This document shows positions 1 through 64,000 of a DNA stretch of 64,000 bases, piece after piece. Origin of the DNA: Plantibacter elymi (nom. nud.) (GTDB lineage: Bacteria; Actinomycetota; Actinomycetes; Actinomycetales; Microbacteriaceae); NCBI RefSeq assembly GCF_900177795.1, contig NZ_FXWJ01000003.1, positions 372,001 to 436,000 on the forward strand, given 5' to 3'. The translations under genes and the position numbers were made by a program. Numbering within the stretch: position 1 is the first letter of the stretch; each line of letters opens with the position of its first letter. Below the pieces are notes generated by a model. The model was not told the DNA's origin. It saw only the letters and a list, made by a program, of their open reading frames with translations, and did no database searches.

Positions 1-2
1 TG

Positions 3-1481
3 TACACCGCGGCGGATCCGGCACCGGCGTACTTCGCCACACCGACCCGTGCCTGGGAGTTCGCGGCCGGCGGTCTGCTCGCGCTCCTCGGGCCGGCCGT
101 GGTCGTCCACCGCACCCGCTGGCGGACGGCCTCCGGCGTCCTCGGCGTCGTCCTCCTGGCGGTCGCGCTGGTCGCCTTCACCGAGCAGACGGCCTTCCCC
201 GGGATCGCCGCCGCCCTCCCCGTCCTCGGGACGCTCCTCGTGATCCTCGGTGGGTCGTCGACCCATCGGTGGTCCGTGACGACCCTTGCGCGCACACGTG
301 CGTCGCTCCTCCTCGGCGATCTCTCCTATTCGCTGTACCTGTGGCACTGGCCGCTCATCGTGGTCGCGCCGTGGGTGCTCGGCGTGCCCGTCGCGCTCGG
401 CGACCCGCTCGGTCTGGCGGTCGCTGCCGCACTCCTGGTCGTCGCCGTGGTCCTCGCCGCACTGACGAAACGGTTCGTCGAGGACCCCGTCCGACGAGCC
501 CCGGTCCTCGCGCACGCGCGCTCCGCACGGAGCGTCCTGCTGGCGGGCGCGGCGACCGCACTCGTGCTCTGCATCCCGGCGGCGGGGTTGCTGACCGTCG
601 CCGCCGAGGAACGGACCCTCGCGAGCACCGTGGACGCCTACGTCTCGGACGGCGAGCCGTGTTTCGGTGCCGATGCGGCCGCGTCGGGCTGCACCAATCC
701 GGCGTTGGCGGACGAACTCCTGCCGCCGCTGTCGGTGCGGACCGAGGACACTGGCGACACCTTCCGGTGTTCCGCAGCCGCAGACGCCCCGGACTTCCCC
801 GGCTGCACCTTCGGTTCCGAGCGCCCGGACGCCACGCGGGTCGCGCTCACCGGCAACTCCCACGCCACGATGCTCATCCCCGGACTCGTCGACCAGCTCG
901 AGGCACGCAACTGGCGGCTCGACGTGTACGTCGGCAAGGGCTGCGAGTGGCGGGCACCGGGACCCGACGACTCGGCGGCCTGCGACGCCCGGCGGACGCT
1001 CATGCAGGAGGCGTTCACGGGTGAGCGCCCGTACGACATCATCCTGGTGACCTCCAAGAGCCCGGACGAGACCTCGGTGGCCGAACAGGCCGCGATCCGC
1101 GGCGCGACGCTCGCCGCGTGGAGACCGGTGCTCGAGCAGGGGACGTCGATCGTGGTGCTGCGGGACAATCCCCGCGTGCCGAACGAAGCCGCGGCGTGCG
1201 TCGACCGCACGAGTGCCGCCGAGCTCATCGCGGGGGCGTGCGCCTTCCCCGTGGCCGAGGCGTACCCGACGTTCGACCTGAACACCGCCACGGCGGCGAT
1301 GACCGACGGCGCCGTGCCGGTCGTGGATCTCGGCGAGCTGTACTGCGCGGCCGGGACCTGTCCGCTCGCCGTCGGGAACGTGCTCGTCTATCGCGATCTG
1401 CACCACATCACGGCCACCTGGTCGCGGACCCTGGGCCCGTTCCTCGTCGACCGGATCCGAGCCGCCACCTCCCGTGGGTGA
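3..1481 (+). CDS. Membrane acyltransferase with C-terminal SGNH domain (5' end missing)
   Basis: The reading frame is already open at the window edge, and its first residues, including the TRAWEFAAGGLLALL stretch, are typical of the middle of acyltransferase-3 (OafA/YrhL-like) proteins, so the gene starts upstream. What remains has several hydrophobic membrane segments in the first 200 residues, among them the family motif SLYLWHWPL, followed by an extracytoplasmic domain. That domain carries the GNSHA block of SGNH esterases/acyltransferases and a late DLHHIT stretch that would supply the catalytic Asp and His. Such fused proteins usually O-acetylate cell-surface glycans or wall polymers; the substrate here cannot be told. 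The downstream neighbour is convergent. The family call is firm, the role is inferred. Confidence 0.85.
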   Translation, partial: YTAADPAPAYFATPTRAWEFAAGGLLALLGPAVVVHRTRWRTASGVLGVVLLAVALVAFTEQTAFPGIAAALPVLGTLLVILGGSSTHRWSVTTLARTRASLLLGDLSYSLYLWHWPLIVVAPWVLGVPVALGDPLGLAVAAALLVVAVVLAALTKRFVEDPVRRAPVLAHARSARSVLLAGAATALVLCIPAAGLLTVAAEERTLASTVDAYVSDGEPCFGADAAASGCTNPALADELLPPLSVRTEDTGDTFRCSAAADAPDFPGCTFGSERPDATRVALTGNSHATMLIPGLVDQLEARNWRLDVYVGKGCEWRAPGPDDSAACDARRTLMQEAFTGERPYDIILVTSKSPDETSVAEQAAIRGATLAAWRPVLEQGTSIVVLRDNPRVPNEAAACVDRTSAAELIAGACAFPVAEAYPTFDLNTATAAMTDGAVPVVDLGELYCAAGTCPLAVGNVLVYRDLHHITATWSRTLGPFLVDRIRAATSRG

Positions 1482-1503
1482 CCAGTCCCTGATCGGGTGG
1501 AGT

Positions 1504-1670
1504 GCCAGCGCGGTGCGCTGATGCGAGGGTGTCGAACCCGGCGTCGGCGCGGTGCGCTGGCGCGAGCGCGGCGGAACCGGCACGAGCGCGGGGCACACGC
1601 GTGAGCGCGCCCCTCCGGAGACCCGCGCTGACGTCCCCGACCCGCGGTGACGTCAGCGCACCGCGCTGGC
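1504..1670. repeat. Long-spaced GC-rich inverted repeat between convergent genes
   Basis: An 18-base arm, gccagcgcggtgcgctga (1504-1521), recurs as its exact reverse complement at 1653-1670. A further direct, partial copy (ggcgcggtgcgctgg) lies near 1546-1560. The 131-base spacer has no convincing gene. It lies between the convergent acyltransferase and mvaS genes and could form a cruciform or a bidirectional terminator, but it lacks a T-tract and resembles a dispersed palindromic repeat more than a classical terminator. Confidence 0.6.
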
Positions 1671-1702
1671 GACCACCCGGGAGAGCTCGGGCGCGGGAGC
1701 GG

Positions 1703-2896
1703 TCAGGCGGAGGTGGGCTCGTACTGCCGACGGTCGCCGACGACGCCCGCGAAGCGGAACGGCGCGCTGGTCTCACGAGGGCGGTCGGAGTCGTGGACGT
1801 CGGCCGACGCCGCGTCCTCCAGGAGCTGCAGGTAGCGGGCGTCGTCGACGACCGTCCTGGCATCGAGCTGCGCACGGTTCGCGTCGCTCCGCAGAGCCGA
1901 GCGGTAACCCGGACGCACGATGCCGCTGAAGCACTCCGCGACCGCACCCGAGCCGTAGCTGAGGAACGCGATACGCCGACCGGTGAGGTCGTCGTCGCCG
2001 TCGAGCAGCGCGAGCAGCGCGAGGTACACGGAGGCCGTGTAGCTGTTCCCGATCCGGCGGTTGTACCCCGTCGTCGGCTCGATCTGTGCGTCCAACTCCT
2101 CCTGGGTACGCTCGGAGCCGAGCGACTTGGCCAGGTGCCGGTGCGCCTTGATCGCCATCTTCGTGAACGGCTGGTGGTAGCAGAAGTGGTCGACCTCGGA
2201 GAAGTCCGCCCCACCGCGTGACCGGTAGTCCGCCCAGGCACCCTCGATCGCGTCCTGGTAGGCGGAGATGGACAGCTTGCCGTCGACGATCGCCGTCGCA
2301 CTGTGGTTCGGGCGCCAGAAGTCCATGACGTCCTGCGTGTAGACGCCGGTCGCGGTCTCGAGCTCGAGGATCGCCGGATCGGCGGCCACGAGCATGGCGA
2401 CGGCCCCGGCACCCTGCGTCGGCTCCGCATTGGAGTGCAGTTCGTACCGCGCGACGTCGCTCGCGATGACGAGCACGGTCTCCTCGGGGTTCCGCGCCAC
2501 GAGCGCAGCCGCGAACTGCAGCGCCGCGGTGGCAGAGTAGCAGGCCTGCTTGAGCTCGACAACGCGGACCGCCTGCGGCAGACCGAGCAGGCGGTGCACG
2601 TAGACGCCCGCGGACTTCGACTGGTCGATCCCGGACTCGGTGGCGAACAGGACGGTCCGGAGCCGATCGCTGCCGTGCCGTTCGATGATGGGTGCGGCAG
2701 CGGCGGCGGCCATCGTCACGATGTCCTCGTCGGCGGCCGGGACGCTCATCTCGCTCTGGCCGAGACCGACGTAGTACTTGGCGGGTTCGACACCGAAGCG
2801 CCCGGCGAGCTCGGCGAGGTCGATGCGGTTCGCACCGGTCGCGAAAGCGATGTCGTCGATGCCGACGGCGGGGCTGGTGGTCTGGTTGGTGTTCAC
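1703..2896 (-). CDS. mvaS: Hydroxymethylglutaryl-CoA synthase
   Basis: This 397-residue protein matches the length of bacterial HMG-CoA synthases and condenses acetyl-CoA with acetoacetyl-CoA to HMG-CoA in the cytoplasm, the first committed step of the mevalonate pathway. The catalytic triad is visible: Glu87 in LFATESGID, the acyl-accepting Cys119 in ELKQACYSATAAL, and His241 in the CYHQPFTKM block. An SNAEPTQGAGAVAML stretch in the middle is also typical of the family. It is the last gene of a five-gene minus-strand operon and is separated from the HMG-CoA reductase gene by 59 bases. The ATG start is preceded by purine-rich sequence. Identification is firm. Confidence 0.95.
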   Translation of the reverse strand: MNTNQTTSPAVGIDDIAFATGANRIDLAELAGRFGVEPAKYYVGLGQSEMSVPAADEDIVTMAAAAAAPIIERHGSDRLRTVLFATESGIDQSKSAGVYVHRLLGLPQAVRVVELKQACYSATAALQFAAALVARNPEETVLVIASDVARYELHSNAEPTQGAGAVAMLVAADPAILELETATGVYTQDVMDFWRPNHSATAIVDGKLSISAYQDAIEGAWADYRSRGGADFSEVDHFCYHQPFTKMAIKAHRHLAKSLGSERTQEELDAQIEPTTGYNRRIGNSYTASVYLALLALLDGDDDLTGRRIAFLSYGSGAVAECFSGIVRPGYRSALRSDANRAQLDARTVVDDARYLQLLEDAASADVHDSDRPRETSAPFRFAGVVGDRRQYEPTSA

Positions 2897-2955
2897 GTGC
2901 GGGGTGCTCCGTTCGAGCGTCGACGATGCACCGGTCCCCCGGTGCGGTGGGAGGG

Positions 2956-4023
2956 TCAGGCGGGCGCGCCGGCTGCGGTCTGCGCGCTGCGTTCGAGCTT
3001 CAGATGGGCGGCCATGAGCTCACCGGGGTTGGTCTGCGCGGCGAGGAGTGACAGTTCGCCACACCAGACGGCGGCGGCGCACAGGACGGCGAGTCGCCGG
3101 GCGTTTGCGCCGGGTTCACGGTCCTCGCGGCACCCGAGGCGGGTGAGGTTCTCCTCGACGAAGCCGAGCCCCTTGCCGTTGCCGACCGTGCCGACGATGA
3201 GGTTCGGCAGGGTGCAGGAGAAGTAGAGGTCGCCGTCGTGGACCTCGGCATGGGTGACGCCCTGCGAGCCCTCGACGATGTTCGCCGCGTCCTGGCCGGT
3301 CGCCAGGTAGAACGCGAGCAGCATGTTGGCGTAGTGGGCGTTCGCGCTGCGCAGGCCACCGGCGAGGATCGTCCCGACGAGGTTCTTGCGCACGTTCAGC
3401 TGCACGATCTGCTCGGGCGTCGTGTGCAGGAACCGCTCGACGATCGCCCGCGGGATCGTCATCTCGGTGACGACGTTCTTGCCGCGACCCAGGATGCCGT
3501 TGACCGCGGTCGCCTTCTTGTCGGAGCAGAAGTTTCCGGAGATCGATCCGTACCGGAGCATCGGCCACCGCTCCATGATGTACGGCATGAGACGGTCCGC
3601 CGCGAGCGTGACCATGTTGTGGCCGGACGCGTCACCCGTGCGGAACTCGAGGCGCAGGAAGAGCAGGTTGCCGGCGATCTGCGAGTTGATCTGGATGAGT
3701 TCGGCGAAGTGACTCGACTGGGCGACGACGGCCTGCAGCTCGGGCAGGCTGCGCTCGATCTCGCGGAGCGCCTGCAGGGCGTCGCCGGCGGAGTCGACCT
3801 CGAACAGGACGGAGCGGCTCATCCGCTCGTCGACGAGCGTCGCGCGGATGCCGCCGGGGACCATGGAGGAGATGCGGGCGCCCCGGCGCACCGACGGCCA
3901 GAGCGGGCTCTCGTAGGTGGCGAGCGGGACCTCCTGCTCGCCCTCCATGACGTTGCCGCTCAGGTGGAGCGGGCCGATCCACTTGAGTGGGACCGGTGCG
4001 ACGCCGTCGGGTTCGTTGCTCAT
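2956..4023 (-). CDS. mvaA: HMG-CoA reductase, class I-like
   Basis: The 355-residue protein should reduce HMG-CoA to mevalonate. It carries the class I-type motifs RTGDASGHNM (cofactor side), SGNFCSDKKATAVN with the catalytic lysine (Lys169/170), and TGQDAANIVEG with Asp245. Glu38 in PLATYES and the C-terminal His340 in MAAHLKLERS complete the expected catalytic set. There is no membrane anchor, so it is a soluble bacterial/archaeal-style enzyme. The ATG at 4023 overlaps the stop of the phosphomevalonate kinase gene by four bases, which fixes the start and implies coupled translation. Cofactor preference (NADPH or NADH) cannot be judged with certainty, although the class I motifs favour NADPH. 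Confidence 0.95.
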   Translation of the reverse strand: MSNEPDGVAPVPLKWIGPLHLSGNVMEGEQEVPLATYESPLWPSVRRGARISSMVPGGIRATLVDERMSRSVLFEVDSAGDALQALREIERSLPELQAVVAQSSHFAELIQINSQIAGNLLFLRLEFRTGDASGHNMVTLAADRLMPYIMERWPMLRYGSISGNFCSDKKATAVNGILGRGKNVVTEMTIPRAIVERFLHTTPEQIVQLNVRKNLVGTILAGGLRSANAHYANMLLAFYLATGQDAANIVEGSQGVTHAEVHDGDLYFSCTLPNLIVGTVGNGKGLGFVEENLTRLGCREDREPGANARRLAVLCAAAVWCGELSLLAAQTNPGELMAAHLKLERSAQTAAGAPA

Positions 4024-5237
4024 GCGTGGGGTTCCGTTCCGCCTCGGAGGACGTCGTGCTGCTCGGCGAAGGCACGAGCGTAGGTGGATCTGATGGATTC
4101 GACCGCGTCGTCGTCGGTCCGGCTGATCTCCGACGGCCCCCACGGGCTGTGGGCGGCGTCGATGAGTCCGGTCGGTGGGTGCACCGTGAGCGGGAGCCGC
4201 TCGATGCCGTGCGCCGACCAGTCGTCTTCGAGGGCGGCGGTGGAGACGGACTGGCCGATGAACGCGATCCCGCAGTCGCCACCACCGGCACCGGACGACT
4301 TGGCCGCCCCGCCGAGGCGTTCGGCGGCGTCGCAGAGCTGCGCGAGCGCGGCGGTCTCGATGTCGACACCGGCGTCGCGGCCGAGACCGGCGAGCGTCGC
4401 GCGCGCGGAGCGGACGGCACCGAGCACGAGGGCCGGGTCCTCGTCGTTCAAGCCGATCGTGAGCGCGTCGACGGCGGCGCGGCTGGCCGCGAGGAAGGAG
4501 GTGTAGTGGGCCGTCTCCGCCCACTTGCGGGACTGCAGTTCATCGACGAGACGCGTGGTCGAGGCGGGCTCGCCGGTCCAGCCGACGAGGAGCCGGAGCG
4601 AGGTCGGCGGCGACAGGCGCTCGAGCCCCAGCTCGGCCCAGGGGTCGCGGAGGGCTGCGAGCACCCCTTCGCGGTGGCGCACCTCCCGCAGCCGTGCCCG
4701 ATCGGGCGAGGTGTAGCGGAGCCAGCCGCCGAACATGCTCGCCGCGAGGTCGCCTCCGGACGCTGCCGGTGCGACGTCGATGGTGGCGAGGATCGCGAGC
4801 TTGAGCATCTGCGTCCGGGTGAGGTCGAGCTGGTAGAACTCGTCGAGGGCGCGGATGGTGGCGGTCGTCACGGCCGCACTCGAGCCGAGGCCGAACTTCC
4901 GGCCACTCGCGTCGTCGAGCTCGCTCGTGATGGACAGGGCGGAGAACCGCTGCGCGACGCCGAGCTCGGCGACGAGGGTCTCCATCGTGCTCACGGCGGA
5001 GAGGACGTGGTCGAGCGGGCGTTCCTCGTGCTCGACGACGACCCCGTTGCGGTTGCGACGCCAGATGATGGGCGCTCGGCCGTACTGGTCGGAGAAGATG
5101 CGGCCCTCGTGCTCGCTCGCCTCGAGTCGGACGGTGACGCACCGGTCGACCGCGACGAGGATGGAGGGGTGCCCTGGTTCGACGACGGCGTACTCGCCGG
5201 CCACGAAGAGCTTGCCGGGCGCCTTGATCTCGATCAT
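4020..5237 (-). CDS. mvaK2: Phosphomevalonate kinase
   Basis: The protein (405 residues) is a GHMP-family kinase expected to convert 5-phosphomevalonate to 5-diphosphomevalonate with ATP. The N-terminal APGKLFVAGEYAVVEPGHP is the hallmark start of bacterial phosphomevalonate kinases. The ATP-binding GHMP loop appears as KFGLGSSAAVTTATI, and the C-terminal GHMP motif as AKSSGAGGGDCGIAF. The ATG start overlaps the end of mvaD by four bases, and its own stop overlaps the start of mvaA by four bases. Actinobacterial mevalonate clusters known from the literature often place the isopentenyl-diphosphate isomerase gene next to this one; here none is present. Confidence 0.93.
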   Translation of the reverse strand: MIEIKAPGKLFVAGEYAVVEPGHPSILVAVDRCVTVRLEASEHEGRIFSDQYGRAPIIWRRNRNGVVVEHEERPLDHVLSAVSTMETLVAELGVAQRFSALSITSELDDASGRKFGLGSSAAVTTATIRALDEFYQLDLTRTQMLKLAILATIDVAPAASGGDLAASMFGGWLRYTSPDRARLREVRHREGVLAALRDPWAELGLERLSPPTSLRLLVGWTGEPASTTRLVDELQSRKWAETAHYTSFLAASRAAVDALTIGLNDEDPALVLGAVRSARATLAGLGRDAGVDIETAALAQLCDAAERLGGAAKSSGAGGGDCGIAFIGQSVSTAALEDDWSAHGIERLPLTVHPPTGLIDAAHSPWGPSEISRTDDDAVESIRSTYARAFAEQHDVLRGGTEPHA

Positions 5238-6292
5238 CGCGCTCCTTCCGTTGTCTGCTCGCCCGCCGATCCGCCGGGCTCCGAGGTGATGAGCCTCGCG
5301 CCCCGTCCGGCTCTGGCGGGGATGACGCCGATGTCGGGCTGCGCCTCGAGGATCCGAGTCGCGAGCTCGTCGACCGCGTCGGCTCGACACAGGATCTTCA
5401 CGTTCGGGCCGGCGTCCATCGTCGCATAGCATTCGAGGCCGTCGCCTCTGAGGTTTGCGACGAGATCGAGCAGTTCCACGCTCGCCGGTCCCCAGTACCG
5501 GACCGGCGGCTCGGCGCCGAGCATCGTGGCGTGCATCCGCATCGCGTTCCGCTCGGCGATCGTGCCCACCGCGGTGAAGTCGGCGCGGGTGATCGCGGCG
5601 AGCATCTCCTCGAGTTCGACGGGGGTGCGTTCGACCCAGGCGGGGTAGTACGGGGAGGTGTCGACCGTGCGCCGCATGCCGTCGCGACTGGAGACCGACT
5701 TGGCCCGGGCGTCGAGGACGGTGAGGACCATACCGAGCTCGAGTCCGGGCGCGGGCACCGCCTCGGCGAAGGAGCTCTCGTCGTCGTGCCCGGCGTGCCA
5801 GACGGCGATCCCGTCGAAGATCGAACGCGAGGCCGACCCGGAACCACGGCGGGCCAGCCGGGAGAGGGCACGCCGATCGAGGTCGAGTCCGAACGCGGTC
5901 GACGCGGCGAGCGCCAGTGCGGCGAAGCCCGAGGCGGAGGAGGCGAGGCCGGCCCCCGTGGGGATCTCGTTGTGGGAGTCGACGGTGACGCGCTCGTCTC
6001 GGCCGGCGAGCGCACGCACGAGGTCGATGAAGCGCGTGACGCGGGAGCGGGCGGTGCCCTCGAGGGGTCGTCCACCGAGGAGCACGACGTCGTCGGGTGC
6101 GTCCGTCAGTCGCACCGTCGTCGTCGTGGGCGCTGCGTCGAGGGTCAGTGAGAGGCTTCCGGTCCACGGGAGGATGAGCGCCTCGTCCCGCTTGCCCCAG
6201 TACTTGACGAGGGCGATGTTGGGGTTGGCCAGAGCAGTCGCACTGCCCTCCTCCGAGGCGGTCGTCGCGGGCTGTTGCGGGGTCAGGGTCAC
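5234..6292 (-). CDS. mvaD: Diphosphomevalonate decarboxylase
   Basis: This 352-residue GHMP-family enzyme should phosphorylate and decarboxylate diphosphomevalonate to isopentenyl diphosphate. The signature ANPNIALVKYWGKRDE near the N terminus and the substrate/ATP loop TGAGLASSASGFAALALA are diagnostic, and the SGSASRSIFDG block is conserved in decarboxylases. A longer upstream reading frame exists, but the GTG at 6292 is preferred because it overlaps the mevalonate kinase stop by four bases, the same coupling used by the next two junctions, and because the protein then begins at a family-typical distance from the signature. The C-terminal VIPARAGRGARL stretch also fits the family. Confidence 0.94.
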   Translation of the reverse strand: MTLTPQQPATTASEEGSATALANPNIALVKYWGKRDEALILPWTGSLSLTLDAAPTTTTVRLTDAPDDVVLLGGRPLEGTARSRVTRFIDLVRALAGRDERVTVDSHNEIPTGAGLASSASGFAALALAASTAFGLDLDRRALSRLARRGSGSASRSIFDGIAVWHAGHDDESSFAEAVPAPGLELGMVLTVLDARAKSVSSRDGMRRTVDTSPYYPAWVERTPVELEEMLAAITRADFTAVGTIAERNAMRMHATMLGAEPPVRYWGPASVELLDLVANLRGDGLECYATMDAGPNVKILCRADAVDELATRILEAQPDIGVIPARAGRGARLITSEPGGSAGEQTTEGAR

Positions 6293-7227
6293 GCGTAGTC
6301 CTCCGCGTCGATCGTCCAGGTGCCGAGTGCTCCGGCCTCGAGCAGGGCTTGCGAGATGCGTCGGGCTGACGCGGGGTCTGCGGCGAGGGTGATGATGCAT
6401 CCGCCCTGCCCGCCGCCCGTGAGCTTCGCGCCGAGGGCGCCGTTCGCCTCGGCGACCGCGATGAGCGCGGTGATGGCCGGGTGGCCGGCGCCGAGTTCGT
6501 CGAGGACGACCTGTGCCGCGTTCATGCGGGTCCCGAGGTCGTCGCGGCGGTCCGCAGCGAGGTCGGCGACGCCCGCCACCGTCCCGCGTTCGAGCTCGGC
6601 CAGGAGCGCGCGACCACGCTCGGGGTGCAGCTCGACGAAGGCGCGGACGTCGGCGACCGCCTTCCGGGTCGACCCGCGCGCACCGGTGTCGGCCACGACG
6701 AAGCTGCCGCCGAAGCGGATCGGCGGATGCTCGACCCGGCCGGCGGTGAAGAGGATGGGTGTCGAGGCGCTCGTGGCCCGGGCGTCGAGACCGCTGGGCG
6801 TCCCGTGGGCGACGCGTTCGCCGCGCTGCACGAGCTCGAACCGGTCGGCGTCGTCGAGCGCCACGCCGTGCAGGTCGGCGACGGCGTCGACGATCGCGTT
6901 GGCGGCCGCGGCACTCGATCCGAGGCCTCTGCCGATCGGGAGCGTCCCGCGGACGACGACCTCGACGCCGGCCGGAGCCGCACCGACGTGCGCGAGGGTC
7001 TCGAGGACGGTGGTCCCGAGCGGATCGGAGGCGTCGAGCGGGCCGAGTGAGATCTCGGTGTCGAGGACCGAGGCCCCGCCGATGGGTCGGGCGGTCGCCT
7101 CGACCCGGAGCGACGGGATGGGCAGGGCGACGGCTGGAGACCCGTAGACGACGGCGTGCTCGCCCAGCAGGATCGCTTTGGCGTGCGCGAAGCCGCGACC
7201 GGTCGCAGCCGTATGCTCTGTCGTCAT
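6289..7227 (-). CDS. mvaK1: Mevalonate kinase
   Basis: The 312-residue protein is the first gene of the mevalonate operon and should phosphorylate mevalonate to 5-phosphomevalonate. Visible motifs are AHAKAILLGEHAVVYGSPA at the N terminus, the ATP loop PIGRGLGSSAAAANAI, the catalytic-Asp region PSGLDARAT, and the C-terminal GHMP motif KLTGGGQGGCII. An ATG 177 bases further upstream is in frame, but the extra residues do not look like protein of this family, so the ATG at 7227 is chosen. The operon diverges from the gltB-like gene across a 389-base gap that must hold its promoter. Confidence 0.93.
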   Translation of the reverse strand: MTTEHTAATGRGFAHAKAILLGEHAVVYGSPAVALPIPSLRVEATARPIGGASVLDTEISLGPLDASDPLGTTVLETLAHVGAAPAGVEVVVRGTLPIGRGLGSSAAAANAIVDAVADLHGVALDDADRFELVQRGERVAHGTPSGLDARATSASTPILFTAGRVEHPPIRFGGSFVVADTGARGSTRKAVADVRAFVELHPERGRALLAELERGTVAGVADLAADRRDDLGTRMNAAQVVLDELGAGHPAITALIAVAEANGALGAKLTGGGQGGCIITLAADPASARRISQALLEAGALGTWTIDAEDYA

Positions 7228-7616
7228 CTCACCATTCTGGTCCGAAAAACATGCAGCTGGCTGCACATCGGTCGTCCGGTCGCGATCCGATCCACCACGG
7301 GCAGGCTCGTGAGCCGTCCCGCAGCACATCCGGGCGCTGCACGATGGGCCGTCGACGGGAGCCGCCGGAGCGCTCACGGCGTGTCCCATGCGTACCGGAA
7401 ACACCCAGCCTACGCCGAACGGCCCGGTTCGGCTCGTTACGGTTGAGTGGGCGGGACGGCCCGGTTAGGATCGGAACACCTCCATTCATGCAGACGACGG
7501 CCGCCGCACCCAGCGCCCGCGTCGACACGGACCCACCCTCCAGCGACGTAGATCCGGTCCCGTCATCTCACCGTCTCCGGGCCGTCCAGCGCCCGCATTC
7601 CGAGGGGTACCCCGTC
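7228..7616. other. Divergent intergenic region between mvaK1 and gltB-like gene
   Basis: This 389-base stretch separates two divergent operons and should contain promoters for both. An in-frame ATG for the plus-strand gene exists at 7488 but lacks a ribosome-binding site, and the residues it would add are of low complexity. A small perfect palindrome (gcagctggctgc, near 7252-7263) lies about 25 bases upstream of mvaK1 and could be part of an operator. I see no other gene, RNA gene or repeat, and no promoter that I can assign with confidence. Confidence 0.5.
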
Positions 7617-10600
7617 GTGATCTCGTCTTCCGTTCCACCGCGCCCGCGCACCGCCGCACCATCGCCCCTGCCCGACCTCGTCGATCGCCAGACCGACAAG
7701 AGCGACTGCGGCGTCGGCTTCATCACCCGCAAGGACGGCGTGCAGAGCCACGACGTCATCGCACTCGGCGACACCGCCCTGTGCGCCATCCCCCACCGCG
7801 GGGGTATGTCCTCCGAGGGCGTCGGCGACGGAGCGGGCGTGCAGATCGACCTCTCGGTCGACTTCTTCAGCTCCCTCGTCGGCAAGCCGCTCGTCGCCGG
7901 GCGGTTCGGCGTCGCGAACGTCTTCCTCCCGGTCGACCACGGTCGGATCGGCGACGCCGAGGCGCTCATCGAACGTTCGCTCGGCGAGGCCGGCTTCACG
8001 GTGCTGCTCGCCCGTGCCGTGCCGACGGTCGAGGCCGTCCTGCGCCCGAAGGCCGTGCAGTACCAGCTGCCGATCCGGCAGTGGATCTTCGAGCCGTCGG
8101 ACGACGCCTCCACAGAGGACCTCGACAGGCGCGCGCACGCGGCCCTGCTCGCGATCGAGGCGACCGCGTACACGGACCTCACTCTCGACGGCCTGTACCC
8201 GCTGTCACTCAGCACGCGCACCCAGGTCCTCAAGGGACGTCTCAACTCCGGCGAGGTCATCCCCTACTTCGCCGACCTGGCCGACCCCCTGCACCGGGTC
8301 AGGACCCTCGCCTTCCACACCCGGTTCTCGACGAACACCGCGCCCCACCCGTCGATGGCGCAGCCCTTCCGCCTCATGGCGCACAACGGCGAGCTCAACA
8401 CCGACCGTAAGAACCGCCTGTCCGAGACGGCGCTGGCGGCGTCGCGAGGCCGGAAGATCATCCGGGCCAGGGGCCAGTCGGACAGCTCGCGCCTCGACCA
8501 GACGCTGCACAGCCGCGTGGTCGAGGACGGACTCGAACTGCTCGAGGCGGTCGTGTCGGTCATGCCCCCGGCCTGGGAGAACGATCGCACCCTGAGCCGT
8601 GAGGTGCGCGCGATGCTCGAGTACTTCTCGCTCGTCGAGGAGAAGAACGACGGTCCAGCCGCGCTCATCTTCAACGACGGCACGACCGTCGGCGCCCGGC
8701 TCGACCGGCTCGGCCTGCGTCCGCTGCGCAGCGTCGAGACGGCCGACTACCTCTGCGTCACCTCCGAGGCCGGGCAGCTGCCGTTCCCCGACGACGAGGT
8801 GGTCCACCGCGGTCGCATCGAGGCCGGCGGCATGCTCGCCTACGACCACCGCACGGGCACGCGCCTCCGCACGGGCGAGGCGCTCGAGCTCCTCGCGGCG
8901 CGCAAGGACTACCCGGCGATGCTCGCCGCATCGGCCACCGACCTCGACGCGCTCGAGGACCGGGGCGTCCCGGTGTCGGCACCGACGGCCTCGCCGGACG
9001 ACGCCTTCGCCTACCGCGGTGGGCTGAGCCAGGTGCAGCGCTACGTCGCCTACTCCCTCAACCAGGAGAGCTTCCGGTTCATGACGGACCCGATGCTCGC
9101 CTCGGGCAAGGAGCGGATCTCGGCGATGGGCTACGGCAACGCCATCAACGCCCTGTCCGACCAGGAGGGCGGCCTGGCGAAGTACTTCTCCCAGCGCTTC
9201 GCCCAGGTGACCAACCCGCCGCTCGACAGCATCCGTGAGGCTGACGGCATGACCCTCCGGGTCGCACTCGGCCCGAAGCCCGGCAGCGGCACGGTCGGCA
9301 CGAAGCAGCTCGTCCTCCGGTCCCCCATCATCAGCGAGGACGAACTCCGACGCCTCAGCGCTCAGCACGAGTCGCCGGTCGCGTGGTTCGACATCCTCTA
9401 CCGGCCCGAGGTGGACGCGCAGGCGAACGCCGACGCACTCGAGGCCGCCGTCGAGCGCGTGGCAGCGGAGGTCGCCGGGTTCGCCGCCGAGAACGGCGGC
9501 ATCGCGATCCTCAGCGACCGCGGCGTCCACGCGGAGGGTGCCGCCCTGCCGCTCATCCTCGTCGTGGCGGCCGTCAACCAGCGACTCATCGACGACGGCC
9601 TCCGGCTCCGCGTGTCGCTCGTGGTTGACAGCGGCCAGCTGCCGTCCTCGCACCACGTCGCCTCCGCCCTCGGCTTCGGTGCGTCGGCCGTCCACCCGCT
9701 CGCGGTCCGTCTGCGTGCCGAGCAGCAGCACCCCGACGAGGTGGAAGCAGCGTTCCGCCGGTTCGCCTACGCCGCCGAGAAGTCGCTCCTGAAGACCATG
9801 GGCCGGGTCGGCCTCTGCACCGTCGAGAGCTACATCGGCGGCGAGTTCTTCGAGCCGAACTACCTCGACACGAGCGACCCCGTGCTCGCGCGCGCCTTCC
9901 CGCACCTCCGCGCCCCCGTCGGCGGCGTCGGGTTCGCCGGGATCGCCCGGACGGCGAGCGCCTGGCACCAGCGCGCCCTGACGACGTCGAGCGACGCGGA
10001 CGTCCCGCTCCTCGGCCTGTTCAAGGAACGCGCCGAGGGCGCCGGCCACTCCTACGGGACGACCGCGGTCCGCGGCTTCGTCGACCTCACCGAGGAGCCC
10101 GTGCAGCTGCCGCGAGCGGACACGACGGCCGTCGATCGCGACGGGGGCACGCTCGGCGACGACCCGCTGCGCCTCCACACCATCGGGAACCTCGAGGACG
10201 CGTTCGGGATCGACGACGACGCCTACCAGCACACCTCCTTCGACGCCCTCGACGACGACGAGATCGACGCCTTCACCATCACGCCCGGCTACCGCTCCTT
10301 CGTGCAGTCGATGACGACCGAGCGGCGCCGTCGCCCGGCAGCCCTCCGCGACGTGCTCGTGCTGCCCGAGGACATCACCCGGCTGACCACCCCGGAGGAG
10401 TTCGCACGGGAGCTCGACCGGCTCGGCCCCGTCGGCAACTCCTCGATCGTCGTCCGCGGCCTGCGTGCGACGCGGACCGAGCAGGGACGGCACCGGCTGC
10501 AGCTCACGGGACCGCTCGCGGGCGACCTCACCCGGGTCTCGGCGCTCGGCGAGTACTACGTCCACCGCTTCGGCGGCGAGGTGACGGGGCACTGGATCTC

Positions 10601-13199
10601 CGGGGGCGACCTCATCGTGGAGGCGACAGGCTCGGCCGACGACTACTTCTCGATGCTCGTCGAGGGTGCCGAGAGCATCTCGACCGACCTCGTCCAGCCG
10701 GCGAGCGAGATCACCCGATCCCTCGCGTCCGGGGCGATGAGCCACGGTGCCCTCGTGGCGACCGCGCACGAGGCGGTCGCGCACGGCACCAACATGGTCG
10801 GCGGGATGTCGAACAGCGGTGAGGGTGGCGAACACCTGTCCCGCTACGGCACGATCCGCGGCTCGCGCATCAAGCAGTTCGCCTCGGGCCGCTTCGGCGT
10901 CTGGGCCGGCTACCTCGCCGACCCGATGCTGCAGGAGCTCGAGATCAAGATCGGCCAGGGCGCCAAGCCCGGCGAGGGCGGTCAGCTCCCGGCTCCCAAG
11001 GTGACGGTGGACATCGCCGCCGCCCGGGGCGGCACGCCCGGCATCGAGCTCGTCTCGCCGCCGCCGCACCACGACACCTACTCGATCGAGGACCTCGCGC
11101 AGCTCATCCACGATTGCAAGGCGGCACGGGTCCGCGTCGTCGTCAAGCTCGTCTCCTCCGAGGGCATCGGCACGATCGCCGTCGGCGTCGCCAAGGCCGG
11201 TGCCGACGTCATCAACGTGGCCGGCAACACCGGTGGGACCGGCGCAGCCGCCGTGACGAGCCTCAAGTACGCCGGACGCAGCGCCGAGATCGGCATCGCC
11301 GAGGTCCACCAGGCCCTCAGCGCGAACGGTCTGCGGTCGAAGGTCACGCTGCGCTGCTCCGGCGCGCATCAGACCGGTCGCGACGTCGTCATCTCCGCCC
11401 TGCTCGGCGGCGACAGCTTCGAGTTCGGGACCACCGCGCTCATGATGCTCAAGTGCGTCATGGCGAAGAACTGCAACGTGAAGTGCCCGGCTGGTCTCAC
11501 GACCAACCCGGAGACCTTCGACGGCGACCCGCGCGCGCTCGCGCAGTACCTCCTGAACATCGCGCACGACGTCCGCGAGCGGCTCGCCATCCTCGGCCTC
11601 CGCTCGCTTCGCGAAGCCCGCGGTCGCACCGACCTCCTCCACCTCGTCGACCACCCGGCGGCCGTCGCAGACCTCGACCTGCGGGCCATGCTCGCGGTCG
11701 TCCCCGAGGTCGTCGTCACCGACCCCGTGTACCTGGAGAAGGACTTCACGCTCGACGACGCCCTCATCGAGCGTGTGCGCGCCGGCCTGTTCGACGACGG
11801 CCGGACGACGCTCGACCTGGGCGCCGAGGACACCGACGGCGGGATCCGCCTCGGCAACCGCTGGCGTTCCGTGGGCGGGCAGCTCGCGATCGACCTCGAG
11901 CGCATCCTCAACCACGAGCTCGACGACGCCCAGGCGGCGGCGATCCCCTCCGTCGTCACCGACGACCGCGGCCACCGTTCGCTCGCCGCCGACACTGTGA
12001 CCATCCGCACCGAACACTCCGCGGGGCAGTCGTACGCGGCGTTCTGCGTCGACGGCCTGCACTGGCGGCACACCGGCACCTGCAACGACGGCGTCGGCAA
12101 GAGCGCCTCCGGTGGCACCATCGCGATCCTCTCCCCCGGCGGCGGCAGCTCGGAGGACGGCGGGAACGTCCTCATCGGCAACTTCGCCCTCTTCGGCGCG
12201 ACCGGCGGCCGCACCTTCGTCCAGGGCGAGGCCGGCGACCGCTTCGCCGTCCGCAACTCGGGCGCCACCGCGGTCGTCGAGGGCGTCGGCGACTACGCCT
12301 GCGAATACATGACCAACGGCGCCGTGCTGAACCTCGGCGGTTTCGGGATCGGCTTCGGCAACGGGATGAGCGGTGGCTTCGTCTACCAGTACGACCCGCG
12401 GGGCGAACTGCCGAGCAAGGTCAGCGCGGACTCCCTCCTCCTCGGATCGATCACCGAGGGCGAGCAGGCGGCGTTCCACGAGGCCGCCGTGCTCCTGCTG
12501 CTGGAGTGGCACGTCGAGGCGACCGGTTCGCCGCTCGCCTCCCGCTTGCTCGCCGAGTGGGAAACGGCCAGGCACCAGTTCGTGTTCGGCATGCCGCGCG
12601 CGCTGCTCCTCTACCAGGACAGCGACGCGATCCTCGCGGCCAAGAGCCGCAAGGAACTCCTCGACGAACTCGGCGCGGCCCTCGCGGCGCAGCAGCTCCG
12701 CACCTTCAAGCTCGACTACCGCGACCGCCGACCGGTCCGCGGCGGTCGCGCCCCCGGACTCGGCGAGCCCGCGGCGGACCCGCAGGACGTCTACGCGCTC
12801 CTCACGAGCTACACGGTGCTGAAGCTCGCCCAGGAGGTCGCGCTCTCCCGCACGCCCGGCGTCGACGACCCGTCGCACCCGCTCGTGCAGGCGAGCGTCC
12901 GCACGCTCATCCTCACCGAGGACTTCTTCGTCATGCAGCGGGTGCAGCGGGCGGCTCGAGAGCTGCTCGAACGGTACGACGACGGGGCGCTGGCCGCCAT
13001 GATCGCCGCGAAGCGCCTCCACGACTACACCGAGGCACTGCGGCTGCGGAACGTGCGGTCGATCGACCACCCGGGCACCACGGGGTGGATCATGCACCAA
13101 CACGCCAAGAACCGTGCCCGATCCGCAGCGACCGGCGGCACCGAAGCACTCCTTGCATCGGCCGCTCTGGCCGAGCTGACCCTGGCGGGTTCCCGATGA
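7617..13199 (+). CDS. gltB: Divergent long glutamate synthase (GOGAT) large subunit
   Basis: The protein transfers the glutamine amide to 2-oxoglutarate. Counting from the GTG at 7617 (purine-rich gaggg about ten bases upstream), it has 1860 residues, against about 1500 for ordinary GltB. The class II glutaminase nucleophile is Cys31 in KSDCGVGFI, exposed by removal of a short propeptide, and HTRFSTNTAPHPS and HNGELNTDR belong to the same domain. The FMN-binding synthase domain covers about residues 1025-1330 (GAKPGEGGQLPAPKV, ELVSPPPHHDTYSIEDL, GNTGGTGAA). A GXGXG domain lies at about 1490-1595, followed by an unusual C-terminal extension of about 265 residues. The iron-sulfur cysteines 1280, 1286 and 1290 are spaced C-x5-C-x3-C rather than C-x5-C-x4-C. 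Its stop overlaps a diflavin reductase gene, and no gltD is present. Confidence 0.85.
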   Translation: MISSSVPPRPRTAAPSPLPDLVDRQTDKSDCGVGFITRKDGVQSHDVIALGDTALCAIPHRGGMSSEGVGDGAGVQIDLSVDFFSSLVGKPLVAGRFGVANVFLPVDHGRIGDAEALIERSLGEAGFTVLLARAVPTVEAVLRPKAVQYQLPIRQWIFEPSDDASTEDLDRRAHAALLAIEATAYTDLTLDGLYPLSLSTRTQVLKGRLNSGEVIPYFADLADPLHRVRTLAFHTRFSTNTAPHPSMAQPFRLMAHNGELNTDRKNRLSETALAASRGRKIIRARGQSDSSRLDQTLHSRVVEDGLELLEAVVSVMPPAWENDRTLSREVRAMLEYFSLVEEKNDGPAALIFNDGTTVGARLDRLGLRPLRSVETADYLCVTSEAGQLPFPDDEVVHRGRIEAGGMLAYDHRTGTRLRTGEALELLAARKDYPAMLAASATDLDALEDRGVPVSAPTASPDDAFAYRGGLSQVQRYVAYSLNQESFRFMTDPMLASGKERISAMGYGNAINALSDQEGGLAKYFSQRFAQVTNPPLDSIREADGMTLRVALGPKPGSGTVGTKQLVLRSPIISEDELRRLSAQHESPVAWFDILYRPEVDAQANADALEAAVERVAAEVAGFAAENGGIAILSDRGVHAEGAALPLILVVAAVNQRLIDDGLRLRVSLVVDSGQLPSSHHVASALGFGASAVHPLAVRLRAEQQHPDEVEAAFRRFAYAAEKSLLKTMGRVGLCTVESYIGGEFFEPNYLDTSDPVLARAFPHLRAPVGGVGFAGIARTASAWHQRALTTSSDADVPLLGLFKERAEGAGHSYGTTAVRGFVDLTEEPVQLPRADTTAVDRDGGTLGDDPLRLHTIGNLEDAFGIDDDAYQHTSFDALDDDEIDAFTITPGYRSFVQSMTTERRRRPAALRDVLVLPEDITRLTTPEEFARELDRLGPVGNSSIVVRGLRATRTEQGRHRLQLTGPLAGDLTRVSALGEYYVHRFGGEVTGHWISGGDLIVEATGSADDYFSMLVEGAESISTDLVQPASEITRSLASGAMSHGALVATAHEAVAHGTNMVGGMSNSGEGGEHLSRYGTIRGSRIKQFASGRFGVWAGYLADPMLQELEIKIGQGAKPGEGGQLPAPKVTVDIAAARGGTPGIELVSPPPHHDTYSIEDLAQLIHDCKAARVRVVVKLVSSEGIGTIAVGVAKAGADVINVAGNTGGTGAAAVTSLKYAGRSAEIGIAEVHQALSANGLRSKVTLRCSGAHQTGRDVVISALLGGDSFEFGTTALMMLKCVMAKNCNVKCPAGLTTNPETFDGDPRALAQYLLNIAHDVRERLAILGLRSLREARGRTDLLHLVDHPAAVADLDLRAMLAVVPEVVVTDPVYLEKDFTLDDALIERVRAGLFDDGRTTLDLGAEDTDGGIRLGNRWRSVGGQLAIDLERILNHELDDAQAAAIPSVVTDDRGHRSLAADTVTIRTEHSAGQSYAAFCVDGLHWRHTGTCNDGVGKSASGGTIAILSPGGGSSEDGGNVLIGNFALFGATGGRTFVQGEAGDRFAVRNSGATAVVEGVGDYACEYMTNGAVLNLGGFGIGFGNGMSGGFVYQYDPRGELPSKVSADSLLLGSITEGEQAAFHEAAVLLLLEWHVEATGSPLASRLLAEWETARHQFVFGMPRALLLYQDSDAILAAKSRKELLDELGAALAAQQLRTFKLDYRDRRPVRGGRAPGLGEPAADPQDVYALLTSYTVLKLAQEVALSRTPGVDDPSHPLVQASVRTLILTEDFFVMQRVQRAARELLERYDDGALAAMIAAKRLHDYTEALRLRNVRSIDHPGTTGWIMHQHAKNRARSAATGGTEALLASAALAELTLAGSR

Positions 13200-15055
13200 A
13201 CGCGCCCGAACTGGAGGGGACGATGACCTCGACCCAGGCCCCGGCGGCCAGCACACCGAGCCCGGTGCTCTTCGAGGCGCTCGCCGCGCTCGGCAGCAGC
13301 GCCGACGACCCGTTCATCCCGGCGGACGCGCCCTTCAGCCCCGAGCAGCGGGTCTGGCTCGCGGGATTCCTGGCAGGGGTCCGCTCCAGCGCGATCGATG
13401 CCACCGACGCCGGTGGCCGCACGCCGCAGCTCGCCCTGCACGTGCTCGTCGGGACGCAGACGGGCACCGCGGAGGCCATCGCTGAGGACCTCGGCCGAGC
13501 CGCCTCCGGCTACGGTGTGGCGGTGACGACGGTCGGACTCGACGACGTCGAGGTCGACCGGCTCCCGTCGATGGGACACGTCGTCGTCATCACCTCCACC
13601 TACGGCGAGGGTGAGATGCCCGACAACGCCGAACTGTTCTGGGAGACGCTCCAGGCGAGCACTGCGCCACGCCTCGACGGCCTGAGGTTCTCCGTGCTCG
13701 CGCTCGGCGACTCCGGATACGACGGGTTCTGCCAGGCGGGCAAGCTCATCGACACGCGCTTGGAGCAGCTCGGTGCGGAACGGATCCTCGCCCGCGTGGA
13801 CTGCGACGTCGATTACGAGGAGCCCGCCGCGGCGTGGACCACGCAGGCCCTGTCGCTCTTCGGCGCCCTCGCCCCGACGGACGCCGATGCCGCATCCGCT
13901 CCCGCGCCGGCCGCCAAACCGGCGAAGAAGCCCGGCCGCACGCGTTCACCGTGGACCCGCAAGACGCCGTACGGCGCGACCCTCGCCGTCAACCGCGTCC
14001 TGTCCGGGCCAGCCTCGTCGAAGGAGATCCGGCACTACGAGTTCGACCTGGCCGACAGCGGCATCGAGTACGCGGCCGGCGACGCCCTCGGCGTCATGCC
14101 GAGCAACGACCCGGCGCTCGTCGACGCCATCATCGCCGAACTGGACGCGACCGCGGACGAGTCGGTCGACGGCTCGACCCTGGCGGACCGGCTCACCCAC
14201 GGGTTCGAGATCCGCACCCCGTCGAAGGACCTCGTGGCCGAGCTCGCCGACCGCGCGCCGGACTCGGAGCTGGCGGGGATCCTCGCGCTCGCCCAGGCGG
14301 AGACGCTCGACTCCTGGTTGCGCGACCGGGACATCCTCGACCTCCTGCGCTCCACCGCGGTCCGGTTCGACGCCGCCGCGCTCCTCGACGTGCTGCGTCC
14401 GCTCCAGCACCGCGCCTACTCGATCTCGTCCAGTCCGCTGGCGGCCGACGGGCGCGTACACCTCACCGTCGCGAGCGTCCGGTATGCGGTCGGCGACCGT
14501 CTGCACGGCGGCGTCGCGTCGACGCATCTCGCCGACCGGGTCACGGAGGGTGCCACGAGCGGGATCTTCGTCTCCGCCAACGCGGGCTTCCGCGTGCCGT
14601 CGGACGACGACGCGCCACTCATCATGGTCGGCCCGGGAACCGGGATCGCGCCGTTCCGCTCGTTCCTGCAGGAGCGCCGCGAGCGCGGGGCCACGGGTCG
14701 GAACTGGCTGTTCTTCGGCGACCAGCACCGGGCGCACGACTTCATCTACGAGGACGAGCTCGGCGAGCTGCTCACCGGAGGGGTGCTGGACCGTCTGGAC
14801 CTCGCGTTCTCCCGCGACCAGCGCGAGAAGGTGTACGTCCAGACGCGGATGCGCGAGAACGGCAAGGAGCTCTACGCCTGGCTCGAGGAGGGCGGCCACT
14901 TCGCCGTCTGCGGTGACGCCTCACGGATGGCGAAGGACGTCGACCAGGCGTTGCACGAGCTCATCGCCGAGCACGGTGGGCGTTCGACGGAGGCCGCAGC
15001 CGAATACGTGCACACGCTGAAGCGCGAGAAGCGCTACATCCGCGACGTGTACTGA
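13196..15055 (+). CDS. CysJ-type NADPH diflavin reductase, translationally coupled to gltB
   Basis: This 619-residue protein has the layout of the sulfite reductase flavoprotein. An N-terminal FSPEQRVWLAGFLAG stretch is followed by a flavodoxin domain (about 81-225, FMN loop GTQTGTAEA, TSTYGEGEMPDN, ALGDSGYDGFCQAGK). A basic, Ala/Pro-rich linker leads to an FAD domain with RAYSISSSP at about 406, then an NADPH domain with MVGPGTGIAPFRSFL and the terminal KRYIRDVY typical of CysJ. It would carry electrons from NADPH through FAD and FMN to a partner. The usual partner CysI is absent from the window. Instead its ATG lies inside the stop of the long gltB gene (ATGA overlap), so by inference it feeds the GOGAT in place of GltD. 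Confidence 0.85.
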   Translation: MNAPELEGTMTSTQAPAASTPSPVLFEALAALGSSADDPFIPADAPFSPEQRVWLAGFLAGVRSSAIDATDAGGRTPQLALHVLVGTQTGTAEAIAEDLGRAASGYGVAVTTVGLDDVEVDRLPSMGHVVVITSTYGEGEMPDNAELFWETLQASTAPRLDGLRFSVLALGDSGYDGFCQAGKLIDTRLEQLGAERILARVDCDVDYEEPAAAWTTQALSLFGALAPTDADAASAPAPAAKPAKKPGRTRSPWTRKTPYGATLAVNRVLSGPASSKEIRHYEFDLADSGIEYAAGDALGVMPSNDPALVDAIIAELDATADESVDGSTLADRLTHGFEIRTPSKDLVAELADRAPDSELAGILALAQAETLDSWLRDRDILDLLRSTAVRFDAAALLDVLRPLQHRAYSISSSPLAADGRVHLTVASVRYAVGDRLHGGVASTHLADRVTEGATSGIFVSANAGFRVPSDDDAPLIMVGPGTGIAPFRSFLQERRERGATGRNWLFFGDQHRAHDFIYEDELGELLTGGVLDRLDLAFSRDQREKVYVQTRMRENGKELYAWLEEGGHFAVCGDASRMAKDVDQALHELIAEHGGRSTEAAAEYVHTLKREKRYIRDVY

Positions 15056-15068
15056 GGCGCTCCTCGAC

Positions 15069-15181
15069 CGGTCCCTGAGCAGGGCCCTTCGACAGGCTCA
15101 GGGACCGGTCATCGACCACCGGTCCCTGAGCACCCCACGCGGTCCCTGTGCACCCCACACGGTCCCTGAGCTTGTCGAAGG
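15069..15181. repeat. Palindromic GGTCCCTGAGC/GTCGAAGGG repeats between convergent genes
   Basis: The gap between the reductase and purK contains ggtccctgagc paired with gctcagggacc (about 15069-15107), which can fold into a hairpin. Next come three direct copies of ggtccctg(a/t)g starting at 15121, 15141 and 15161, an exact 20-base period. The last continues into cttgtcgaagggc. The same word builds the arrays around the HNH pseudogene near 21 and 23 kb, so this is a dispersed repeat family. Placed tail to tail between genes it may also end transcription from both sides. Confidence 0.75.
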
Positions 15182-15185
15182 GCGG

Positions 15186-16331
15186 TCAGGCGTTCTCGGC
15201 GCCGAGCAACGCCGCGGCCGCCCGTGCCTCGTACACGACGTCGTCGAGGTCGTCGCCCGCGACGTTGACGTGGCCGACCTTGCGCCCGGGGCGCGGGTCC
15301 TTGCCGTAGTTGTGCACCTTCGCCAGCGGGTGCGCACCGAGGACCTGCGGGTAGCGGTCGTCGAGCGTCCCCTCGGCCGGCCCGCCGAGCACGTTCACCA
15401 TGACGGTCCAATCGCGGTGGCAGCCCGTCCAGCCGAGGGGCAGGTCGAGGACGGCGCGCAGGTGCTGCTCGAACTGGCTCGTGACGCTGCCGTCCTGCGT
15501 CCAGTGCCCGCTGTTGTGCGGACGCATGGCGAGTTCGTTGATGAGCAGGCGGTCGTCGTCCGTCTCGAAGAGTTCGACGGCCAGGACCCCGGTCACCCCG
15601 AGCGCCGTCGCGACGGTCACGGCGATCTCCTCCGCGGTGTCGGCGAGCCGACCAGCCGAGCCGGGCGCCGGAGCGATGACCTCGCTGCACACCCCACCGA
15701 GCTGCACGGTCTCGACGACGCGCCACGGCACCACCTCGCCGGACGGGCGCCGGGCGACGAGCTGGGCGAGCTCGCGCCGGAACGACACCAGTTCCTCGAC
15801 GAGCAATGCGCCGCCGTTGGCGTCCTCGGAGAGCGCCGTGAACCAGTCGTCGACCTCGTTCGGTCCGTGGACGACGCGGACGCCCTTGCCGTCGTAGCCA
15901 CCACGCGGAGTCTTGACGACACCCTTCCCGCCGTGCTCGGCGAGGAAGGCGGCGAGCTCCTCCTGGTCGTGCACACGCGCCCAGTCGGGCACCGGCAGTC
16001 CGAGCTCCGTCAGGCGCTCGCGCATGAGCAGCTTGTCCTGGGCGACGGCGAGCGCGTCCGGTCCCGGGTGCACCTGCACGCCGGCGTCGACGAGTGCCCG
16101 CAGGACGTGCTGCGGCACGTGCTCGTGGTCGAAGGTGATGACGTCGACCGTCTCGGCGAAAGCGAGCACGGTGTCCGCGTCGCGGTAGTCGCCCACCTCG
16201 ACGGTGGCGAGTCGGGCGGACATGCCCTGCTGCTCGGCGAGCACCCGGATGTCGAGTCCGAGGTTCACGGCCGCGGGCACCATCATCCTGGCCAGCTGAC
16301 CGCCGCCGATCACTCCGACGCGAATGCTCAT
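15186..16331 (-). CDS. purK: 5-(carboxyamino)imidazole ribonucleotide synthase
   Basis: PurK uses ATP and bicarbonate to convert aminoimidazole ribonucleotide to N5-CAIR in purine synthesis. The 381-residue protein has the usual length and the ATP-grasp layout. It begins with the Rossmann-like RVGVIGGGQLARM, followed by DVITFDHEHVP, the ATP-binding KTPRGGYDGKGVRVV, and a late INELAMRPHNSGHWT, the PurK signature that ligates metal. The ATG at 16331 is chosen because upstream residues have no family similarity. No purE gene is visible in the window, so the partner mutase must lie elsewhere. Confidence 0.95.
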   Translation of the reverse strand: MSIRVGVIGGGQLARMMVPAAVNLGLDIRVLAEQQGMSARLATVEVGDYRDADTVLAFAETVDVITFDHEHVPQHVLRALVDAGVQVHPGPDALAVAQDKLLMRERLTELGLPVPDWARVHDQEELAAFLAEHGGKGVVKTPRGGYDGKGVRVVHGPNEVDDWFTALSEDANGGALLVEELVSFRRELAQLVARRPSGEVVPWRVVETVQLGGVCSEVIAPAPGSAGRLADTAEEIAVTVATALGVTGVLAVELFETDDDRLLINELAMRPHNSGHWTQDGSVTSQFEQHLRAVLDLPLGWTGCHRDWTVMVNVLGGPAEGTLDDRYPQVLGAHPLAKVHNYGKDPRPGRKVGHVNVAGDDLDDVVYEARAAAALLGAENA

Positions 16332-16460
16332 GGGTTCACTCCAGCTCTCCGGCGACCGGCCGGCGGGTCTCGTTTCAGCAGGCGGGACGGGCGGATCCGG
16401 AGGCGGATCGGCGGGTGCCCCGACTCGAACATCGTACCGGCCGGGCACACCCCGCACGGG

Positions 16461-17018
16461 TCAGCGTCGGACCGGTGGCTGCTGCGTCGGGTTCGGTGCA
16501 GCCGGGTAGGGCGCGGCGATGCTCTGGTTCTCGGCGACGAGCTCGTGGAGGGCGTTCTGGACGAGGACCGCGCCGGGCACGTCCCGCAGGACGACCGGCA
16601 CCTCGCCGCCGCTCGTCACCCGGACGTTGCCACTGCCGAAGGCGCTCTGCACCCAGCTCTTGTGCACCGTGATGCCGTAGCCGCGGGCGTGGTAGAGCTC
16701 CTGGCGCGTCCGCACGAAGAACCCGCGACGGACGATCAGTCGGCGGGTCGTGATCACGTAGCGGACCGACAGCCAGGCGATGAACGGCAGGACGCAGGCG
16801 ACCAGCACGATCACCCCGCCGCCGATGAGGACGGCCCAGTTCTGCCACTCGAGGTCGAACGAGCCGAAGAAGAACGCACCGGCGCCACTCACCGCGATGA
16901 GCAGGAGGGCGGGGAGCAGGAGCCGCCGGGCATGCGGACGCAGGCGTGCGACCACACGTTCGGTCGCCGCCGCGGGAGGAGCCGGCCTGCCCGGCCCCGT
17001 CATACCGGGATCAGCCAT
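16461..17018 (-). CDS. PH-domain membrane protein
   Basis: The 185-residue protein has a basic N-terminal stretch, two strongly hydrophobic segments (about residues 32-50 and 60-82), and then a cytoplasmic bacterial PH (bPH2/YdbS-like) domain seen in VRYVITTRRLIVRRGFFVR and the following DV...A..V, with a Pro/Gln-rich tail. Such proteins are common next to purK and birA in Actinobacteria; their biochemical role is not established. The ATG at 17018 has a ggga site just upstream. The gene lies 129 bases upstream of purK on the same strand and may be co-transcribed with it. Confidence 0.75.
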   Translation of the reverse strand: MADPGMTGPGRPAPPAAATERVVARLRPHARRLLLPALLLIAVSGAGAFFFGSFDLEWQNWAVLIGGGVIVLVACVLPFIAWLSVRYVITTRRLIVRRGFFVRTRQELYHARGYGITVHKSWVQSAFGSGNVRVTSGGEVPVVLRDVPGAVLVQNALHELVAENQSIAAPYPAAPNPTQQPPVRR

Positions 17019-17119
17019 ACTCCCATTCTTAGCAGTCGCGGCAACCCGCCGCCTGCTCCCACCCCGCCCGTCGGCGATCCCGAACATCCGTGCATCGGCC
17101 GCCCGGCTACCATGAAGGC

Positions 17120-17932
17120 GTGAAACCGGCCGACAGCACCGCACCGACGGCGCAGCAACCCGGCGTCGTCGGGTCGTTCCTCGAGGGGATCGGCATCCTC
17201 TTCGGCGGGTTCCGCCTCTGGGGTACCTCGCCGAAGCGCATGCTGCTCGGCACGGTCCCCGCCGCGATCGTGGGCGTCGTGTTCATCGCGTTGCTCGTCG
17301 TCCTCGGCGTCAACGCCGCCACGATCGTCGACTGGGCGACACCGTTCGCCGACACCTGGGACGAGCCGTACCGCTCGTCCATCCGGGTGGCCGCCGCGGT
17401 CGCGTTGGTGGCCGTTGCCGTCGTGGTGATGCTGTACGCCTACGCCGCAGCGACGCTCCTCGTCGGCGACCCCTTCTACGAGCGGATCTGGGCCGACGTC
17501 GAACGCACCCTCGGCGACGCTCCTCCGGAGTCGGGTGAGTCCGCGTGGCGCGGACTCCTCACCGGTGTCACCCGGGCGCTCGGCCTGCTCCTGCTCACCA
17601 TCCCGACGGCGGCCGTCCTCTTCCTGCTCGGCTTCGTCCCGGTGATCGGCCAGACGGTGGTCCCGGCGCTCGGACTTGCCGTGAGCGGTTGGTTCCTCGC
17701 CCTCGAACTGACGGGCTACGCGTTCGACGCGAGGGGGTTGTCGTTACGCGACCGCCGCCGGACCCTCGCCAGGCGACGCGCCCGCACCCTGGGCTTCGGG
17801 ATGACGGTCGCGGTCCTCTTCCTCGTGCCGGTCCTGTCCGTGCTGGTCATGCCGGCCGCCGTCTCCGGCGCGACCGTGCTCGCGCGCCGGTCCCTCACCG
17901 AACAGGCGGGAGCGCTCAGCGCACGTGCGTGA
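17120..17932 (+). CDS. EI24-domain (CysZ-like) membrane protein
   Basis: The 270-residue product has four to five hydrophobic segments and the EI24/CysZ-family features FLEGIGILFGGFRLWGTSPKR at the start of the first helix and LLVGDPFYERIW after the second. CysZ proteins transport sulfate in proteobacteria, but actinobacterial EI24 proteins are uncharacterised, so transport is only a suggestion. Two GTG starts are possible (17090 and 17120). The later one is chosen because a gaagg motif precedes it and the shorter N terminus fits the family. The 3' end overlaps the convergent birA gene by 17 bases. Confidence 0.7.
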   Translation: MKPADSTAPTAQQPGVVGSFLEGIGILFGGFRLWGTSPKRMLLGTVPAAIVGVVFIALLVVLGVNAATIVDWATPFADTWDEPYRSSIRVAAAVALVAVAVVVMLYAYAAATLLVGDPFYERIWADVERTLGDAPPESGESAWRGLLTGVTRALGLLLLTIPTAAVLFLLGFVPVIGQTVVPALGLAVSGWFLALELTGYAFDARGLSLRDRRRTLARRRARTLGFGMTVAVLFLVPVLSVLVMPAAVSGATVLARRSLTEQAGALSARA

Positions 17933-18707
17933 CGTCGCCGGCCGCCACCGCGACCGGCGCACCACCGTCGGTCGGTCGGACGACGAGCCGCCCGTCCGCG
18001 TCGATCCGCTCGGCCGTGCCGGTCAGGACGTCGCCGCCGGGGAGTTCCACCCGCACCGAGCTGTCCAACGTCACGCATCGCTCGGTGACCGCAGCTCGGA
18101 GCCCGCTGGCCTCGGCGTCACCGGACGCCGCCAGGTAGGCGTCGTAGAGCGTGCCGAACGCACGCAGGTAGCCGACGAGGACGGTGTCCGGGTCAGGATC
18201 GGCGAGGCCGGCGAGCGCGAGCGAGGTCGACCGGTCGGTCGGCAGTTCCTCGGAACGCTGACGGAGGTTCACACCGGTCCCGAGGATCACCGCGTCCCCG
18301 CTCGGCAACAGCTCGGCGAGGATGCCTGACACCTTCCGACCGCCGATGAGCACGTCGTTCGGCCACTTCACGTCAGCGGGCACCCCGAGCTCCCGGAGCG
18401 ACTCCGCGAGCGCCGCACCCGCGAGGAGCGGGAGCCAGCCGTAGGCCTGCAGCGGGAGCGGATCGCCTGACGGAGTGACCGGCCGGAGCAGGACCGACAC
18501 GGCGAGTGACGTGCCGGGTGGCACCGTCCACACGCGACCGAGGCGACCGCGTCCCCCGCGCTGGTCGTCGGTGAGGACGACCGAGCGGTCCGGCCACGCG
18601 TCGCCGCCGTCCTCGCGCACGCGTCGGGCGAGTTCGTCGTTGGTGGAGCCGGCGTGGGCGAGGATCTCGAGGCGTGGCACGAGGGCGGCGGTGAGGGGCA
18701 GATCCAT
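17916..18707 (-). CDS. birA: Biotin--[acetyl-CoA-carboxylase] ligase
   Basis: BirA activates biotin to biotinyl-AMP and attaches it to the lysine of biotin carboxyl carrier protein, here presumably the accBC product encoded about 10 kb away. The 263-residue protein shows the adenylate loop GGRGRLGRVW, the KWPNDVLIGGRKVSGILAE block and the following GTGVNL. There is no N-terminal helix-turn-helix, so it is a monofunctional ligase and not a bifunctional repressor. It diverges from the carboxyltransferase gene (18847), which places ligase and client enzyme side by side. Confidence 0.93.
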   Translation of the reverse strand: MDLPLTAALVPRLEILAHAGSTNDELARRVREDGGDAWPDRSVVLTDDQRGGRGRLGRVWTVPPGTSLAVSVLLRPVTPSGDPLPLQAYGWLPLLAGAALAESLRELGVPADVKWPNDVLIGGRKVSGILAELLPSGDAVILGTGVNLRQRSEELPTDRSTSLALAGLADPDPDTVLVGYLRAFGTLYDAYLAASGDAEASGLRAAVTERCVTLDSSVRVELPGGDVLTGTAERIDADGRLVVRPTDGGAPVAVAAGDVTHVR

Positions 18708-18846
18708 GGCACAACCCTACTGAGGCCGGTCGCCGGCGCCCGCGTCGCCCACCGGCATGCTTGGACGATGCCGACAACGGATCGGCGCGCCGCTTGTACC
18801 CGATCGTCAACGGGTCGGCTGGGGGACCACCGGGTAAGGTGAAAGC

Positions 18847-20448
18847 GTGACCGACGAAACCACCTCCGGCCCTGACCTGTACACGACGGCCGGGAAGCTC
18901 GCCGACCTCAAGAACCGCTATCACGAGGCCGTGACGGCGAGCGGCGAAGCCGCCATCGAGAAGCAGCACAAGAAGGGCAAGCTCACCGCGCGGGAGCGCA
19001 TCGAGCAGCTGCTCGACCACGGCAGCTTCGTCGAACTCGACGAGTTCGTGCGGCACCGTACGACGGCGTTCGGCATGGACCGCTCGCGGCCGTACGGCGA
19101 TGCCGTCGTCACCGGCACCGGCACCATCCACGGCCGCCAGGTCGCCGTGTACTCGCAGGACTTCACCATCTTCGGCGGTTCGCTCGGCGAGGTCGCCGGC
19201 GACAAGATCATCAAGATCATGGACCTCGCGTTGAAGACGGGCGTCCCGATCATCGGCATGCTCGACTCCGGCGGGGCGCGCATCCAGGAGGGCGTCGTCG
19301 CACTGGGTAAGTACGGCGAGATCTTCCGACGCAACACGCAGGCCTCCGGGGTCATCCCGCAGATCTCCATCATCATGGGTCCGGCAGCAGGCGGCGCCGT
19401 CTACTCCCCCGCACTCACCGACTTCGTCATCATGGTCGACAAGACCAGCCAGATGTTCGTCACAGGCCCCGACGTCATCAAGACCGTCACGGGCGAGGAC
19501 GTCGGCATGGAGGAGCTCGGCGGCGGGTACACGCACAACACCCGCTCGGGCGTCGCCCACTACCTCGCGAGCGACGAACCGGACGCCCTCGACTACGCCC
19601 GCACCCTCGTCGGCTTCCTGCCCGACAACAACCTGTCCGAGGCCACGGTCTTCGACGTCGAGGTGGAGCTGGAGACGACGGACGAGGACCGCCGACTCAA
19701 CACCCTCATCCCCGACTCGCCGAACCAGCCCTACGACGTGAAGACCGTCATCGAGCATGTCGTCGACGACGCCGACTTCCTCGAGGTCCAGCCGCTCTTC
19801 GCGCCGAACATCGTCATCGGTTTCGCGCGCGTCGAAGGACGGTCGGTCGGCGTCATCGCCAACCAGCCCTCCCAGATGGCCGGGACGCTCAACATCGAAG
19901 CGGGCGAGAAGGCGAGTCGGTTCGTCCGGTTCTGCGACGCGTTCAGCATCCCGATCCTCACCCTGGTCGACGTCCCCGGCTACCTGCCCGGCACCGACCA
20001 GGAGTGGACCGGCGTCATCCGCCGCGGCGCGAAGCTCCTCTACGCCTACGCCGAGGCCACGGTGCCCCTGGTGACCGTCATCCTGCGCAAGGCCTACGGC
20101 GGCGCCTACATCGTCATGGGCTCGAAGCAGCTCGGGGCCGACATCAACCTCGCCTGGCCCACGGCCGAGATCGCGGTCATGGGCGGGCAGGGTGCCGTCA
20201 ACATCCTGTACCGCGGCGAGATCAAGCGGGCCGAGGAGGCCGGCGAGGACGTCGCCGCCGTGCGCACGCGCCTCGCGAACGAGTACACCTACAACGTCGC
20301 GAGCCCGTTCCTCGCCGCTGAACGCGGCGAACTGGACGGGGTCATCGAGCCGGCGGCCACACGGGTCTCGGTCATCAAGGCGCTCCGTGCACTCCGGACG
20401 AAGCGTGCGAGCCTGCCCGCCAAGAAGCACGGGAACATCCCGCTGTGA
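18847..20448 (+). CDS. accD5: Acyl-CoA carboxylase carboxyltransferase (beta) subunit
   Basis: The 533-residue protein transfers carboxyl from carboxybiotin to acyl-CoA (acetyl- or propionyl-CoA), giving malonyl- or methylmalonyl-CoA for lipid synthesis. It has two crotonase-like halves. The N half shows [14 protein letters not shown] and [13 protein letters not shown], and the C half shows [17 protein letters not shown] and [15 protein letters not shown]. The GTG at 18847 has an aaggtg site upstream. The epsilon-subunit gene follows with a 4-base overlap, while the biotin carboxylase/carrier gene lies about 8 kb away beyond an inserted block. Substrate preference cannot be read reliably from the sequence; the symbol follows actinobacterial usage. 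Confidence 0.9.
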
Positions 20449-20696
20449 GCACCGGCGCCGAGCCGAACACGACCGAGCCGTCGTCGATCGATCTCCGGAT
20501 CGAGCGCGGTACCCCGACCGACGAGGAACTCGCGGCGCTCACCGCGGTGCTGAGCGTCGCGATCGCCGAACAGGCACTGCGCGACGCGGACACCGCCCCG
20601 GCACCCCGCGTCCCGTCGACGTGGGAGCGGACGAGGCGGAACCTCCGTACGGGGATCACCGCGGGTCCTGGACACTGGCGCGCGTTCACGGGCTGA
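20445..20696 (+). CDS. accE: Acyl-CoA carboxylase epsilon subunit
   Basis: This 83-residue protein starts with a GTG overlapping the stop of the carboxyltransferase gene. It contains the short block [16 protein letters not shown], typical of the actinobacterial epsilon subunits that stabilise the complex between the biotin-carrying alpha subunit and the beta subunit. The C-terminal W...R..LR stretch is also seen in the family. The rest is low-complexity and charged. Position and motif together make the assignment good although the protein is small. Confidence 0.85.
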
Positions 20697-20760
20697 GCCG
20701 TCTCGACGGAGGACTCACGCCGGTTGCCCCTCGTGGCGCGCGGTGCTGTCCCCCATTCGT

Positions 20761-20963
20761 GTCCTCCATAGTGCCGACTGTCGGGGGTACCCCTGATGGA
20801 GGATCATCATTCTCGAAAGTTGCGTCTCATCGAGACCACTTCACCAGCTCCTGCTCCATCTAGGGTAAGCGGGCAGGAGTTCGGGGGCGGGTCAGAGCGG
20901 TATTCGGGTTACCGCTCTGACCCACGAACGTCACGGAGGGCCAGCATCGGGTGCTGGCCCTCC
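20761..20963 (+). ncRNA. Candidate structured RNA or multi-hairpin intergenic element
   Basis: Within about 200 bases downstream of accE there are several self-complementary pairs in a row: tcctccat (20762-20769) with atggagga, an internal ggggtacccc, gtctc/gagac around 20824-20836, ctcctgc/gcaggag around 20849-20878, a perfect 14-bp stem (20889-20902 with 20910-20923, 7-base loop), and a perfect 12-bp stem at 20935-20963 followed by a short T-rich stretch. No convincing coding frame is present. The density of stems is unusual for plain intergenic DNA, but I cannot match it to a known RNA family, and the plus orientation is inferred only from the terminator-like end. Confidence 0.35.
20935..20963 (+). 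terminator. Intrinsic-type terminator hairpin
   Basis: A perfect 12-bp stem (ggagggccagca with tgctggccctcc) closes a five-base loop and is followed by tttcgttcg. It ends either the accD5-accE transcript or the candidate structured RNA just upstream. Confidence 0.6.
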
Positions 20964-20988
20964 TTTCGTTCGTTCGAGACCCGGCACG

Positions 20989-21355
20989 CCGACAGGCTCA
21001 GCGACCGGGAGAAGTCCACTCGGACGCGTTCCGGTCCCTGAGCTTGTCGAAGGGCCCACGAGGAAGTTCCCGCTTCGAGGAAGTTCCCGCTTCGATGACC
21101 CTCTCCGGCCCTCCGAGTGACCCCCTCCGGTCCCTGAGCAACCCCATCCAGCCTCTGAGCCTGTCGAGCGCACACGAGGAACCTCTCGCCCTGGTGACCC
21201 TCCTCCGGTCCCTGAGCCTGTCGAAGGGCCCACGGAGAACCCCGCCAATCCGGCATGCCTTCCCCGGTCCCTGAGCCTGTCGAAGGGCCCACGGAGAACC
21301 CCGCCAATCCGGCATGCCTCCTCCGGTCCCTGAGCCTGTCGAAGGGCCCACGAGC
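20989..21355. repeat. Upstream array of palindromic repeats, mostly forward
   Basis: Six copies of the word ggtccctgagc(c/t)tgtcga, or clear variants, read on the plus strand (near 21033, 21129, 21152, 21207, 21266 and 21325), and one reversed copy sits at 20989. The last three units are spaced exactly 59 bases apart and share an accompanying aaccccgccaatccggcat stretch, so part of the block is a true tandem repeat. The conserved unit extends into gggcccacgagg. The same extended unit, inverted, forms the array downstream of the HNH pseudogene. A short stretch of unremarkable sequence (21356-21417) then leads into the pseudogene. Confidence 0.8.
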
Positions 21356-21417
21356 AACTTCCACACTCGGCTCGACTCAGCATCTGGAATGTCAGTGGTC
21401 CGTGGTGGACTGGTTCC

Positions 21418-22689
21418 ATGACCGAGACCACCTCCGCCGCGATCCGCGTGGGCGACGAGTGCGCCGCGCGCCTCGCGGAGTTCTCGGACCACTACGCGGA
21501 CATCCAGCGTCGGCGTGCTGCTCTGGACGCCGAGGAGGCTCGGCTGCTCGCCCGGTCTGCCGCCTACGCGGACGCCTTCGCCGACGCCACGGTTCCGGCG
21601 ATCTTCCCGCCCGCGGAACGGCAGGCGCTCTCCCGCCGGTCGACCTGTACGGCGCTCGCGATGGCGACCCGCACGCCCGAGCGGACCGTGCAGCGGGCGA
21701 CGAACGACGCCGAGCGCCTCGTGAATGATGCTCCGGCCGTGCTCGAGTCGCTCGAGGCCGGTCGCATCTCGGCCCGGCACGCGCAAACGATCATCGACCA
21801 ACTCAGTGACGTGCCGACCGCAGGGCGGGCGGGGTTCCTCGCGGAGGTCCTGCCCGTCGCGGAAGAGTCCACCAACGCAATCCTTCGCAGGCGCGCCCGC
21901 GTCCTGCGCGAGCGACTCCACCCCGAGTCCATCACCGCACGCGCGGTCCGCTCCGAGGCCGACCGCCGGGTCGAGTTCAAACCGGCCGCCGACGGCATGG
22001 CGTGAGTGCACCTGTTCACCACCGCACCGATCGCGCAGGGCATCATCGAGCGCGTCGAAGCAGCAGACGCCGAATCGCGCCAGGCCGGCGACACCCGTAC
22101 CTGCGCGCAGCTGCAGGCCGACGCCCTCGCTGCCCTCGCGCTCACCGGCGTCACGCCCGACGACGTCATGTCCAGCCCAGTCCTGCCGCACCCGATCGAG
22201 GTCCAGGAGCACATCACGCCGACCGTGCAGATCACCGTGCCAGCGCTCAGCATGGCCGGCGTCTCCGACGCGCCCGGCATGCTCGACGGCTACGGCCCGA
22301 TCGACCCGCAGACCGCAGCCCGCATCGCGGTGAACGCCCCCAGCTTCACCCGGATCCTCGTCCAGCCGGAAACCGGCGCAGTGCTCTCCGTCGGACGGGG
22401 CCAGTACCGCGTTCCGGCCGACCTCCAGCGCGCGGTCCGGCTTCGGGACGGCACTTGTCGCGCACCAGGGTGCGGGCGACGAGCCAGGGCCTGCGACCTC
22501 GATCATTCGGTCGCCTGGGAGGACGGCGGCACGACAGATGTCGGCAACCTCGCGTGTCTCTGCCGACATCACCACCGGATGAAGCACCTCCCCGGGTGGA
22601 ACCTCGACCACGGACCCGGCGGGGTCCTCGAGTGGACGACACCCGACGGGAAGCAGTATCGGACCGAGCCGGATCCAGCAGCGTTTTGA
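21418..22689 (+). pseudogene. HNH endonuclease (DUF222/13E12-type), interrupted by in-frame TGA
   Basis: An N-terminal frame of 195 residues has the long helical DUF222 character. It ends at a TGA (22003-22005) just after RRVEFKPAADGMA, and the same frame resumes with VHLFTTAPIAQGI. Intact relatives normally read MAW at this point, so a single TGG-to-TGA change is the simplest explanation. The second part (from 22006) carries the nuclease motif: CRAPGC, DLDHSVAWEDGGTT, NLACLCRHHHRMKH. A GTG directly after the stop could allow separate translation of the nuclease half. The 13E12 family is repetitive and poorly understood in Actinobacteria. The gene is framed by inverted repeat arrays. Confidence 0.85.
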
Positions 22690-22720
22690 CCTGCCTCGGT
22701 GTCCTCAGATCGAAGGGTTC

Positions 22721-23131
22721 CTCGTGGGCACTTCGACAGGCTCAGTGACCGGGAGAAGTGCACCCGGAACGATGAGGCGACCTCGTGGGCACTTCGACAG
22801 GCTCAGTGACCGGGAGCAGTGCGCCCGAACCGTTTCGGTCCCTGAGCCTGTCGAAGGGCAGCTGGGTCGTGACACCTCAGTGGCCGGAGGAGGTTCACCG
22901 GGAATGCCTCGGCCCCTGAGCCTGTCGAAGGGTTGCTCGTGGGCACTTCGACAGGCTCAGTGAACGGAAGAGGTTCGCCCGGAACGATGAGGCGACCTCG
23001 TGGGCACTTCGACAGGCTCAGGGACCGGAGGAGGTGTGCCCGGAACGATGAGGCATCCTCGTGGGCACTTCGACGGGCTCAGCGACCGGGAGAAGCGCGC
23101 GCGGATGCGTCCCGGTCCCTGCGCCTGTCGA
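22721..23131. repeat. Downstream array of palindromic repeats, mostly inverted
   Basis: Five units read cctcgtgggcacttcgacag (near 22721, 22782, 22936, 22997 and 23058), the reverse complement of the unit in the upstream array. Spacing is exactly 61 bases for 22721-22782, 22936-22997 and 22997-23058. Forward-oriented copies of the ggtccctgagcctgtcga word interrupt the series near 22837, 22911 and 23113. The shared spacer word ggaacgatgaggc shows tandem duplication. No gene is seen in the 467-base gap between the pseudogene and the kinase-like gene. Confidence 0.8.
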
Positions 23132-23156
23132 CTGGCACTGTCCTCGTCGGAGCGGT

Positions 23157-24218
23157 TCAGTCCTCCTCGGACACGCCCACCGCGCCCAGGTCGGCACGGG
23201 AGCCGTCGCGTGGGATCTCGAGCCACACGTCGAGTTCCTCATCGTCGTCGTCCGGCCCCGCAGCGACACCCGGATCGCGGTGCACCGCACGCAGGCCGAC
23301 CACGGTCACCGCGACGCGCTCGTCGTCCGGGACGCTCCGCACGATGAAGCGCGTGGCTTGCGAGGCGGCGAGCGCCTCGGCGATCTGCTCGTGGATCGCG
23401 TCGAGGACGCCGGCATCCAGCTCCTCGAGGCCACCTTCGTCCAGCATGTTCACGATCGCTCCGCGCCGCCGGGCCGCGAGCACCTCGGATCGGACCGGGT
23501 CACTCAGGAGGTGACGCCCGCGGATCTCGTCGCGGAGACTGGCCTCCAGCGTGCGGCACTCCGTGCGATCGGCCACGGAGAGTCTGCCGCCGTTGGCGAT
23601 GATCGTGCGGAGCATCGGGGTCGCGAGGCGGCCCGTCTGGCTCAGGCGTCGTCTCCGCTCGTGCACGTGCGCGTACTGCGCCGCCTGCCAGTCCGAGGTC
23701 GCGTGCTCCGCCTGGGTGAGGCGCTCGGCGTCGTGCTGCGCCCCGGCGATCGATCGGGTGAGCACACTCGCGAGGACGACCCAGATGAGGCTGCCTGTGA
23801 CGCCCATCCCGAGCGCCAGTCCCGGACCCGCCCAGAGGAGCGACTGGACCGTGAGGAAGACGATCCCGATGTAGGCGACCGCCTCCCGCTGCCGGACCAC
23901 GGTGATCGTCATCAGCGTCCCGATCGACGCGACGTGCCAGGTGGCGTACCCGTTGTTCCGCGTCGGGTCGAGCTGGCTGGTGACGAGCAACGGGACGATG
24001 ATCGCGGTCGCGAGGTTGATGCTCGCGAGCCAGGACGGCATGCGCGTCGTGCCCATCGGCCAGAGACTCAGGACGCTCGCGACGGCGTAGACGAGCATCG
24101 CGATGAGGACCGGGACGACGTCGCGGGGTGTCTCGAGCGTCAGCGCTGCACGGAGCAGGTGGTACGCCGAGAACAGGGCGGCGAGGATGACGAGGGCGTA
24201 CCGCGGTGCCGGGGTCAC
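23157..24218 (-). CDS. Membrane protein resembling a sensor kinase without an ATPase domain
   Basis: The 353-residue product has about six hydrophobic helices in its first 170 residues, then a cytoplasmic helical region (AQHDAERLTQAEH..., ADRTECRTLEASLRDEIRG) like the dimerisation segments of some actinobacterial histidine kinases. A last globular part ends in an acidic tail. I find no N-box or G-box of a HATPase domain and no clear phospho-acceptor histidine block. The GTG at 24218 overlaps the stop of the preceding kinase by four bases; another GTG lies at 24239. It is the third gene of a regulator-kinase-partner operon and may modulate the kinase. The function is inferred only from context. 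Confidence 0.6.
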   Translation of the reverse strand: MTPAPRYALVILAALFSAYHLLRAALTLETPRDVVPVLIAMLVYAVASVLSLWPMGTTRMPSWLASINLATAIIVPLLVTSQLDPTRNNGYATWHVASIGTLMTITVVRQREAVAYIGIVFLTVQSLLWAGPGLALGMGVTGSLIWVVLASVLTRSIAGAQHDAERLTQAEHATSDWQAAQYAHVHERRRRLSQTGRLATPMLRTIIANGGRLSVADRTECRTLEASLRDEIRGRHLLSDPVRSEVLAARRRGAIVNMLDEGGLEELDAGVLDAIHEQIAEALAASQATRFIVRSVPDDERVAVTVVGLRAVHRDPGVAAGPDDDDEELDVWLEIPRDGSRADLGAVGVSEED

Positions 24219-25465
24219 GAGCCGTGCTCCGGAGACCACTCGATACGGATGACGGCACCCTCACCCGGACGGGAGATCACGGTCGACCGGCCGCCGACCG
24301 CGGCGACGCGCTCGACGATCGACACCTTCAACCCGAGCCGCTCCTCGGCGACCTGCTCAGGGCAGAACCCGACGCCGTCGTCGCCGACGATGACGCAGAC
24401 GCCGCCGGAGACCGTGCCCTCGATCGACAGGCTCCGTGCAGCTCCCGAACCCGCGTGCTCGACGCTGTTGACCATCGCCTGCACCGTCGCCCAGTAGACC
24501 GCGTTCGCGACCGTGACGGGCAGGACCCGGCCGGACGCCCCCTCGACCGTTACGGAGAACGGTTCACCGAGCATCGACGCGGCCGCACGCAGCCGTTCGA
24601 TGAGCTCGGCGAGGCCGGTGACCTCGTCCTCGTTGGTCATCGGCGCTCCAACGCCCTCGAGCTGCTCGATCGCGACCCGTGCCATCATGACGGCGAGCGC
24701 CTCCGACTTCGGGGTCAGCGCCCGATCCGCCGCGAGCAGGGAGGCGAGGACGCTGTCGTGGACGATCGAGTCGACCTCGACGCGCTCCACCTCCGTGGCG
24801 TGCTGCTTGACGGCCGCGTCGTAGGTGGCGAGTGCGGCCGCCCTCGCGGTGTCGACCCGACCGGCCAGCACGCGGAACAACCCGACGAGCACGACGATGA
24901 GCCCACCGATGATCGTCGCGTAGGACGCGTCGAGCGCCCCGATCTCGAAGGAGGCCGGCGCGAAGTCGGCGTCGATCACACGGTTGACGCCGTACATGAC
25001 CGACGTCACGACGAGGTACACGATGGCCCCCCGCAAGTGCAGCGGGATGCAGGCGAACGCGACGGCGATCGTGCAGAGGTACCAGATCCACGGTTCCTGG
25101 TTGATGTCCGCCGACGCCTGCGCGTTCACCGCGGGCCAGATGAGGAGGGCCACGAGGAACACGGCGGCGAAGACGCCGGAGGCGATGCGGTGGTGCCACA
25201 GGAAGAAGCAGCAGATGATGGCGCCGAACATCGTCCCGAAGACGAGGGAGACGTAGACCACGCCGAACCAGCCGGTGATCTGGACACCCTGCCCGAGCGT
25301 GGTGAACGCGGTCTGCAGTCCGAAGACGAGTCCGATGATCGCGACCGAACGGCCGAGGAGGCGTTCGAAGTTCGCGGTGTTCAGCATCCGGCGCTGAACC
25401 TGGGCATCTTTCGTGGTCGCGGGGATCGCGGGATGCCTGGTCGGTGCCCGGAAGCTAGGAGACAT
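24215..25465 (-). CDS. Membrane sensor histidine kinase
   Basis: This 416-residue protein has about six membrane helices (about residues 40-200), a short linker helix and a phospho-acceptor block VDSIVHDSVLASLLA with His236. The C-terminal HATPase domain shows the N-box VQAMVNSVEHAG, the G1 box VGDDGVGFCPEQ and a GLKVSIVERVAAVGG stretch. This layout is that of LuxR-partnered (NarX/DegS-like) kinases. The ATG at 25465 lies within the end of the response regulator gene (11-base overlap) and has a purine-rich stretch upstream; an internal ATG at 25387 would drop 26 residues. The signal is unknown. Confidence 0.85.
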   Translation of the reverse strand: MSPSFRAPTRHPAIPATTKDAQVQRRMLNTANFERLLGRSVAIIGLVFGLQTAFTTLGQGVQITGWFGVVYVSLVFGTMFGAIICCFFLWHHRIASGVFAAVFLVALLIWPAVNAQASADINQEPWIWYLCTIAVAFACIPLHLRGAIVYLVVTSVMYGVNRVIDADFAPASFEIGALDASYATIIGGLIVVLVGLFRVLAGRVDTARAAALATYDAAVKQHATEVERVEVDSIVHDSVLASLLAADRALTPKSEALAVMMARVAIEQLEGVGAPMTNEDEVTGLAELIERLRAAASMLGEPFSVTVEGASGRVLPVTVANAVYWATVQAMVNSVEHAGSGAARSLSIEGTVSGGVCVIVGDDGVGFCPEQVAEERLGLKVSIVERVAAVGGRSTVISRPGEGAVIRIEWSPEHGS

Positions 25466-26111
25466 CCGTCCCGCCTTGATCGAGGCCGGGGAGAATCCCG
25501 TCCTCGACCGCTCGGCGGAGCAGGTCGACCTTCGTCGGTGCCGGGCGACCCACCTCGACGTACTTCACCCGGATGCGGTCGATGTGTTCGCGGGCCGTGG
25601 AGTAGGCGATGCCGAGCTGCATGGCGACGGTCTTCAGCGGCAGGCCGGACGCGTAGAGGTGCAGGACGTCGCGTTCGCGACGGCCCAGCTGCGCCCGCGC
25701 GAAATCGCTGTCGGCGTCGATCGCGCTCGCCCACTCGATGTTGTTCAGGGCCTCGCCGCGGGCCACGGTGCCGATGGCGGCGATGACCGTGTCCGTCGGA
25801 GAGGACTTGGGGATGACCCCGGACGCTCCGGCGGCCAGCGCCTCGCGCACGAGCGCGACCCTATCGGCGATGGAGTGGATGAGGACGTGCGCCCCCACTG
25901 CCTGCACCGCATGGATGTTCGAGGTCGGCGTGCTTCCGTCGGAGAGGGAGAGGTCGAGCACGACCACGTCGGGCACCACGCCGTTCAATGCGGCGATGCA
26001 CTCGACGGCGGTCGGGGCACTCGCCACGACCTGATACCCGGCGTGCGCGCACACCGCTTCGATCCCGAGCCGGACGGACTCGTGATCATCAATGATTGCG
26101 ACGGTCACCAC
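25455..26111 (-). CDS. LuxR-type response regulator
   Basis: The 218-residue protein has an N-terminal receiver domain (VAIIDDHESV acidic pocket, phospho-acceptor Asp53 in VVVLDLSLSDG, late Lys in VIPKSS). Its C-terminal LuxR helix-turn-helix shows LGRRERDVLHLYASGLPLK and STAREHIDRIRVKY. It is first in the operon with the kinase and the kinase-like membrane protein and is almost certainly their output. Two adjacent GTG codons (26111 and 26108) could start translation, and I chose the first. Targets are unknown. Confidence 0.85.
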   Translation of the reverse strand: MVTVAIIDDHESVRLGIEAVCAHAGYQVVASAPTAVECIAALNGVVPDVVVLDLSLSDGSTPTSNIHAVQAVGAHVLIHSIADRVALVREALAAGASGVIPKSSPTDTVIAAIGTVARGEALNNIEWASAIDADSDFARAQLGRRERDVLHLYASGLPLKTVAMQLGIAYSTAREHIDRIRVKYVEVGRPAPTKVDLLRRAVEDGILPGLDQGGTDVS

Positions 26112-26188
26112 GGCACCATCGTAGCGAGTGACGGACCCGCCGGGCGCGACGGCCTGATCGCGAGTCGTCTCCGTCGGCACGGGCCCGC

Positions 26189-27493
26189 TCAAGCCGTCCG
26201 TGAGAAGCCCGCGACGGCCTCGAGGTGGTGCGTGTTCGGGAAGAGGTCGTAGGCCGCGAGGTGGTCGAGCTCGTAGCCCTGCTCCGCCAGGAGGGCGACG
26301 TCGCGGGACAGCGCGATGGGGTCGCAGGCGACGTAGACGATCGACGCGGGGCGCAGCTCGCCGAGCATGGCGACGATCTCCGCGCCGGCACCCGAGCGGG
26401 GCGGGTCGAGCACGACGGTCGCGGTGGCGTACCGGGACCGCTCGATCCGACTGCCCGTCGCGATCTCCGACCGCAGGAAGGCGTCGACCTTCGCGGTGAC
26501 AGCCTGTGCACCCACCCACTCGGACAGGTTCTCCCCCGCGTACTCGGTGGCGCGTTCGTCACTCTCCACGGTCGTGATGCGGGTGGTGGCGCCGAAGCGG
26601 TCCCCCACGCCCGCGGCAAGGAGTCCGACGCCGCCGTAGAGGTCGAGGTTCGCGGCGCGTGGGTCGAAGCGAGCGTCATCGATGGCCGCGGACACGGCCT
26701 GCTGGAGGGTCGTCGCAGCCTGACGGTGGACCTGCCAGAATCCGTTCGCGTCGACGATGAACTCGCGCTCGCCGACGAGCTCGCGGATCGGGTCTGCCGC
26801 CGGGCGGACCGGCTTCGGTCCCCCGCGTCGACCGCGCCCGCCACCGCGTCGGCGGTCGCCGCCTCCGGCCTCGTCCGCGCGCGTCAGGACGCGGACCGTC
26901 CCGGTCGAGGAGGCGACGATGTCGATGGAGGTGGTGCCGTGCGGCAGCTCCTCGAGCTTGGCCGCTTCGGCCACGGCTTCGATCGCGAGCGGCAGGTCGT
27001 CGACGGGGACGACGTGGTGGGACCTCGAGGCGTAGGGACCGATGTTGCCGTGCTGGTCGACGTGCAGGGAGACCCGCGTCCGCCACCGCGTGCCGTCGGG
27101 CGTCTCACCGTCGACCGCGGCGACCGTGAACTCGGGAGCGACTCCGGCGAACCGCTCGAGCCCTTCCGCGAGGACCTGGTGCTTCAGCGTGCGCTGGTGG
27201 GCGAGCTCGATGTGTCCGAACTCCGCTCCCCCGGCCCGCTCGCTCGGCTCGCGGTCGACGGAGGCCTCGGCCCAGACGTGCGGACGGCGGTGCTCGGACG
27301 GCGTGAGGACCTCCAGGGTCTCCGCCCGCCAGAAGCGCTTCTCGTTCTCGTCGACGATGCGTGCCCGCACGCGCTCACCGGGGAGCGTGTCGGGGACTAA
27401 GACCACCCGGCCCTCGTGCCGGGCGACGAAGACACCCCCGTGGGCTACGTTGGTGATGTCCAGTTCCACGGTGCGTGCAGTCGTCGTGCTCAT
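26189..27493 (-). CDS. TrmA/RlmD-type RNA (uracil-5) methyltransferase lacking the Fe-S cysteines
   Basis: The 434-residue protein has an N-terminal TRAM-like RNA-binding domain (residues about 1-60, ending in VLTPSEHRR) and a C-terminal SAM-dependent methyltransferase domain. The latter has the SAM loop NLDLYGGVGLLAAG, the VVLDPPRSGAG motif and the catalytic cysteine in YVACDPIALSRD, which forms the covalent uridine adduct. Relatives such as RlmD bind a 4Fe-4S cluster through a CGGC-containing motif; here the matching place reads ERAGGAEFGHI, with no cysteines. A Gly/Arg-rich insert (GGGDRRRGGGRGRRGG) sits in the middle. The RNA target cannot be told. It diverges from maf. Confidence 0.85.
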   Translation of the reverse strand: MSTTTARTVELDITNVAHGGVFVARHEGRVVLVPDTLPGERVRARIVDENEKRFWRAETLEVLTPSEHRRPHVWAEASVDREPSERAGGAEFGHIELAHQRTLKHQVLAEGLERFAGVAPEFTVAAVDGETPDGTRWRTRVSLHVDQHGNIGPYASRSHHVVPVDDLPLAIEAVAEAAKLEELPHGTTSIDIVASSTGTVRVLTRADEAGGGDRRRGGGRGRRGGPKPVRPAADPIRELVGEREFIVDANGFWQVHRQAATTLQQAVSAAIDDARFDPRAANLDLYGGVGLLAAGVGDRFGATTRITTVESDERATEYAGENLSEWVGAQAVTAKVDAFLRSEIATGSRIERSRYATATVVLDPPRSGAGAEIVAMLGELRPASIVYVACDPIALSRDVALLAEQGYELDHLAAYDLFPNTHHLEAVAGFSRTA

Positions 27494-27555
27494 GCGTCGA
27501 GCATGTCACACGGGCGGCTGCGGGGAGTCCACCGTCCACTGCAGAAGGAACCGTC

Positions 27556-28206
27556 ATGCACCTCACGCTCGCCTCCACGTCACCGGCCCGACTCGCCCTG
27601 CTGCGGTCGAGTGGCATCGAGCCGATCGTCGTCCCGTCGTCGGTCGATGAGGAGCAGGCCGTCCACGACGCGACCCGTGCCGCGGGTGCGCCGCTCGCCC
27701 CCGACGAGGTCGTGGCACTCCTCGCCCGTGCGAAGGCGGAGGCCGCTCTGGCCGTCGTGCGCGGACGTGGCGACGCCGCCGACCTCATCCTCGGCGGCGA
27801 CTCGGTCTTCGTCCTCGACGGCGTCGTCCACGGCAAGCCACACACCCCCGAGCGCGCCCGCGAACGCTGGCACGCCCAGCGCGGCCGGACGGGGACCCTG
27901 TACTCCGGTCACTGGCTCATCGACTGCACCGGTGCCTCGCCGGTCGGGATCGGTGCGGTCGCGAGCGCCGAGGTGTCCTTCGCCGACGACCTCGACGACG
28001 CCGAGATCGACGCCTACATCGCCTCGGGTGAGCCCCTGGCGGTCGCCGGCGCGTTCACGATCGACAGTCTCGGTGCCGCCTTCATCACCCGCATCGAGGG
28101 CGATCCGTCGACCGTCGTCGGCCTCTCGCTCCCGACCCTGCGGCGTCTCGTCCGCACGCTGGGACACGACTGGCACGAGCTCCGCAACCGACCCGGTGCC
28201 CTCTGA
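27556..28206 (+). CDS. maf: Maf-family nucleotide pyrophosphatase
   Basis: This 216-residue protein matches Maf proteins, which hydrolyse non-canonical or selected nucleoside triphosphates to monophosphates and influence cell division in some bacteria. The N-terminal LASTSPARLALLRSSGI is the family hallmark, and GGDSVFVLDG and GKPHTPERARE are the conserved catalytic blocks. The ATG at 27556 has a gaagga site eight bases upstream. In many Actinobacteria maf sits between accDE and the biotin carboxylase gene. Here it keeps its place before accBC but has lost direct contact with accDE. Confidence 0.9.
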   Translation: MHLTLASTSPARLALLRSSGIEPIVVPSSVDEEQAVHDATRAAGAPLAPDEVVALLARAKAEAALAVVRGRGDAADLILGGDSVFVLDGVVHGKPHTPERARERWHAQRGRTGTLYSGHWLIDCTGASPVGIGAVASAEVSFADDLDDAEIDAYIASGEPLAVAGAFTIDSLGAAFITRIEGDPSTVVGLSLPTLRRLVRTLGHDWHELRNRPGAL

Positions 28207-28302
28207 CACCCCAGCCCTTGTAGAGGCGACACGTCGTTCCCGCGACTTTTTTGTGCGTGTGAGCCAAAGGCTCACCCGGGCCTCCCGGTAGGCTCGTGGA
28301 CT

Positions 28303-30063
28303 GTGCCACGTATAACCAAGGTCCTCATCGCCAACCGTGGCGAGATCGCCGTCCGCGTCATCCGAGCCGCGAAGGACAGCGGGATCGCCTCCGTCGCCGT
28401 CTACGCCGACCAGGATCGCGACGCCATGCACGCCCGTCTCGCCGACGAGGCCTACGCCCTCGACGGGACGACGAGCGCGGAGACGTACCTCGTCATCGAC
28501 AAGCTCCTGTCCATCGCCCGACGGTCCGGCGCCGACGCCGTCCACCCGGGCTACGGGTTCCTCGCCGAGAACGCGGACTTCGCGCGTGCCGTCATGGCCG
28601 CAGGGCTGATCTGGATCGGCCCGTCGCCCGAGGCCATCGAGCGTCTCGGCGACAAGGTATCCGCCCGCCACGTGGCTGAGAAGGTGGGCGCTCCGCTCGC
28701 CCCCGGCACGCTCAACCCCGTCTCGGGTGCCGAGGAGGTGCTCGACTTCGTCGACATCCACGGCCTGCCCGTCGCCATCAAGGCGGCGTTCGGTGGCGGC
28801 GGTCGCGGCCTGAAGGTCGCCCGCGAGCGCGAGGAGGTCGCCGAGCTCTTCGAGTCGGCAACCCGCGAGGCCATCGCAGCGTTCGGCCGGGGCGAGTGCT
28901 TCGTCGAGAAGTACCTCGACCAGCCGCGCCATGTCGAGACACAGTGCCTCGCCGACGCGCACGGCAACGTGGTCGTCGTCTCCACCCGCGACTGCTCGCT
29001 GCAGCGTCGCCACCAGAAGCTCGTCGAAGAGGCACCGGCGCCCTTCCTCACCGACGACCAGGTGACGGAGCTCTACCGCGCCTCGAAGGCGATCCTCAAG
29101 GAGGTCGGCTACCTCGGTGCCGGCACCTGCGAGTTCCTCATCGGCAAGGACGGCACCGTCTCCTTCCTCGAGGTCAACACCCGCCTGCAGGTCGAGCACC
29201 CGGTCTCCGAGGAGATCACCGGCATCGACCTCGTCCGCGAGCAGTTCCGCCTCGCCGAGGGCGGCGTCCTCGACTACGACGACCCGCAGCCGAGCGGCCA
29301 CTCCTTAGAGTTCCGCATCAACGGCGAGGACCCGGGACGCGGCTTCCTCCCGCAGCCGGGCCCGATCCACGTGTTCAAGACCTTCGGCGGCCCCGGTGTC
29401 CGGCTCGACTCCGGCGTCACGGCCGGCGACACGATCTCAGGCGCGTTCGACTCGCTCCTCGGCAAGATCATCGTCACGGGACGCACCCGCGAGGAGGCGC
29501 TCGAGCGCAGCCGTCGCGCGCTCGACGAGTTCGAGGTCGCCGGCCTCCCCACCGTCATCCCCTTCCACCGCAAGATCGTCCGCGACCCCGCCTTCACCGC
29601 GGAGGACGGCACCTTCGGCGTCTACACCCGATGGATCGAGACGGAGTTCGTCAACGACATCGAGCCCTGGGACGGATCCATCGATGCGCAACAGGCGCCC
29701 GCTGCCCGCTCGACGGTGGTCGTCGAGGTCGGCGGCAAGCGGCTTGAAGTCAGCCTTCCGGGCGGACAGCTGGGGCTGAACGTCGGTGCACCGGTCGCCG
29801 CTCCCGCTCCGCACCGCCGCGGTGGTGCAGCGGTGGTCTCGGGTGCGACGGGTGATTCCGTCTCGGCGCCCATGCAGGCGACCATCGTGAAGCTCGCGGT
29901 CGCCGAGGGCGATGTCGTCGTGAAGGGCGATCTCGTCGTCGTCCTCGAGGCGATGAAGATGGAACAGCCCATCACGGCGCACAAGGACGGCACGGTCGGC
30001 GCGATCGACGCGACGGTCGGTGCCACGGTCTCCTCGGGTCACCAGCTCCTCACCATCAGCTGA
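28303..30063 (+). CDS. accBC: Acyl-CoA carboxylase alpha subunit (biotin carboxylase + BCCP)
   Basis: The 586-residue fusion carboxylates its own biotin with ATP and bicarbonate and hands the carboxyl group to the beta subunit encoded at 18.8-20.4 kb. Domains in order are the biotin carboxylase N domain ([18 protein letters not shown]), the ATP-grasp domain ([31 protein letters not shown]), the C domain ([10 protein letters not shown]), a flexible linker, and the carrier domain with the biotinylated Lys552 in EAMKMEQP. The GTG start is supported by the immediate [12 protein letters not shown]. It is the expected substrate of BirA (17.9-18.7 kb). Confidence 0.95.
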
Positions 30064-30117
30064 CCCGACCGGCGCCCTCGGGCGTCGCATCGGACCCGGC
30101 GACGATACGCTGAGCAG

Positions 30118-31755
30118 GTGTCAGCAGCCGACCTCCTCGAAGACGCGTTGGATCGTGTGGCGGACTTCGACGCCGTCGGCGCGATCGCGCTGCTCGAGGC
30201 CGAACCGCACGCGGCGTCCGATCCCCGCGTCCTCGCCCTCCTGTCCTACGCCCGGTTCACCACCGCCGATTTCGCGGGTTGCCGACGGGACGCGGTGGAC
30301 GCGCTCGCCGCCTCGACGGACTCCGACCGGACGACGCGCCTGCTCGTGCTCGGAGCCGCCGGGCTCGCGCTCGGATCGGACCGCTCGTCCGGCTCGGAGC
30401 TGGAAGGGTGCTTCACGGAGGCGGACGCCCTCGTCGACGACGGCGGCGACCTCGAACCGACCCTGGCCTGGCTCGTCGGGTACCTGCTCGTCGAGGGCGC
30501 GGTCGTCAACGTCCTGATCCACGCCGCCCGGCGCTTCGCCGACGCGTTCGCCGATGAGATCGCCGCCACCCCGAGCCGCTTGTACCGGACACTCGTCGAC
30601 GGGGTCCTCGCCCGACTGCTCCTCAACGAGGGACGCGTCGCCGAGGCCGAGGCCGCCGCGCTCGCGATGTTCGAGCGGGCCGGGAGCGGACCGACCGCCC
30701 TGTACGCGGAGGCCGTGCAGTGCCTCGTCGCCGGCAACCGTGCCGAGCAGGGGGCGACCAGGACGCTCGCCCGCCGCGTCCGTCAGGCCATCCCCGAACC
30801 CACGGGCGCCTTCCAGACGACGTGCTACCTCCTCGTCGGCTACGGACTCGCCGCCCTCGCGGACGACCACGGCGCCGCGGCCCTCGCACGGAGCGCTTCG
30901 GGGAATGACTTCAGCGGCCTGTCCGTCCAGGACCGGGCCCTCGCGATCGAGCTGCTCGTCTCGAGCGCGTTCCTCGACCGCGACATCGTCGAATCGGAAC
31001 GCCTCATCGGCTTCATCGCCGCCGATGTCGACCGTAGGGTCCCCGGGCCGGCCATCCTCCGGATGCAGTGCAAGCTCGAACTCCTCCACGGGCGACCCGC
31101 CGACGCGCTGGCGCTCGCGCGCACGGCGACCACCCGCGCATTGGCCGACGGTCGCATGCTGGAAGCCGGTATCGGCGAGATCCTCGCGACGCGTGCCCTG
31201 ATCGCAATGTCCGACCGGACGCAGGCCGTCCGTGAGTTGGCCGCGCTCGCCGAGCAGGCGGTCCGCGGTGGGCACACGGCCGCGACCCGCTCCGCCGCCC
31301 GGGAGCTGAAGGCGATCGGTCGACGCCTCGCGCCGGTCGCGGGGTCCGGTTGGGACGGACTGTCGCCACGCGAACGCGAGGTCGCCCTGCTCTCCGCGGA
31401 GGGCAACTCGACGGCGGAGATCGCGTCCGTGCTCCAGCTCTCCTCGCGCACCGTCGACGCCCACGTCACCCGGGTGCTCGCGGCGTTCGGGATCGTGTCC
31501 CGCCGCCAGCTCCCCTCACGGCTCCCGGCCACGCTGCCGTTGACCGCCGTCCCCGTCCCGACCGCACCGCTGACGCCACGACAACGGGATCTCACCGAAC
31601 TCGTCGCGGACGGCCTGTCGAACGACGAGATCGCGACGGCCCTCGGCATCTCCCGCAAGACCGTGGAGAAGCATCTGAGCGCCGTCTTCCACGCCTGGGG
31701 CGTGCGCTCGCGGGTCGCCGTCGCACGCATCGTGCTCGCGAACCGCGCTCGGTGA
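30118..31755 (+). CDS. Transcription regulator with two tandem LuxR-type helix-turn-helix domains
   Basis: The 545-residue protein is all-helical and Ala-rich over its first 400 residues, in the manner of TPR-like sensor regions of large LuxR regulators; no ATP-binding P-loop is visible. It ends with two complete LuxR-type DNA-binding domains: about residues 415-465 (LSPREREVALLSAEGNSTAE, SSRTVDAHVTRVL) and about 484-540 (LTPRQRDLTELVADGLSNDE, SRKTVEKHLSAVF), joined by a Pro-rich linker. Two such domains in one chain are unusual. The GTG start has an agcagg stretch upstream. It lies between accBC and the lpdA-like gene; its targets are unknown. Confidence 0.85.
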   Translation: MSAADLLEDALDRVADFDAVGAIALLEAEPHAASDPRVLALLSYARFTTADFAGCRRDAVDALAASTDSDRTTRLLVLGAAGLALGSDRSSGSELEGCFTEADALVDDGGDLEPTLAWLVGYLLVEGAVVNVLIHAARRFADAFADEIAATPSRLYRTLVDGVLARLLLNEGRVAEAEAAALAMFERAGSGPTALYAEAVQCLVAGNRAEQGATRTLARRVRQAIPEPTGAFQTTCYLLVGYGLAALADDHGAAALARSASGNDFSGLSVQDRALAIELLVSSAFLDRDIVESERLIGFIAADVDRRVPGPAILRMQCKLELLHGRPADALALARTATTRALADGRMLEAGIGEILATRALIAMSDRTQAVRELAALAEQAVRGGHTAATRSAARELKAIGRRLAPVAGSGWDGLSPREREVALLSAEGNSTAEIASVLQLSSRTVDAHVTRVLAAFGIVSRRQLPSRLPATLPLTAVPVPTAPLTPRQRDLTELVADGLSNDEIATALGISRKTVEKHLSAVFHAWGVRSRVAVARIVLANRAR

Positions 31756-31802
31756 ACCGCTGCGCCTCGACGACGGTCCGACGAGGACGCCGGGGATGAG
31801 GG

Positions 31803-33239
31803 CTATTCGACGATGTGCATGGCGCGCGCCGCGTCGGTGATCGACCCGGTGAGTGACGGGTAGACCGTGAAGGCACGTGCGACCTGGTCGACGTTCAGCC
31901 GCTGCTCGACCGCGAGGGCGAGCGGGAAGATGAGCTCGCTGGCCTTCGGGGCGACGATGACTCCGCCGATGACCGTCCCGCTGCCGGTCCGCGCGAACAG
32001 TTTGACGAAGCCGTCCTTGATGCCCATCATCTTCGCGCGCGGGTTCTGGGCGAGGGGCAGCTTGTAGATCTCGCCCTGGGCGATGCCGTCCTCGATCTGC
32101 TTCTGGGTCCAGCCGACGGTCGCGATCTCCGGCTGCGTGAAGATGTTCGCGGCGACGTTGCGGATCTCCGTCGGGTTCACCGCGTCGCCCATCGCGTGCA
32201 GCATCGAAGTGCGACCCTGCATCGACGCGACGGACGCGAGCGGCAGGAAGGTCGTGCAGTCACCGGCGGCGTAGATGTTGGGGACGCTCGTGCGGGCCAC
32301 CCGGTTCACACGGATGTGCCCGGAATCGGTCAGCTGCACGCCGGCCTCCTCGAGACCGATCCCGGCGGTGTTCGGCACCGAACCGACCGCCATGAGGCAG
32401 TGCGACCCCTCGACCGTGCGACCGTCGGAGAGTGTGGCGACGACGCCGTGCTCGGTGCGGGTGACGGAGTCGGCCCGCGACTTCGACAGGACCGTCATGC
32501 CGTTGCGCTTGAAGACGTTCTCAATGACCGCCGCGGCATCGGCGTCCTCGCCGGGCAGCACCTGGTCGCGGCTCGAGATGAGCGTGACCTTCGAGCCGAG
32601 TGCCGTGTAGGCGGAGGCGAACTCGGCGCCGGTGACGCCCGAGCCGACGACGATGAGGTGCTCGGGGACGGAGGTGAGGTTGTAGAGCTGCGTCCAGGTG
32701 AGGATGCGCTCGCCGTCCGGCAGGGCGGAGGGCAACTGGCGCGGGCTGGCGCCGACGGAGACGACGACGGTATCGGCCTCGATGCGGTCGAAGTCGGTGC
32801 CGCCGGACAGGTCGGTCGAGACGATGACCTCGTTCGGTCCGTCGAGCCGCCCCTGACCGTTGACGATGCGGACACCGGCACGGATGAGACTCGCGCGCAT
32901 GTCCTCGGACTGCTGGCGGGCCAGCCCGAGCAGTCGCTTGTTGACGGCGGCGAGGTTCACAGCGACCTCGGGACGGCTGGGCTTGCCGGTGGTGTCCGAG
33001 CGGACGAAGAACTGCACACCGAGGTCGGCAGCCTCGCCGATGGCCCCGACCGCGTCGGCCGTGGCGATCAGGCTCTTGGACGGGACGACGTCGGTGATGA
33101 CCGCCGCGCCGCCGACGCCCGTGCGCTCCACGAGCGTGACGTCGGCCCCGAGCTGCGCCCCGGCGAGGGCCGCCTCGTACCCGCCGGGTCCGCCTCCGAT
33201 GATCGCCACTCGCTGCTTGCGTTCGAACTCGTAGGCCAT
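31803..33239 (-). CDS. lpdA: NAD(P)H-quinone dehydrogenase of the LpdA type
   Basis: This 478-residue flavoprotein has the two-dinucleotide-fold layout of the lipoamide dehydrogenase superfamily: FAD motif VAIIGGGPGGYEAALA, a second nucleotide fold LIVVGSGVTGAEFASAY, and YAAGDCT. The redox-active CxxxxC disulfide is missing; the place reads GVGGAAVITDVVPSKSLIA. The C-terminal dimer domain lacks the usual HxxxxE pair. This is the pattern of the actinobacterial LpdA (Rv3303c-like) group, known to reduce quinones with NAD(P)H instead of lipoamide. The ATG at 33239 begins directly before the FAD motif. It is divergent from punA. Confidence 0.88.
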   Translation of the reverse strand: MAYEFERKQRVAIIGGGPGGYEAALAGAQLGADVTLVERTGVGGAAVITDVVPSKSLIATADAVGAIGEAADLGVQFFVRSDTTGKPSRPEVAVNLAAVNKRLLGLARQQSEDMRASLIRAGVRIVNGQGRLDGPNEVIVSTDLSGGTDFDRIEADTVVVSVGASPRQLPSALPDGERILTWTQLYNLTSVPEHLIVVGSGVTGAEFASAYTALGSKVTLISSRDQVLPGEDADAAAVIENVFKRNGMTVLSKSRADSVTRTEHGVVATLSDGRTVEGSHCLMAVGSVPNTAGIGLEEAGVQLTDSGHIRVNRVARTSVPNIYAAGDCTTFLPLASVASMQGRTSMLHAMGDAVNPTEIRNVAANIFTQPEIATVGWTQKQIEDGIAQGEIYKLPLAQNPRAKMMGIKDGFVKLFARTGSGTVIGGVIVAPKASELIFPLALAVEQRLNVDQVARAFTVYPSLTGSITDAARAMHIVE

Positions 33240-33367
33240 GCGTCCATTCTCGCGCGCCACCAGGGGCGGGACCAAACCCGTTCGGGCCCGCCGCGGCGGG
33301 GATCGTGCGCGGATGAGCGGGGTCGGCACGGTTGGGCGGCGGCCCCGCCCCTGTCTAGAGTGAGAGG

Positions 33368-34201
33368 ATGTCCGAAACCTCTGCGAACCCACTCGATCTG
33401 TCCGATGTCGATCCCTTCGAGATCGCCCGCGAAGCCGCCGGCCAGATCGCCGAGAAGACCGGCGTGGAACGCCACGACATCGCGCTCACCCTCGGCAGCG
33501 GCTGGGGCAAGGCGGCCGACCTGATCGGCGAGACGACGGCGACGATCCCGGCCTCGGAGATCGTCGGCTTCTCGAAGCCGGCGCTCGAGGGCCACGTGGG
33601 CACCCTGCGCTCGGTCCTGCTCCCGAGCGGCAAGCGTGCGCTCGTCATCGGCGCCCGGACGCACTACTACGAGAACCACGGTGTCCGCCGTGTCGTGCAC
33701 AGCGTGCGGACGGCCGCTGCGGCCGGCGCGGGCATCATGGTGCTGACGAACGGCGCAGGCGGCATCAAGGACCACTGGACGCCAGGCACGCCCGTGCTGA
33801 TCAGCGACCACATCAACCTCACGGCCGACTCGCCGCTCGAGGGCGCGACGTTCATCGACCTCACCGACCTCTACGCCAAGCGGCTGCGGGACATCGCGCA
33901 CAGCGTCGCTCCGGAGCTCGACGAAGGCGTCTACACGCAGTTCCGCGGACCGCACTACGAGACCCCCGCCGAGGTCCAGATGGCGAAGGCGATCGGTGGC
34001 CACATCGTCGGCATGTCCACCGCGCTCGAGGCGATCGCCGCACGTCAGGCCGGTATGGAGGTCCTCGGGATGTCGCTCATCACGAACCTCGCCGCCGGCA
34101 TCCAGCAGACGCCGCTCAGCCACGCCGAGGTCATCGAAGCCGGCCAGGCGGCCGAGCCGGTGATCAGCAAGCTCCTCGCGCAGATCGTCGCGGCCCTGTG
34201 A
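33368..34201 (+). CDS. punA: Purine-nucleoside phosphorylase
   Basis: The 277-residue protein is a trimeric-type (PNP/MTAP class) phosphorylase that splits purine (deoxy)nucleosides with phosphate into base and (deoxy)ribose 1-phosphate. Family motifs are ALTLGSGWGKAADL near the N terminus, MVLTNGAGGIKDHW, the YTQFRGPHYETPAEVQMAK block that binds substrate, and GMSTALEAIAARQ. Its stop overlaps the start of the sugar-phosphate mutase by four bases, which would take the released pentose 1-phosphate onward. Both belong functionally with the nucleoside transporter genes on the opposite strand. Confidence 0.93.
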   Translation: MSETSANPLDLSDVDPFEIAREAAGQIAEKTGVERHDIALTLGSGWGKAADLIGETTATIPASEIVGFSKPALEGHVGTLRSVLLPSGKRALVIGARTHYYENHGVRRVVHSVRTAAAAGAGIMVLTNGAGGIKDHWTPGTPVLISDHINLTADSPLEGATFIDLTDLYAKRLRDIAHSVAPELDEGVYTQFRGPHYETPAEVQMAKAIGGHIVGMSTALEAIAARQAGMEVLGMSLITNLAAGIQQTPLSHAEVIEAGQAAEPVISKLLAQIVAAL

Positions 34202-35901
34202 GCGAGGCGACGAGCCTGCTCGCGACCGCCGAGGCCTGGCTCGCCCAGGATCCCGACGACGAGACCCGGGCCGAACTGGCAGGCCTCGTCGAGCGCGCCC
34301 GCGTGTCCGACGACGTGGCCGTCGCAGAACTGCACGACCGCTTCGACACCCGACTGCAGTTCGGCACGGCCGGGCTCCGCGGTCGCATCGAGGCCGGTTC
34401 CAACCGGATGAACCGGGTCCTCGTCTCACAGGCCGCCGCCGGGCTCGCCGCCTACCTGCTCGAGCAGGCGCCGGAAGGCGTGACGCCGAGCGTCGTCATC
34501 GGCTACGACGGCCGGAAGAACTCCGCCGTGTTCGCCAGCGACACCGCGGAGCTGATGGCCGGCGCCGGTGTCCGCGCCATCCTGCTTCCACGGCTCCTCC
34601 CGACGCCCGTCCTCGCGTTCGCCGTCCGGTTCTTCGACGCCTCGGCCGGCGTCATGGTGACCGCCAGTCACAATCCGCCCGCCGACAACGGCTACAAGGT
34701 GTACCTCGGCGGTGAGCACCACGGGTCCCAGATCGTCTCCCCCGCCGACGCGGCCATCGCCGCCCACATCGGGCGCATCGCCGAGACGGCGCTCGTCCAG
34801 GACCTCCCGCGCAGCGACGCCTTCGAGATCGCGGGCGAGGACGTCGTCGACGCCTATGTCGCGGCGACCGCGGCCGTCGCACCCGCCCCGGCGGGCAGCC
34901 AGCTGCGCGTCGTCTACACGGCCATGCACGGCGTGGGTTGGGAGACGACCCGACGCGTCCTCGAGACCGCCGGTTACCCGGCACCGGAACTCGTCACCGA
35001 GCAGATCGATCCCGATCCCACCTTCCGGACCGTCAGCTTCCCGAACCCGGAGGAGCCCGGCGCACTCGACCTGTCGTTCGCGACGGCGCGAGCGGTCGGG
35101 GCCGACCTCATCATCGCCAACGACCCCGACGCCGACCGCCTGGCGATCGCGATCCCCGACGACGCAGCCCCCTCGGGGTTCCGTCGGCTCACCGGCAACG
35201 AGGTCGGTCTCCTCCTCGGGTGGCGGGCCGCCCAGGCCGCCAGTGCGGCACTCGACGGCGACGCGGCACCCGAGGGCACGCTCGCGTGCTCGATCGTCTC
35301 CTCCCCGGCCCTGCGCATCGTCGCCGAAGCGCACGGCCTCGAGTTCCGGGAGACCCTCACCGGGTTCAAGTGGATCTCCCGGACGCCGGGCATGCTCTTC
35401 GGCTTCGAGGAGGCCCTCGGCTACCTCGTGAACCCCGGGACCGTGCGCGACAAGGACGGCATCTCGGCCGCCGTCGCGTTCCTCGGTCTCGCGACGGCTT
35501 CGGCGCAGGCGGGCGAGAGCGTCGCGGGGCTCCTCGACCGGTTCGCGGACACCTTCGGTTCATTCGGCAGCGACCAGATCTCCATCCGCTACGCGGAGCT
35601 CAGCCGCATCGGCGAGGTCATGTCCGGGCTGCGGGCGCTCCCACCGACGGAACTGGCGGGCGCCCGGGTGACCCGGATCGACGACCTCGCCGACGGGTTC
35701 GAGACGCTCCCGCCGAGCGACGTCCTGCGCGTCTGGCTCGACGACGGCACCCGGGTCATGATCCGGCCGAGCGGCACGGAGCCGAAGCTCAAGGTGTACG
35801 TCGACGTCCAGTCCGCCGACGGCGACGCCGCCGAGCGTGCGGCGACGGTCACCGCGCGGCTCACCGCTCTGCGGACGGACCTGACGGCGCTCGTCTCCTA
35901 G
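34198..35901 (+). CDS. pmmB: Phosphosugar mutase (phosphopentomutase/phosphomannomutase family)
   Basis: The 567-residue alpha-D-phosphohexomutase-family enzyme has the phospho-serine loop VMVTASHNPPADNGYKVYL, the metal loop ANDPDADRLAIA, the substrate loop FGFEEALGYL and the phosphate-binding IRPSGTEPKLKVY. N-terminal LQFGTAGLRGRIEAG is typical of the subgroup (Rv3308/PgcA-like) that works on glucose or pentose phosphates. The 4-base GTGA overlap with punA makes conversion of (deoxy)ribose 1-phosphate to the 5-phosphate the most likely role, which is an inference from context. The length is standard for this subgroup. Confidence 0.88.
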   Translation: MSEATSLLATAEAWLAQDPDDETRAELAGLVERARVSDDVAVAELHDRFDTRLQFGTAGLRGRIEAGSNRMNRVLVSQAAAGLAAYLLEQAPEGVTPSVVIGYDGRKNSAVFASDTAELMAGAGVRAILLPRLLPTPVLAFAVRFFDASAGVMVTASHNPPADNGYKVYLGGEHHGSQIVSPADAAIAAHIGRIAETALVQDLPRSDAFEIAGEDVVDAYVAATAAVAPAPAGSQLRVVYTAMHGVGWETTRRVLETAGYPAPELVTEQIDPDPTFRTVSFPNPEEPGALDLSFATARAVGADLIIANDPDADRLAIAIPDDAAPSGFRRLTGNEVGLLLGWRAAQAASAALDGDAAPEGTLACSIVSSPALRIVAEAHGLEFRETLTGFKWISRTPGMLFGFEEALGYLVNPGTVRDKDGISAAVAFLGLATASAQAGESVAGLLDRFADTFGSFGSDQISIRYAELSRIGEVMSGLRALPPTELAGARVTRIDDLADGFETLPPSDVLRVWLDDGTRVMIRPSGTEPKLKVYVDVQSADGDAAERAATVTARLTALRTDLTALVS

Positions 35902-35928
35902 CTGCTCGACACGCTCGGCGCCTGGTGG

Positions 35929-35955
35929 GGTGCGGCCCGGAGACCGGGCCGCACC
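35929..35955. terminator. Bidirectional terminator hairpin
   Basis: A perfect 12-bp stem (ggtgcggcccgg with ccgggccgcacc) around a three-base loop lies between the convergent mutase and PTS IIB genes, which suits termination from both sides. No long T-tract follows on either strand. Confidence 0.6.
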
Positions 35956-35957
35956 GG

Positions 35958-36230
35958 TCAGCCGATGGCGCGTTCGAGCTTCTCGGTGAGTTCGGCGAGG
36001 TCGAAGTAGTTGTCGATGACGACGATGTCGGCGAAGGTCTTGCCGATGCGGTCGACGAGCTCCGGCGAGGTCAGGATCACCTGGGCGTCGGCCGCGGTCG
36101 TGCCGAGGCTCTCGATGTCGCCGGCGACAACGTCGGCCTCGAGATCGAGGCGTTCGAGCGCGCGTTCCGCGTTGAGTTTGAGGATCGCCGAGGAGCCGAC
36201 CCCGGAGCCGCAGACGGCGACGATCTTCAT
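35958..36230 (-). CDS. PTS IIB component (ascorbate/galactitol-type)
   Basis: The 90-residue protein is a free-standing PTS IIB domain with the phospho-acceptor Cys7 in the loop VCGSGVGSS. The short P-loop-like fold and the length resemble UlaB/SgcB-type subunits. It should receive phosphate from the IIA protein encoded directly upstream (4-base overlap) and pass it to a sugar held by a membrane IIC. No IIC gene is present here: the next feature is a terminator and the convergent mutase. The sugar is unknown; the nucleoside-salvage context might suggest a pentose-related or regulatory role. Confidence 0.85.
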   Translation of the reverse strand: MKIVAVCGSGVGSSAILKLNAERALERLDLEADVVAGDIESLGTTAADAQVILTSPELVDRIGKTFADIVVIDNYFDLAELTEKLERAIG

Positions 36231-36694
36231 GAGGGGTCTCCGTTGGACAGGGGCGACGCGCCGAACACGGCCCGCACCTCGTCGAGCGTCGTGGCCGCTG
36301 CGAGCCGCGGGATGGCGGTCTCGTCGTTGAAGACGTTGGCGATCTCCGCCACCCAGCCCACGTGCGACTCGGCGGTGGTGACGGCGAGGCCGAGGACCAC
36401 CGACACGGGGTCGTTGTGGGGGTGGCCGAACCGTACCGGAGCAGCGAACGTCGCGACGACGAGGGCGTCGTCGTGGACGTCGGCACCCGGTCGGGCGTGC
36501 GCGAGCGCCAGGCCCGGCGCAATGACGACGTACGCGCCGAACTCCTCGACGACGTCGATCATCCGTTGCGTGTACGCGACGTCGGTCGCGCGGGTGTCGG
36601 ACAGCAGCGCTCCGGCTACGCGGATCGCCTCGCGCCAGTCGTCGGCATCGACGTGGAGCGCGACGCTGGCTTCGGACAGTTCTGGGAGTGGCAT
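36227..36694 (-). CDS. PTS IIA component (mannitol/fructose/ascorbate class)
   Basis: This 155-residue PTS IIA domain protein has the phospho-accepting His66 in the stretch APGLALAHARPG and the later PVRFGHPHNDPVSVVLGLAV block typical of the PF00359-type IIA fold. Phosphate would come from HPr and enzyme I (ptsI at 56-57.7 kb). The ATG at 36694 has only a weak gaag site, and a longer in-frame start exists further upstream but adds residues with no similarity. It is translationally coupled to the IIB gene and lies about 120 bases downstream of add, so it may belong to the nucleoside operon. Confidence 0.82.
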   Translation of the reverse strand: MPLPELSEASVALHVDADDWREAIRVAGALLSDTRATDVAYTQRMIDVVEEFGAYVVIAPGLALAHARPGADVHDDALVVATFAAPVRFGHPHNDPVSVVLGLAVTTAESHVGWVAEIANVFNDETAIPRLAAATTLDEVRAVFGASPLSNGDPS

Positions 36695-36814
36695 CGCTTC
36701 AATCAGAGGATCGGTCGACCCGAATGGATCGGAACCATCGTAACGCTCCGAGGCTGGAAGCCTGCCGCGCAGGTGTCGCCCAGGCGGTCGCCGGAACAGC
36801 ACCTGCCGACATCG

Positions 36815-37954
36815 TCAGTCCTCGTCGTCGTCGAGGAACTCGTCGAACGCCTCGCTGATGCGGTCCGCCAGGGCCTCGCGGAACTCCAGCGGCTGGAACG
36901 TCGCGGCCGCGGCGTTCAGCTGGAAGGTCTCCAGGTCGGTGAGGTCGTAGTCGAACGCCTCGGAGAGGAGCGTGAGCTCCTTCGTCAGGCTCGTGTCGCT
37001 CATCGTGCGGTTGTCGACGTTCACCGTGACGGCGAAGTCGAGCTGGTAGAGCAGGTCGAACGGGTGGTCCTCGAGCTCCTCACCCCAGGCCGCGATGGCG
37101 CCGGTCTGCAGATTCGACTGCGGGCTGAGTTCCAAGGGGATCTTGCGATCGCGGACCCACTCCGCGACGGGGCCGAGTGTGGCGTAGAGGGACTCGGCGT
37201 CGTCGCGCTCGATGAAGATGTCCTCGGCGATGCGGACACCGTGGCCGAGTCGCAGCGCACGGCCGTCGAGCAGGGCGCTCCGGATCGACTCGATGCCGTC
37301 GGCCTCCCCCGCGTGGACGGTGACCGGGAACAGCTCGGCCGCGAGGTAGTCGAAGGCCAGCCGCTGCTTGCTGGCGGGGAAGCCCGCCTCGGCGCCGGCG
37401 ATGTCGAACCCGACCACGCCGCGCTCGCGATGGCGCACGGCGAGCTCCGCGATCTCGAGGCCGCGGTCGGCATGTCGCATGGCCGTGATGAGCTGGCCGA
37501 TCTGGATGTCGGAGCCGGAGTGGGCGACATCCTTGATGCCCAGCTCGATGCCCTCCTGGACGGCCTCGACGACCGCGTCGAGGCTGAGGCCCCGGGTGAG
37601 GTGCTGCTCGGGAGCCCAACGCACCTCGCCGTAGATGACGCCGTCCGCAGCGAGGTCCTGGACGAACTCGCGCGCGATGCGGACGAGCCCCTCCTCGGTC
37701 TGCATGACCGCGGTGCTGAGGTCGAAGGTCTTCAGGTACTCGACGAGCGAGCCGGCGTTGCACTGCGTGTAGAACCAGTCGGCCAGGCCGTCGGGGTCCG
37801 TCACGGGGACGTCGACACCGTTCGCTTCGCCCAGCTCGATGATCGTGGCGGGCCGCACACCACCGTCGAGGTGGTCGTGGAGCGAGATCTTCGGGAGCGC
37901 GCGGAGGTCGACGCCGGAGAGGGGGGATTCGTCTGCAGAGGTCACGGGGTTCAC
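36815..37954 (-). CDS. add: Adenosine deaminase
   Basis: The 379-residue TIM-barrel enzyme hydrolyses adenosine or deoxyadenosine to (deoxy)inosine, feeding punA. Metal and catalytic residues are visible in SLHDHLDGGVRP, VHAGEADG (His and catalytic Glu), LRLGHGVRI, LSPQSNLQTG and TVNVDNRTMS. Two GTG starts compete; the one at 37954 is chosen because a ggag motif lies about eight bases upstream, while the one at 37945 has none. A palindrome belonging to the inserted nuclease module lies only 20 bases upstream, so expression of this gene and the PTS genes may depend on sequences inside that module. Confidence 0.93.
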   Translation of the reverse strand: MNPVTSADESPLSGVDLRALPKISLHDHLDGGVRPATIIELGEANGVDVPVTDPDGLADWFYTQCNAGSLVEYLKTFDLSTAVMQTEEGLVRIAREFVQDLAADGVIYGEVRWAPEQHLTRGLSLDAVVEAVQEGIELGIKDVAHSGSDIQIGQLITAMRHADRGLEIAELAVRHRERGVVGFDIAGAEAGFPASKQRLAFDYLAAELFPVTVHAGEADGIESIRSALLDGRALRLGHGVRIAEDIFIERDDAESLYATLGPVAEWVRDRKIPLELSPQSNLQTGAIAAWGEELEDHPFDLLYQLDFAVTVNVDNRTMSDTSLTKELTLLSEAFDYDLTDLETFQLNAAAATFQPLEFREALADRISEAFDEFLDDDED

Positions 37955-37973
37955 TGTACCGCTCCACCCCCTG

Positions 37974-38032
37974 CCGAGGTGAGGCACTTCGTCGCTTGCA
38001 AACGGCTTTAACGACGAACTGCTTCACCTCGG
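37974..38032. repeat. Palindrome A1 (downstream flank of nuclease-like gene A)
   Basis: Two 21-base arms (37974-37994 and 38012-38032) are complementary with two mismatches around a 17-base loop. The core is gaggtgaggcacttcgtcg against its near reverse complement. The right arm encodes the last residues of the nuclease-like protein, and its stop codon lies in the loop. A sister palindrome with the same loop length lies upstream of the gene at 38984-39036. Confidence 0.85.
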
Positions 38033-38925
38033 CCGGGACCGTGGAGGCGCGCCCGGATGCGCTCCGCCAGCGCCGACGGCCGGCGCAGGTCGTCGGCGGT
38101 CAGGCGCATCACCGTCCAGCCCTCGTGAGCCAGTTCCTCCGTGCGCGCGATGTCCTTCCGCCATTGCAACCGGTCGGTCCGGTGATGGTCTCCCTCGTAC
38201 TCGAGGACGAGACGCTGGTCACGGAACACCACATCGCCCCGGACCACTCGCCCGGAGCCGTGGAGGACGATCTCGGCGTTGTGTTCCGCTTTCGGGAGCG
38301 TCGACGCCTCGAGGATCAACCGGAGCTCGGTCTCCTTCGGCGACTGGCAGCGGTCATGCAACCGCGGGATCGCAGCCCGAAGGGCGACGACGCCACGACG
38401 CGACGGATACTCCGCGACGGCCGCCTGCAGTCGATCGACCGACGTTCGAGGCTCGAGGAACCAGAGGAGGGCGTCCCCGGCCGCGATCAGTGCCCGGAGC
38501 GGTATCACCGTCGCGAGATCGCACCAGGTCCGTTCGACACTGGTGACCGGGAGGCCGTCCAGGTCGACGACGTCCTCAGGAGCGAGGGTGTCGCGGTGCC
38601 CCACGACGCCCCGCCCCTCGCGTGCCCGGACACCGGCGGGCGACATGACATGCAGCGGGTCGTCCGGGCTCGTCGACCTGGGCGTCGGAATGCCGTGCAG
38701 GGCGGCGGCCGTCTGATGGCTGAAGGCTCCCCCGATCGGGAGAGCGCTCAGGTAGGCGACCGCCCGGTGGTACAGGTCAGCCGGGTAGCCCGGTGGCGTT
38801 CGGATCCCGTGGAAGGGAGCACCGAGCGCTGGGTTCCGGAGCTGGCGGGGAGTGAACCCGGCGCGCACTGCCGACTGAGCGGGCTTCGGCCCGGCCATGA
38901 TCGAGATCGAGGATCGGAAGGTCAT
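38008..38925 (-). CDS. AbiEi-like/DUF559 nuclease-type protein (copy A)
   Basis: The protein (305 residues from the ATG at 38925; the start is uncertain because its gaggg site touches the ATG) has two parts. The N-terminal region, with GFTPRQLRNPALGAPFHGIR and FSHQTAAALHGIPTP, resembles those of DUF559 proteins annotated with AbiEi-type antitoxin domains. The C-terminal Vsr/DUF559-like domain shows a possible PD-(D/E)xK set: Glu in SPKETELRL, Asp in VVRGDVVF and Glu in RLVLEYEGDHHR. Such genes are numerous and functionally obscure in Microbacteriaceae; toxin-antitoxin, defence or repeat-mobility roles are all unproven. It is inserted between deoA and add and framed by two palindromes. Confidence 0.7.
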   Translation of the reverse strand: MTFRSSISIMAGPKPAQSAVRAGFTPRQLRNPALGAPFHGIRTPPGYPADLYHRAVAYLSALPIGGAFSHQTAAALHGIPTPRSTSPDDPLHVMSPAGVRAREGRGVVGHRDTLAPEDVVDLDGLPVTSVERTWCDLATVIPLRALIAAGDALLWFLEPRTSVDRLQAAVAEYPSRRGVVALRAAIPRLHDRCQSPKETELRLILEASTLPKAEHNAEIVLHGSGRVVRGDVVFRDQRLVLEYEGDHHRTDRLQWRKDIARTEELAHEGWTVMRLTADDLRRPSALAERIRARLHGPGRGEAVRR

Positions 38926-38983
38926 CCCTCGATCGTGCCGCTGGCAGGAGCTTCCCCAGTCGTTCTCCACAGGTCGCGTACTC

Positions 38984-39036
38984 AGGTGAGGCAACTCGTC
39001 GTCCGGAAGGGCTCTGGGCGACGAATTGCCTCACCT
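38984..39036. repeat. Palindrome A2 (upstream flank of nuclease-like gene A)
   Basis: Arms aggtgaggcaactcgtcg (38984-39001) and cgacgaattgcctcacct (39019-39036) are complementary over 18 bases with one mismatch, around a 17-base loop. It ends eight bases before the deoA stop codon. Arm sequence and loop length match palindrome A1, so the pair frames the gene like the ends of a module. Confidence 0.85.
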
Positions 39037-39044
39037 CAACGGAC

Positions 39045-40337
39045 TCAGGCCTCGATGCGGGCCCGGACGATGGGGCCGCGGGGCGGGGCGGTGTCCTCGA
39101 TCGTGTAGGAGCCCTCGAGGGCCTCGAGCGCCCGCGGGAAGCGGGCCGCGTCGTCGGCGCTCAGGGTGAAGAGCGGCTGTCCGGCCCGGACCTCGTCGCC
39201 CGGCTTCGCGTGCAGGTCGATGCCCGCCGCGTGGATGACCGGGTCCTGCTGCCTGGCCCGCCCAGCACCGAGGCGCCAGGCCGCGATGCCGAACGGCAGT
39301 GCCTCCTGCGTCGCCAGCACGCCGTCGCGCGACGCCGTGACGACGTGGGTCTCCTTGGCGACCGGCAGCGGTGCGTCCGGGTCGCCGTCCTGTGCGCGGA
39401 TCATGCGCTTCCAGACGTCCATGGCCCGACCGTCCGCGAGGGCGCCCTCGACGTCCGCATCCGGCTGCCCGGCGAGGGTCAGCATCTCCCGCGCGAGGGC
39501 GAGGGTCAGCTCGACGACGTCCGCCGGACCGCCGCCGGCCAGGACCTCGACGGACTCGCGGACCTCGTTCGCGTTGCCGATCGCGAGGCCGAGCGGGACG
39601 TTCATGTCCGTCAACAGCGCGGTCGTCGCCACACCGGCGTCCGTCCCGAGCGCGACCATCGTGCGCGCCAGTTCCTCGGCGCGCTCGTAGTCCTGCATGA
39701 AGGCACCCGACCCGAACTTGACGTCGAGGACGAGCGCCCCGGTGCCTTCGGCGATCTTCTTCGACATGATGCTCGACGCGATGAGCGGGATCGCCTCGAC
39801 CGTGCCCGTCGTGTCGCGCAGGGCGTACAGGCGCTTGTCGGCCGGGGCGAGACCGGAGCCGGCGGCGCAGATGACCGCGCCGACGTCCGCCAGTTGCGCC
39901 ATCATCTCGTCGTTCGTCAGCGCCGCACGCCATCCCGGGATGCTCTCGAGCTTGTCGAGCGTCCCACCCGTGTGTCCGAGGCCGCGGCCCGACAGCTGTG
40001 GCACCGCGACGCCGAAGACGGCGACGAGCGGGGCGAGCGGCAGGGTGATCTTGTCGCCCACGCCGCCCGTCGAGTGCTTGTCCGAGGTCGGCTTGTCGAG
40101 CGATGCGAAGCTCATCCGCTCACCACTGGCGATCATCGCCATCGTGAGATCGCGGATCTCGCGCCGCTCCATGCCGTTCAGCAGGATCGCCATCGCCAGC
40201 GCCGACATCTGCTCGTCGGCGACGTAGCCGCGGGTGAACGCGTCAATCAGCCAGTCGATCTGCGGCGTCGACAGCTCGCCGCGGTCGCGCTTCGTGCGGA
40301 TGAGGTCGACGACGTCGAATGCTTCTACGGAACTCAT
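39045..40337 (-). CDS. deoA: Thymidine phosphorylase
   Basis: The 430-residue protein belongs to the pyrimidine-nucleoside phosphorylase family, splitting thymidine or (deoxy)uridine with phosphate. The motif LSGRGLGHTGGTLDKLESIPG is the family signature, SDKHSTGGVGDKITLPLAP binds phosphate, and the C-terminal domain with DLHAKPGDEVRAGQPLFTL is a barrel-sandwich fold as expected. Its ATG overlaps the stop of cdd by four bases, so deamination of cytidine and phosphorolysis of the resulting uridine are coupled genetically. Downstream, the inserted module A separates it from add. Confidence 0.94.
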   Translation of the reverse strand: MSSVEAFDVVDLIRTKRDRGELSTPQIDWLIDAFTRGYVADEQMSALAMAILLNGMERREIRDLTMAMIASGERMSFASLDKPTSDKHSTGGVGDKITLPLAPLVAVFGVAVPQLSGRGLGHTGGTLDKLESIPGWRAALTNDEMMAQLADVGAVICAAGSGLAPADKRLYALRDTTGTVEAIPLIASSIMSKKIAEGTGALVLDVKFGSGAFMQDYERAEELARTMVALGTDAGVATTALLTDMNVPLGLAIGNANEVRESVEVLAGGGPADVVELTLALAREMLTLAGQPDADVEGALADGRAMDVWKRMIRAQDGDPDAPLPVAKETHVVTASRDGVLATQEALPFGIAAWRLGAGRARQQDPVIHAAGIDLHAKPGDEVRAGQPLFTLSADDAARFPRALEALEGSYTIEDTAPPRGPIVRARIEA

Positions 40338-40753
40338 GCGTGGTACTCCTCGAGTTGACGTGGTCCGAAGGCGTCCGGCAGGACCTCGTCGATGGTGCGG
40401 ATGCCGGAGACGGTGTCGAGCAGCATGCCCGCCGTCGAGTGTTCGTACAGCAGCTGTCGGCAGCGGCCGCACGGCATGAGGCGTTCGCCCTTGCCGTCGA
40501 CGCAGGCGAACGCCACGAGGCGTCCTCCGCCCGACATGTGGAGGGCGGAGACGAGCGCGCACTCCGCGCACAGCGTCAGGCCGTAGCTGGCGTTCTCGAC
40601 GTTGCAGCCGGAGATGATCCGGCCGTCGTCGACGAGAGCAGCCGCGCCGACCGGGAACCGGCTGTAGGGCACGTAGGCGTGACCCATCGCCTCCCGGGCC
40701 GCGGTGTGCAGCGCCTCCCAGTCGACGGGTGGCGTGGTCGTCGTGTCGCTCAC
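40334..40753 (-). CDS. cdd: Cytidine deaminase
   Basis: The 139-residue tetrameric-type deaminase converts cytidine or deoxycytidine to (deoxy)uridine. Zinc ligands and the catalytic glutamate are visible: CNVENASYGLTLCAECAL supplies the Cys-Ala-Glu block and MPCGRCRQLLYEH gives the PCxxC pair. YVPYSRFPVGAAALV near the N terminus binds substrate. The GTG at 40753 begins three bases after the permease stop codon ends upstream, so the gene is in the transporter operon, and its stop overlaps deoA. Confidence 0.94.
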   Translation of the reverse strand: MSDTTTTPPVDWEALHTAAREAMGHAYVPYSRFPVGAAALVDDGRIISGCNVENASYGLTLCAECALVSALHMSGGGRLVAFACVDGKGERLMPCGRCRQLLYEHSTAGMLLDTVSGIRTIDEVLPDAFGPRQLEEYHA

Positions 40754-40755
40754 GG

Positions 40756-42057
40756 TCAGCCCTTCACGTAGGGCTTGCCGGCGGCCGCCGGTCCGCGGGA
40801 GACGCCCACGAGCCCGGCGACCGCGAAGATGGTCACCACGTACGGCAGCATGAGCATGAACGCGCTCGGCACCGGGGAGCCGATGGCACTCAACGCGAAC
40901 TGGAGGTTCTGCGTGAAGCCGAACAGCAGCGCGGCGAGGGTCGCCTTGAGCGGGTCCCAACGTCCGAAGATGACCGCCGCGAGCGCGATGTAGCCGGCAC
41001 CCGCCGTCATCTCCTTGTTGAACGCACCGACCGAGCCCAGGGTGAAGTACGCCCCACCGAGGCCGACGATCGCGCCCGCGAGCGCCACGTTCCAGAAGCG
41101 CGTCCGGTTCACGTTGATGCCGACGGTGTCGGCCGCCTGCGGGTGCTCACCCACGGCGCGGAGGCGGAGGCCCCAGCGCGTGTAGAACAGGCAGAAGAAC
41201 ACGACGGCCACGGCGATGTACATCAGGTAGATGATGATCGTCTGGCGGAACAGCACGGGCCCGATGAGCGGGATCTCGCTGAGGATCGGGATGTTGATCC
41301 GGGGGAACTTCGGCGGGCTGTTGAAGAGCGCCTCGTTCTTCGTGAGCACCTGCGAGTACAGGAAGCTCGTGAGTCCGACGACGAGGACGTTCAGCACGAC
41401 ACCGACGATGACCTGGTCGACGAGGTACTTGATCGAGAACGCCGCGAGCAGGAAGCTCACCAGCGTGCCGGCGATCATTGCCGCGACGAGCCCGAGGAAG
41501 GCGTTCCCCGTCACCGAGGCGACGAAGGCGGACGAGAACGCGCCCGCGAGCAGCTGGCCCTCGATCGCGATGTTCACGACGCCGACCCGCTCGGAGATGA
41601 CGCCGCCGAGCGCACCGAAGATGAGCGGGACGCTCAGGGCGACGGTGCCGAGCAGGAGCCCGGTGATCGGGATCGCCTTGCCCGCGGCTGCCCACGACAG
41701 GAACCCGACCATGAACAGCACGCCGAACACGGTGATGAGCCAGAGTGGGACCTTCTTGCCCGTCGTGACGAGGTACGCGCTCAGCGCGGCCACGGCGGCG
41801 AGCAGGATCGTGACGACGATGCCGGTGATCGTCGACGGGAGCACCACCGTCGGCAGCTGGATGACGTCGCCGTCGCTCGAGAGCCGGAAGGTGCTGTTGC
41901 CGTCGCGGTGCCAGATGACGAAGAGCAGGAACGCGATGACGGTGAAGATCCCGAACGCGATCGGGGCCTTCCAGCTCCGGACGACGACCGTCTCGAGGAC
42001 GATCGGGGCGTCGGGAGCCGGCTGCGGCGTCTGCTTGTCGAGCGTGAATCCACTCAT
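40756..42057 (-). CDS. Nucleoside ABC transporter permease 2
   Basis: The 433-residue protein is a BPD-type-2 permease (NupQ/YufQ-like) with about ten hydrophobic helices and the permease signature GLRLRAVGEHPQAADTVGIN, which forms the coupling loop to the ATPase. A long N-terminal extension with two or three helices precedes the family core, which begins near GGVISERVGVVNIAIEGQ. Its ATG overlaps the stop of the partner permease by four bases. Together with the lipoprotein, ATPase and first permease it forms an importer whose gene neighbours identify nucleosides as substrate. Confidence 0.88.
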   Translation of the reverse strand: MSGFTLDKQTPQPAPDAPIVLETVVVRSWKAPIAFGIFTVIAFLLFVIWHRDGNSTFRLSSDGDVIQLPTVVLPSTITGIVVTILLAAVAALSAYLVTTGKKVPLWLITVFGVLFMVGFLSWAAAGKAIPITGLLLGTVALSVPLIFGALGGVISERVGVVNIAIEGQLLAGAFSSAFVASVTGNAFLGLVAAMIAGTLVSFLLAAFSIKYLVDQVIVGVVLNVLVVGLTSFLYSQVLTKNEALFNSPPKFPRINIPILSEIPLIGPVLFRQTIIIYLMYIAVAVVFFCLFYTRWGLRLRAVGEHPQAADTVGINVNRTRFWNVALAGAIVGLGGAYFTLGSVGAFNKEMTAGAGYIALAAVIFGRWDPLKATLAALLFGFTQNLQFALSAIGSPVPSAFMLMLPYVVTIFAVAGLVGVSRGPAAAGKPYVKG

Positions 42058-43340
42058 GCGGACACCTCCTTCTTGGCGGAGCGACGCGTTCGGCGCGTCG
42101 AACCGTCGGGCTTCGGCAGGAAGAAGATCGCCCGCACGAGCGGCGGAGCCGCGATGAACAGCACGATGAGTGCCTGGAGGACGAGCACGATGTCGATCGG
42201 CACGTTGACGCCCTGGGTGGCCTGCATGGAGTACCCACCGGCCTTCAGCGCACCGAACAGGATGCCGGCGATGAGGATGCCGCCCGGCCGACTGCGTCCG
42301 AGGAGCGCTACGGTGATGGCGTCGAAGCCGATGCCGGCGTCGATGCCGTTGTCGAACCCGGAGGTCACCGTACCGAGCACCTGCGAGACGCCGGCGAGAC
42401 CGATGAGCCCGCCGGACAGGAGCATCGCGTACACGTAGGTGTTCTTGACGTCGATACCCGCGACGCGCGCGGCGTTCGGGTTCTCACCCACCGCTCGGAA
42501 GCGGAACCCGATCGAGGACCGGCTGAACAGCCACCAGACGAACACGACCGCGAGGATCGCGATGAGGAAGCCGGCGTGCAGGTTGTAGCGGTCGCCGAGG
42601 AGCTTCGGCAGCACCGAGTTCGGCGCCATCGCGGCACTCTTCGGCACATTGGAGCCGGGAGCCTGCAGGAGCCCCTGGGTCGAGAGCATGAAGGTGATGA
42701 GGTAGAACGCGACGTAGTTGAGCATGATCGTGATGATCACCTCGTGCGCGCCGGTGCGGGCCTTCAGGACACCGACGATGCCGCCCCAGAACGCGCCACC
42801 GATGATGCCGGCGGCGATCGCGACGAGCAGGTGCACCACGGGCGGGAGGTCGAGCGTGAAGCCGACCCATCCGGCGCAGGCGGCGGCGATGAGCATCTGA
42901 CCGCGCCCACCGATGTTGAACATGCCGACCCGGAACGCCAGACCGACACCGAGTCCGGCGAGGATCAGCGGAGTCGCGAAGGTCAGCGTCTCCGTCAGCG
43001 GGCGGATGCCGTTCAGGAAGTCGGGGCGCTTGAAGTTGTAGATCGACCCCTGGAAGAGCGCTCCGTACGCACCGGTCGCCGACTGCCAGACCGCCGCGAT
43101 GGTGTCGCCCGGGCGGGCGAAGAAATACCCGGCGGCGGTGTGGACCTTCGGATCGGTCAGCGCGATGAGGATCGCACCGACGACCATCGCCAGGACGACG
43201 GCGAGGATCGAGATGACGATGCTCGAGTTGAGGATCTCGGCGAGCACCTTGTTCGAGCGCGGCTGGGTCGTGTCGGGCTTCGCCTCACCCGGTGCCACCG
43301 GCTGGACCGTTCCGGGCGGGGTGTGGGACGTCTCGCTCAT
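42054..43340 (-). CDS. Nucleoside ABC transporter permease 1
   Basis: This 428-residue NupP/YufP-like permease has about nine hydrophobic helices, an NIGGRGQMLIAAACAGW motif in the family core and the ATPase-coupling loop GFRFRAVGENPNAARVAGID. Large periplasmic loops typical of this subfamily are seen near the N terminus (FFARPGDTIAAVW) and in the middle. The ATG overlaps the ATPase stop by four bases; the stop overlaps permease 2. It is almost certainly obligate partner of permease 2. Confidence 0.88.
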   Translation of the reverse strand: MSETSHTPPGTVQPVAPGEAKPDTTQPRSNKVLAEILNSSIVISILAVVLAMVVGAILIALTDPKVHTAAGYFFARPGDTIAAVWQSATGAYGALFQGSIYNFKRPDFLNGIRPLTETLTFATPLILAGLGVGLAFRVGMFNIGGRGQMLIAAACAGWVGFTLDLPPVVHLLVAIAAGIIGGAFWGGIVGVLKARTGAHEVIITIMLNYVAFYLITFMLSTQGLLQAPGSNVPKSAAMAPNSVLPKLLGDRYNLHAGFLIAILAVVFVWWLFSRSSIGFRFRAVGENPNAARVAGIDVKNTYVYAMLLSGGLIGLAGVSQVLGTVTSGFDNGIDAGIGFDAITVALLGRSRPGGILIAGILFGALKAGGYSMQATQGVNVPIDIVLVLQALIVLFIAAPPLVRAIFFLPKPDGSTRRTRRSAKKEVSA

Positions 43341-44851
43341 GCTGCTGCTCCTGCCGGGAGTTCGCCGGCCATCATGAGGCCGAGGACCTCTCTGGGGGTC
43401 GATGCCGGGACGATCCCGACGATGCCGCCGCGGTACATGACGGCGATGCGGTCGGCGAGCGCGACGACCTCGTCGAGCTCGGTCGACACGACGATGACGG
43501 GGATGCCGGCGTCGCGCGTGGCGACGATGCGCTTGTGCACGAACTCGATCGAGCCGACGTCGATCCCGCGGGTCGGCTGTGCGGCGACGAACAGCCGCAG
43601 CTCGCGGCTGAGCTCACGGGCGAGGACGACCTTCTGCTGGTTGCCGCCCGACAGGGAGCCGGCCGGCGATTCGATGCCCTGCGACCGGACGTCGAACTCC
43701 TGCGACTTCTCGCGCGCGAACTCGTCGCGGAACCCGCGCTGGACGTTGCCGCCCTTCACGAAGGGTGCACCCGTCGATCGGTCCAGCATGAGGTTCTCGG
43801 CGATGGTGAACTGTTTGACGAGCCCGTCCTCGGACCGGTCCTCGGGCACGAACCCGACGCCGGCGTCGAGCACCTTGCGCGGGGTCGACCCGACGAGTTC
43901 GACACCGTCGAGCTTGATGCTGCCCTTGGTGTGCGGCTGCAGCCCGAGGATCGCCTCGGTGAGCTCGGTCTGCCCGTTCCCCTGGACACCGGCGATGGCG
44001 AGCACCTCGCCCTCGCGGACCTCGAAGCTGACGCCGTTGACGACGAGCTGGCCGAGGTGGTCGACGACGGACAGGTCCTGCACGGTGAAGGTGGTGTCGC
44101 CGAGGTTCGGCGCCTCCTTGTGGACGGTGAGTTCGACGGGACGCCCGACCATGAGGGACGCCAGCTCGGCGTTCGTCGCGGTGGGCGAGGCCTCGCCGAC
44201 GACCTTGCCGAGTCGGATGACGGTGATGCGGTCGGCGACTTCGCGGACCTCGCGCAGCTTGTGGGTGATGAAGACGATGGACGTCCCCTCGTCCTTCAGC
44301 TGCTTCATGATCGCCATGAGCTCGTCCGTCTCCTGCGGGGTGAGCACGGCGGTGGGCTCGTCGAAGACGAGGACGTTGGCGTTGCGGGAGAGCGCCTTGA
44401 CGATCTCGACGCGCTGCTGCACCCCGACCGGGAGGTCGCCGACGATGGCGTCCGGGTCGAGGCTGAAGCCGAACCGCTCGGAGATGTCGGTGACGAGCTT
44501 GCGGGCCGCTGCGACGTCGAGGCGGCCACCGCCCTTGGTCTGCTCGTGGCCGAGCATGACGTTCTCGGCGACGGTGAAGACGGGGATGAGCATGAAGTGC
44601 TGGTGCACCATGCCGATGCCGGCGCCCATGGCGTCGCCAGGGCCCTGGAAGTGCTGGACGACGTCGTCCAGGAGGATCTCGCCCTCGTCGGCCTGATACA
44701 GGCCGTAGAGGACGTTCATGAGGGTGGACTTGCCGGCACCGTTCTCGCCGAGGAGACAGTGGATCTCTCCCGGTTCGACGGTGAGGTCGATGTGGTCGTT
44801 GGCGGTGAGTGCACCGAACCGTTTGGTGATGCCGCGGAGCTCGAGCTTCAT
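43337..44851 (-). CDS. Nucleoside ABC transporter ATPase (two ATPase domains)
   Basis: The 504-residue protein carries two fused ATP-binding cassettes like NupO/RbsA. The first half has the Walker A motif LLGENGAGKSTLMNVL and Walker B VLVFDEPTAVLTP. The second half has a degenerate Walker A, AGVQGNGQTELTEAILG, and the signature SGGNQQKVVLARELSRE with PTRGIDVGSIEFVH. A degenerate second site is normal in the family. The ATG at 44851 has a ggga site upstream. An intercistronic terminator separates it from the lipoprotein gene. Confidence 0.92.
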   Translation of the reverse strand: MKLELRGITKRFGALTANDHIDLTVEPGEIHCLLGENGAGKSTLMNVLYGLYQADEGEILLDDVVQHFQGPGDAMGAGIGMVHQHFMLIPVFTVAENVMLGHEQTKGGGRLDVAAARKLVTDISERFGFSLDPDAIVGDLPVGVQQRVEIVKALSRNANVLVFDEPTAVLTPQETDELMAIMKQLKDEGTSIVFITHKLREVREVADRITVIRLGKVVGEASPTATNAELASLMVGRPVELTVHKEAPNLGDTTFTVQDLSVVDHLGQLVVNGVSFEVREGEVLAIAGVQGNGQTELTEAILGLQPHTKGSIKLDGVELVGSTPRKVLDAGVGFVPEDRSEDGLVKQFTIAENLMLDRSTGAPFVKGGNVQRGFRDEFAREKSQEFDVRSQGIESPAGSLSGGNQQKVVLARELSRELRLFVAAQPTRGIDVGSIEFVHKRIVATRDAGIPVIVVSTELDEVVALADRIAVMYRGGIVGIVPASTPREVLGLMMAGELPAGAAA

Positions 44852-44927
44852 GGGTCCCAATCTAGTCACGTGTCGGAGGTCGGCACAGGCGGTCGGGATC
44901 GCCGACCGACCGTGCCGCGAACAAAGC

Positions 44928-44958
44928 GGGGGGAGGCCGCAGATCGCGGCCTCCCCCC
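44928..44958 (-). terminator. Intercistronic terminator/attenuator after the lipoprotein gene
   Basis: A perfect 13-bp stem (ggggggaggccgc with gcggcctcccccc) closes a five-base loop. Read on the minus strand it is followed by gctttgttcg. Lying between the lipoprotein gene and its ATPase, it would reduce read-through and keep binding-protein transcript in excess over the membrane components. Confidence 0.7.
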
Positions 44959-44991
44959 GGAGTCCCGGGCGAGGGCCCGGGTGAAGAGGGA

Positions 44992-46098
44992 CTACTTGAC
45001 GGGCGAGGAGACCGAGGTCGCCTTGATGGAACCGTCGATGATGCCCTTCTTGATGGTCTCGAGCTCGTCGGCCAGGGTCGGGGAGACCTTGGACTCGAAG
45101 TCGTGGAACGGTGCGATGCCGACGCCCTTGTTGTCGAGCGTTCCGATGTACGCGGCTGCGTCGAACTTGCCGCCGCCAGCCTCGGTCACGACGTCGCCGA
45201 CACCGGCCTTCATGTCCTTGAGGACGGAGGTGAGGAACAGGTTGCCGGTGTCAGCGTTGGTGACGAACAGGTCGGCGTCGACACCGACCATCGCGATATC
45301 CTTACCGGTCTCCTGGATCTCGGCGATCGCGCTCAGGAAGATCGGGCCACCGACGGGCATGAGCACATCGGCGTTCTGGTCGATGAGCGTGCGGGCGAGC
45401 TGCTTCGCGGTGTCGTTGGCCTCGAAACCACCGGTGAACGAGCCGGTCTGAGCGGCGACGTCCCAACCGACGACCTGGACGCTCTTGCCCTTCTGCTCGT
45501 TGTAGTAGGCGACGCCCTCGGCGAAGCCGTCCATGAAGATCTGGACGGACGGGAAGGGCTGGCCACCGAAGGTGCCCACGACGCCGGTCTTCGAGTAGTC
45601 GGCCGCTGCGTAGCCGGCGAGGAAGGCGGCCTGGACGGTGTCGAACAGGATCGGCTTGATGTTCGGGGCGTCGACCTTGCCGTCGAAGTCGTTGTCGGCG
45701 GCGTCGTCGATGATCGCGTAGTCGATGTCGGGGTTCGCGAGGGCGGCCGTGACGGTGTCGGCGGAGAGGGCGAAGCCGACGCTGACGATGAGCGAGCAGC
45801 CCTGGTCCGCCAGGCTCTGCAGGTTCGGCTTGTAGTCGTCGGCCTTGTCGGACTGGACGGTGATGGGCTCGACGCCGAGATCCTTCGCCGCTTCGGTCAG
45901 ACCCTCGTAGCCGAGCTGGTTGAACGACTTGTCGGTGAAGCCACCGGCGTCGGAGACCATGCACGGGAGGAAGTCGGATGCGGCACCGGTCGAGTCGCCG
46001 CCACCGGTGCTGGGAGCCGATGCACAGCCGGCGAGCAGTGCCATGAGACCGACGCCGGCGATTGCGCCCGCAGCGGCCTTCCGAGTTGAGATTGCCAA
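44992..46098 (-). CDS. BMP-family nucleoside-binding lipoprotein
   Basis: The 368-residue protein is the extracellular receptor of the nucleoside importer. A basic N terminus and hydrophobic stretch end in the lipobox LLAGC (lipidated Cys25), followed by a Ser/Gly-rich tether. The mature part has the Bmp/PnrA fold features SDAGGFTDKSFNQLGYEGL, VGTFGGQPFPSVQIFMDGF and MVGVDADLFV. Start choice: a GGAGG lies just upstream of the TTG at 46098, which is therefore preferred over the TTG at 46110 that would overlap the ribosome-binding site. It is first in the long minus-strand operon. Confidence 0.92.
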   Translation of the reverse strand: MAISTRKAAAGAIAGVGLMALLAGCASAPSTGGGDSTGAASDFLPCMVSDAGGFTDKSFNQLGYEGLTEAAKDLGVEPITVQSDKADDYKPNLQSLADQGCSLIVSVGFALSADTVTAALANPDIDYAIIDDAADNDFDGKVDAPNIKPILFDTVQAAFLAGYAAADYSKTGVVGTFGGQPFPSVQIFMDGFAEGVAYYNEQKGKSVQVVGWDVAAQTGSFTGGFEANDTAKQLARTLIDQNADVLMPVGGPIFLSAIAEIQETGKDIAMVGVDADLFVTNADTGNLFLTSVLKDMKAGVGDVVTEAGGGKFDAAAYIGTLDNKGVGIAPFHDFESKVSPTLADELETIKKGIIDGSIKATSVSSPVK

Positions 46099-46140
46099 GG
46101 TAGCCTCCAAGATGCAGCCCCGCGGGTCACGGGGCGTATG

Positions 46141-46154
46141 GGGTTACGTTACCC
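46141..46154. promoter_or_regulatory. Imperfect palindrome upstream of the nucleoside operon
   Basis: The sequence gggttacgttaccc is a near-palindrome (12 of 14 positions symmetric) about 43 bases upstream of the TTG start. Its place and symmetry suit an operator, but the regulator is unknown and no nearby regulator gene supports it. Confidence 0.3.
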
Positions 46155-46342
46155 AATGCGACGACCGCCGGACGGACGATCCCGGCTTCGCGACCGAAGC
46201 GTTACAGAACGGTGGCACCGGCGTCATGCGCCGGAAACACGCGGATGCGCAGACGCGCAGCGCCGCGCCGTAATGCTGCGCACGTGAGCGCGGAGCGACC
46301 CCGCCGACGGGCGCCTTGCGCTCCGGGTAGCTGCGGTTCCCA

Positions 46343-46373
46343 CCTGGGCACCGAGCGCGGCTCGGTGCCCAGG
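46343..46373. terminator. Terminator hairpin after the ABC-F gene
   Basis: A perfect 14-bp stem (cctgggcaccgagc with gctcggtgcccagg) with a three-base loop lies 22 bases beyond the ABC-F stop codon. It has no T-tract, but its strength and position suggest that it ends that transcript. Confidence 0.6.
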
Positions 46374-46394
46374 CCGAACCGACCGGGATCCCGG

Positions 46395-48101
46395 TCAGCG
46401 GCGGTCCAGCATCAGGCTGTCGCCGCTCCAGCGCCGACGGAGCCACCGGTCGTGGCTCGCGATGACGACCGCCCCCGGGTAGTCGCCGAGGGCGTCCTCG
46501 AGCTCCGTCGCAAGCGCGAGCGACAGGTGGTTCGTCGGCTCGTCCAGGAGGAACAGGTGCGGAGGCCTCGCGATGATCAGCGCCAGGGCCAGACGGCGCT
46601 GCTGCCCGACGGAGAGCTGGCCGATCGGGCGGTCGAGGTCGCGAAGCGGCAGGAGCCCGAGACCCGCGAGCGGGGTGCGCGCTGCACGCGCCTCGCCGAG
46701 CGTCCGGTCGTAGACCTCCCGAGGCGATCGCTCCGCATCCGGGAACGCGACGTCCTGCTCGAGGAGCCCCACGCGGAGCCCCTTCCGCCGGAGGACGGTC
46801 CCCGCATCGAGGCGCAGCGACCCGGCGAGCACCGCCAGGAGCGTCGACTTCCCCGAACCGTTCGCCCCGGTGACCAGCACCCGCGACCGGGGCGCCAGCT
46901 GCAGGCGTTCGAGGTGCAGCCGGCCGTCCACGCGGGCGTCGGCGAGGTCGAGCAGCTGCTCCCCCTCGTCGAGGACCGTCGATCCGCTCGGGATCCCTGC
47001 GAACGAGAGTTGGCGAGGCGGGCGCCGCACCTGCTCCCGTTCCAGGACCTCGAGCCGGAGCTGCGCGTTCCGCACCCGCCGACTGATCTGCTGCTCGACG
47101 CGGTCGCCGCGCATGCCGAAGGCCATGCGGTTGTTGTCGCGGATGCCCCGATCGTGGTTGATCCGCGGTGCGACGTCGTGCACCGCGGACGCGAGGCGGC
47201 GCAGTTCGGCCTGCTCCTCTTCATAGCGCGCCGACCAGCGATCGAGTTCCGCTGCCTTCCAGCCGAGGTACTCGCTGAACGGCCCGCCGAACTCCACGAC
47301 GGGTGACGCCTCGCCGACGGGGACGGGACGGGACGGATCGATGTCGACGAGCCCCGTCGCCACCTCGTCGAGGAAGGCGCGGTCATGGCTCGCGAAGAGC
47401 ACCGGACCCGGCCACTCCGACAGGTGGCCGCGGAGGAAGGCGACCGCCTCGTCGTCCAGATGGTTCGTCGGCTCGTCGAGCAGCAGTGCGGTCGGTCTGG
47501 CGACGAGGAGCGCGGCGAGAACGAAGCGGGATCGCTGTCCCCCGCTCACCTCACCGAGTCGTCGCGTCCGTTCGATCGCGGCGATGCCGAGGCCGTCGAC
47601 GACCGCGTCCAACCGGGCGTCCGCCGTCCAGACGTCGGCGCGTTCAGCCGCATCGAGCGCGGCGGCGTACCGCTGCTCGGCGGAACCGTCACCGGCGGAA
47701 CCCGTCTCACCGAGTGCCGCCGCCGACGTCTCGAGCTCCTGCTCGACGGCCCGGACCTCGCCGAGCGCCTGCTCCAGCAACTCGCCGACCGTCGTGTCCT
47801 CCGGGAGTTCGAGTTCCTGCACGAGGATGCCGGTGCGCACCGGGCGGACGACCTCGCCGTCGTCCGGCTCGTCGATCCCGGCGAGGATGCGCAGCAGCGT
47901 GGACTTCCCCGCGCCGTTCTCGCCGATCAGGCCGAGACGATCCCCGGCCGACACGACGAGGTCGACGTCGCGCAACACGACGCGGTCGCCGTAGGAGCGG
48001 GTGACGCCGTCGGCGCGGAGCTGCTGGATGTCGATGGATCGCCCGAACCTCGAAGCGGTGAGACGGTGGACTGGTGTTGCGTGGGTCATGGGTGCTCGCA
48101 T
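46395..48101 (-). CDS. ABC-F family ATPase (possible antibiotic-resistance type)
   Basis: The 568-residue soluble protein has two ATP-binding cassettes and no membrane segments. Walker A motifs are GLIGENGAGKSTLLRIL and VTGANGSGKSTLLAVL. The signatures are EVSGGQRSRFVLA and QLSVGQQRRLALAL, and both Walker B motifs end in DEPTNHL. The interdomain linker is charged and helical (about residues 265-345). ABC-F proteins act on ribosomes; some actinobacterial members protect against macrolides, lincosamides or pleuromutilins, others tune translation. Sequence alone does not decide. A long leader with a short reading frame upstream hints at translation-dependent control. Confidence 0.85.
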   Translation of the reverse strand: MRAPMTHATPVHRLTASRFGRSIDIQQLRADGVTRSYGDRVVLRDVDLVVSAGDRLGLIGENGAGKSTLLRILAGIDEPDDGEVVRPVRTGILVQELELPEDTTVGELLEQALGEVRAVEQELETSAAALGETGSAGDGSAEQRYAAALDAAERADVWTADARLDAVVDGLGIAAIERTRRLGEVSGGQRSRFVLAALLVARPTALLLDEPTNHLDDEAVAFLRGHLSEWPGPVLFASHDRAFLDEVATGLVDIDPSRPVPVGEASPVVEFGGPFSEYLGWKAAELDRWSARYEEEQAELRRLASAVHDVAPRINHDRGIRDNNRMAFGMRGDRVEQQISRRVRNAQLRLEVLEREQVRRPPRQLSFAGIPSGSTVLDEGEQLLDLADARVDGRLHLERLQLAPRSRVLVTGANGSGKSTLLAVLAGSLRLDAGTVLRRKGLRVGLLEQDVAFPDAERSPREVYDRTLGEARAARTPLAGLGLLPLRDLDRPIGQLSVGQQRRLALALIIARPPHLFLLDEPTNHLSLALATELEDALGDYPGAVVIASHDRWLRRRWSGDSLMLDRR

Positions 48102-48152
48102 GGAGGCCCCTTTCGAGATGGGGCACGCCGCGCACGGCCGTCGTCCGACACG

Positions 48153-48233
48153 TCAGGAGTGAGCGCTGGGCTCGAACTCCTGGGCGGACCTGGAAGCGTC
48201 TGGCGTACCTCGATGGATTCCCGCCGGGCACAT
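48153..48233 (-). CDS. Possible leader peptide upstream of the ABC-F gene
   Basis: A 26-codon frame (MCPAGIHRGTPD...) ends 51 bases before the ABC-F start. Its ATG lies inside a small palindrome (catcacg/cgtgatg). Resistance-type ABC-F genes are often controlled by drug-stalled leader translation, but no clear ribosome-binding site precedes this ATG, so the assignment is weak. Confidence 0.2.
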   Translation of the reverse strand: MCPAGIHRGTPDASRSAQEFEPSAHS

Positions 48234-48364
48234 CACGTTCGTGATGATCTGCCGCAGGCGCGGGACGTCGATTCGCTCAGTTCTTCACAGTGATCTCAGG
48301 CTATCCGTCGGTTGTCGGCAGCCGCAAGCCCTGCACGTCACCGGTCCCGATTAGGCTGGTCGTC

Positions 48365-49375
48365 ATGCGTGCTCCGTCGGTCCCCTCGCCCGCGCGGCGT
48401 CGCCGTGCGCATCGATCGACCGCGGCCTCGCTGCTCGCCGCGCTCGGTATCGGTGCGCTCGTCGCACTCGGCGCACTGCCGACCACGCCGGCGACCGCGG
48501 CAGCTGCGAGCTCGCAGCTGAGCCGGACGCAGACGACGCCGACGCCCACCCCGAGTCCTTCGCCGGCCACGCCCTCGACGGCGACCCCGAAGCCGACGAA
48601 GCCAGCGACGCCGGCTCCCACCAAGCCTGCCCAGCCGGCGCCGCCCACGGTCCGCGGCACGGACTTCGACCCGGGCGAGATCATCAGCGACGCGAACTTC
48701 TACGACGCGAACGCCATGAGCGAGGCTGACGTCCAGGCGTTCTTCGCCTCCCAGCCCTGTACCCCGAAAGACGGCGTGCCGTGCCTGGCGGACTTCCGTG
48801 CCAGCACCGAGTCCGTCCCGGCGGCCGAGCCCGGACACTGCGAGGCCTACCGCGGCGCCGTGAACGAGTCGGCGGCGAGGATCGTCGCGAAGGTCGCGCA
48901 CGCGTGCGGGATCAACCCCAAGGTGCTGCTCGTCCTCATGCAGAAGGAGCAGTCGCTCATCACCGGGCCGAGCGAGTACGGCTACGCGCGCGCCATGGGC
49001 TGGGGCTGCCCCGACACCGGCCCGAACTTCAGCGCAAGCTGCGACGCGGACTACTTCGGGTTCCAGAACCAGGTCTACCGTTCCGCATGGCAGTTCCGGC
49101 AGTACACGCTGTACCCGCTCAACGTGCCGGGTGAGTCCTACCAGCGGGCGTATCACCTGGGATCGGTCTACATCCAGTACAGCCCCGACGCGGCCTGCGG
49201 CGGCACCCAGGTCGACATCCGCAACCAGGCGACGGCGAACCTCTACCTCTACACGCCGTACCAACCGAACGCGGCAGCCCTCGCGAACGTCTCGGGAACG
49301 GGCGACGCCTGCAGTGCCTACGGCAACCGCAACTTCTGGCGGCTCTACACGGAGTGGTTCGGCCCCGCGGTCTGA
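48365..49375 (+). CDS. Secreted protein with lysozyme-like domain
   Basis: The 336-residue protein begins with an Arg-rich stretch and a hydrophobic helix ending in an Ala-rich cleavage region (PATAAAA), so it is probably exported. A Thr/Pro/Lys-rich linker (about residues 50-95) follows, suited to crossing the cell wall. The globular part contains INPKVLLVLMQKEQSLITGP and YARAMGWGCPDTGPN, which resemble the catalytic-Glu helix and core of lytic transglycosylase-like actinobacterial proteins, plus several cysteines that could form disulfides. Peptidoglycan cleavage is therefore likely but not proven. The ATG at 48365 is chosen because the signal peptide then has normal length. Confidence 0.65.
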   Translation: MRAPSVPSPARRRRAHRSTAASLLAALGIGALVALGALPTTPATAAAASSQLSRTQTTPTPTPSPSPATPSTATPKPTKPATPAPTKPAQPAPPTVRGTDFDPGEIISDANFYDANAMSEADVQAFFASQPCTPKDGVPCLADFRASTESVPAAEPGHCEAYRGAVNESAARIVAKVAHACGINPKVLLVLMQKEQSLITGPSEYGYARAMGWGCPDTGPNFSASCDADYFGFQNQVYRSAWQFRQYTLYPLNVPGESYQRAYHLGSVYIQYSPDAACGGTQVDIRNQATANLYLYTPYQPNAAALANVSGTGDACSAYGNRNFWRLYTEWFGPAV

Positions 49376-49378
49376 TCG

Positions 49379-49444
49379 CCCGTTCGTCCGCCCATTCTTG
49401 GGCGAATCAGAGCCCGCTCGCCCGAAGATGGGCGAACGAACGGG
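49379..49444. terminator. Bidirectional terminator-like inverted repeat
   Basis: Arms of 27 bases (49379-49405 and 49418-49444) starting cccgttcgtccgcccat are complementary with four mismatches around a 12-base loop. The element fills the whole gap between two convergent genes. Confidence 0.7.
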
Positions 49445-49933
49445 TCACTCGCCGATGAGGAGCGCGACGCGGTCGTCGAGGTAGGCGTCGAGCGGGGTGA
49501 GCCCGAGGTCGTGCCCGGCCCAGCGGAGCATGACCGTATCGTCGACGAGTCGCAGCGGACCCGACCCCTCCCGGAGTGACCCCTCGTCCAGCGCGAGCTC
49601 GACGACCTCGAAGTTCACGACGTCGCCCTCGGCGAACGGACCGCGATGGGCCGCCTGCTGCGCGATCCGACGGTGCTCGACCTCCGAGGAGCGGTGGTTG
49701 AACCACTTCGGCTCCACCGCCCGAGTGGACTCCGCCGCGGTGAAGAGGCGACCGTCGGCCGAGAGTAGGACGACCCCGAGGCGCCATGCCCGACCGATCG
49801 GCCGCAGCGCGGGCGCCCGCTTCACGAGCGGGAGTCCGCGCGGCGTGTAGACCTCCGCCAGGGCCTCGTCACGCACGCCTGCGGCTTGGAGACGCGCGCC
49901 CGCCTGCAGGAGCAGCTCGCGCAGCGCGGTCAC
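49445..49933 (-). CDS. Conserved protein of unknown function
   Basis: This 162-residue protein is not recognised. It begins with an Ala/Leu-rich helix, then a predicted alpha/beta part with RLGVVLLSADGRLFTAAEST and the acidic/hydrophobic FAEGDVVNFEVVELAL. There is no signal peptide or membrane helix, so it is probably cytoplasmic. The GTG start lies 13 bases downstream of the manC stop, which suggests co-transcription with mannose-1-phosphate guanylyltransferase. The codon use is like that of its neighbours. No function can be assigned. Confidence 0.7.
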   Translation of the reverse strand: MTALRELLLQAGARLQAAGVRDEALAEVYTPRGLPLVKRAPALRPIGRAWRLGVVLLSADGRLFTAAESTRAVEPKWFNHRSSEVEHRRIAQQAAHRGPFAEGDVVNFEVVELALDEGSLREGSGPLRLVDDTVMLRWAGHDLGLTPLDAYLDDRVALLIGE

Positions 49934-49946
49934 CGTCGGTCGCCGA

Positions 49947-51062
49947 TCAGAGGACGTCGTCGCGACCGGACAGCTTGAGGGCGTCGACGACGCTCTTCAC
50001 CCGCTGCGCATTGGCGCTCGTGGTGACGAGCAGGGCGTCCGGGGTGTCGACGACGACGATGTCCTGCACGCCGATGAGGCTGATGACCCGACCGGTCTGG
50101 CTGACGACGATGCCACTGGAGGCGTCCGACAGCACCCGCGCGTTCTCGCCGAGGATGGCGAGGTCGGACTTGCGCCCACCGGAGTTGAGCTTGGCGAGCG
50201 AGGCGAAGTCCCCCACGTCGTCCCAGTCGAAGTGCGCCGGCACGACGGCCATGCGACCGGCGGCCGCGGCGGGCTCCGCCACGGAGTAGTCGATCGCGAT
50301 CTTCTCGAGCGCCGGCCAGACGCGGTCGACGACCGGGCCGCGAGCCGCGGCGTCGTCCCAGACCTCGGCGAGTTCGAGGAGGCCCGCCAGGAGTTCGGGC
50401 TTCTGCCGACCGATCTCCTCGAGGAGGACGTCGGCCCGCGAGATGAACATCCCGGCGTTCCAGAGGTGCTCGCCGCTCGAGACGTAGCGCTTGGCCGTGA
50501 CGAGGTCGGGCTTCTCGACGAAGGAGTCGACCAGCATGACCCCTTCGGCCCCGCGGATGCCGAGGTCGCGGGCGCTCTTGATGTAGCCGAACCCGATGGC
50601 GGGCTCCGTGGGCTGGATGCCGATCGTGACGATGTAGCGCTCCTCGGCCGCAGTGACGGCCTGGGCGACCGCGGCGCGGAACAGGCGGTCTCCGCGGATC
50701 ACGTGGTCGGCGGCGAACGAGCCGACGATGACGTCGGGTTCGCGGCGGACGAGGATCGCTGCGGCGAGCCCGATCGCTGCGGTCGAGTCGCGCGGCTCGC
50801 TCTCGAGGACCACGTTGGCGTCGGCGAGGTCGGGCAGCTGCTGTTCGACGGCAGCGCGGTGCGCACGCCCGGTCACGACCATGATGCGCTGGTCGCCGGC
50901 GATCGGCGCGAGGCGGTCCCAGGTGGCACGCAACAGCGTGCTGCCGGAACCGGTGAGGTCGTGCAGGAACTTGGGGGCGTCGGCTCGCGAGAGCGGCCAG
51001 AGACGACTGCCGATGCCGCCGGCCGGGATCACTGCGTAGAAGCGTTCGAGGGGCGTGGTCAT
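49947..51062 (-). CDS. manC: Mannose-1-phosphate guanylyltransferase
   Basis: The 371-residue nucleotidyltransferase makes GDP-mannose from mannose 1-phosphate and GTP for glycan synthesis. Motifs are the nucleotide-binding AVIPAGGIGSRLWPLSRADAP with the following KFL, VGSFAADHVI, FVEKPDL, LWNAGMFI and FDWDDVGDF. There is no C-terminal isomerase domain, so it is the short monofunctional form. An in-frame ATG 54 bases further upstream adds residues without similarity, so the ATG at 51062 is taken. It diverges from corA. Confidence 0.93.
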   Translation of the reverse strand: MTTPLERFYAVIPAGGIGSRLWPLSRADAPKFLHDLTGSGSTLLRATWDRLAPIAGDQRIMVVTGRAHRAAVEQQLPDLADANVVLESEPRDSTAAIGLAAAILVRREPDVIVGSFAADHVIRGDRLFRAAVAQAVTAAEERYIVTIGIQPTEPAIGFGYIKSARDLGIRGAEGVMLVDSFVEKPDLVTAKRYVSSGEHLWNAGMFISRADVLLEEIGRQKPELLAGLLELAEVWDDAAARGPVVDRVWPALEKIAIDYSVAEPAAAAGRMAVVPAHFDWDDVGDFASLAKLNSGGRKSDLAILGENARVLSDASSGIVVSQTGRVISLIGVQDIVVVDTPDALLVTTSANAQRVKSVVDALKLSGRDDVL

Positions 51063-51169
51063 CCCCCGAGCGTACCGCCAGGGTCCAGGCTGAGGACGAC
51101 GGCACGGAAGCGTCATCTGACGGGTTTACGATGAGCGCCAGATCGAGCACGAGAAAGAACGGTACGAGC

Positions 51170-52294
51170 ATGGCTGGACGCAACGTCCTCGGGATCCCGA
51201 TCCCGTCCTTCGGCAGCAAGCAGGCTCCCCCGGCCCCCGTCGGTCCGCCTGATGCAGCCGACCTCGACGGACGAAACAGCATCGTCAACGCCTGCATCTA
51301 CCGGCACGGCTCCCGCAGCTCGACGCTCACCTCGCTCGAGGACACTTTCCGCGCGCTCCACGAGACCCCGGACGGCGTCGCGTGGATCGGCCTCTACCGG
51401 CCCGATGCCGGTGAGCTCGGCGTCCTGGCCGCGGAGTTCGGCCTGCACCCGCTCGCCGTCGAAGACGCCATCACCGCGCACCAGCGGCCGAAGATCGAGC
51501 GGTACGACGACGTCCTGTTCGTCGTCCTCCGGGCCGCGAACTACGTCGACGAGACCGAGACCGTCGAGTTCGGCGAGCTGCACGTCTTCGTCGGCCCGAA
51601 CTTCGTCATCACCCTCCGGCACGCCGAATCCCCCGACCTGTCGCACGTGCGGGCGCGGATGGAGCAGGAGCACGAACTCCTCGCCTACGGTCCGCAGGCG
51701 ATCCTGTACGCCATCATCGACGCCGTCGTCGACGGCTACGGTCCGGTCGTCGCCGGGCTCTCGAACGACATCGACGAGATCGAGGAGCAGGTCTTCGTCG
51801 GCGAATCCCAGGTGTCCCGGCGTATCTACCAGCTCTCCCGCGAGGTCATCGCCTTCGAGCGGGCGACGCACCCGCTCAGCGATGTGATGCTGTCGCTCGA
51901 GCAGGGCAGCGCGAAGTATGGCGTCGCCGACGAGCTGCAACGCGGCCTCCGCGACGTCGCCGACCACCTCACGAGCGTCAACCAGCGGATCGACGCCTAC
52001 CGGGAGCTGTTGCGCGACATCCTGACCGTGAACAGCACCCTCGTCGGTCAACGCCAGAACGAGGAGATGGCGAAGATGACCGAGGCGAGCCTCAAACAGG
52101 GCGACGAGGTGAAGAAGATCTCCTCCTGGGCCGCCATCCTGTTCGGCCCGAGTCTCATCGCCGGGATCTACGGCATGAACTTCACCCACATGCCGGAGTT
52201 GTCGTGGTGGTTCGGCTACCCGATGGCGCTCGCGCTCATGGCCACCACGAGCGTCATCCTCTACAAGGTGTTCAAGCGTCGGAACTGGTTGTGA
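51170..52294 (+). CDS. corA: CorA-family magnesium/cobalt transporter
   Basis: The 374-residue protein has the CorA layout: a large cytoplasmic alpha/beta domain, a long helical stalk (about residues 200-310) and two C-terminal membrane helices. The first is followed by the selectivity signature YGMNF and an acidic periplasmic loop (THMPELSWWFGYP). It ends with the basic tail KVFKRRNWL. Two ATGs are possible (51131 and 51170); the second is chosen because the added residues look unrelated, although neither has a strong ribosome-binding site. Confidence 0.92.
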   Translation: MAGRNVLGIPIPSFGSKQAPPAPVGPPDAADLDGRNSIVNACIYRHGSRSSTLTSLEDTFRALHETPDGVAWIGLYRPDAGELGVLAAEFGLHPLAVEDAITAHQRPKIERYDDVLFVVLRAANYVDETETVEFGELHVFVGPNFVITLRHAESPDLSHVRARMEQEHELLAYGPQAILYAIIDAVVDGYGPVVAGLSNDIDEIEEQVFVGESQVSRRIYQLSREVIAFERATHPLSDVMLSLEQGSAKYGVADELQRGLRDVADHLTSVNQRIDAYRELLRDILTVNSTLVGQRQNEEMAKMTEASLKQGDEVKKISSWAAILFGPSLIAGIYGMNFTHMPELSWWFGYPMALALMATTSVILYKVFKRRNWL

Positions 52295-52352
52295 ACAGCC
52301 GGTGTCACCCGGTCGTCGCGCAGGTGTCCGGCCTCTCTCGACGTCGAGACAG

Positions 52353-52397
52353 TTAGGCCAGCCTTAGCGGCGGGACCGCGCATCCCACGCCTACACT
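52353..52397 (+). promoter_or_regulatory. Putative sdh promoter with DtxR/IdeR-like box
   Basis: The stretch ttaggccagccttag (from 52353) matches about 12 of 19 positions of the DtxR/IdeR iron-box consensus, chiefly in its left half. A possible -10 hexamer tacact (52392-52397) follows, so the box would overlap the -35 region. The sdhC GTG lies about 90 bases downstream of the -10. Iron control of succinate dehydrogenase is known in Actinobacteria, but this site is a weak match. Confidence 0.35.
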
Positions 52398-52488
52398 TGG
52401 TCCAGCGCGCCGATTCGACGCACGGCAGGCAACAACCCCCGCACGGCAGAACGATCTGCCGCAGATAGCGACTATCAGGGAGGACCTC

Positions 52489-52917
52489 GTGACCGCGAGT
52501 CTCACGCGAACGTCACCGTTGGAATCCACGACATCCAAACGCCCGGCCGGCACCCTGTACCGGGGCCGTGAGGGCATGTGGTCGTGGGTGCTCCACCGGA
52601 TCACCGGCGTCGCCATCTTCTTCTTCCTCCTCGTGCACGTCCTCGACACCGCGCTGGTGCGGGTCTCCCCCGAGGCGTACAACGCGGTCATCGGCACGTA
52701 CAAGAACCCCATCATGGGGCTCGGTGAGGTCGCGCTCGTCGCCGCCATCGCCTATCACGCGTACAACGGCATCCGCATCATCCTCATCGACTTCTGGTCG
52801 AAGGGCACCAAGTACCAGCGGCCCATGTTCTGGATCGTCATCGGTCTCTGGGTCGTGACGATGCTGGGCTTCACGCCGCGCCACCTGATCAACGTGTTCA
52901 GCGAGATGGGCCACTGA
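52489..52917 (+). CDS. sdhC: Succinate dehydrogenase cytochrome b556 subunit
   Basis: The 142-residue membrane anchor has three hydrophobic helices and family motifs [19 protein letters not shown] and [13 protein letters not shown], whose histidines are candidate haem ligands. With SdhD it binds haem and quinone and anchors SdhAB. The GTG start has an excellent agggagg site nine bases upstream. Its stop shares one base with the sdhD ATG, so the two anchors are translated together. Confidence 0.93.
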
Positions 52918-53363
52918 TGACGACGATCGCCGCTCCCCGCACCCCCGCTCGTCCCGCGCGCCGCAAGGGCGTCAACTGGGAGAAGTGGGGCTGGATCTAC
53001 ATGCGCGTCTCCGGCGTGATCCTGCTGGTCCTCATCTTCGGCCACCTATTCGTCAACCTCATGGTGGGCGACGGCATCAAGGCCATCGACTTCGCCTTCG
53101 TCGGCGGCAAGCTGTCGAACCCCTTCTGGCAGTGGTGGGACGTCGCCATGCTGTGGCTCGCACTGATCCACGGCGGCAACGGCATGCGCACCATCGTCAA
53201 CGACTACGCCACGGGTCGCACGATCCGCGGTGTCCTCAAGGTCGCGATCCTCGCCGCCGTCACCATCCTCATCATCCTCGGGACCCTGGTCGTCTTCACC
53301 TTCGACCCGTGCCCCGCCGGCGCACCTGCAGACCTGCTCGCGTCGTTCTGCCCCGCCAACTGA
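52917..53363 (+). CDS. sdhD: Succinate dehydrogenase membrane anchor subunit
   Basis: The 148-residue protein has a basic N terminus and three hydrophobic helices. The first starts at [19 protein letters not shown], and a histidine in [16 protein letters not shown] is a likely haem or quinone-site residue. It pairs with SdhC, and its gene starts on the last base of the sdhC stop codon. The last helix ends in FDPCPAG followed by a short Cys-containing tail. Identification rests on both motif and operon position. Confidence 0.92.
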
Positions 53364-53389
53364 GCAACCGAGACCGAGCAACGGAAACC

Positions 53390-55192
53390 GTGACTACAGA
53401 AACCACCGAGTCCACCGTCATCGACGGCATCCACTACCACCAGTTCGACATCGTGATCGTCGGTGCCGGCGGTGCCGGCATGCGCGCCGCGATCGAGGCC
53501 GGCCCCGGAGCGAAGACGGCCGTCATCTCCAAGCTCTACCCGACGCGGTCCCACACGGGAGCGGCGCAGGGCGGTATGGCCGCTGCGCTCGCGAACGTCG
53601 AGGAGGACAGCTGGGAGTGGCACACCTTCGACACCATCAAGGGCGGCGACTACCTCGTCGACCAGGATGCTGCGGAGATCCTCGCGAAGGAGGCCATCGA
53701 CGCGGTCATCGACCTCGAGAACATGGGTCTGCCGTTCAACCGCACCCCCGAGGGCAAGATCGACCAGCGTCGCTTCGGCGGCCACACCCGCGACCACGGC
53801 AAGGCGCCGGTCCGCCGCGCCTGCTACGCGGCCGACCGCACGGGCCACATGATCCTGCAGACGCTGTTCCAGAACTGCGTCCGCCTCGGCATCAACTTCT
53901 TCAACGAGTACTACGCACTCGACCTGATCATGACGAACGTCGACGGTGTCGACAAGCCGTCCGGTGTGGTCGCGTACGAGCTCTCCACCGGCGAGATCCA
54001 CGTCTTCCAGGCGAAGGCGGTCATCTTCGCCACCGGTGGCTTCGGCAAGATCTACAAGACGACCTCGAACGCCCACACCCTCACGGGCGACGGCGTCGGG
54101 ATCATCTGGCGCAAGGGCCTCCCGCTCGAGGACATGGAGTTCTTCCAGTTCCACCCCACCGGCCTCGCCGGTCTCGGCATCCTCCTCACCGAGGGAGCCC
54201 GAGGCGAGGGTGCGATCCTCCGCAACGCGAGCGGTGAACGCTTCATGGAGCGGTACGCCCCGACCATCAAGGACCTCGCTCCGCGAGACATCGTCGCGCG
54301 CTGCATGGTCCAGGAGGTCGCGGAAGGCCGCGGTGCCGGACCGAACAAGGACTACGTCTACCTCGACTGCACCCACCTCGGTGCCGAGGTCCTCGAGACC
54401 AAGCTGCCCGACATCACCGAGTTCGCGCGCACCTACCTCGGCGTCGACCCGGTGACGGAGCCCGTCCCGGTCATGCCGACGGCGCACTACGCCATGGGCG
54501 GCATCCCGACGAACGTCAAGGCCGAGGTCCTGAGCGACAACAACACCGTCGTCCCCGGCCTGTACGCGGCCGGCGAGTGCGCGTGCGTGTCCGTCCACGG
54601 CTCGAACCGACTCGGCACGAACTCGCTCCTCGACATCAACGTGTTCGGCAAGCGCGCCGGCAACAACGCCGTCGAGTACGTCCAGGGCGTCGACTTCACG
54701 CCGCTGCCCGAGAACCCCGCCGGCTTCGTCTCCGGCCTCATCGAGCAGATGCGGAACTCCAACGGCACCGAGCGGATCTCCACGATCCGCAAGGAGCTGC
54801 AGGAGGAGATGGACCGCAACGCCCAGGTGTTCCGGACCGACGAGTCCCTCGCCGGTGTCACCGCCACCATCCACAACCTGCGCGAGCGGTACCAGAACAT
54901 CGCCGTCCAGGACAAGGGCAAGCGCTTCAACACCGACCTCCTCGAGGCGATCGAGCTGGGCTTCCTGCTCGACCTCGCCGAGGTCGTCGTCTACTCCGCT
55001 CGCAACCGTCAGGAGAGCCGTGGTGGTCACATGCGCGACGACTACCCGAAGCGCGACGACGAGAACTACATGAAGCACACGATGGCGTACCTGTCCGGCG
55101 ACCCGCACTCGTCCGACGCGGCCGACCACATCCGGCTCGACTGGAAGCCCGTGGTCATCACGCGGTACCAGCCGATGGAGAGGAAGTACTAG
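53390..55192 (+). CDS. sdhA: Succinate dehydrogenase flavoprotein subunit
   Basis: The 600-residue protein oxidises succinate to fumarate. The FAD fold is seen in [19 protein letters not shown]. The histidine in [16 protein letters not shown] is the covalent flavin site, and catalytic residues lie in [19 protein letters not shown] and [13 protein letters not shown]. The C-terminal part ([15 protein letters not shown]...) is the helical capping region. The start is the GTG at 53390, 27 bases after sdhD. Electrons pass to SdhB, whose gene follows after two bases. Confidence 0.96.
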
Positions 55193-55194
55193 CG

Positions 55195-55962
55195 ATGAGC
55201 ACTGCAACGCTCGAGAACCCGCCGGCCGCAGCACCGGAGGAGATCCAGTCCTTCACGGTCACCCTGATCATCCGTCGGTTCGACCCGGACGTGGACGCCG
55301 AGCCGCGCTGGGAGGACTTCGACGTCGAGATGTTCCCGACGGACCGCATCCTGGACGCGCTCCACAAGATCAAGTGGGAGCAGGACGGGACCCTCACGTT
55401 CCGTCGCTCCTGCGCGCACGGCATCTGCGGCTCCGATGCCATGCGGATCAACGGTCGGAACCGCCTCGCCTGCAAGACGCTCATCAAGGACCTCGACATC
55501 TCGAAGCCGATCTACGTCGAGGCGATCAAGGGTCTGCCGCTCGAGAAGGACCTCGTCGTCGACATGGACCCCTTCTTCGCGTCGTTCCGCGAAGTGCAGC
55601 CGTTCCTCATGCCGGGCAAGCCCGCGGAGAAGAACAAGGAGCGCGTGCAGTCGGTCGCCGAGCGCGCCCGCTTCGACGACACCACGAAGTGCATCCTGTG
55701 CGCCGCGTGCACCTCATCGTGCCCGGTCTTCTGGACCGACGGTCAGTACTTCGGCCCGGCGGCGATCGTGAACGCGCACCGCTTCATCTTCGACTCCCGC
55801 GACGACGCCTCGCAGGTCCGTCTGGACATCCTCAACGACCAGGAGGGCGTGTGGCGCTGCCGCACCACCTTCAACTGCACCGAGGCGTGCCCCCGCGGCA
55901 TCCAGGTCACGCAGGCGATCGCCGAGGTCAAGCAGGCGATGATCTCCGGCAAGGTCTCCTAG
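55195..55962 (+). CDS. sdhB: Succinate dehydrogenase iron-sulfur subunit
   Basis: The 255-residue protein carries three Fe-S clusters between the flavin and the quinone. The 2Fe-2S ligands lie in RRSCAHGICGSDAM and RLACKTL, the 4Fe-4S ligands in CILCAACTSSCPVFW, and the 3Fe-4S ligands in FNCTEACPRGI. Length and order are standard. The ATG begins two bases after the sdhA stop codon ends. A strong hairpin follows the stop codon, so this is the last gene of the operon. Confidence 0.96.
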   Translation: MSTATLENPPAAAPEEIQSFTVTLIIRRFDPDVDAEPRWEDFDVEMFPTDRILDALHKIKWEQDGTLTFRRSCAHGICGSDAMRINGRNRLACKTLIKDLDISKPIYVEAIKGLPLEKDLVVDMDPFFASFREVQPFLMPGKPAEKNKERVQSVAERARFDDTTKCILCAACTSSCPVFWTDGQYFGPAAIVNAHRFIFDSRDDASQVRLDILNDQEGVWRCRTTFNCTEACPRGIQVTQAIAEVKQAMISGKVS

Positions 55963-55980
55963 CCCACACCCGGTTCGTCC

Positions 55981-56011
55981 GTCCGGCCCAGCGCACTGCG
56001 CTGGGCCGGAC
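55981..56011. terminator. Terminator hairpin between sdhB and ptsI
   Basis: A perfect 13-bp stem (gtccggcccagcg with cgctgggccggac) with a five-base loop lies between two convergent genes and can serve both directions. Confidence 0.7.
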
Positions 56012-56046
56012 GCGTTCGTGCGGGACGACCCCTGCGTCGGGCGACG

Positions 56047-57705
56047 TCAGGCCAGCGCCGCAGCTCTGGCCTCAGCAGGTGACGCGGCGCTCAGGGCGTC
56101 CATCGCCATGGCACGGGCCGCCTCGAGCGTGTACCGGCGCAGCTCGCTCCGAACGTCGCCGAGCGCGGCCGGGGTGACCGAGAGACTCGTCGCCCCGAGG
56201 CCGACGAGCACGACCGCGAGGGCCGGATCCGCTGCGGCTTCCCCGCAGACGCCGATCGAGCGCCCGGAGGCGAGCCCGGCGTCGCCGACCAGCTTGACGA
56301 GCCGCAGCACGGCCGGGTGCCACGGGTCCTGATACGAGCCGAGCGGCCCGAGGAGACGGTCCGCCGCGAGCGTGTACTGCGTCAGGTCGTTGGTCCCGAT
56401 GCTCACGAAGTCCGCGACCCCGAGGATCTGCGCGGCGAGCAGCGCACTCGACGGCACCTCGATCATCGTCCCGACCGTCCGCAGGCCGAGCCGCTTGGCG
56501 AAGGTCACGAACGCCGCGGCCTCGGGCAGGTCGGCGATCATCGGGGCCATCACCCAGAGGTCCGCCTCGTGGGCGTCCTGCGCGAGCGCGAGCGCCGTGA
56601 GCTGGTCTCGGAGCACCTCGTCACGAGCGCGGAGGGCCCGGATGCCCCGCACCCCGAGCGCCGGGTTGGGCTCGGCCTCGTCCGGTCGGAGGAAGGCGAG
56701 CGGCTTGTCGGCTCCGGCGTCGAACACCCGGACGACGACGCGCTTCCCCGGGAACGCCGCGAGCAACTCGCCGTAGCGGTCAGCCTGCTCGGCGACGCCA
56801 GGCGCCTCCGCGCGGTCCAGGAAGAGGAGCTCGGTGCGGAACAGCCCGACCCCCTCGGCTCCGAGGGCCAGCGCACCGGCCGCACCGGCGACGGACCCGA
56901 GGTTCGCGAGCAGGGGCACCGGGGTGCCGTCGGCGAGTTCGCCCGGCGACCGCGGTGAGACCCGCACGCGCTCGGCCGCGGTGGACCTGGCTGACCGCAC
57001 CTCGCGCTTCGTCGGCGACCCGGTGACGACCCCGGCTCCGGCGTCGACGAGGACGATCTCGCCGTCCTCGAACTGCTCGGCTCCGGCGACGCCCACGACG
57101 GCGATGAGCGACTGCTCGCGCGCGAGGATGGCCGTGTGCGAGGTCGCCGAGCCGCCACTCGTCACGAGTGCCAGCACCCGATCGAGGTCGAGGAGCGCGG
57201 CGTCCGCCGGAGCGAGGTCCGCAGCGACGAGGACGAACGGCTCGTCCGACTCGGGTGGGCCGGGGACAGGTCGGCCGAGCAACCGCGCGATGACCCGTTG
57301 CGAGACGTCGCCGACGTCGGTCGCGCGCGCCGCCATCGGCTCCCCCAGGTTGAAGAGGACCTGCTGGACCGTCGCCAGGGCCTCGAACACGGCGCGCTCC
57401 GCGGAACGCCCCGCCGCGATGCGCGTGGCGACGTCCTCTGCGAGCGCAGGGTCGTCCGCCATGACCGCCTGCGCTTCAAGCACGTCCTGCGCATGTCCGC
57501 CGGCTCGTCGAGCCCGCTCCTCGAGGTCGGCCCGCGTCGCGCTGAGCGCCGCGACGGCCCTGGCTTGTTCGAGCGCGACGTCCCCGCCGAACGGGTCGGC
57601 ACTCGGTTCGGGCAGCGGCTCCGGCATGCGGAGCACGGGACCGGCGACGACGCCGCGTCCGACGCCGGTGCCGGTGAACGTGCGTTGCCCCTCCGCCTCG
57701 CGCAT
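56047..57705 (-). CDS. ptsI: PTS enzyme I (phosphoenolpyruvate-protein phosphotransferase)
   Basis: The 552-residue protein starts the PTS phosphate relay by transferring phosphate from phosphoenolpyruvate to HPr. His190 in VTSGGSATSHTAILARE is the phospho-acceptor. The PEP-binding barrel shows GLFRTELLFLDR, VVRVFDAGADKPLAFL, MIEVPSSALLA, FVSIGTNDLTQYTLAADR and the active-site cysteine in GVCGEAAADP. No ptsH gene is visible nearby. It is the probable phosphate source for the IIA/IIB pair at 36 kb. It diverges from the yihY-like gene over a 57-base gap that must hold two promoters. Confidence 0.95.
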   Translation of the reverse strand: MREAEGQRTFTGTGVGRGVVAGPVLRMPEPLPEPSADPFGGDVALEQARAVAALSATRADLEERARRAGGHAQDVLEAQAVMADDPALAEDVATRIAAGRSAERAVFEALATVQQVLFNLGEPMAARATDVGDVSQRVIARLLGRPVPGPPESDEPFVLVAADLAPADAALLDLDRVLALVTSGGSATSHTAILAREQSLIAVVGVAGAEQFEDGEIVLVDAGAGVVTGSPTKREVRSARSTAAERVRVSPRSPGELADGTPVPLLANLGSVAGAAGALALGAEGVGLFRTELLFLDRAEAPGVAEQADRYGELLAAFPGKRVVVRVFDAGADKPLAFLRPDEAEPNPALGVRGIRALRARDEVLRDQLTALALAQDAHEADLWVMAPMIADLPEAAAFVTFAKRLGLRTVGTMIEVPSSALLAAQILGVADFVSIGTNDLTQYTLAADRLLGPLGSYQDPWHPAVLRLVKLVGDAGLASGRSIGVCGEAAADPALAVVLVGLGATSLSVTPAALGDVRSELRRYTLEAARAMAMDALSAASPAEARAAALA

Positions 57706-57762
57706 GGTTCGACCCTAGTGCACCGCCTCTCCCCCGGTCCGGCCCGCTTGTAGGCTGGTCCG

Positions 57763-60998
<3,236 letters not shown>

Positions 60999-61006
60999 TC
61001 CCGCCG

Positions 61007-61018
61007 CCCCCCCCCCCC
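61007..61018. repeat. Homopolymer of twelve C
   Basis: An uninterrupted run of 12 C residues lies just after trpS and a few bases before the first arm of palindrome B1. Such runs can slip during replication; here it is non-coding, so any effect would be on transcription or on the module boundary. It is also the kind of tract most prone to sequencing error. Confidence 0.8.
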
Positions 61019-61022
61019 GTTC

Positions 61023-61113
61023 GCAACTCCTGCTCGTCACTGTCTGCAAGCCCACAGTCACCGCATTCACCGCGCGGCCCGCGGAGTACCCGCGCGGTGA
61101 GCAGGAGTGGTGC
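61023..61113. repeat. Long-spaced palindrome B1 (downstream flank of nuclease-like gene B)
   Basis: The arm gcaactcctgctc (61023-61035) pairs with gagcaggagtggtgc (61099-61113) with a two-base gap, enclosing 63 bases. The stop codon of the nuclease-like gene lies inside the loop, as in module A. Two related palindromes lie upstream of the gene. Confidence 0.7.
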
Positions 61114-61966
61114 GCACGTCCCCGATCAGACCGGTGATCGCTGCCGCGACGAGCCCGGGCTCATGCACCACATGCTGGTAGAGCGGTCGCAACGTCATCA
61201 GCCCGCGCGAGGCGGCTCTGAGGTCGCGGGTGCGGTCTGAGACGGCGTGCGACCACCCTTCATGATGGGCTCGACTGTCGACCTCGATCAACAACGACTC
61301 AGCCACCAGGAGATCACCGCGTCCACCCTCCGCCAGACGGGGCTGCACTTCATACGGCAGACCGAGGCTGCGGACGATCAAGCGCAGGAGTGTCTCCGGA
61401 CCTGACTCGGCACGTCCATCGATCAACGCCATGAGCGCACGAAAGCGTTCGGGCACCAGGGCGAAGACTCGTCTGAGGTCGGGCTCATCGACCAACCCGA
61501 GGTGGACCGCGCTGTCGAGCGTCGCGAGTGCCATGCGCGGCACCTGGCACCGAATGGACTGGGCCAGTGCGTCGATGATCGACACGTCGCAGTCGAACGT
61601 GCCGCACGGCTGGTCAAGCGGTCGCCAGTGCAGGGTGAACTCCCGTCGATCGCTGGTAGCCAGCCGACGGTCCTCCGCCCGCGGTCCACGAAGTCGTGAG
61701 GCGCTGCGGTCCACATGCACATGGACCCGAGTGGCGTCGAACACGAATACTCCACGGGCGGCCAGGGTGGACAGGCATGCCCGCCTCCCTCCGATGCGCA
61801 CTGCGGCACGGATGTCATCATGCACTCCGGGGAGCGCGTATCGATCGCGCCGCACGCGAACGATCGTTCCGTCACGCACCGCCTGGGTGATCTCACGCGG
61901 TCGCATCCCTTCCTCGAGAAGCGTCGAGCGGGCGAGGATCGTGTGACCAGAAGCTGCACTGTCCAT
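61067..61966 (-). CDS. AbiEi-like/DUF559 nuclease-type protein (copy B)
   Basis: The 299-residue protein has an N-terminal winged-helix-like AbiEi domain (MRPREITQAVRDGTIVRVRR then DRYALPG) and a C-terminal Vsr/DUF559-type domain. The possible nuclease residues are Glu in ESGPETLLRL, Asp in GRGDLLVAESLL and Glu-Asp in LIEVDSRAHH. It shares this plan with copy A at 38 kb but the sequences are only distantly alike. The function of such proteins is not established; they are annotated near antitoxin and repair-endonuclease families. The ATG start lacks a good ribosome-binding site. Three related palindromes frame it. Confidence 0.7.
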   Translation of the reverse strand: MDSAASGHTILARSTLLEEGMRPREITQAVRDGTIVRVRRDRYALPGVHDDIRAAVRIGGRRACLSTLAARGVFVFDATRVHVHVDRSASRLRGPRAEDRRLATSDRREFTLHWRPLDQPCGTFDCDVSIIDALAQSIRCQVPRMALATLDSAVHLGLVDEPDLRRVFALVPERFRALMALIDGRAESGPETLLRLIVRSLGLPYEVQPRLAEGGRGDLLVAESLLIEVDSRAHHEGWSHAVSDRTRDLRAASRGLMTLRPLYQHVVHEPGLVAAAITGLIGDVRTTPAHRAGTPRAAR

Positions 61967-62089
61967 CCATCGAGGTTCGGGGCACCGATCGAGCGGGCGG
62001 TCCCACGCGGCTGCGTCGTCGGCGGTCGACGACTGCGGGAACGCTGTGGAGGAGGGTCACGGTCGGGGCGTCACCGTCGCGCGCGGTTC

Positions 62090-62164
62090 ACAACTCCTGC
62101 TGGCCGCTGGCCAACGCTCAGGATCGACCCCAGCGAGGCGCCACAGCAGCGACGAGCAGGAGTT
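62090..62164. repeat. Long-spaced palindrome B2 (upstream of gene B)
   Basis: aactcctgct (62092-62101) is exactly complementary to agcaggagtt (62155-62164), with 53 bases between, and flanking caca/tatg extends the similarity. The arm word is the same as in palindromes B1 and B3. The 452-base gap 61967-62418 contains B2, B3 and the glpK terminator, and no gene that I recognise. Confidence 0.7.
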
Positions 62165-62233
62165 ATGCGCATGTGGGACACCAGTCTCGACGAGATGGGG
62201 GTCGGAGCGAGTCTCGCGGGAGGCGCCGAGTTC

Positions 62234-62330
62234 GCGCAGAACTCCTGCGCCCGACCGGCCCGGACGGCGCGGGCAGGCGGAATGGCGCGGTTGCTCCCGA
62301 GTCGGTCCTCAAGCTGCAGGAGTTGTGCGC
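62234..62330. repeat. Long-spaced palindrome B3 (upstream of gene B)
   Basis: gcgcagaactcctgc (62234-62248) pairs with gcaggagttgtgcgc (62316-62330) over 15 bases with one mismatch, around a 67-base spacer. It is the best-conserved copy of the B family. Confidence 0.75.
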
Positions 62331-62369
62331 AGGTGCACCCTGCGGGGAGCGGCACGAGGAGGAACGACA

Positions 62370-62405
62370 GAACGGCCCGCCCTCCGCGAGGAGGACGGGC
62401 CGTTC
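62370..62405 (-). terminator. Terminator hairpin after glpK
   Basis: A 16-bp stem with one mismatch (gaacggcccgccctcc with ggaggacgggccgttc) and a gcga tetraloop lies 13 bases beyond the glpK stop codon on the minus strand. Confidence 0.75.
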
Positions 62406-62418
62406 CGGTCGGTCGGGA

Positions 62419-63933
62419 CTACTGCACGTCGTCGTCGACCCAGTCGAAGGTCTTCGTGACGGCCTTCTTCCAGTTGCGGTAGAGGCGGTCGCGCTCTGCG
62501 GAGTCCATGTTGGGCTCCCAGCGCTTGTCCTCCTGCCAGTTCTTCGCGAGGTCGTCGAGGTCGGACCAGAAGCCGACGGCGAGACCGGCCGCGTAGGCCG
62601 CGCCGAGCGCCGTGGTCTCGGCGACGACCGGTCGGATGACCGGGACGCCGAGGATGTCGGCCTGGAACTGCATGAGTGTGTCGTTGGCGGTCATGCCGCC
62701 GTCGACCTTGAGCTCCGTCAGCGGGACACCCGAGTCGGCGTTGACGGCGTCGATGACCTCGGCCGTCTGGAATGCGGTCGACTCGAGGGCGGCCCGGGCG
62801 ATGTGGCCCTTGTTCACGTAGCGGGTGAGCCCGACGAGCGCACCGCGGGCGTCCGGACGCCAGTACGGCGCGAACAGCCCGGAGAACGCCGGCACGAAGT
62901 ACGCGCCACCGTTGTCCTCGACGGTCTTGGCGAGCGCCTCGACCTCGGGAGCGGAGGAGAACATGCCGAGGTTGTCGCGCAGCCACTGGACGAGCGAACC
63001 GGTCACGGCGATCGAACCCTCGAGCGCGTAGTGCGGCTTCGCGTCGCCGAGCTTGTAGCCGAGCGTCGTCAGCAGACCGTTCTCGGAGTGGACGATCTCC
63101 TCACCGGTGTTGAAGATGATGAAGTTACCGGTGCCGTAGGTGTTCTTGGCCTCGCCCTGCTGGAACGCCGCCTGACCGAAGGTCGCCGCCTGCTGGTCAC
63201 CGAGGATGCCGGCGATCGGCGTCTCGCGGAGGAGGCTGTCGTCGGACGCGTGGCCGTAGATCTCGGAGGAGCTCTTGATCTCCGGGAGCATCGACTTCGG
63301 GACCCCGAACGCCTTGAGGATCTCGTCGTCCCACTGCAGGGTCTCGAGGTCCATGAAGAGCGTGCGCGAGGCGTTGGTGACGTCGGTCACGTGCACGCCG
63401 CCGTTGACACCACCGGTGAGGTTCCAGATGACCCAGCTGTCGGTCGTGCCGAAGAGGAGGTCGCCCGCCTCGGCCTTCTCGCGAGCACCCTCGACGTTCT
63501 CGAGGATCCAGACGATCTTCGTACCGGAGAAGTAGGTCGCCAGCGGCAGGCCGACGGTCTTCTTGAAGCGCTCGACGCCACCGTCCGCAGCGAGGCGGTT
63601 CACGATGTCCTGCGTGCGCGTGTCCTGCCAGACGATCGCGTTGTAGACGGGCTGACCGGTGGTCTTGTCCCACACGACGGCGGTCTCGCGCTGGTTCGTG
63701 ATGCCGATGGCCGCGATGGCGTGCCGGGTGATGTTGGCCTTGCTGAGCGCCTGGCCGATGACCTCGCGGGTGTTGTTCCAGATCTGGTTCGGGTTGTGCT
63801 CGACCCAGCCGGCCTTCGGGAAGATCTGCTCGTGCTCGAGCTGGCCCGTCGAGACGATCGATCCGCTCTTGTCGAAGACGATGGCCCGGGAACTCGTCGT
63901 CCCCTGGTCGATTGCGATGACGTAGTCCGCCAT
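62419..63933 (-). CDS. glpK: Glycerol kinase
   Basis: The 504-residue FGGY-family kinase phosphorylates glycerol to glycerol 3-phosphate. Motifs are [17 protein letters not shown] (phosphate loop), [40 protein letters not shown] and the C-terminal [17 protein letters not shown]. The ATG at 63933 has a perfect aaggag site upstream. The glycerol facilitator gene expected upstream would lie beyond the window edge. The C-terminal [15 protein letters not shown] is ordinary for the family. Confidence 0.96.
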
Positions 63934-64000
63934 TGGATACTCCTTCGTTGCGTGCGTTGCGAGGTGAGGCACCGGAACCGGTACCCCGGGGTGCCGCGGC

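Follow-up and report, generated by a model that had tools for sequence, protein, structure and literature searches.

A candidate iron box ahead of a long glutamate synthase-diflavin reductase gene pair in many species suggests a way to assimilate nitrogen while saving iron

The window analysed here, a whole stretch of 64,000 nucleotides of Plantibacter elymi DNA, carries on its forward strand two overlapping genes, the first of which (7617-13199) encodes a long-form GltB-like protein of 1860 residues, read from a GTG start with a possible alternative in-frame ATG at 7488, and the second (13196-15055) a CysJ-type NADPH diflavin reductase of 619 residues, joined to it by an ATGA overlap. The large protein was confirmed as it had been described in the original prediction, and so was the reductase, which is complete from its flavodoxin to its FAD and NADPH parts and ends in KRYIRDVY. 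Four Pfam domains were recognised in the long GltB, all on the plus strand: the class-II glutamine amidotransferase domain GATase_2 (PF00310, residues 31-432, 7707-8912), with the catalytic cysteine at residue 31; the central domain Glu_syn_central (PF04898, residues 475-746, 9039-9854); the FMN/synthase domain Glu_synthase (PF01645, residues 1019-1328, 10671-11600); and the GXGXG beta-helix domain (PF01493, residues 1435-1616, 11919-12464). The three-cysteine cluster motif CVMAKNCNVKC, of the form CX5CX3C, lies at residues 1280-1290 (11454-11486, plus strand).

The estimate of about 350 residues of excess length is about right, the E. coli GltB having 1486 residues by its coordinates. The extra length is real, but the C-terminal tail, put at about 265 residues, comprises only some 175-195, and not all of the excess sits there: the similarity to the solved GOGATs stops near residue 1664 and the family-only alignment columns of the tail start at residue 1686, so that the extension runs from about residue 1665-1686 to 1860 (12609-13196, plus strand). 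A further ~140 family-only columns fall at residues 822-1014, 95 of them within residues 918-1014, a family-specific insertion ahead of the FMN domain (10368-10658, plus strand) whose columns are mostly missing in 15 canonical GltB proteins. The C-terminal extension is predicted to be all-helical (pLDDT 84.9), and a fold search with the extension alone against the PDB gave no match below E 0.59, the value of the best one. The model of residues 720-1860 (mean pLDDT 57.1, pTM 0.40) is too poor to show where the C-terminal domain lies with respect to the cluster; within it, residues ~950-1017 are modelled as a small alpha/beta unit with pLDDT block means of 75-90. The second insertion and the changed cysteine motif, like the HemS/ChuX-like third gene of relatives and the iron box described below, go beyond what had been noticed earlier.

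The reductase contains Flavodoxin_1, FAD_binding_1 and NAD_binding_1 in Pfam terms, with the FMN domain at 13442-13831, the FAD domain at 13949-14524 and the NADPH domain at 14624-14944 (plus strand), and the FAD and NADPH signature residues are kept in 80-81 of 81 reductases; these domains and residues together identify an NADPH diflavin reductase. The expected N-terminal reductase motif was present in just 36 of 80 and was not used. The protein is 41% identical to the E. coli CysJ and scores 600.5 with the CysJ equivalog model TIGR01931, under the cut-off of 668.15, and 480 with NF004859, a more permissive model for "sulfite reductase subunit alpha", above the cut-off of 432. Deposited records label the large protein "glutamate synthase-related protein" or "gltB", and the reductase "sulfite reductase subunit alpha" or "cysJ".

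The survey of co-occurrence proposed with the original prediction found the pair linked in every complete case examined, in two phyla, so that the reductase belongs with the long GltB. Among the best 80 of 118 relatives, the two genes are adjacent in all 80 and overlap in most, which speaks against a chance neighbourhood. The reductase follows a long GltB with the extension in 12/12 genomes of the family, and linkage was likewise seen in all three complete cases of a 396-genome phylum sample and, by coordinates, in nine of nine plasmids, five of which were read. A search from the reductase side in 199 family genomes gave 12 matches of at least 56% identity, all linked, and two at 36-41% that were unlinked. 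Two observations count against the reading given below: three stand-alone reductases, L129, L130 and L133 (49-53% identity), have no long GltB alongside, and in the reductase tree two divergent linked reductases branch outside the main linked clade. The trees included sequences from the window, from 23 of the 80 loci and from two divergent pairs. At the level of gene order and sequence, the pairing is real.

The conservation of sites was assessed in an alignment of 76 family members with 15 canonical GltB proteins. A full-length GltB was obtained from 75 of the 80 loci; those left out were L037, L089 and L103, cut by contig ends, L038, frameshifted in both genes, and L030, most likely missed by the start filter. 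The catalytic Cys1 and the four positions that we take to be glutamine ligands are identical in all 76 members, and so are the Glu, Lys, Lys, Gln, Arg and His positions of the 2-oxoglutarate/FMN site, with their presumed roles in binding 2-oxoglutarate; Met504, taken as the equivalent of Met479 of A. brasilense, and the three cluster cysteines are also kept in 76/76. The CX5CX3C motif, as against the [3Fe-4S] motif CX5CX4C of canonical GltB, occurs in 79/80 loci, the single exception being most likely the contig-edge fragment L089. Judged from the alignment, the active sites are intact, and the protein has the four-domain architecture with glutaminase and synthase sites of an NADPH-GOGAT large subunit, with the reductase, not GltD, encoded next door. 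Its score with the GltB equivalog model NF008730 is 975.8, under the cut-off of 1047, that of the canonical GltB of the same genome being 1628.1.

On these grounds we lean towards the reading that the pair forms one enzyme, an iron-responsive, iron-sparing and diflavin-driven NADPH-GOGAT that would be an isozyme of GltBD; its electron transfer, substrate, iron response and iron sparing are inferred from sequence. The long GltB would hydrolyse glutamine, channel the ammonia to 2-oxoglutarate and reduce the imine on FMN in the manner of the ordinary GltB. Electrons would pass from NADPH to the FAD and then to the FMN of the diflavin reductase, which may hand them singly to the three-iron cluster or to the FMN of the long GltB, and the helical C-terminal domain and the insertion ahead of the FMN domain probably fit the large subunit to this partner. 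The reductase would thus stand in for GltD with its FAD and two [4Fe-4S] clusters, the cluster content of GltBD being that given in PMC8097209. Because flavin would replace both GltD clusters, each protomer would need 3 cluster irons in place of 11, a saving of 8, and it is from this that iron sparing is proposed; with its cluster cysteines retained in the large subunit, the enzyme would not be iron-free. The replacement of ferredoxin by flavodoxin is a comparable iron-sparing swap.

The promoters and the neighbouring genes of many relatives point in the same direction. Upstream of the long GltB lies a weak candidate DtxR/IdeR box, TTAGGATCGGAACACCTCC (7465-7483, plus strand), which agrees at 12 of 19 positions with what we take to be the consensus; matches of 12/19 or better turn up at a rate of ~0.03 per 400 nt over 864 kb of the genome, which leaves the box of the window only suggestive. 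In the same 864 kb four places reach at least 14/19, three of them ahead of siderophore-type genes. A candidate iron box is nevertheless present in many relatives: among 81 operon promoters 27 have at least 14/19 and 13 more have 13/19, the range of these 40 being 13-16/19, and 27 of the 30 strong boxes detected over 1.58 Mb fall within operon promoters, where 0.06 were expected. The promoters of canonical gltB reach the strong-box score in 0/14 cases and 13/19 in 3/14. The operon is therefore probably switched on in many lineages when iron is short, through a DtxR/IdeR box. Boxes of the nitrogen regulator GlnR, sought with a pattern presumed to be representative, were found upstream of the operon in 2/75 promoters against 0.74 expected, and control by GlnR is thus unsupported. 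By profile search, a HemS/ChuX-like gene, the putative third gene of the operon in many relatives, follows the pair in 40 of 88 loci and was not found in the other 48, nor in the window; it was also spotted by eye in one genome (G532) and in plasmid annotation. Clustering of neighbours by crude ORF calling gave lineage-specific groups, in which the HemS/ChuX-like gene was not resolved as such. Siderophore genes lie downstream of the pair in Ketogulonicigenium.

The same data bear on the alternative that the pair is a diflavin-driven GOGAT with no part in iron sparing, an isozyme suited to the supply of NADPH, to oxidative stress or to some other condition, whose box only reflects a broad DtxR regulon. 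It would agree with the 41/81 operon promoters that stay below 13/19, including those of Plantibacter, Curtobacterium and Lampropedia, and with the retained cluster cysteines, but is opposed by boxes of at least 14/19 in ten named genera, Tsukamurella among them, by the HemS/ChuX-like and siderophore neighbours, and by the iron arithmetic. We regard it as unlikely, although it is the strongest of the competing explanations.

As noted in the original prediction, neither gltD nor a sulfite reductase haemoprotein is encoded in the window; elsewhere in the genome, where a search for both had been advised, gltD was found on contig C7 beside a canonical gltB, and no cysI was found, the sole NIR_SIR match being NirB on C7. 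Thus, of the proposal that a diflavin reductase is used instead of GltD, the pairing in the operon holds, but the word "instead" is refuted for this cell by the canonical gltB-gltD pair, the very finding that the original prediction had named as contrary to it. Among the 49 of the 80 genomes taken for tests of gene content, gltD is present in 46, and three (Mycetocola, Leucobacter and a Streptomyces) have neither gltD nor another full-length gltB, so that a GltD-free design still stands. In two of the gltBD-less genomes gltBD is cleanly absent from its customary site, trpB-trpA-lgt-pyk forming an unbroken block there, and Mycetocola and Leucobacter show no iron box, scoring just 10/19. All three genomes carry PF00208 dehydrogenases (E of 4e-38 in the Streptomyces, and of ~1e-81 or lower in the other two), and since this is the GDH family, they may not need a GOGAT.

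Another alternative is that the natural substrate is not 2-oxoglutarate but some different 2-oxo acid, in which case the pair would be a glutamine-dependent reductive amidase, again with the diflavin reductase as its electron source. In its favour, a cell with the pair seldom relies on it as the sole GOGAT, gltD being so widely kept; the long GltB is deeply split from the canonical proteins, with ~30-44% identity and its own branch in the tree, and an Asp of the FMN region found in 15/15 canonical GltB proteins is replaced by Ser in 76/76 long ones. Against this stand the identity of the presumed 2-oxoglutarate residues throughout the family and the lack of gltBD beside the operon in the three genomes, which fits the same reaction, and we hold the amidase to be quite improbable. 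That the reductase mainly serves some other acceptor (the HemS/ChuX-like haem protein, a flavodoxin or a sulfite/nitrite reductase) next to an unrelated GltB may be practically set aside, since the resemblance to CysJ models, the frequent HemS/ChuX-like neighbour and the flavodoxin adjoining the pair in Rhodococcus jostii (L031) are outweighed by the fact that, in both the family and the plasmid sample, reductases of at least 56% identity are constantly linked to a long GltB, by the gene overlap in most loci, by the 48 loci without a HemS-like gene found, and by 12/49 genomes with the pair in which a search at E up to 1e-6 gave no NIR_SIR domain. A sulfite/nitrite reductase as the general partner was accordingly rejected from genome content, NirB alone being present here.

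For the wider proposal the chances appear evenly balanced: a new class of GOGAT, with a diflavin reductase replacing the iron-sulfur GltD, would serve as an isozyme for iron starvation that horizontal transfer has carried through Actinomycetota and Pseudomonadota, plasmids included, and would allow the GS/GOGAT cycle to run with cluster iron cut to roughly one quarter, having in some species displaced GltBD altogether. If so, central nitrogen assimilation gains another electron-input design, iron-sparing responses include the exchange of an iron-rich GOGAT for an iron-poor one and not only action against it, and the "sulfite reductase subunit alpha" genes of genomes in which a sulfite reductase was not found are explained. 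In a full-text search of open-licence PMC no paper was recognised as describing the pair of long GltB and diflavin reductase.

With GltBD the long GltB shares the four-domain large subunit, the catalytic cysteine, the glutamine and 2-oxoglutarate sites and the three cluster cysteines, whereas its operon differs in the diflavin reductase in GltD's place, the CX5CX3C spacing, the two added segments, the separate branch and the score under the GltB equivalog cut-off. The ferredoxin-dependent GOGAT likewise works without GltD, on electrons from a separate carrier, but the donor of the long GltB would be its operon partner, and the ~20 residues that follow SGEGGE in the 1llw chain, presumably the ferredoxin loop, have no counterpart in the alignment. 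CysJ shares the flavodoxin-FAD-NADPH layout and signatures, while the present reductase falls under the CysJ cut-off and is paired with GltB in a genome in which no CysI was found. The GOGAT forms given in the relevant part of the review PMC8097209 are the NADPH two-subunit, ferredoxin, fused NADH, Synechocystis NADH and archaeal ones in pieces, none of which takes electrons there from a diflavin reductase. The same type of reductase is fused to nitrate reductases in the 396-genome phylum sample, where Pfam was run on 5 of 18 long reading frames. NasN, as described in PMC11001197, is such an NADPH-dependent diflavin enzyme, an assimilatory nitrate reductase, and also delivers NADPH electrons into nitrogen assimilation; its diflavin module is C-terminal and fused to the molybdopterin enzyme, whereas beside the long GltB it is a separate chain. 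Finally, glutamate synthase is mentioned in PMC9410917 as a putative or demonstrated target of the iron-sparing RNAs IsrR and RyhB, with no significant effect of IsrR on the stability of gltB2 mRNA; such responses act against an iron-rich GOGAT, while the operon described here would supply an iron-poor substitute.

The window carries on its forward strand a GltB-like gene (7617-13199, 1860 residues) that overlaps, through ATGA, a complete gene for a CysJ-type NADPH diflavin reductase (13196-15055, 619 residues), as stated in the original prediction and borne out by reading both frames and by domain matches, with four glutamate synthase (GOGAT) domains recognised in the former protein and three diflavin-reductase domains in the latter. 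The scores fall below the curated GltB (975.8 against a cut-off of 1047) and CysJ (600.5 against 668.15) models, and the reductase exceeds the cut-off of the looser 'sulfite reductase subunit alpha' model. A mevalonate-pathway-like cluster assigned by eye (HMG-CoA synthase, HMG-CoA reductase and kinase/decarboxylase-type genes) occupies 1703-7404 of the minus strand, and a frame resembling HMG-CoA synthase lies near the operon in the Curtobacterium locus L051. The repeat TTCGACA(A/G)GCTCAGG occurs on both strands at 15088-15179 and 21037-23022 (9 copies with at most one mismatch, versus 0.01 expected), the first two copies being just 3' of the reductase gene.

The co-occurrence of the long GltB, which bears a C-terminal extension, with the reductase held in the surveys of family genomes, of the wider collection and of plasmids. 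Thus, the extension was found in 12 of the 199 family genomes, in all 12 of which the reductase is directly downstream with an RTGA stop/start overlap, while two more reductase matches in this sample (36-41% identity) occur without the extension. Used as a query against 84,980 species genomes, the extension gave 118 relatives, and among the best 80 of these, which were kept, the reductase follows the long GltB in 80/80 loci, the hosts being Streptomyces, Curtobacterium, Rhodococcus, Mycobacterium and relatives, Nocardia, Leucobacter, Tessaracoccus, Corynebacterium, others, and also the betaproteobacterium Lampropedia; the tail is 96-99% identical in three Plantibacter loci. In the phylum sample, 4 of 396 genomes contain the extension, three completely and each with the reductase, and one as a 31-residue fragment near a contig start. 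The long forms on plasmids (nine records, 62-67% identity; Sinorhizobium, Shinella, Neorhizobium, Ketogulonicigenium, Tsukamurella) adjoin the reductase in 9/9 records by coordinates, five of which were read directly. In Arenivirga flava (L038), one of the 80 loci, the long GltB and the reductase alike show frame breaks, due to decay or sequencing error. The coupling of the long GltB with the diflavin reductase is very likely real.

No variation was seen among 76 long-form sequences in the catalytic cysteine, in the glutamine-site and 2-oxoglutarate/FMN-site residues, whose roles we presume and whose numbering follows the 1llw alignment, or in the three cluster cysteines, and the FAD, NADPH and inspected FMN signatures of the reductase are kept in 79-81 of 81. 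The long form differs from canonical GltB in two separating features, namely the cluster motif CX5CX3C (CX5CX4C in 15 canonical proteins) and a Ser near the FMN site (76/76) in place of Asp (15/15). In the FMN-domain tree, where good support is confined to 14 of the 41 inner branches, a branch of 96/86 parts 26/26 long forms from the 15 canonical GltB, E. coli included; identity to the window protein is about 63-69% for 73 of 75 long forms, 99% for two, and about 30-44% for canonical GltB. One group of the reductase tree (98/97) holds 24 of the 26 linked reductases, with two divergent ones elsewhere. The reaction is likely that of a GOGAT.

The view that the reductase stands instead of GltD had to be given up for this cell, because a separate contig carries canonical gltB and gltD within the series trpB, trpA, lgt, gltB, gltD, pyk (flanking names assigned by eye). 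The companion claim stood genome-wide: no sulfite reductase is available as a partner for this reductase, since the sole sulfite/nitrite reductase domain of the genome is that of NirB, and no second full-length reductase homologue was found there. Among the 49 of the 80 genomes examined for replacement of gltBD, three (Mycetocola reblochoni, Leucobacter weissii and Streptomyces sp. GQFP) have neither another full-length GltB nor GltD, the last with an additional 440-residue frame containing an FMN domain. The trpB-trpA-lgt-pyk block is contiguous in the first two, and gltBD searches there gave nothing better than E 1; in the Streptomyces, which has one pyk copy versus two in each of two relatives tested, a clean excision could not be shown. 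As PF00208 dehydrogenases are found in all three genomes (a weaker match in the Streptomyces), these may not depend on any GOGAT.

Some of the operon's neighbours point to iron. In the annotation of the Ketogulonicigenium plasmid, the reductase is followed by a third gene, and this by siderophore genes; the third gene is HemS/ChuX-like, clearly in three proteins and weakly in Ketogulonicigenium (E 0.028), and such a gene immediately follows the reductase in 40 of 88 loci (26 by the offset rule and 14 with negative offsets, whose tblastn matches start past the reductase end). In Rhodococcus jostii (L031, 12422-12871), a flavodoxin gene, another iron-sparing theme, follows the reductase. The HemS/ChuX-like and siderophore genes prompted a scan for DtxR/IdeR boxes, scored with a 19-mer which we take to be the consensus. 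At least 14/19 positions were matched in 27 of 81 operon promoters and at least 13/19 in 40, where block shuffling predicts 0.07 and 0.54. Among 2000 windows of 400 bases drawn at random from these loci, some of which overlap operon promoters, 20 and 33 reached the respective thresholds (about 0.8 and 1.3 per 81). Together the 80 loci (1,580,273 bases) contain 30 sites of at least 14/19, of which 27, in 26 loci, fall in the 400 bases preceding the codon of the catalytic Cys (0.06 expected). Half of these 26 loci are from Streptomyces; in all they span nine named genera plus two unclassified genomes, with same-genus members not independent, and Tsukamurella is a tenth genus. None of 14 canonical gltB promoters reaches 14/19, and three reach 13/19. 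A count over 864 kb of the genome to which the window belongs gave four sites of at least 14/19. Three of these candidate boxes (C6:227632, C7:342342 and C7:389337, contig positions) stand before genes for two Peripla_BP_2 proteins and a siderophore-interacting protein, so that the assumed consensus is meaningful there, and one stands before an OsmC-like gene. The best match of the window's own operon (7465-7483) is only 12/19, as occurs about 0.03 times per 400 bases.

In the proposed mechanism, electrons would pass from the reductase to the long GltB, and the operon would probably be derepressed under iron shortage, as the predicted box function implies. GltBD has one [3Fe-4S] cluster and, in GltD, two [4Fe-4S] clusters (PMC8097209), which counts to 11 iron atoms; the alternative enzyme would have at most a three-iron cluster besides flavins, that is, 8 fewer iron atoms per protomer. 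Because of this saving and the probable derepression at low iron, we lean towards an iron-sparing GOGAT as the simplest reading and the best explanation of the operon's regulation. The iron-sparing RNAs IsrR and RyhB count glutamate synthase among their putative or demonstrated targets, the effect of IsrR on gltB2 mRNA stability being not significant (PMC9410917).

Besides the linked reductases and a second reductase adjoining one of them, the phylum sample has 22 matches: 18 sit at the ends of long frames, three (L129, L130, L133; 551-600 residues, 49-53% identity) are free-standing reductases, and one (L135) is ambiguous. One relative's genome (G532; L128 and L153) has a divergent long-GltB/reductase pair, then a HemS/ChuX-like gene, then a second FAD/NADPH reductase frame (394 residues, without the flavodoxin part). 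The long frames contain a molybdopterin domain in 5/5 given to Pfam and are NasC-like by NCBIfam in 2/2 tested. Together with NasN of Mycobacterium smegmatis, described as an NADPH-dependent diflavin enzyme for nitrate assimilation (PMC11001197), these nitrate-reductase fusions are a precedent for a reductase of this type feeding nitrogen assimilation.
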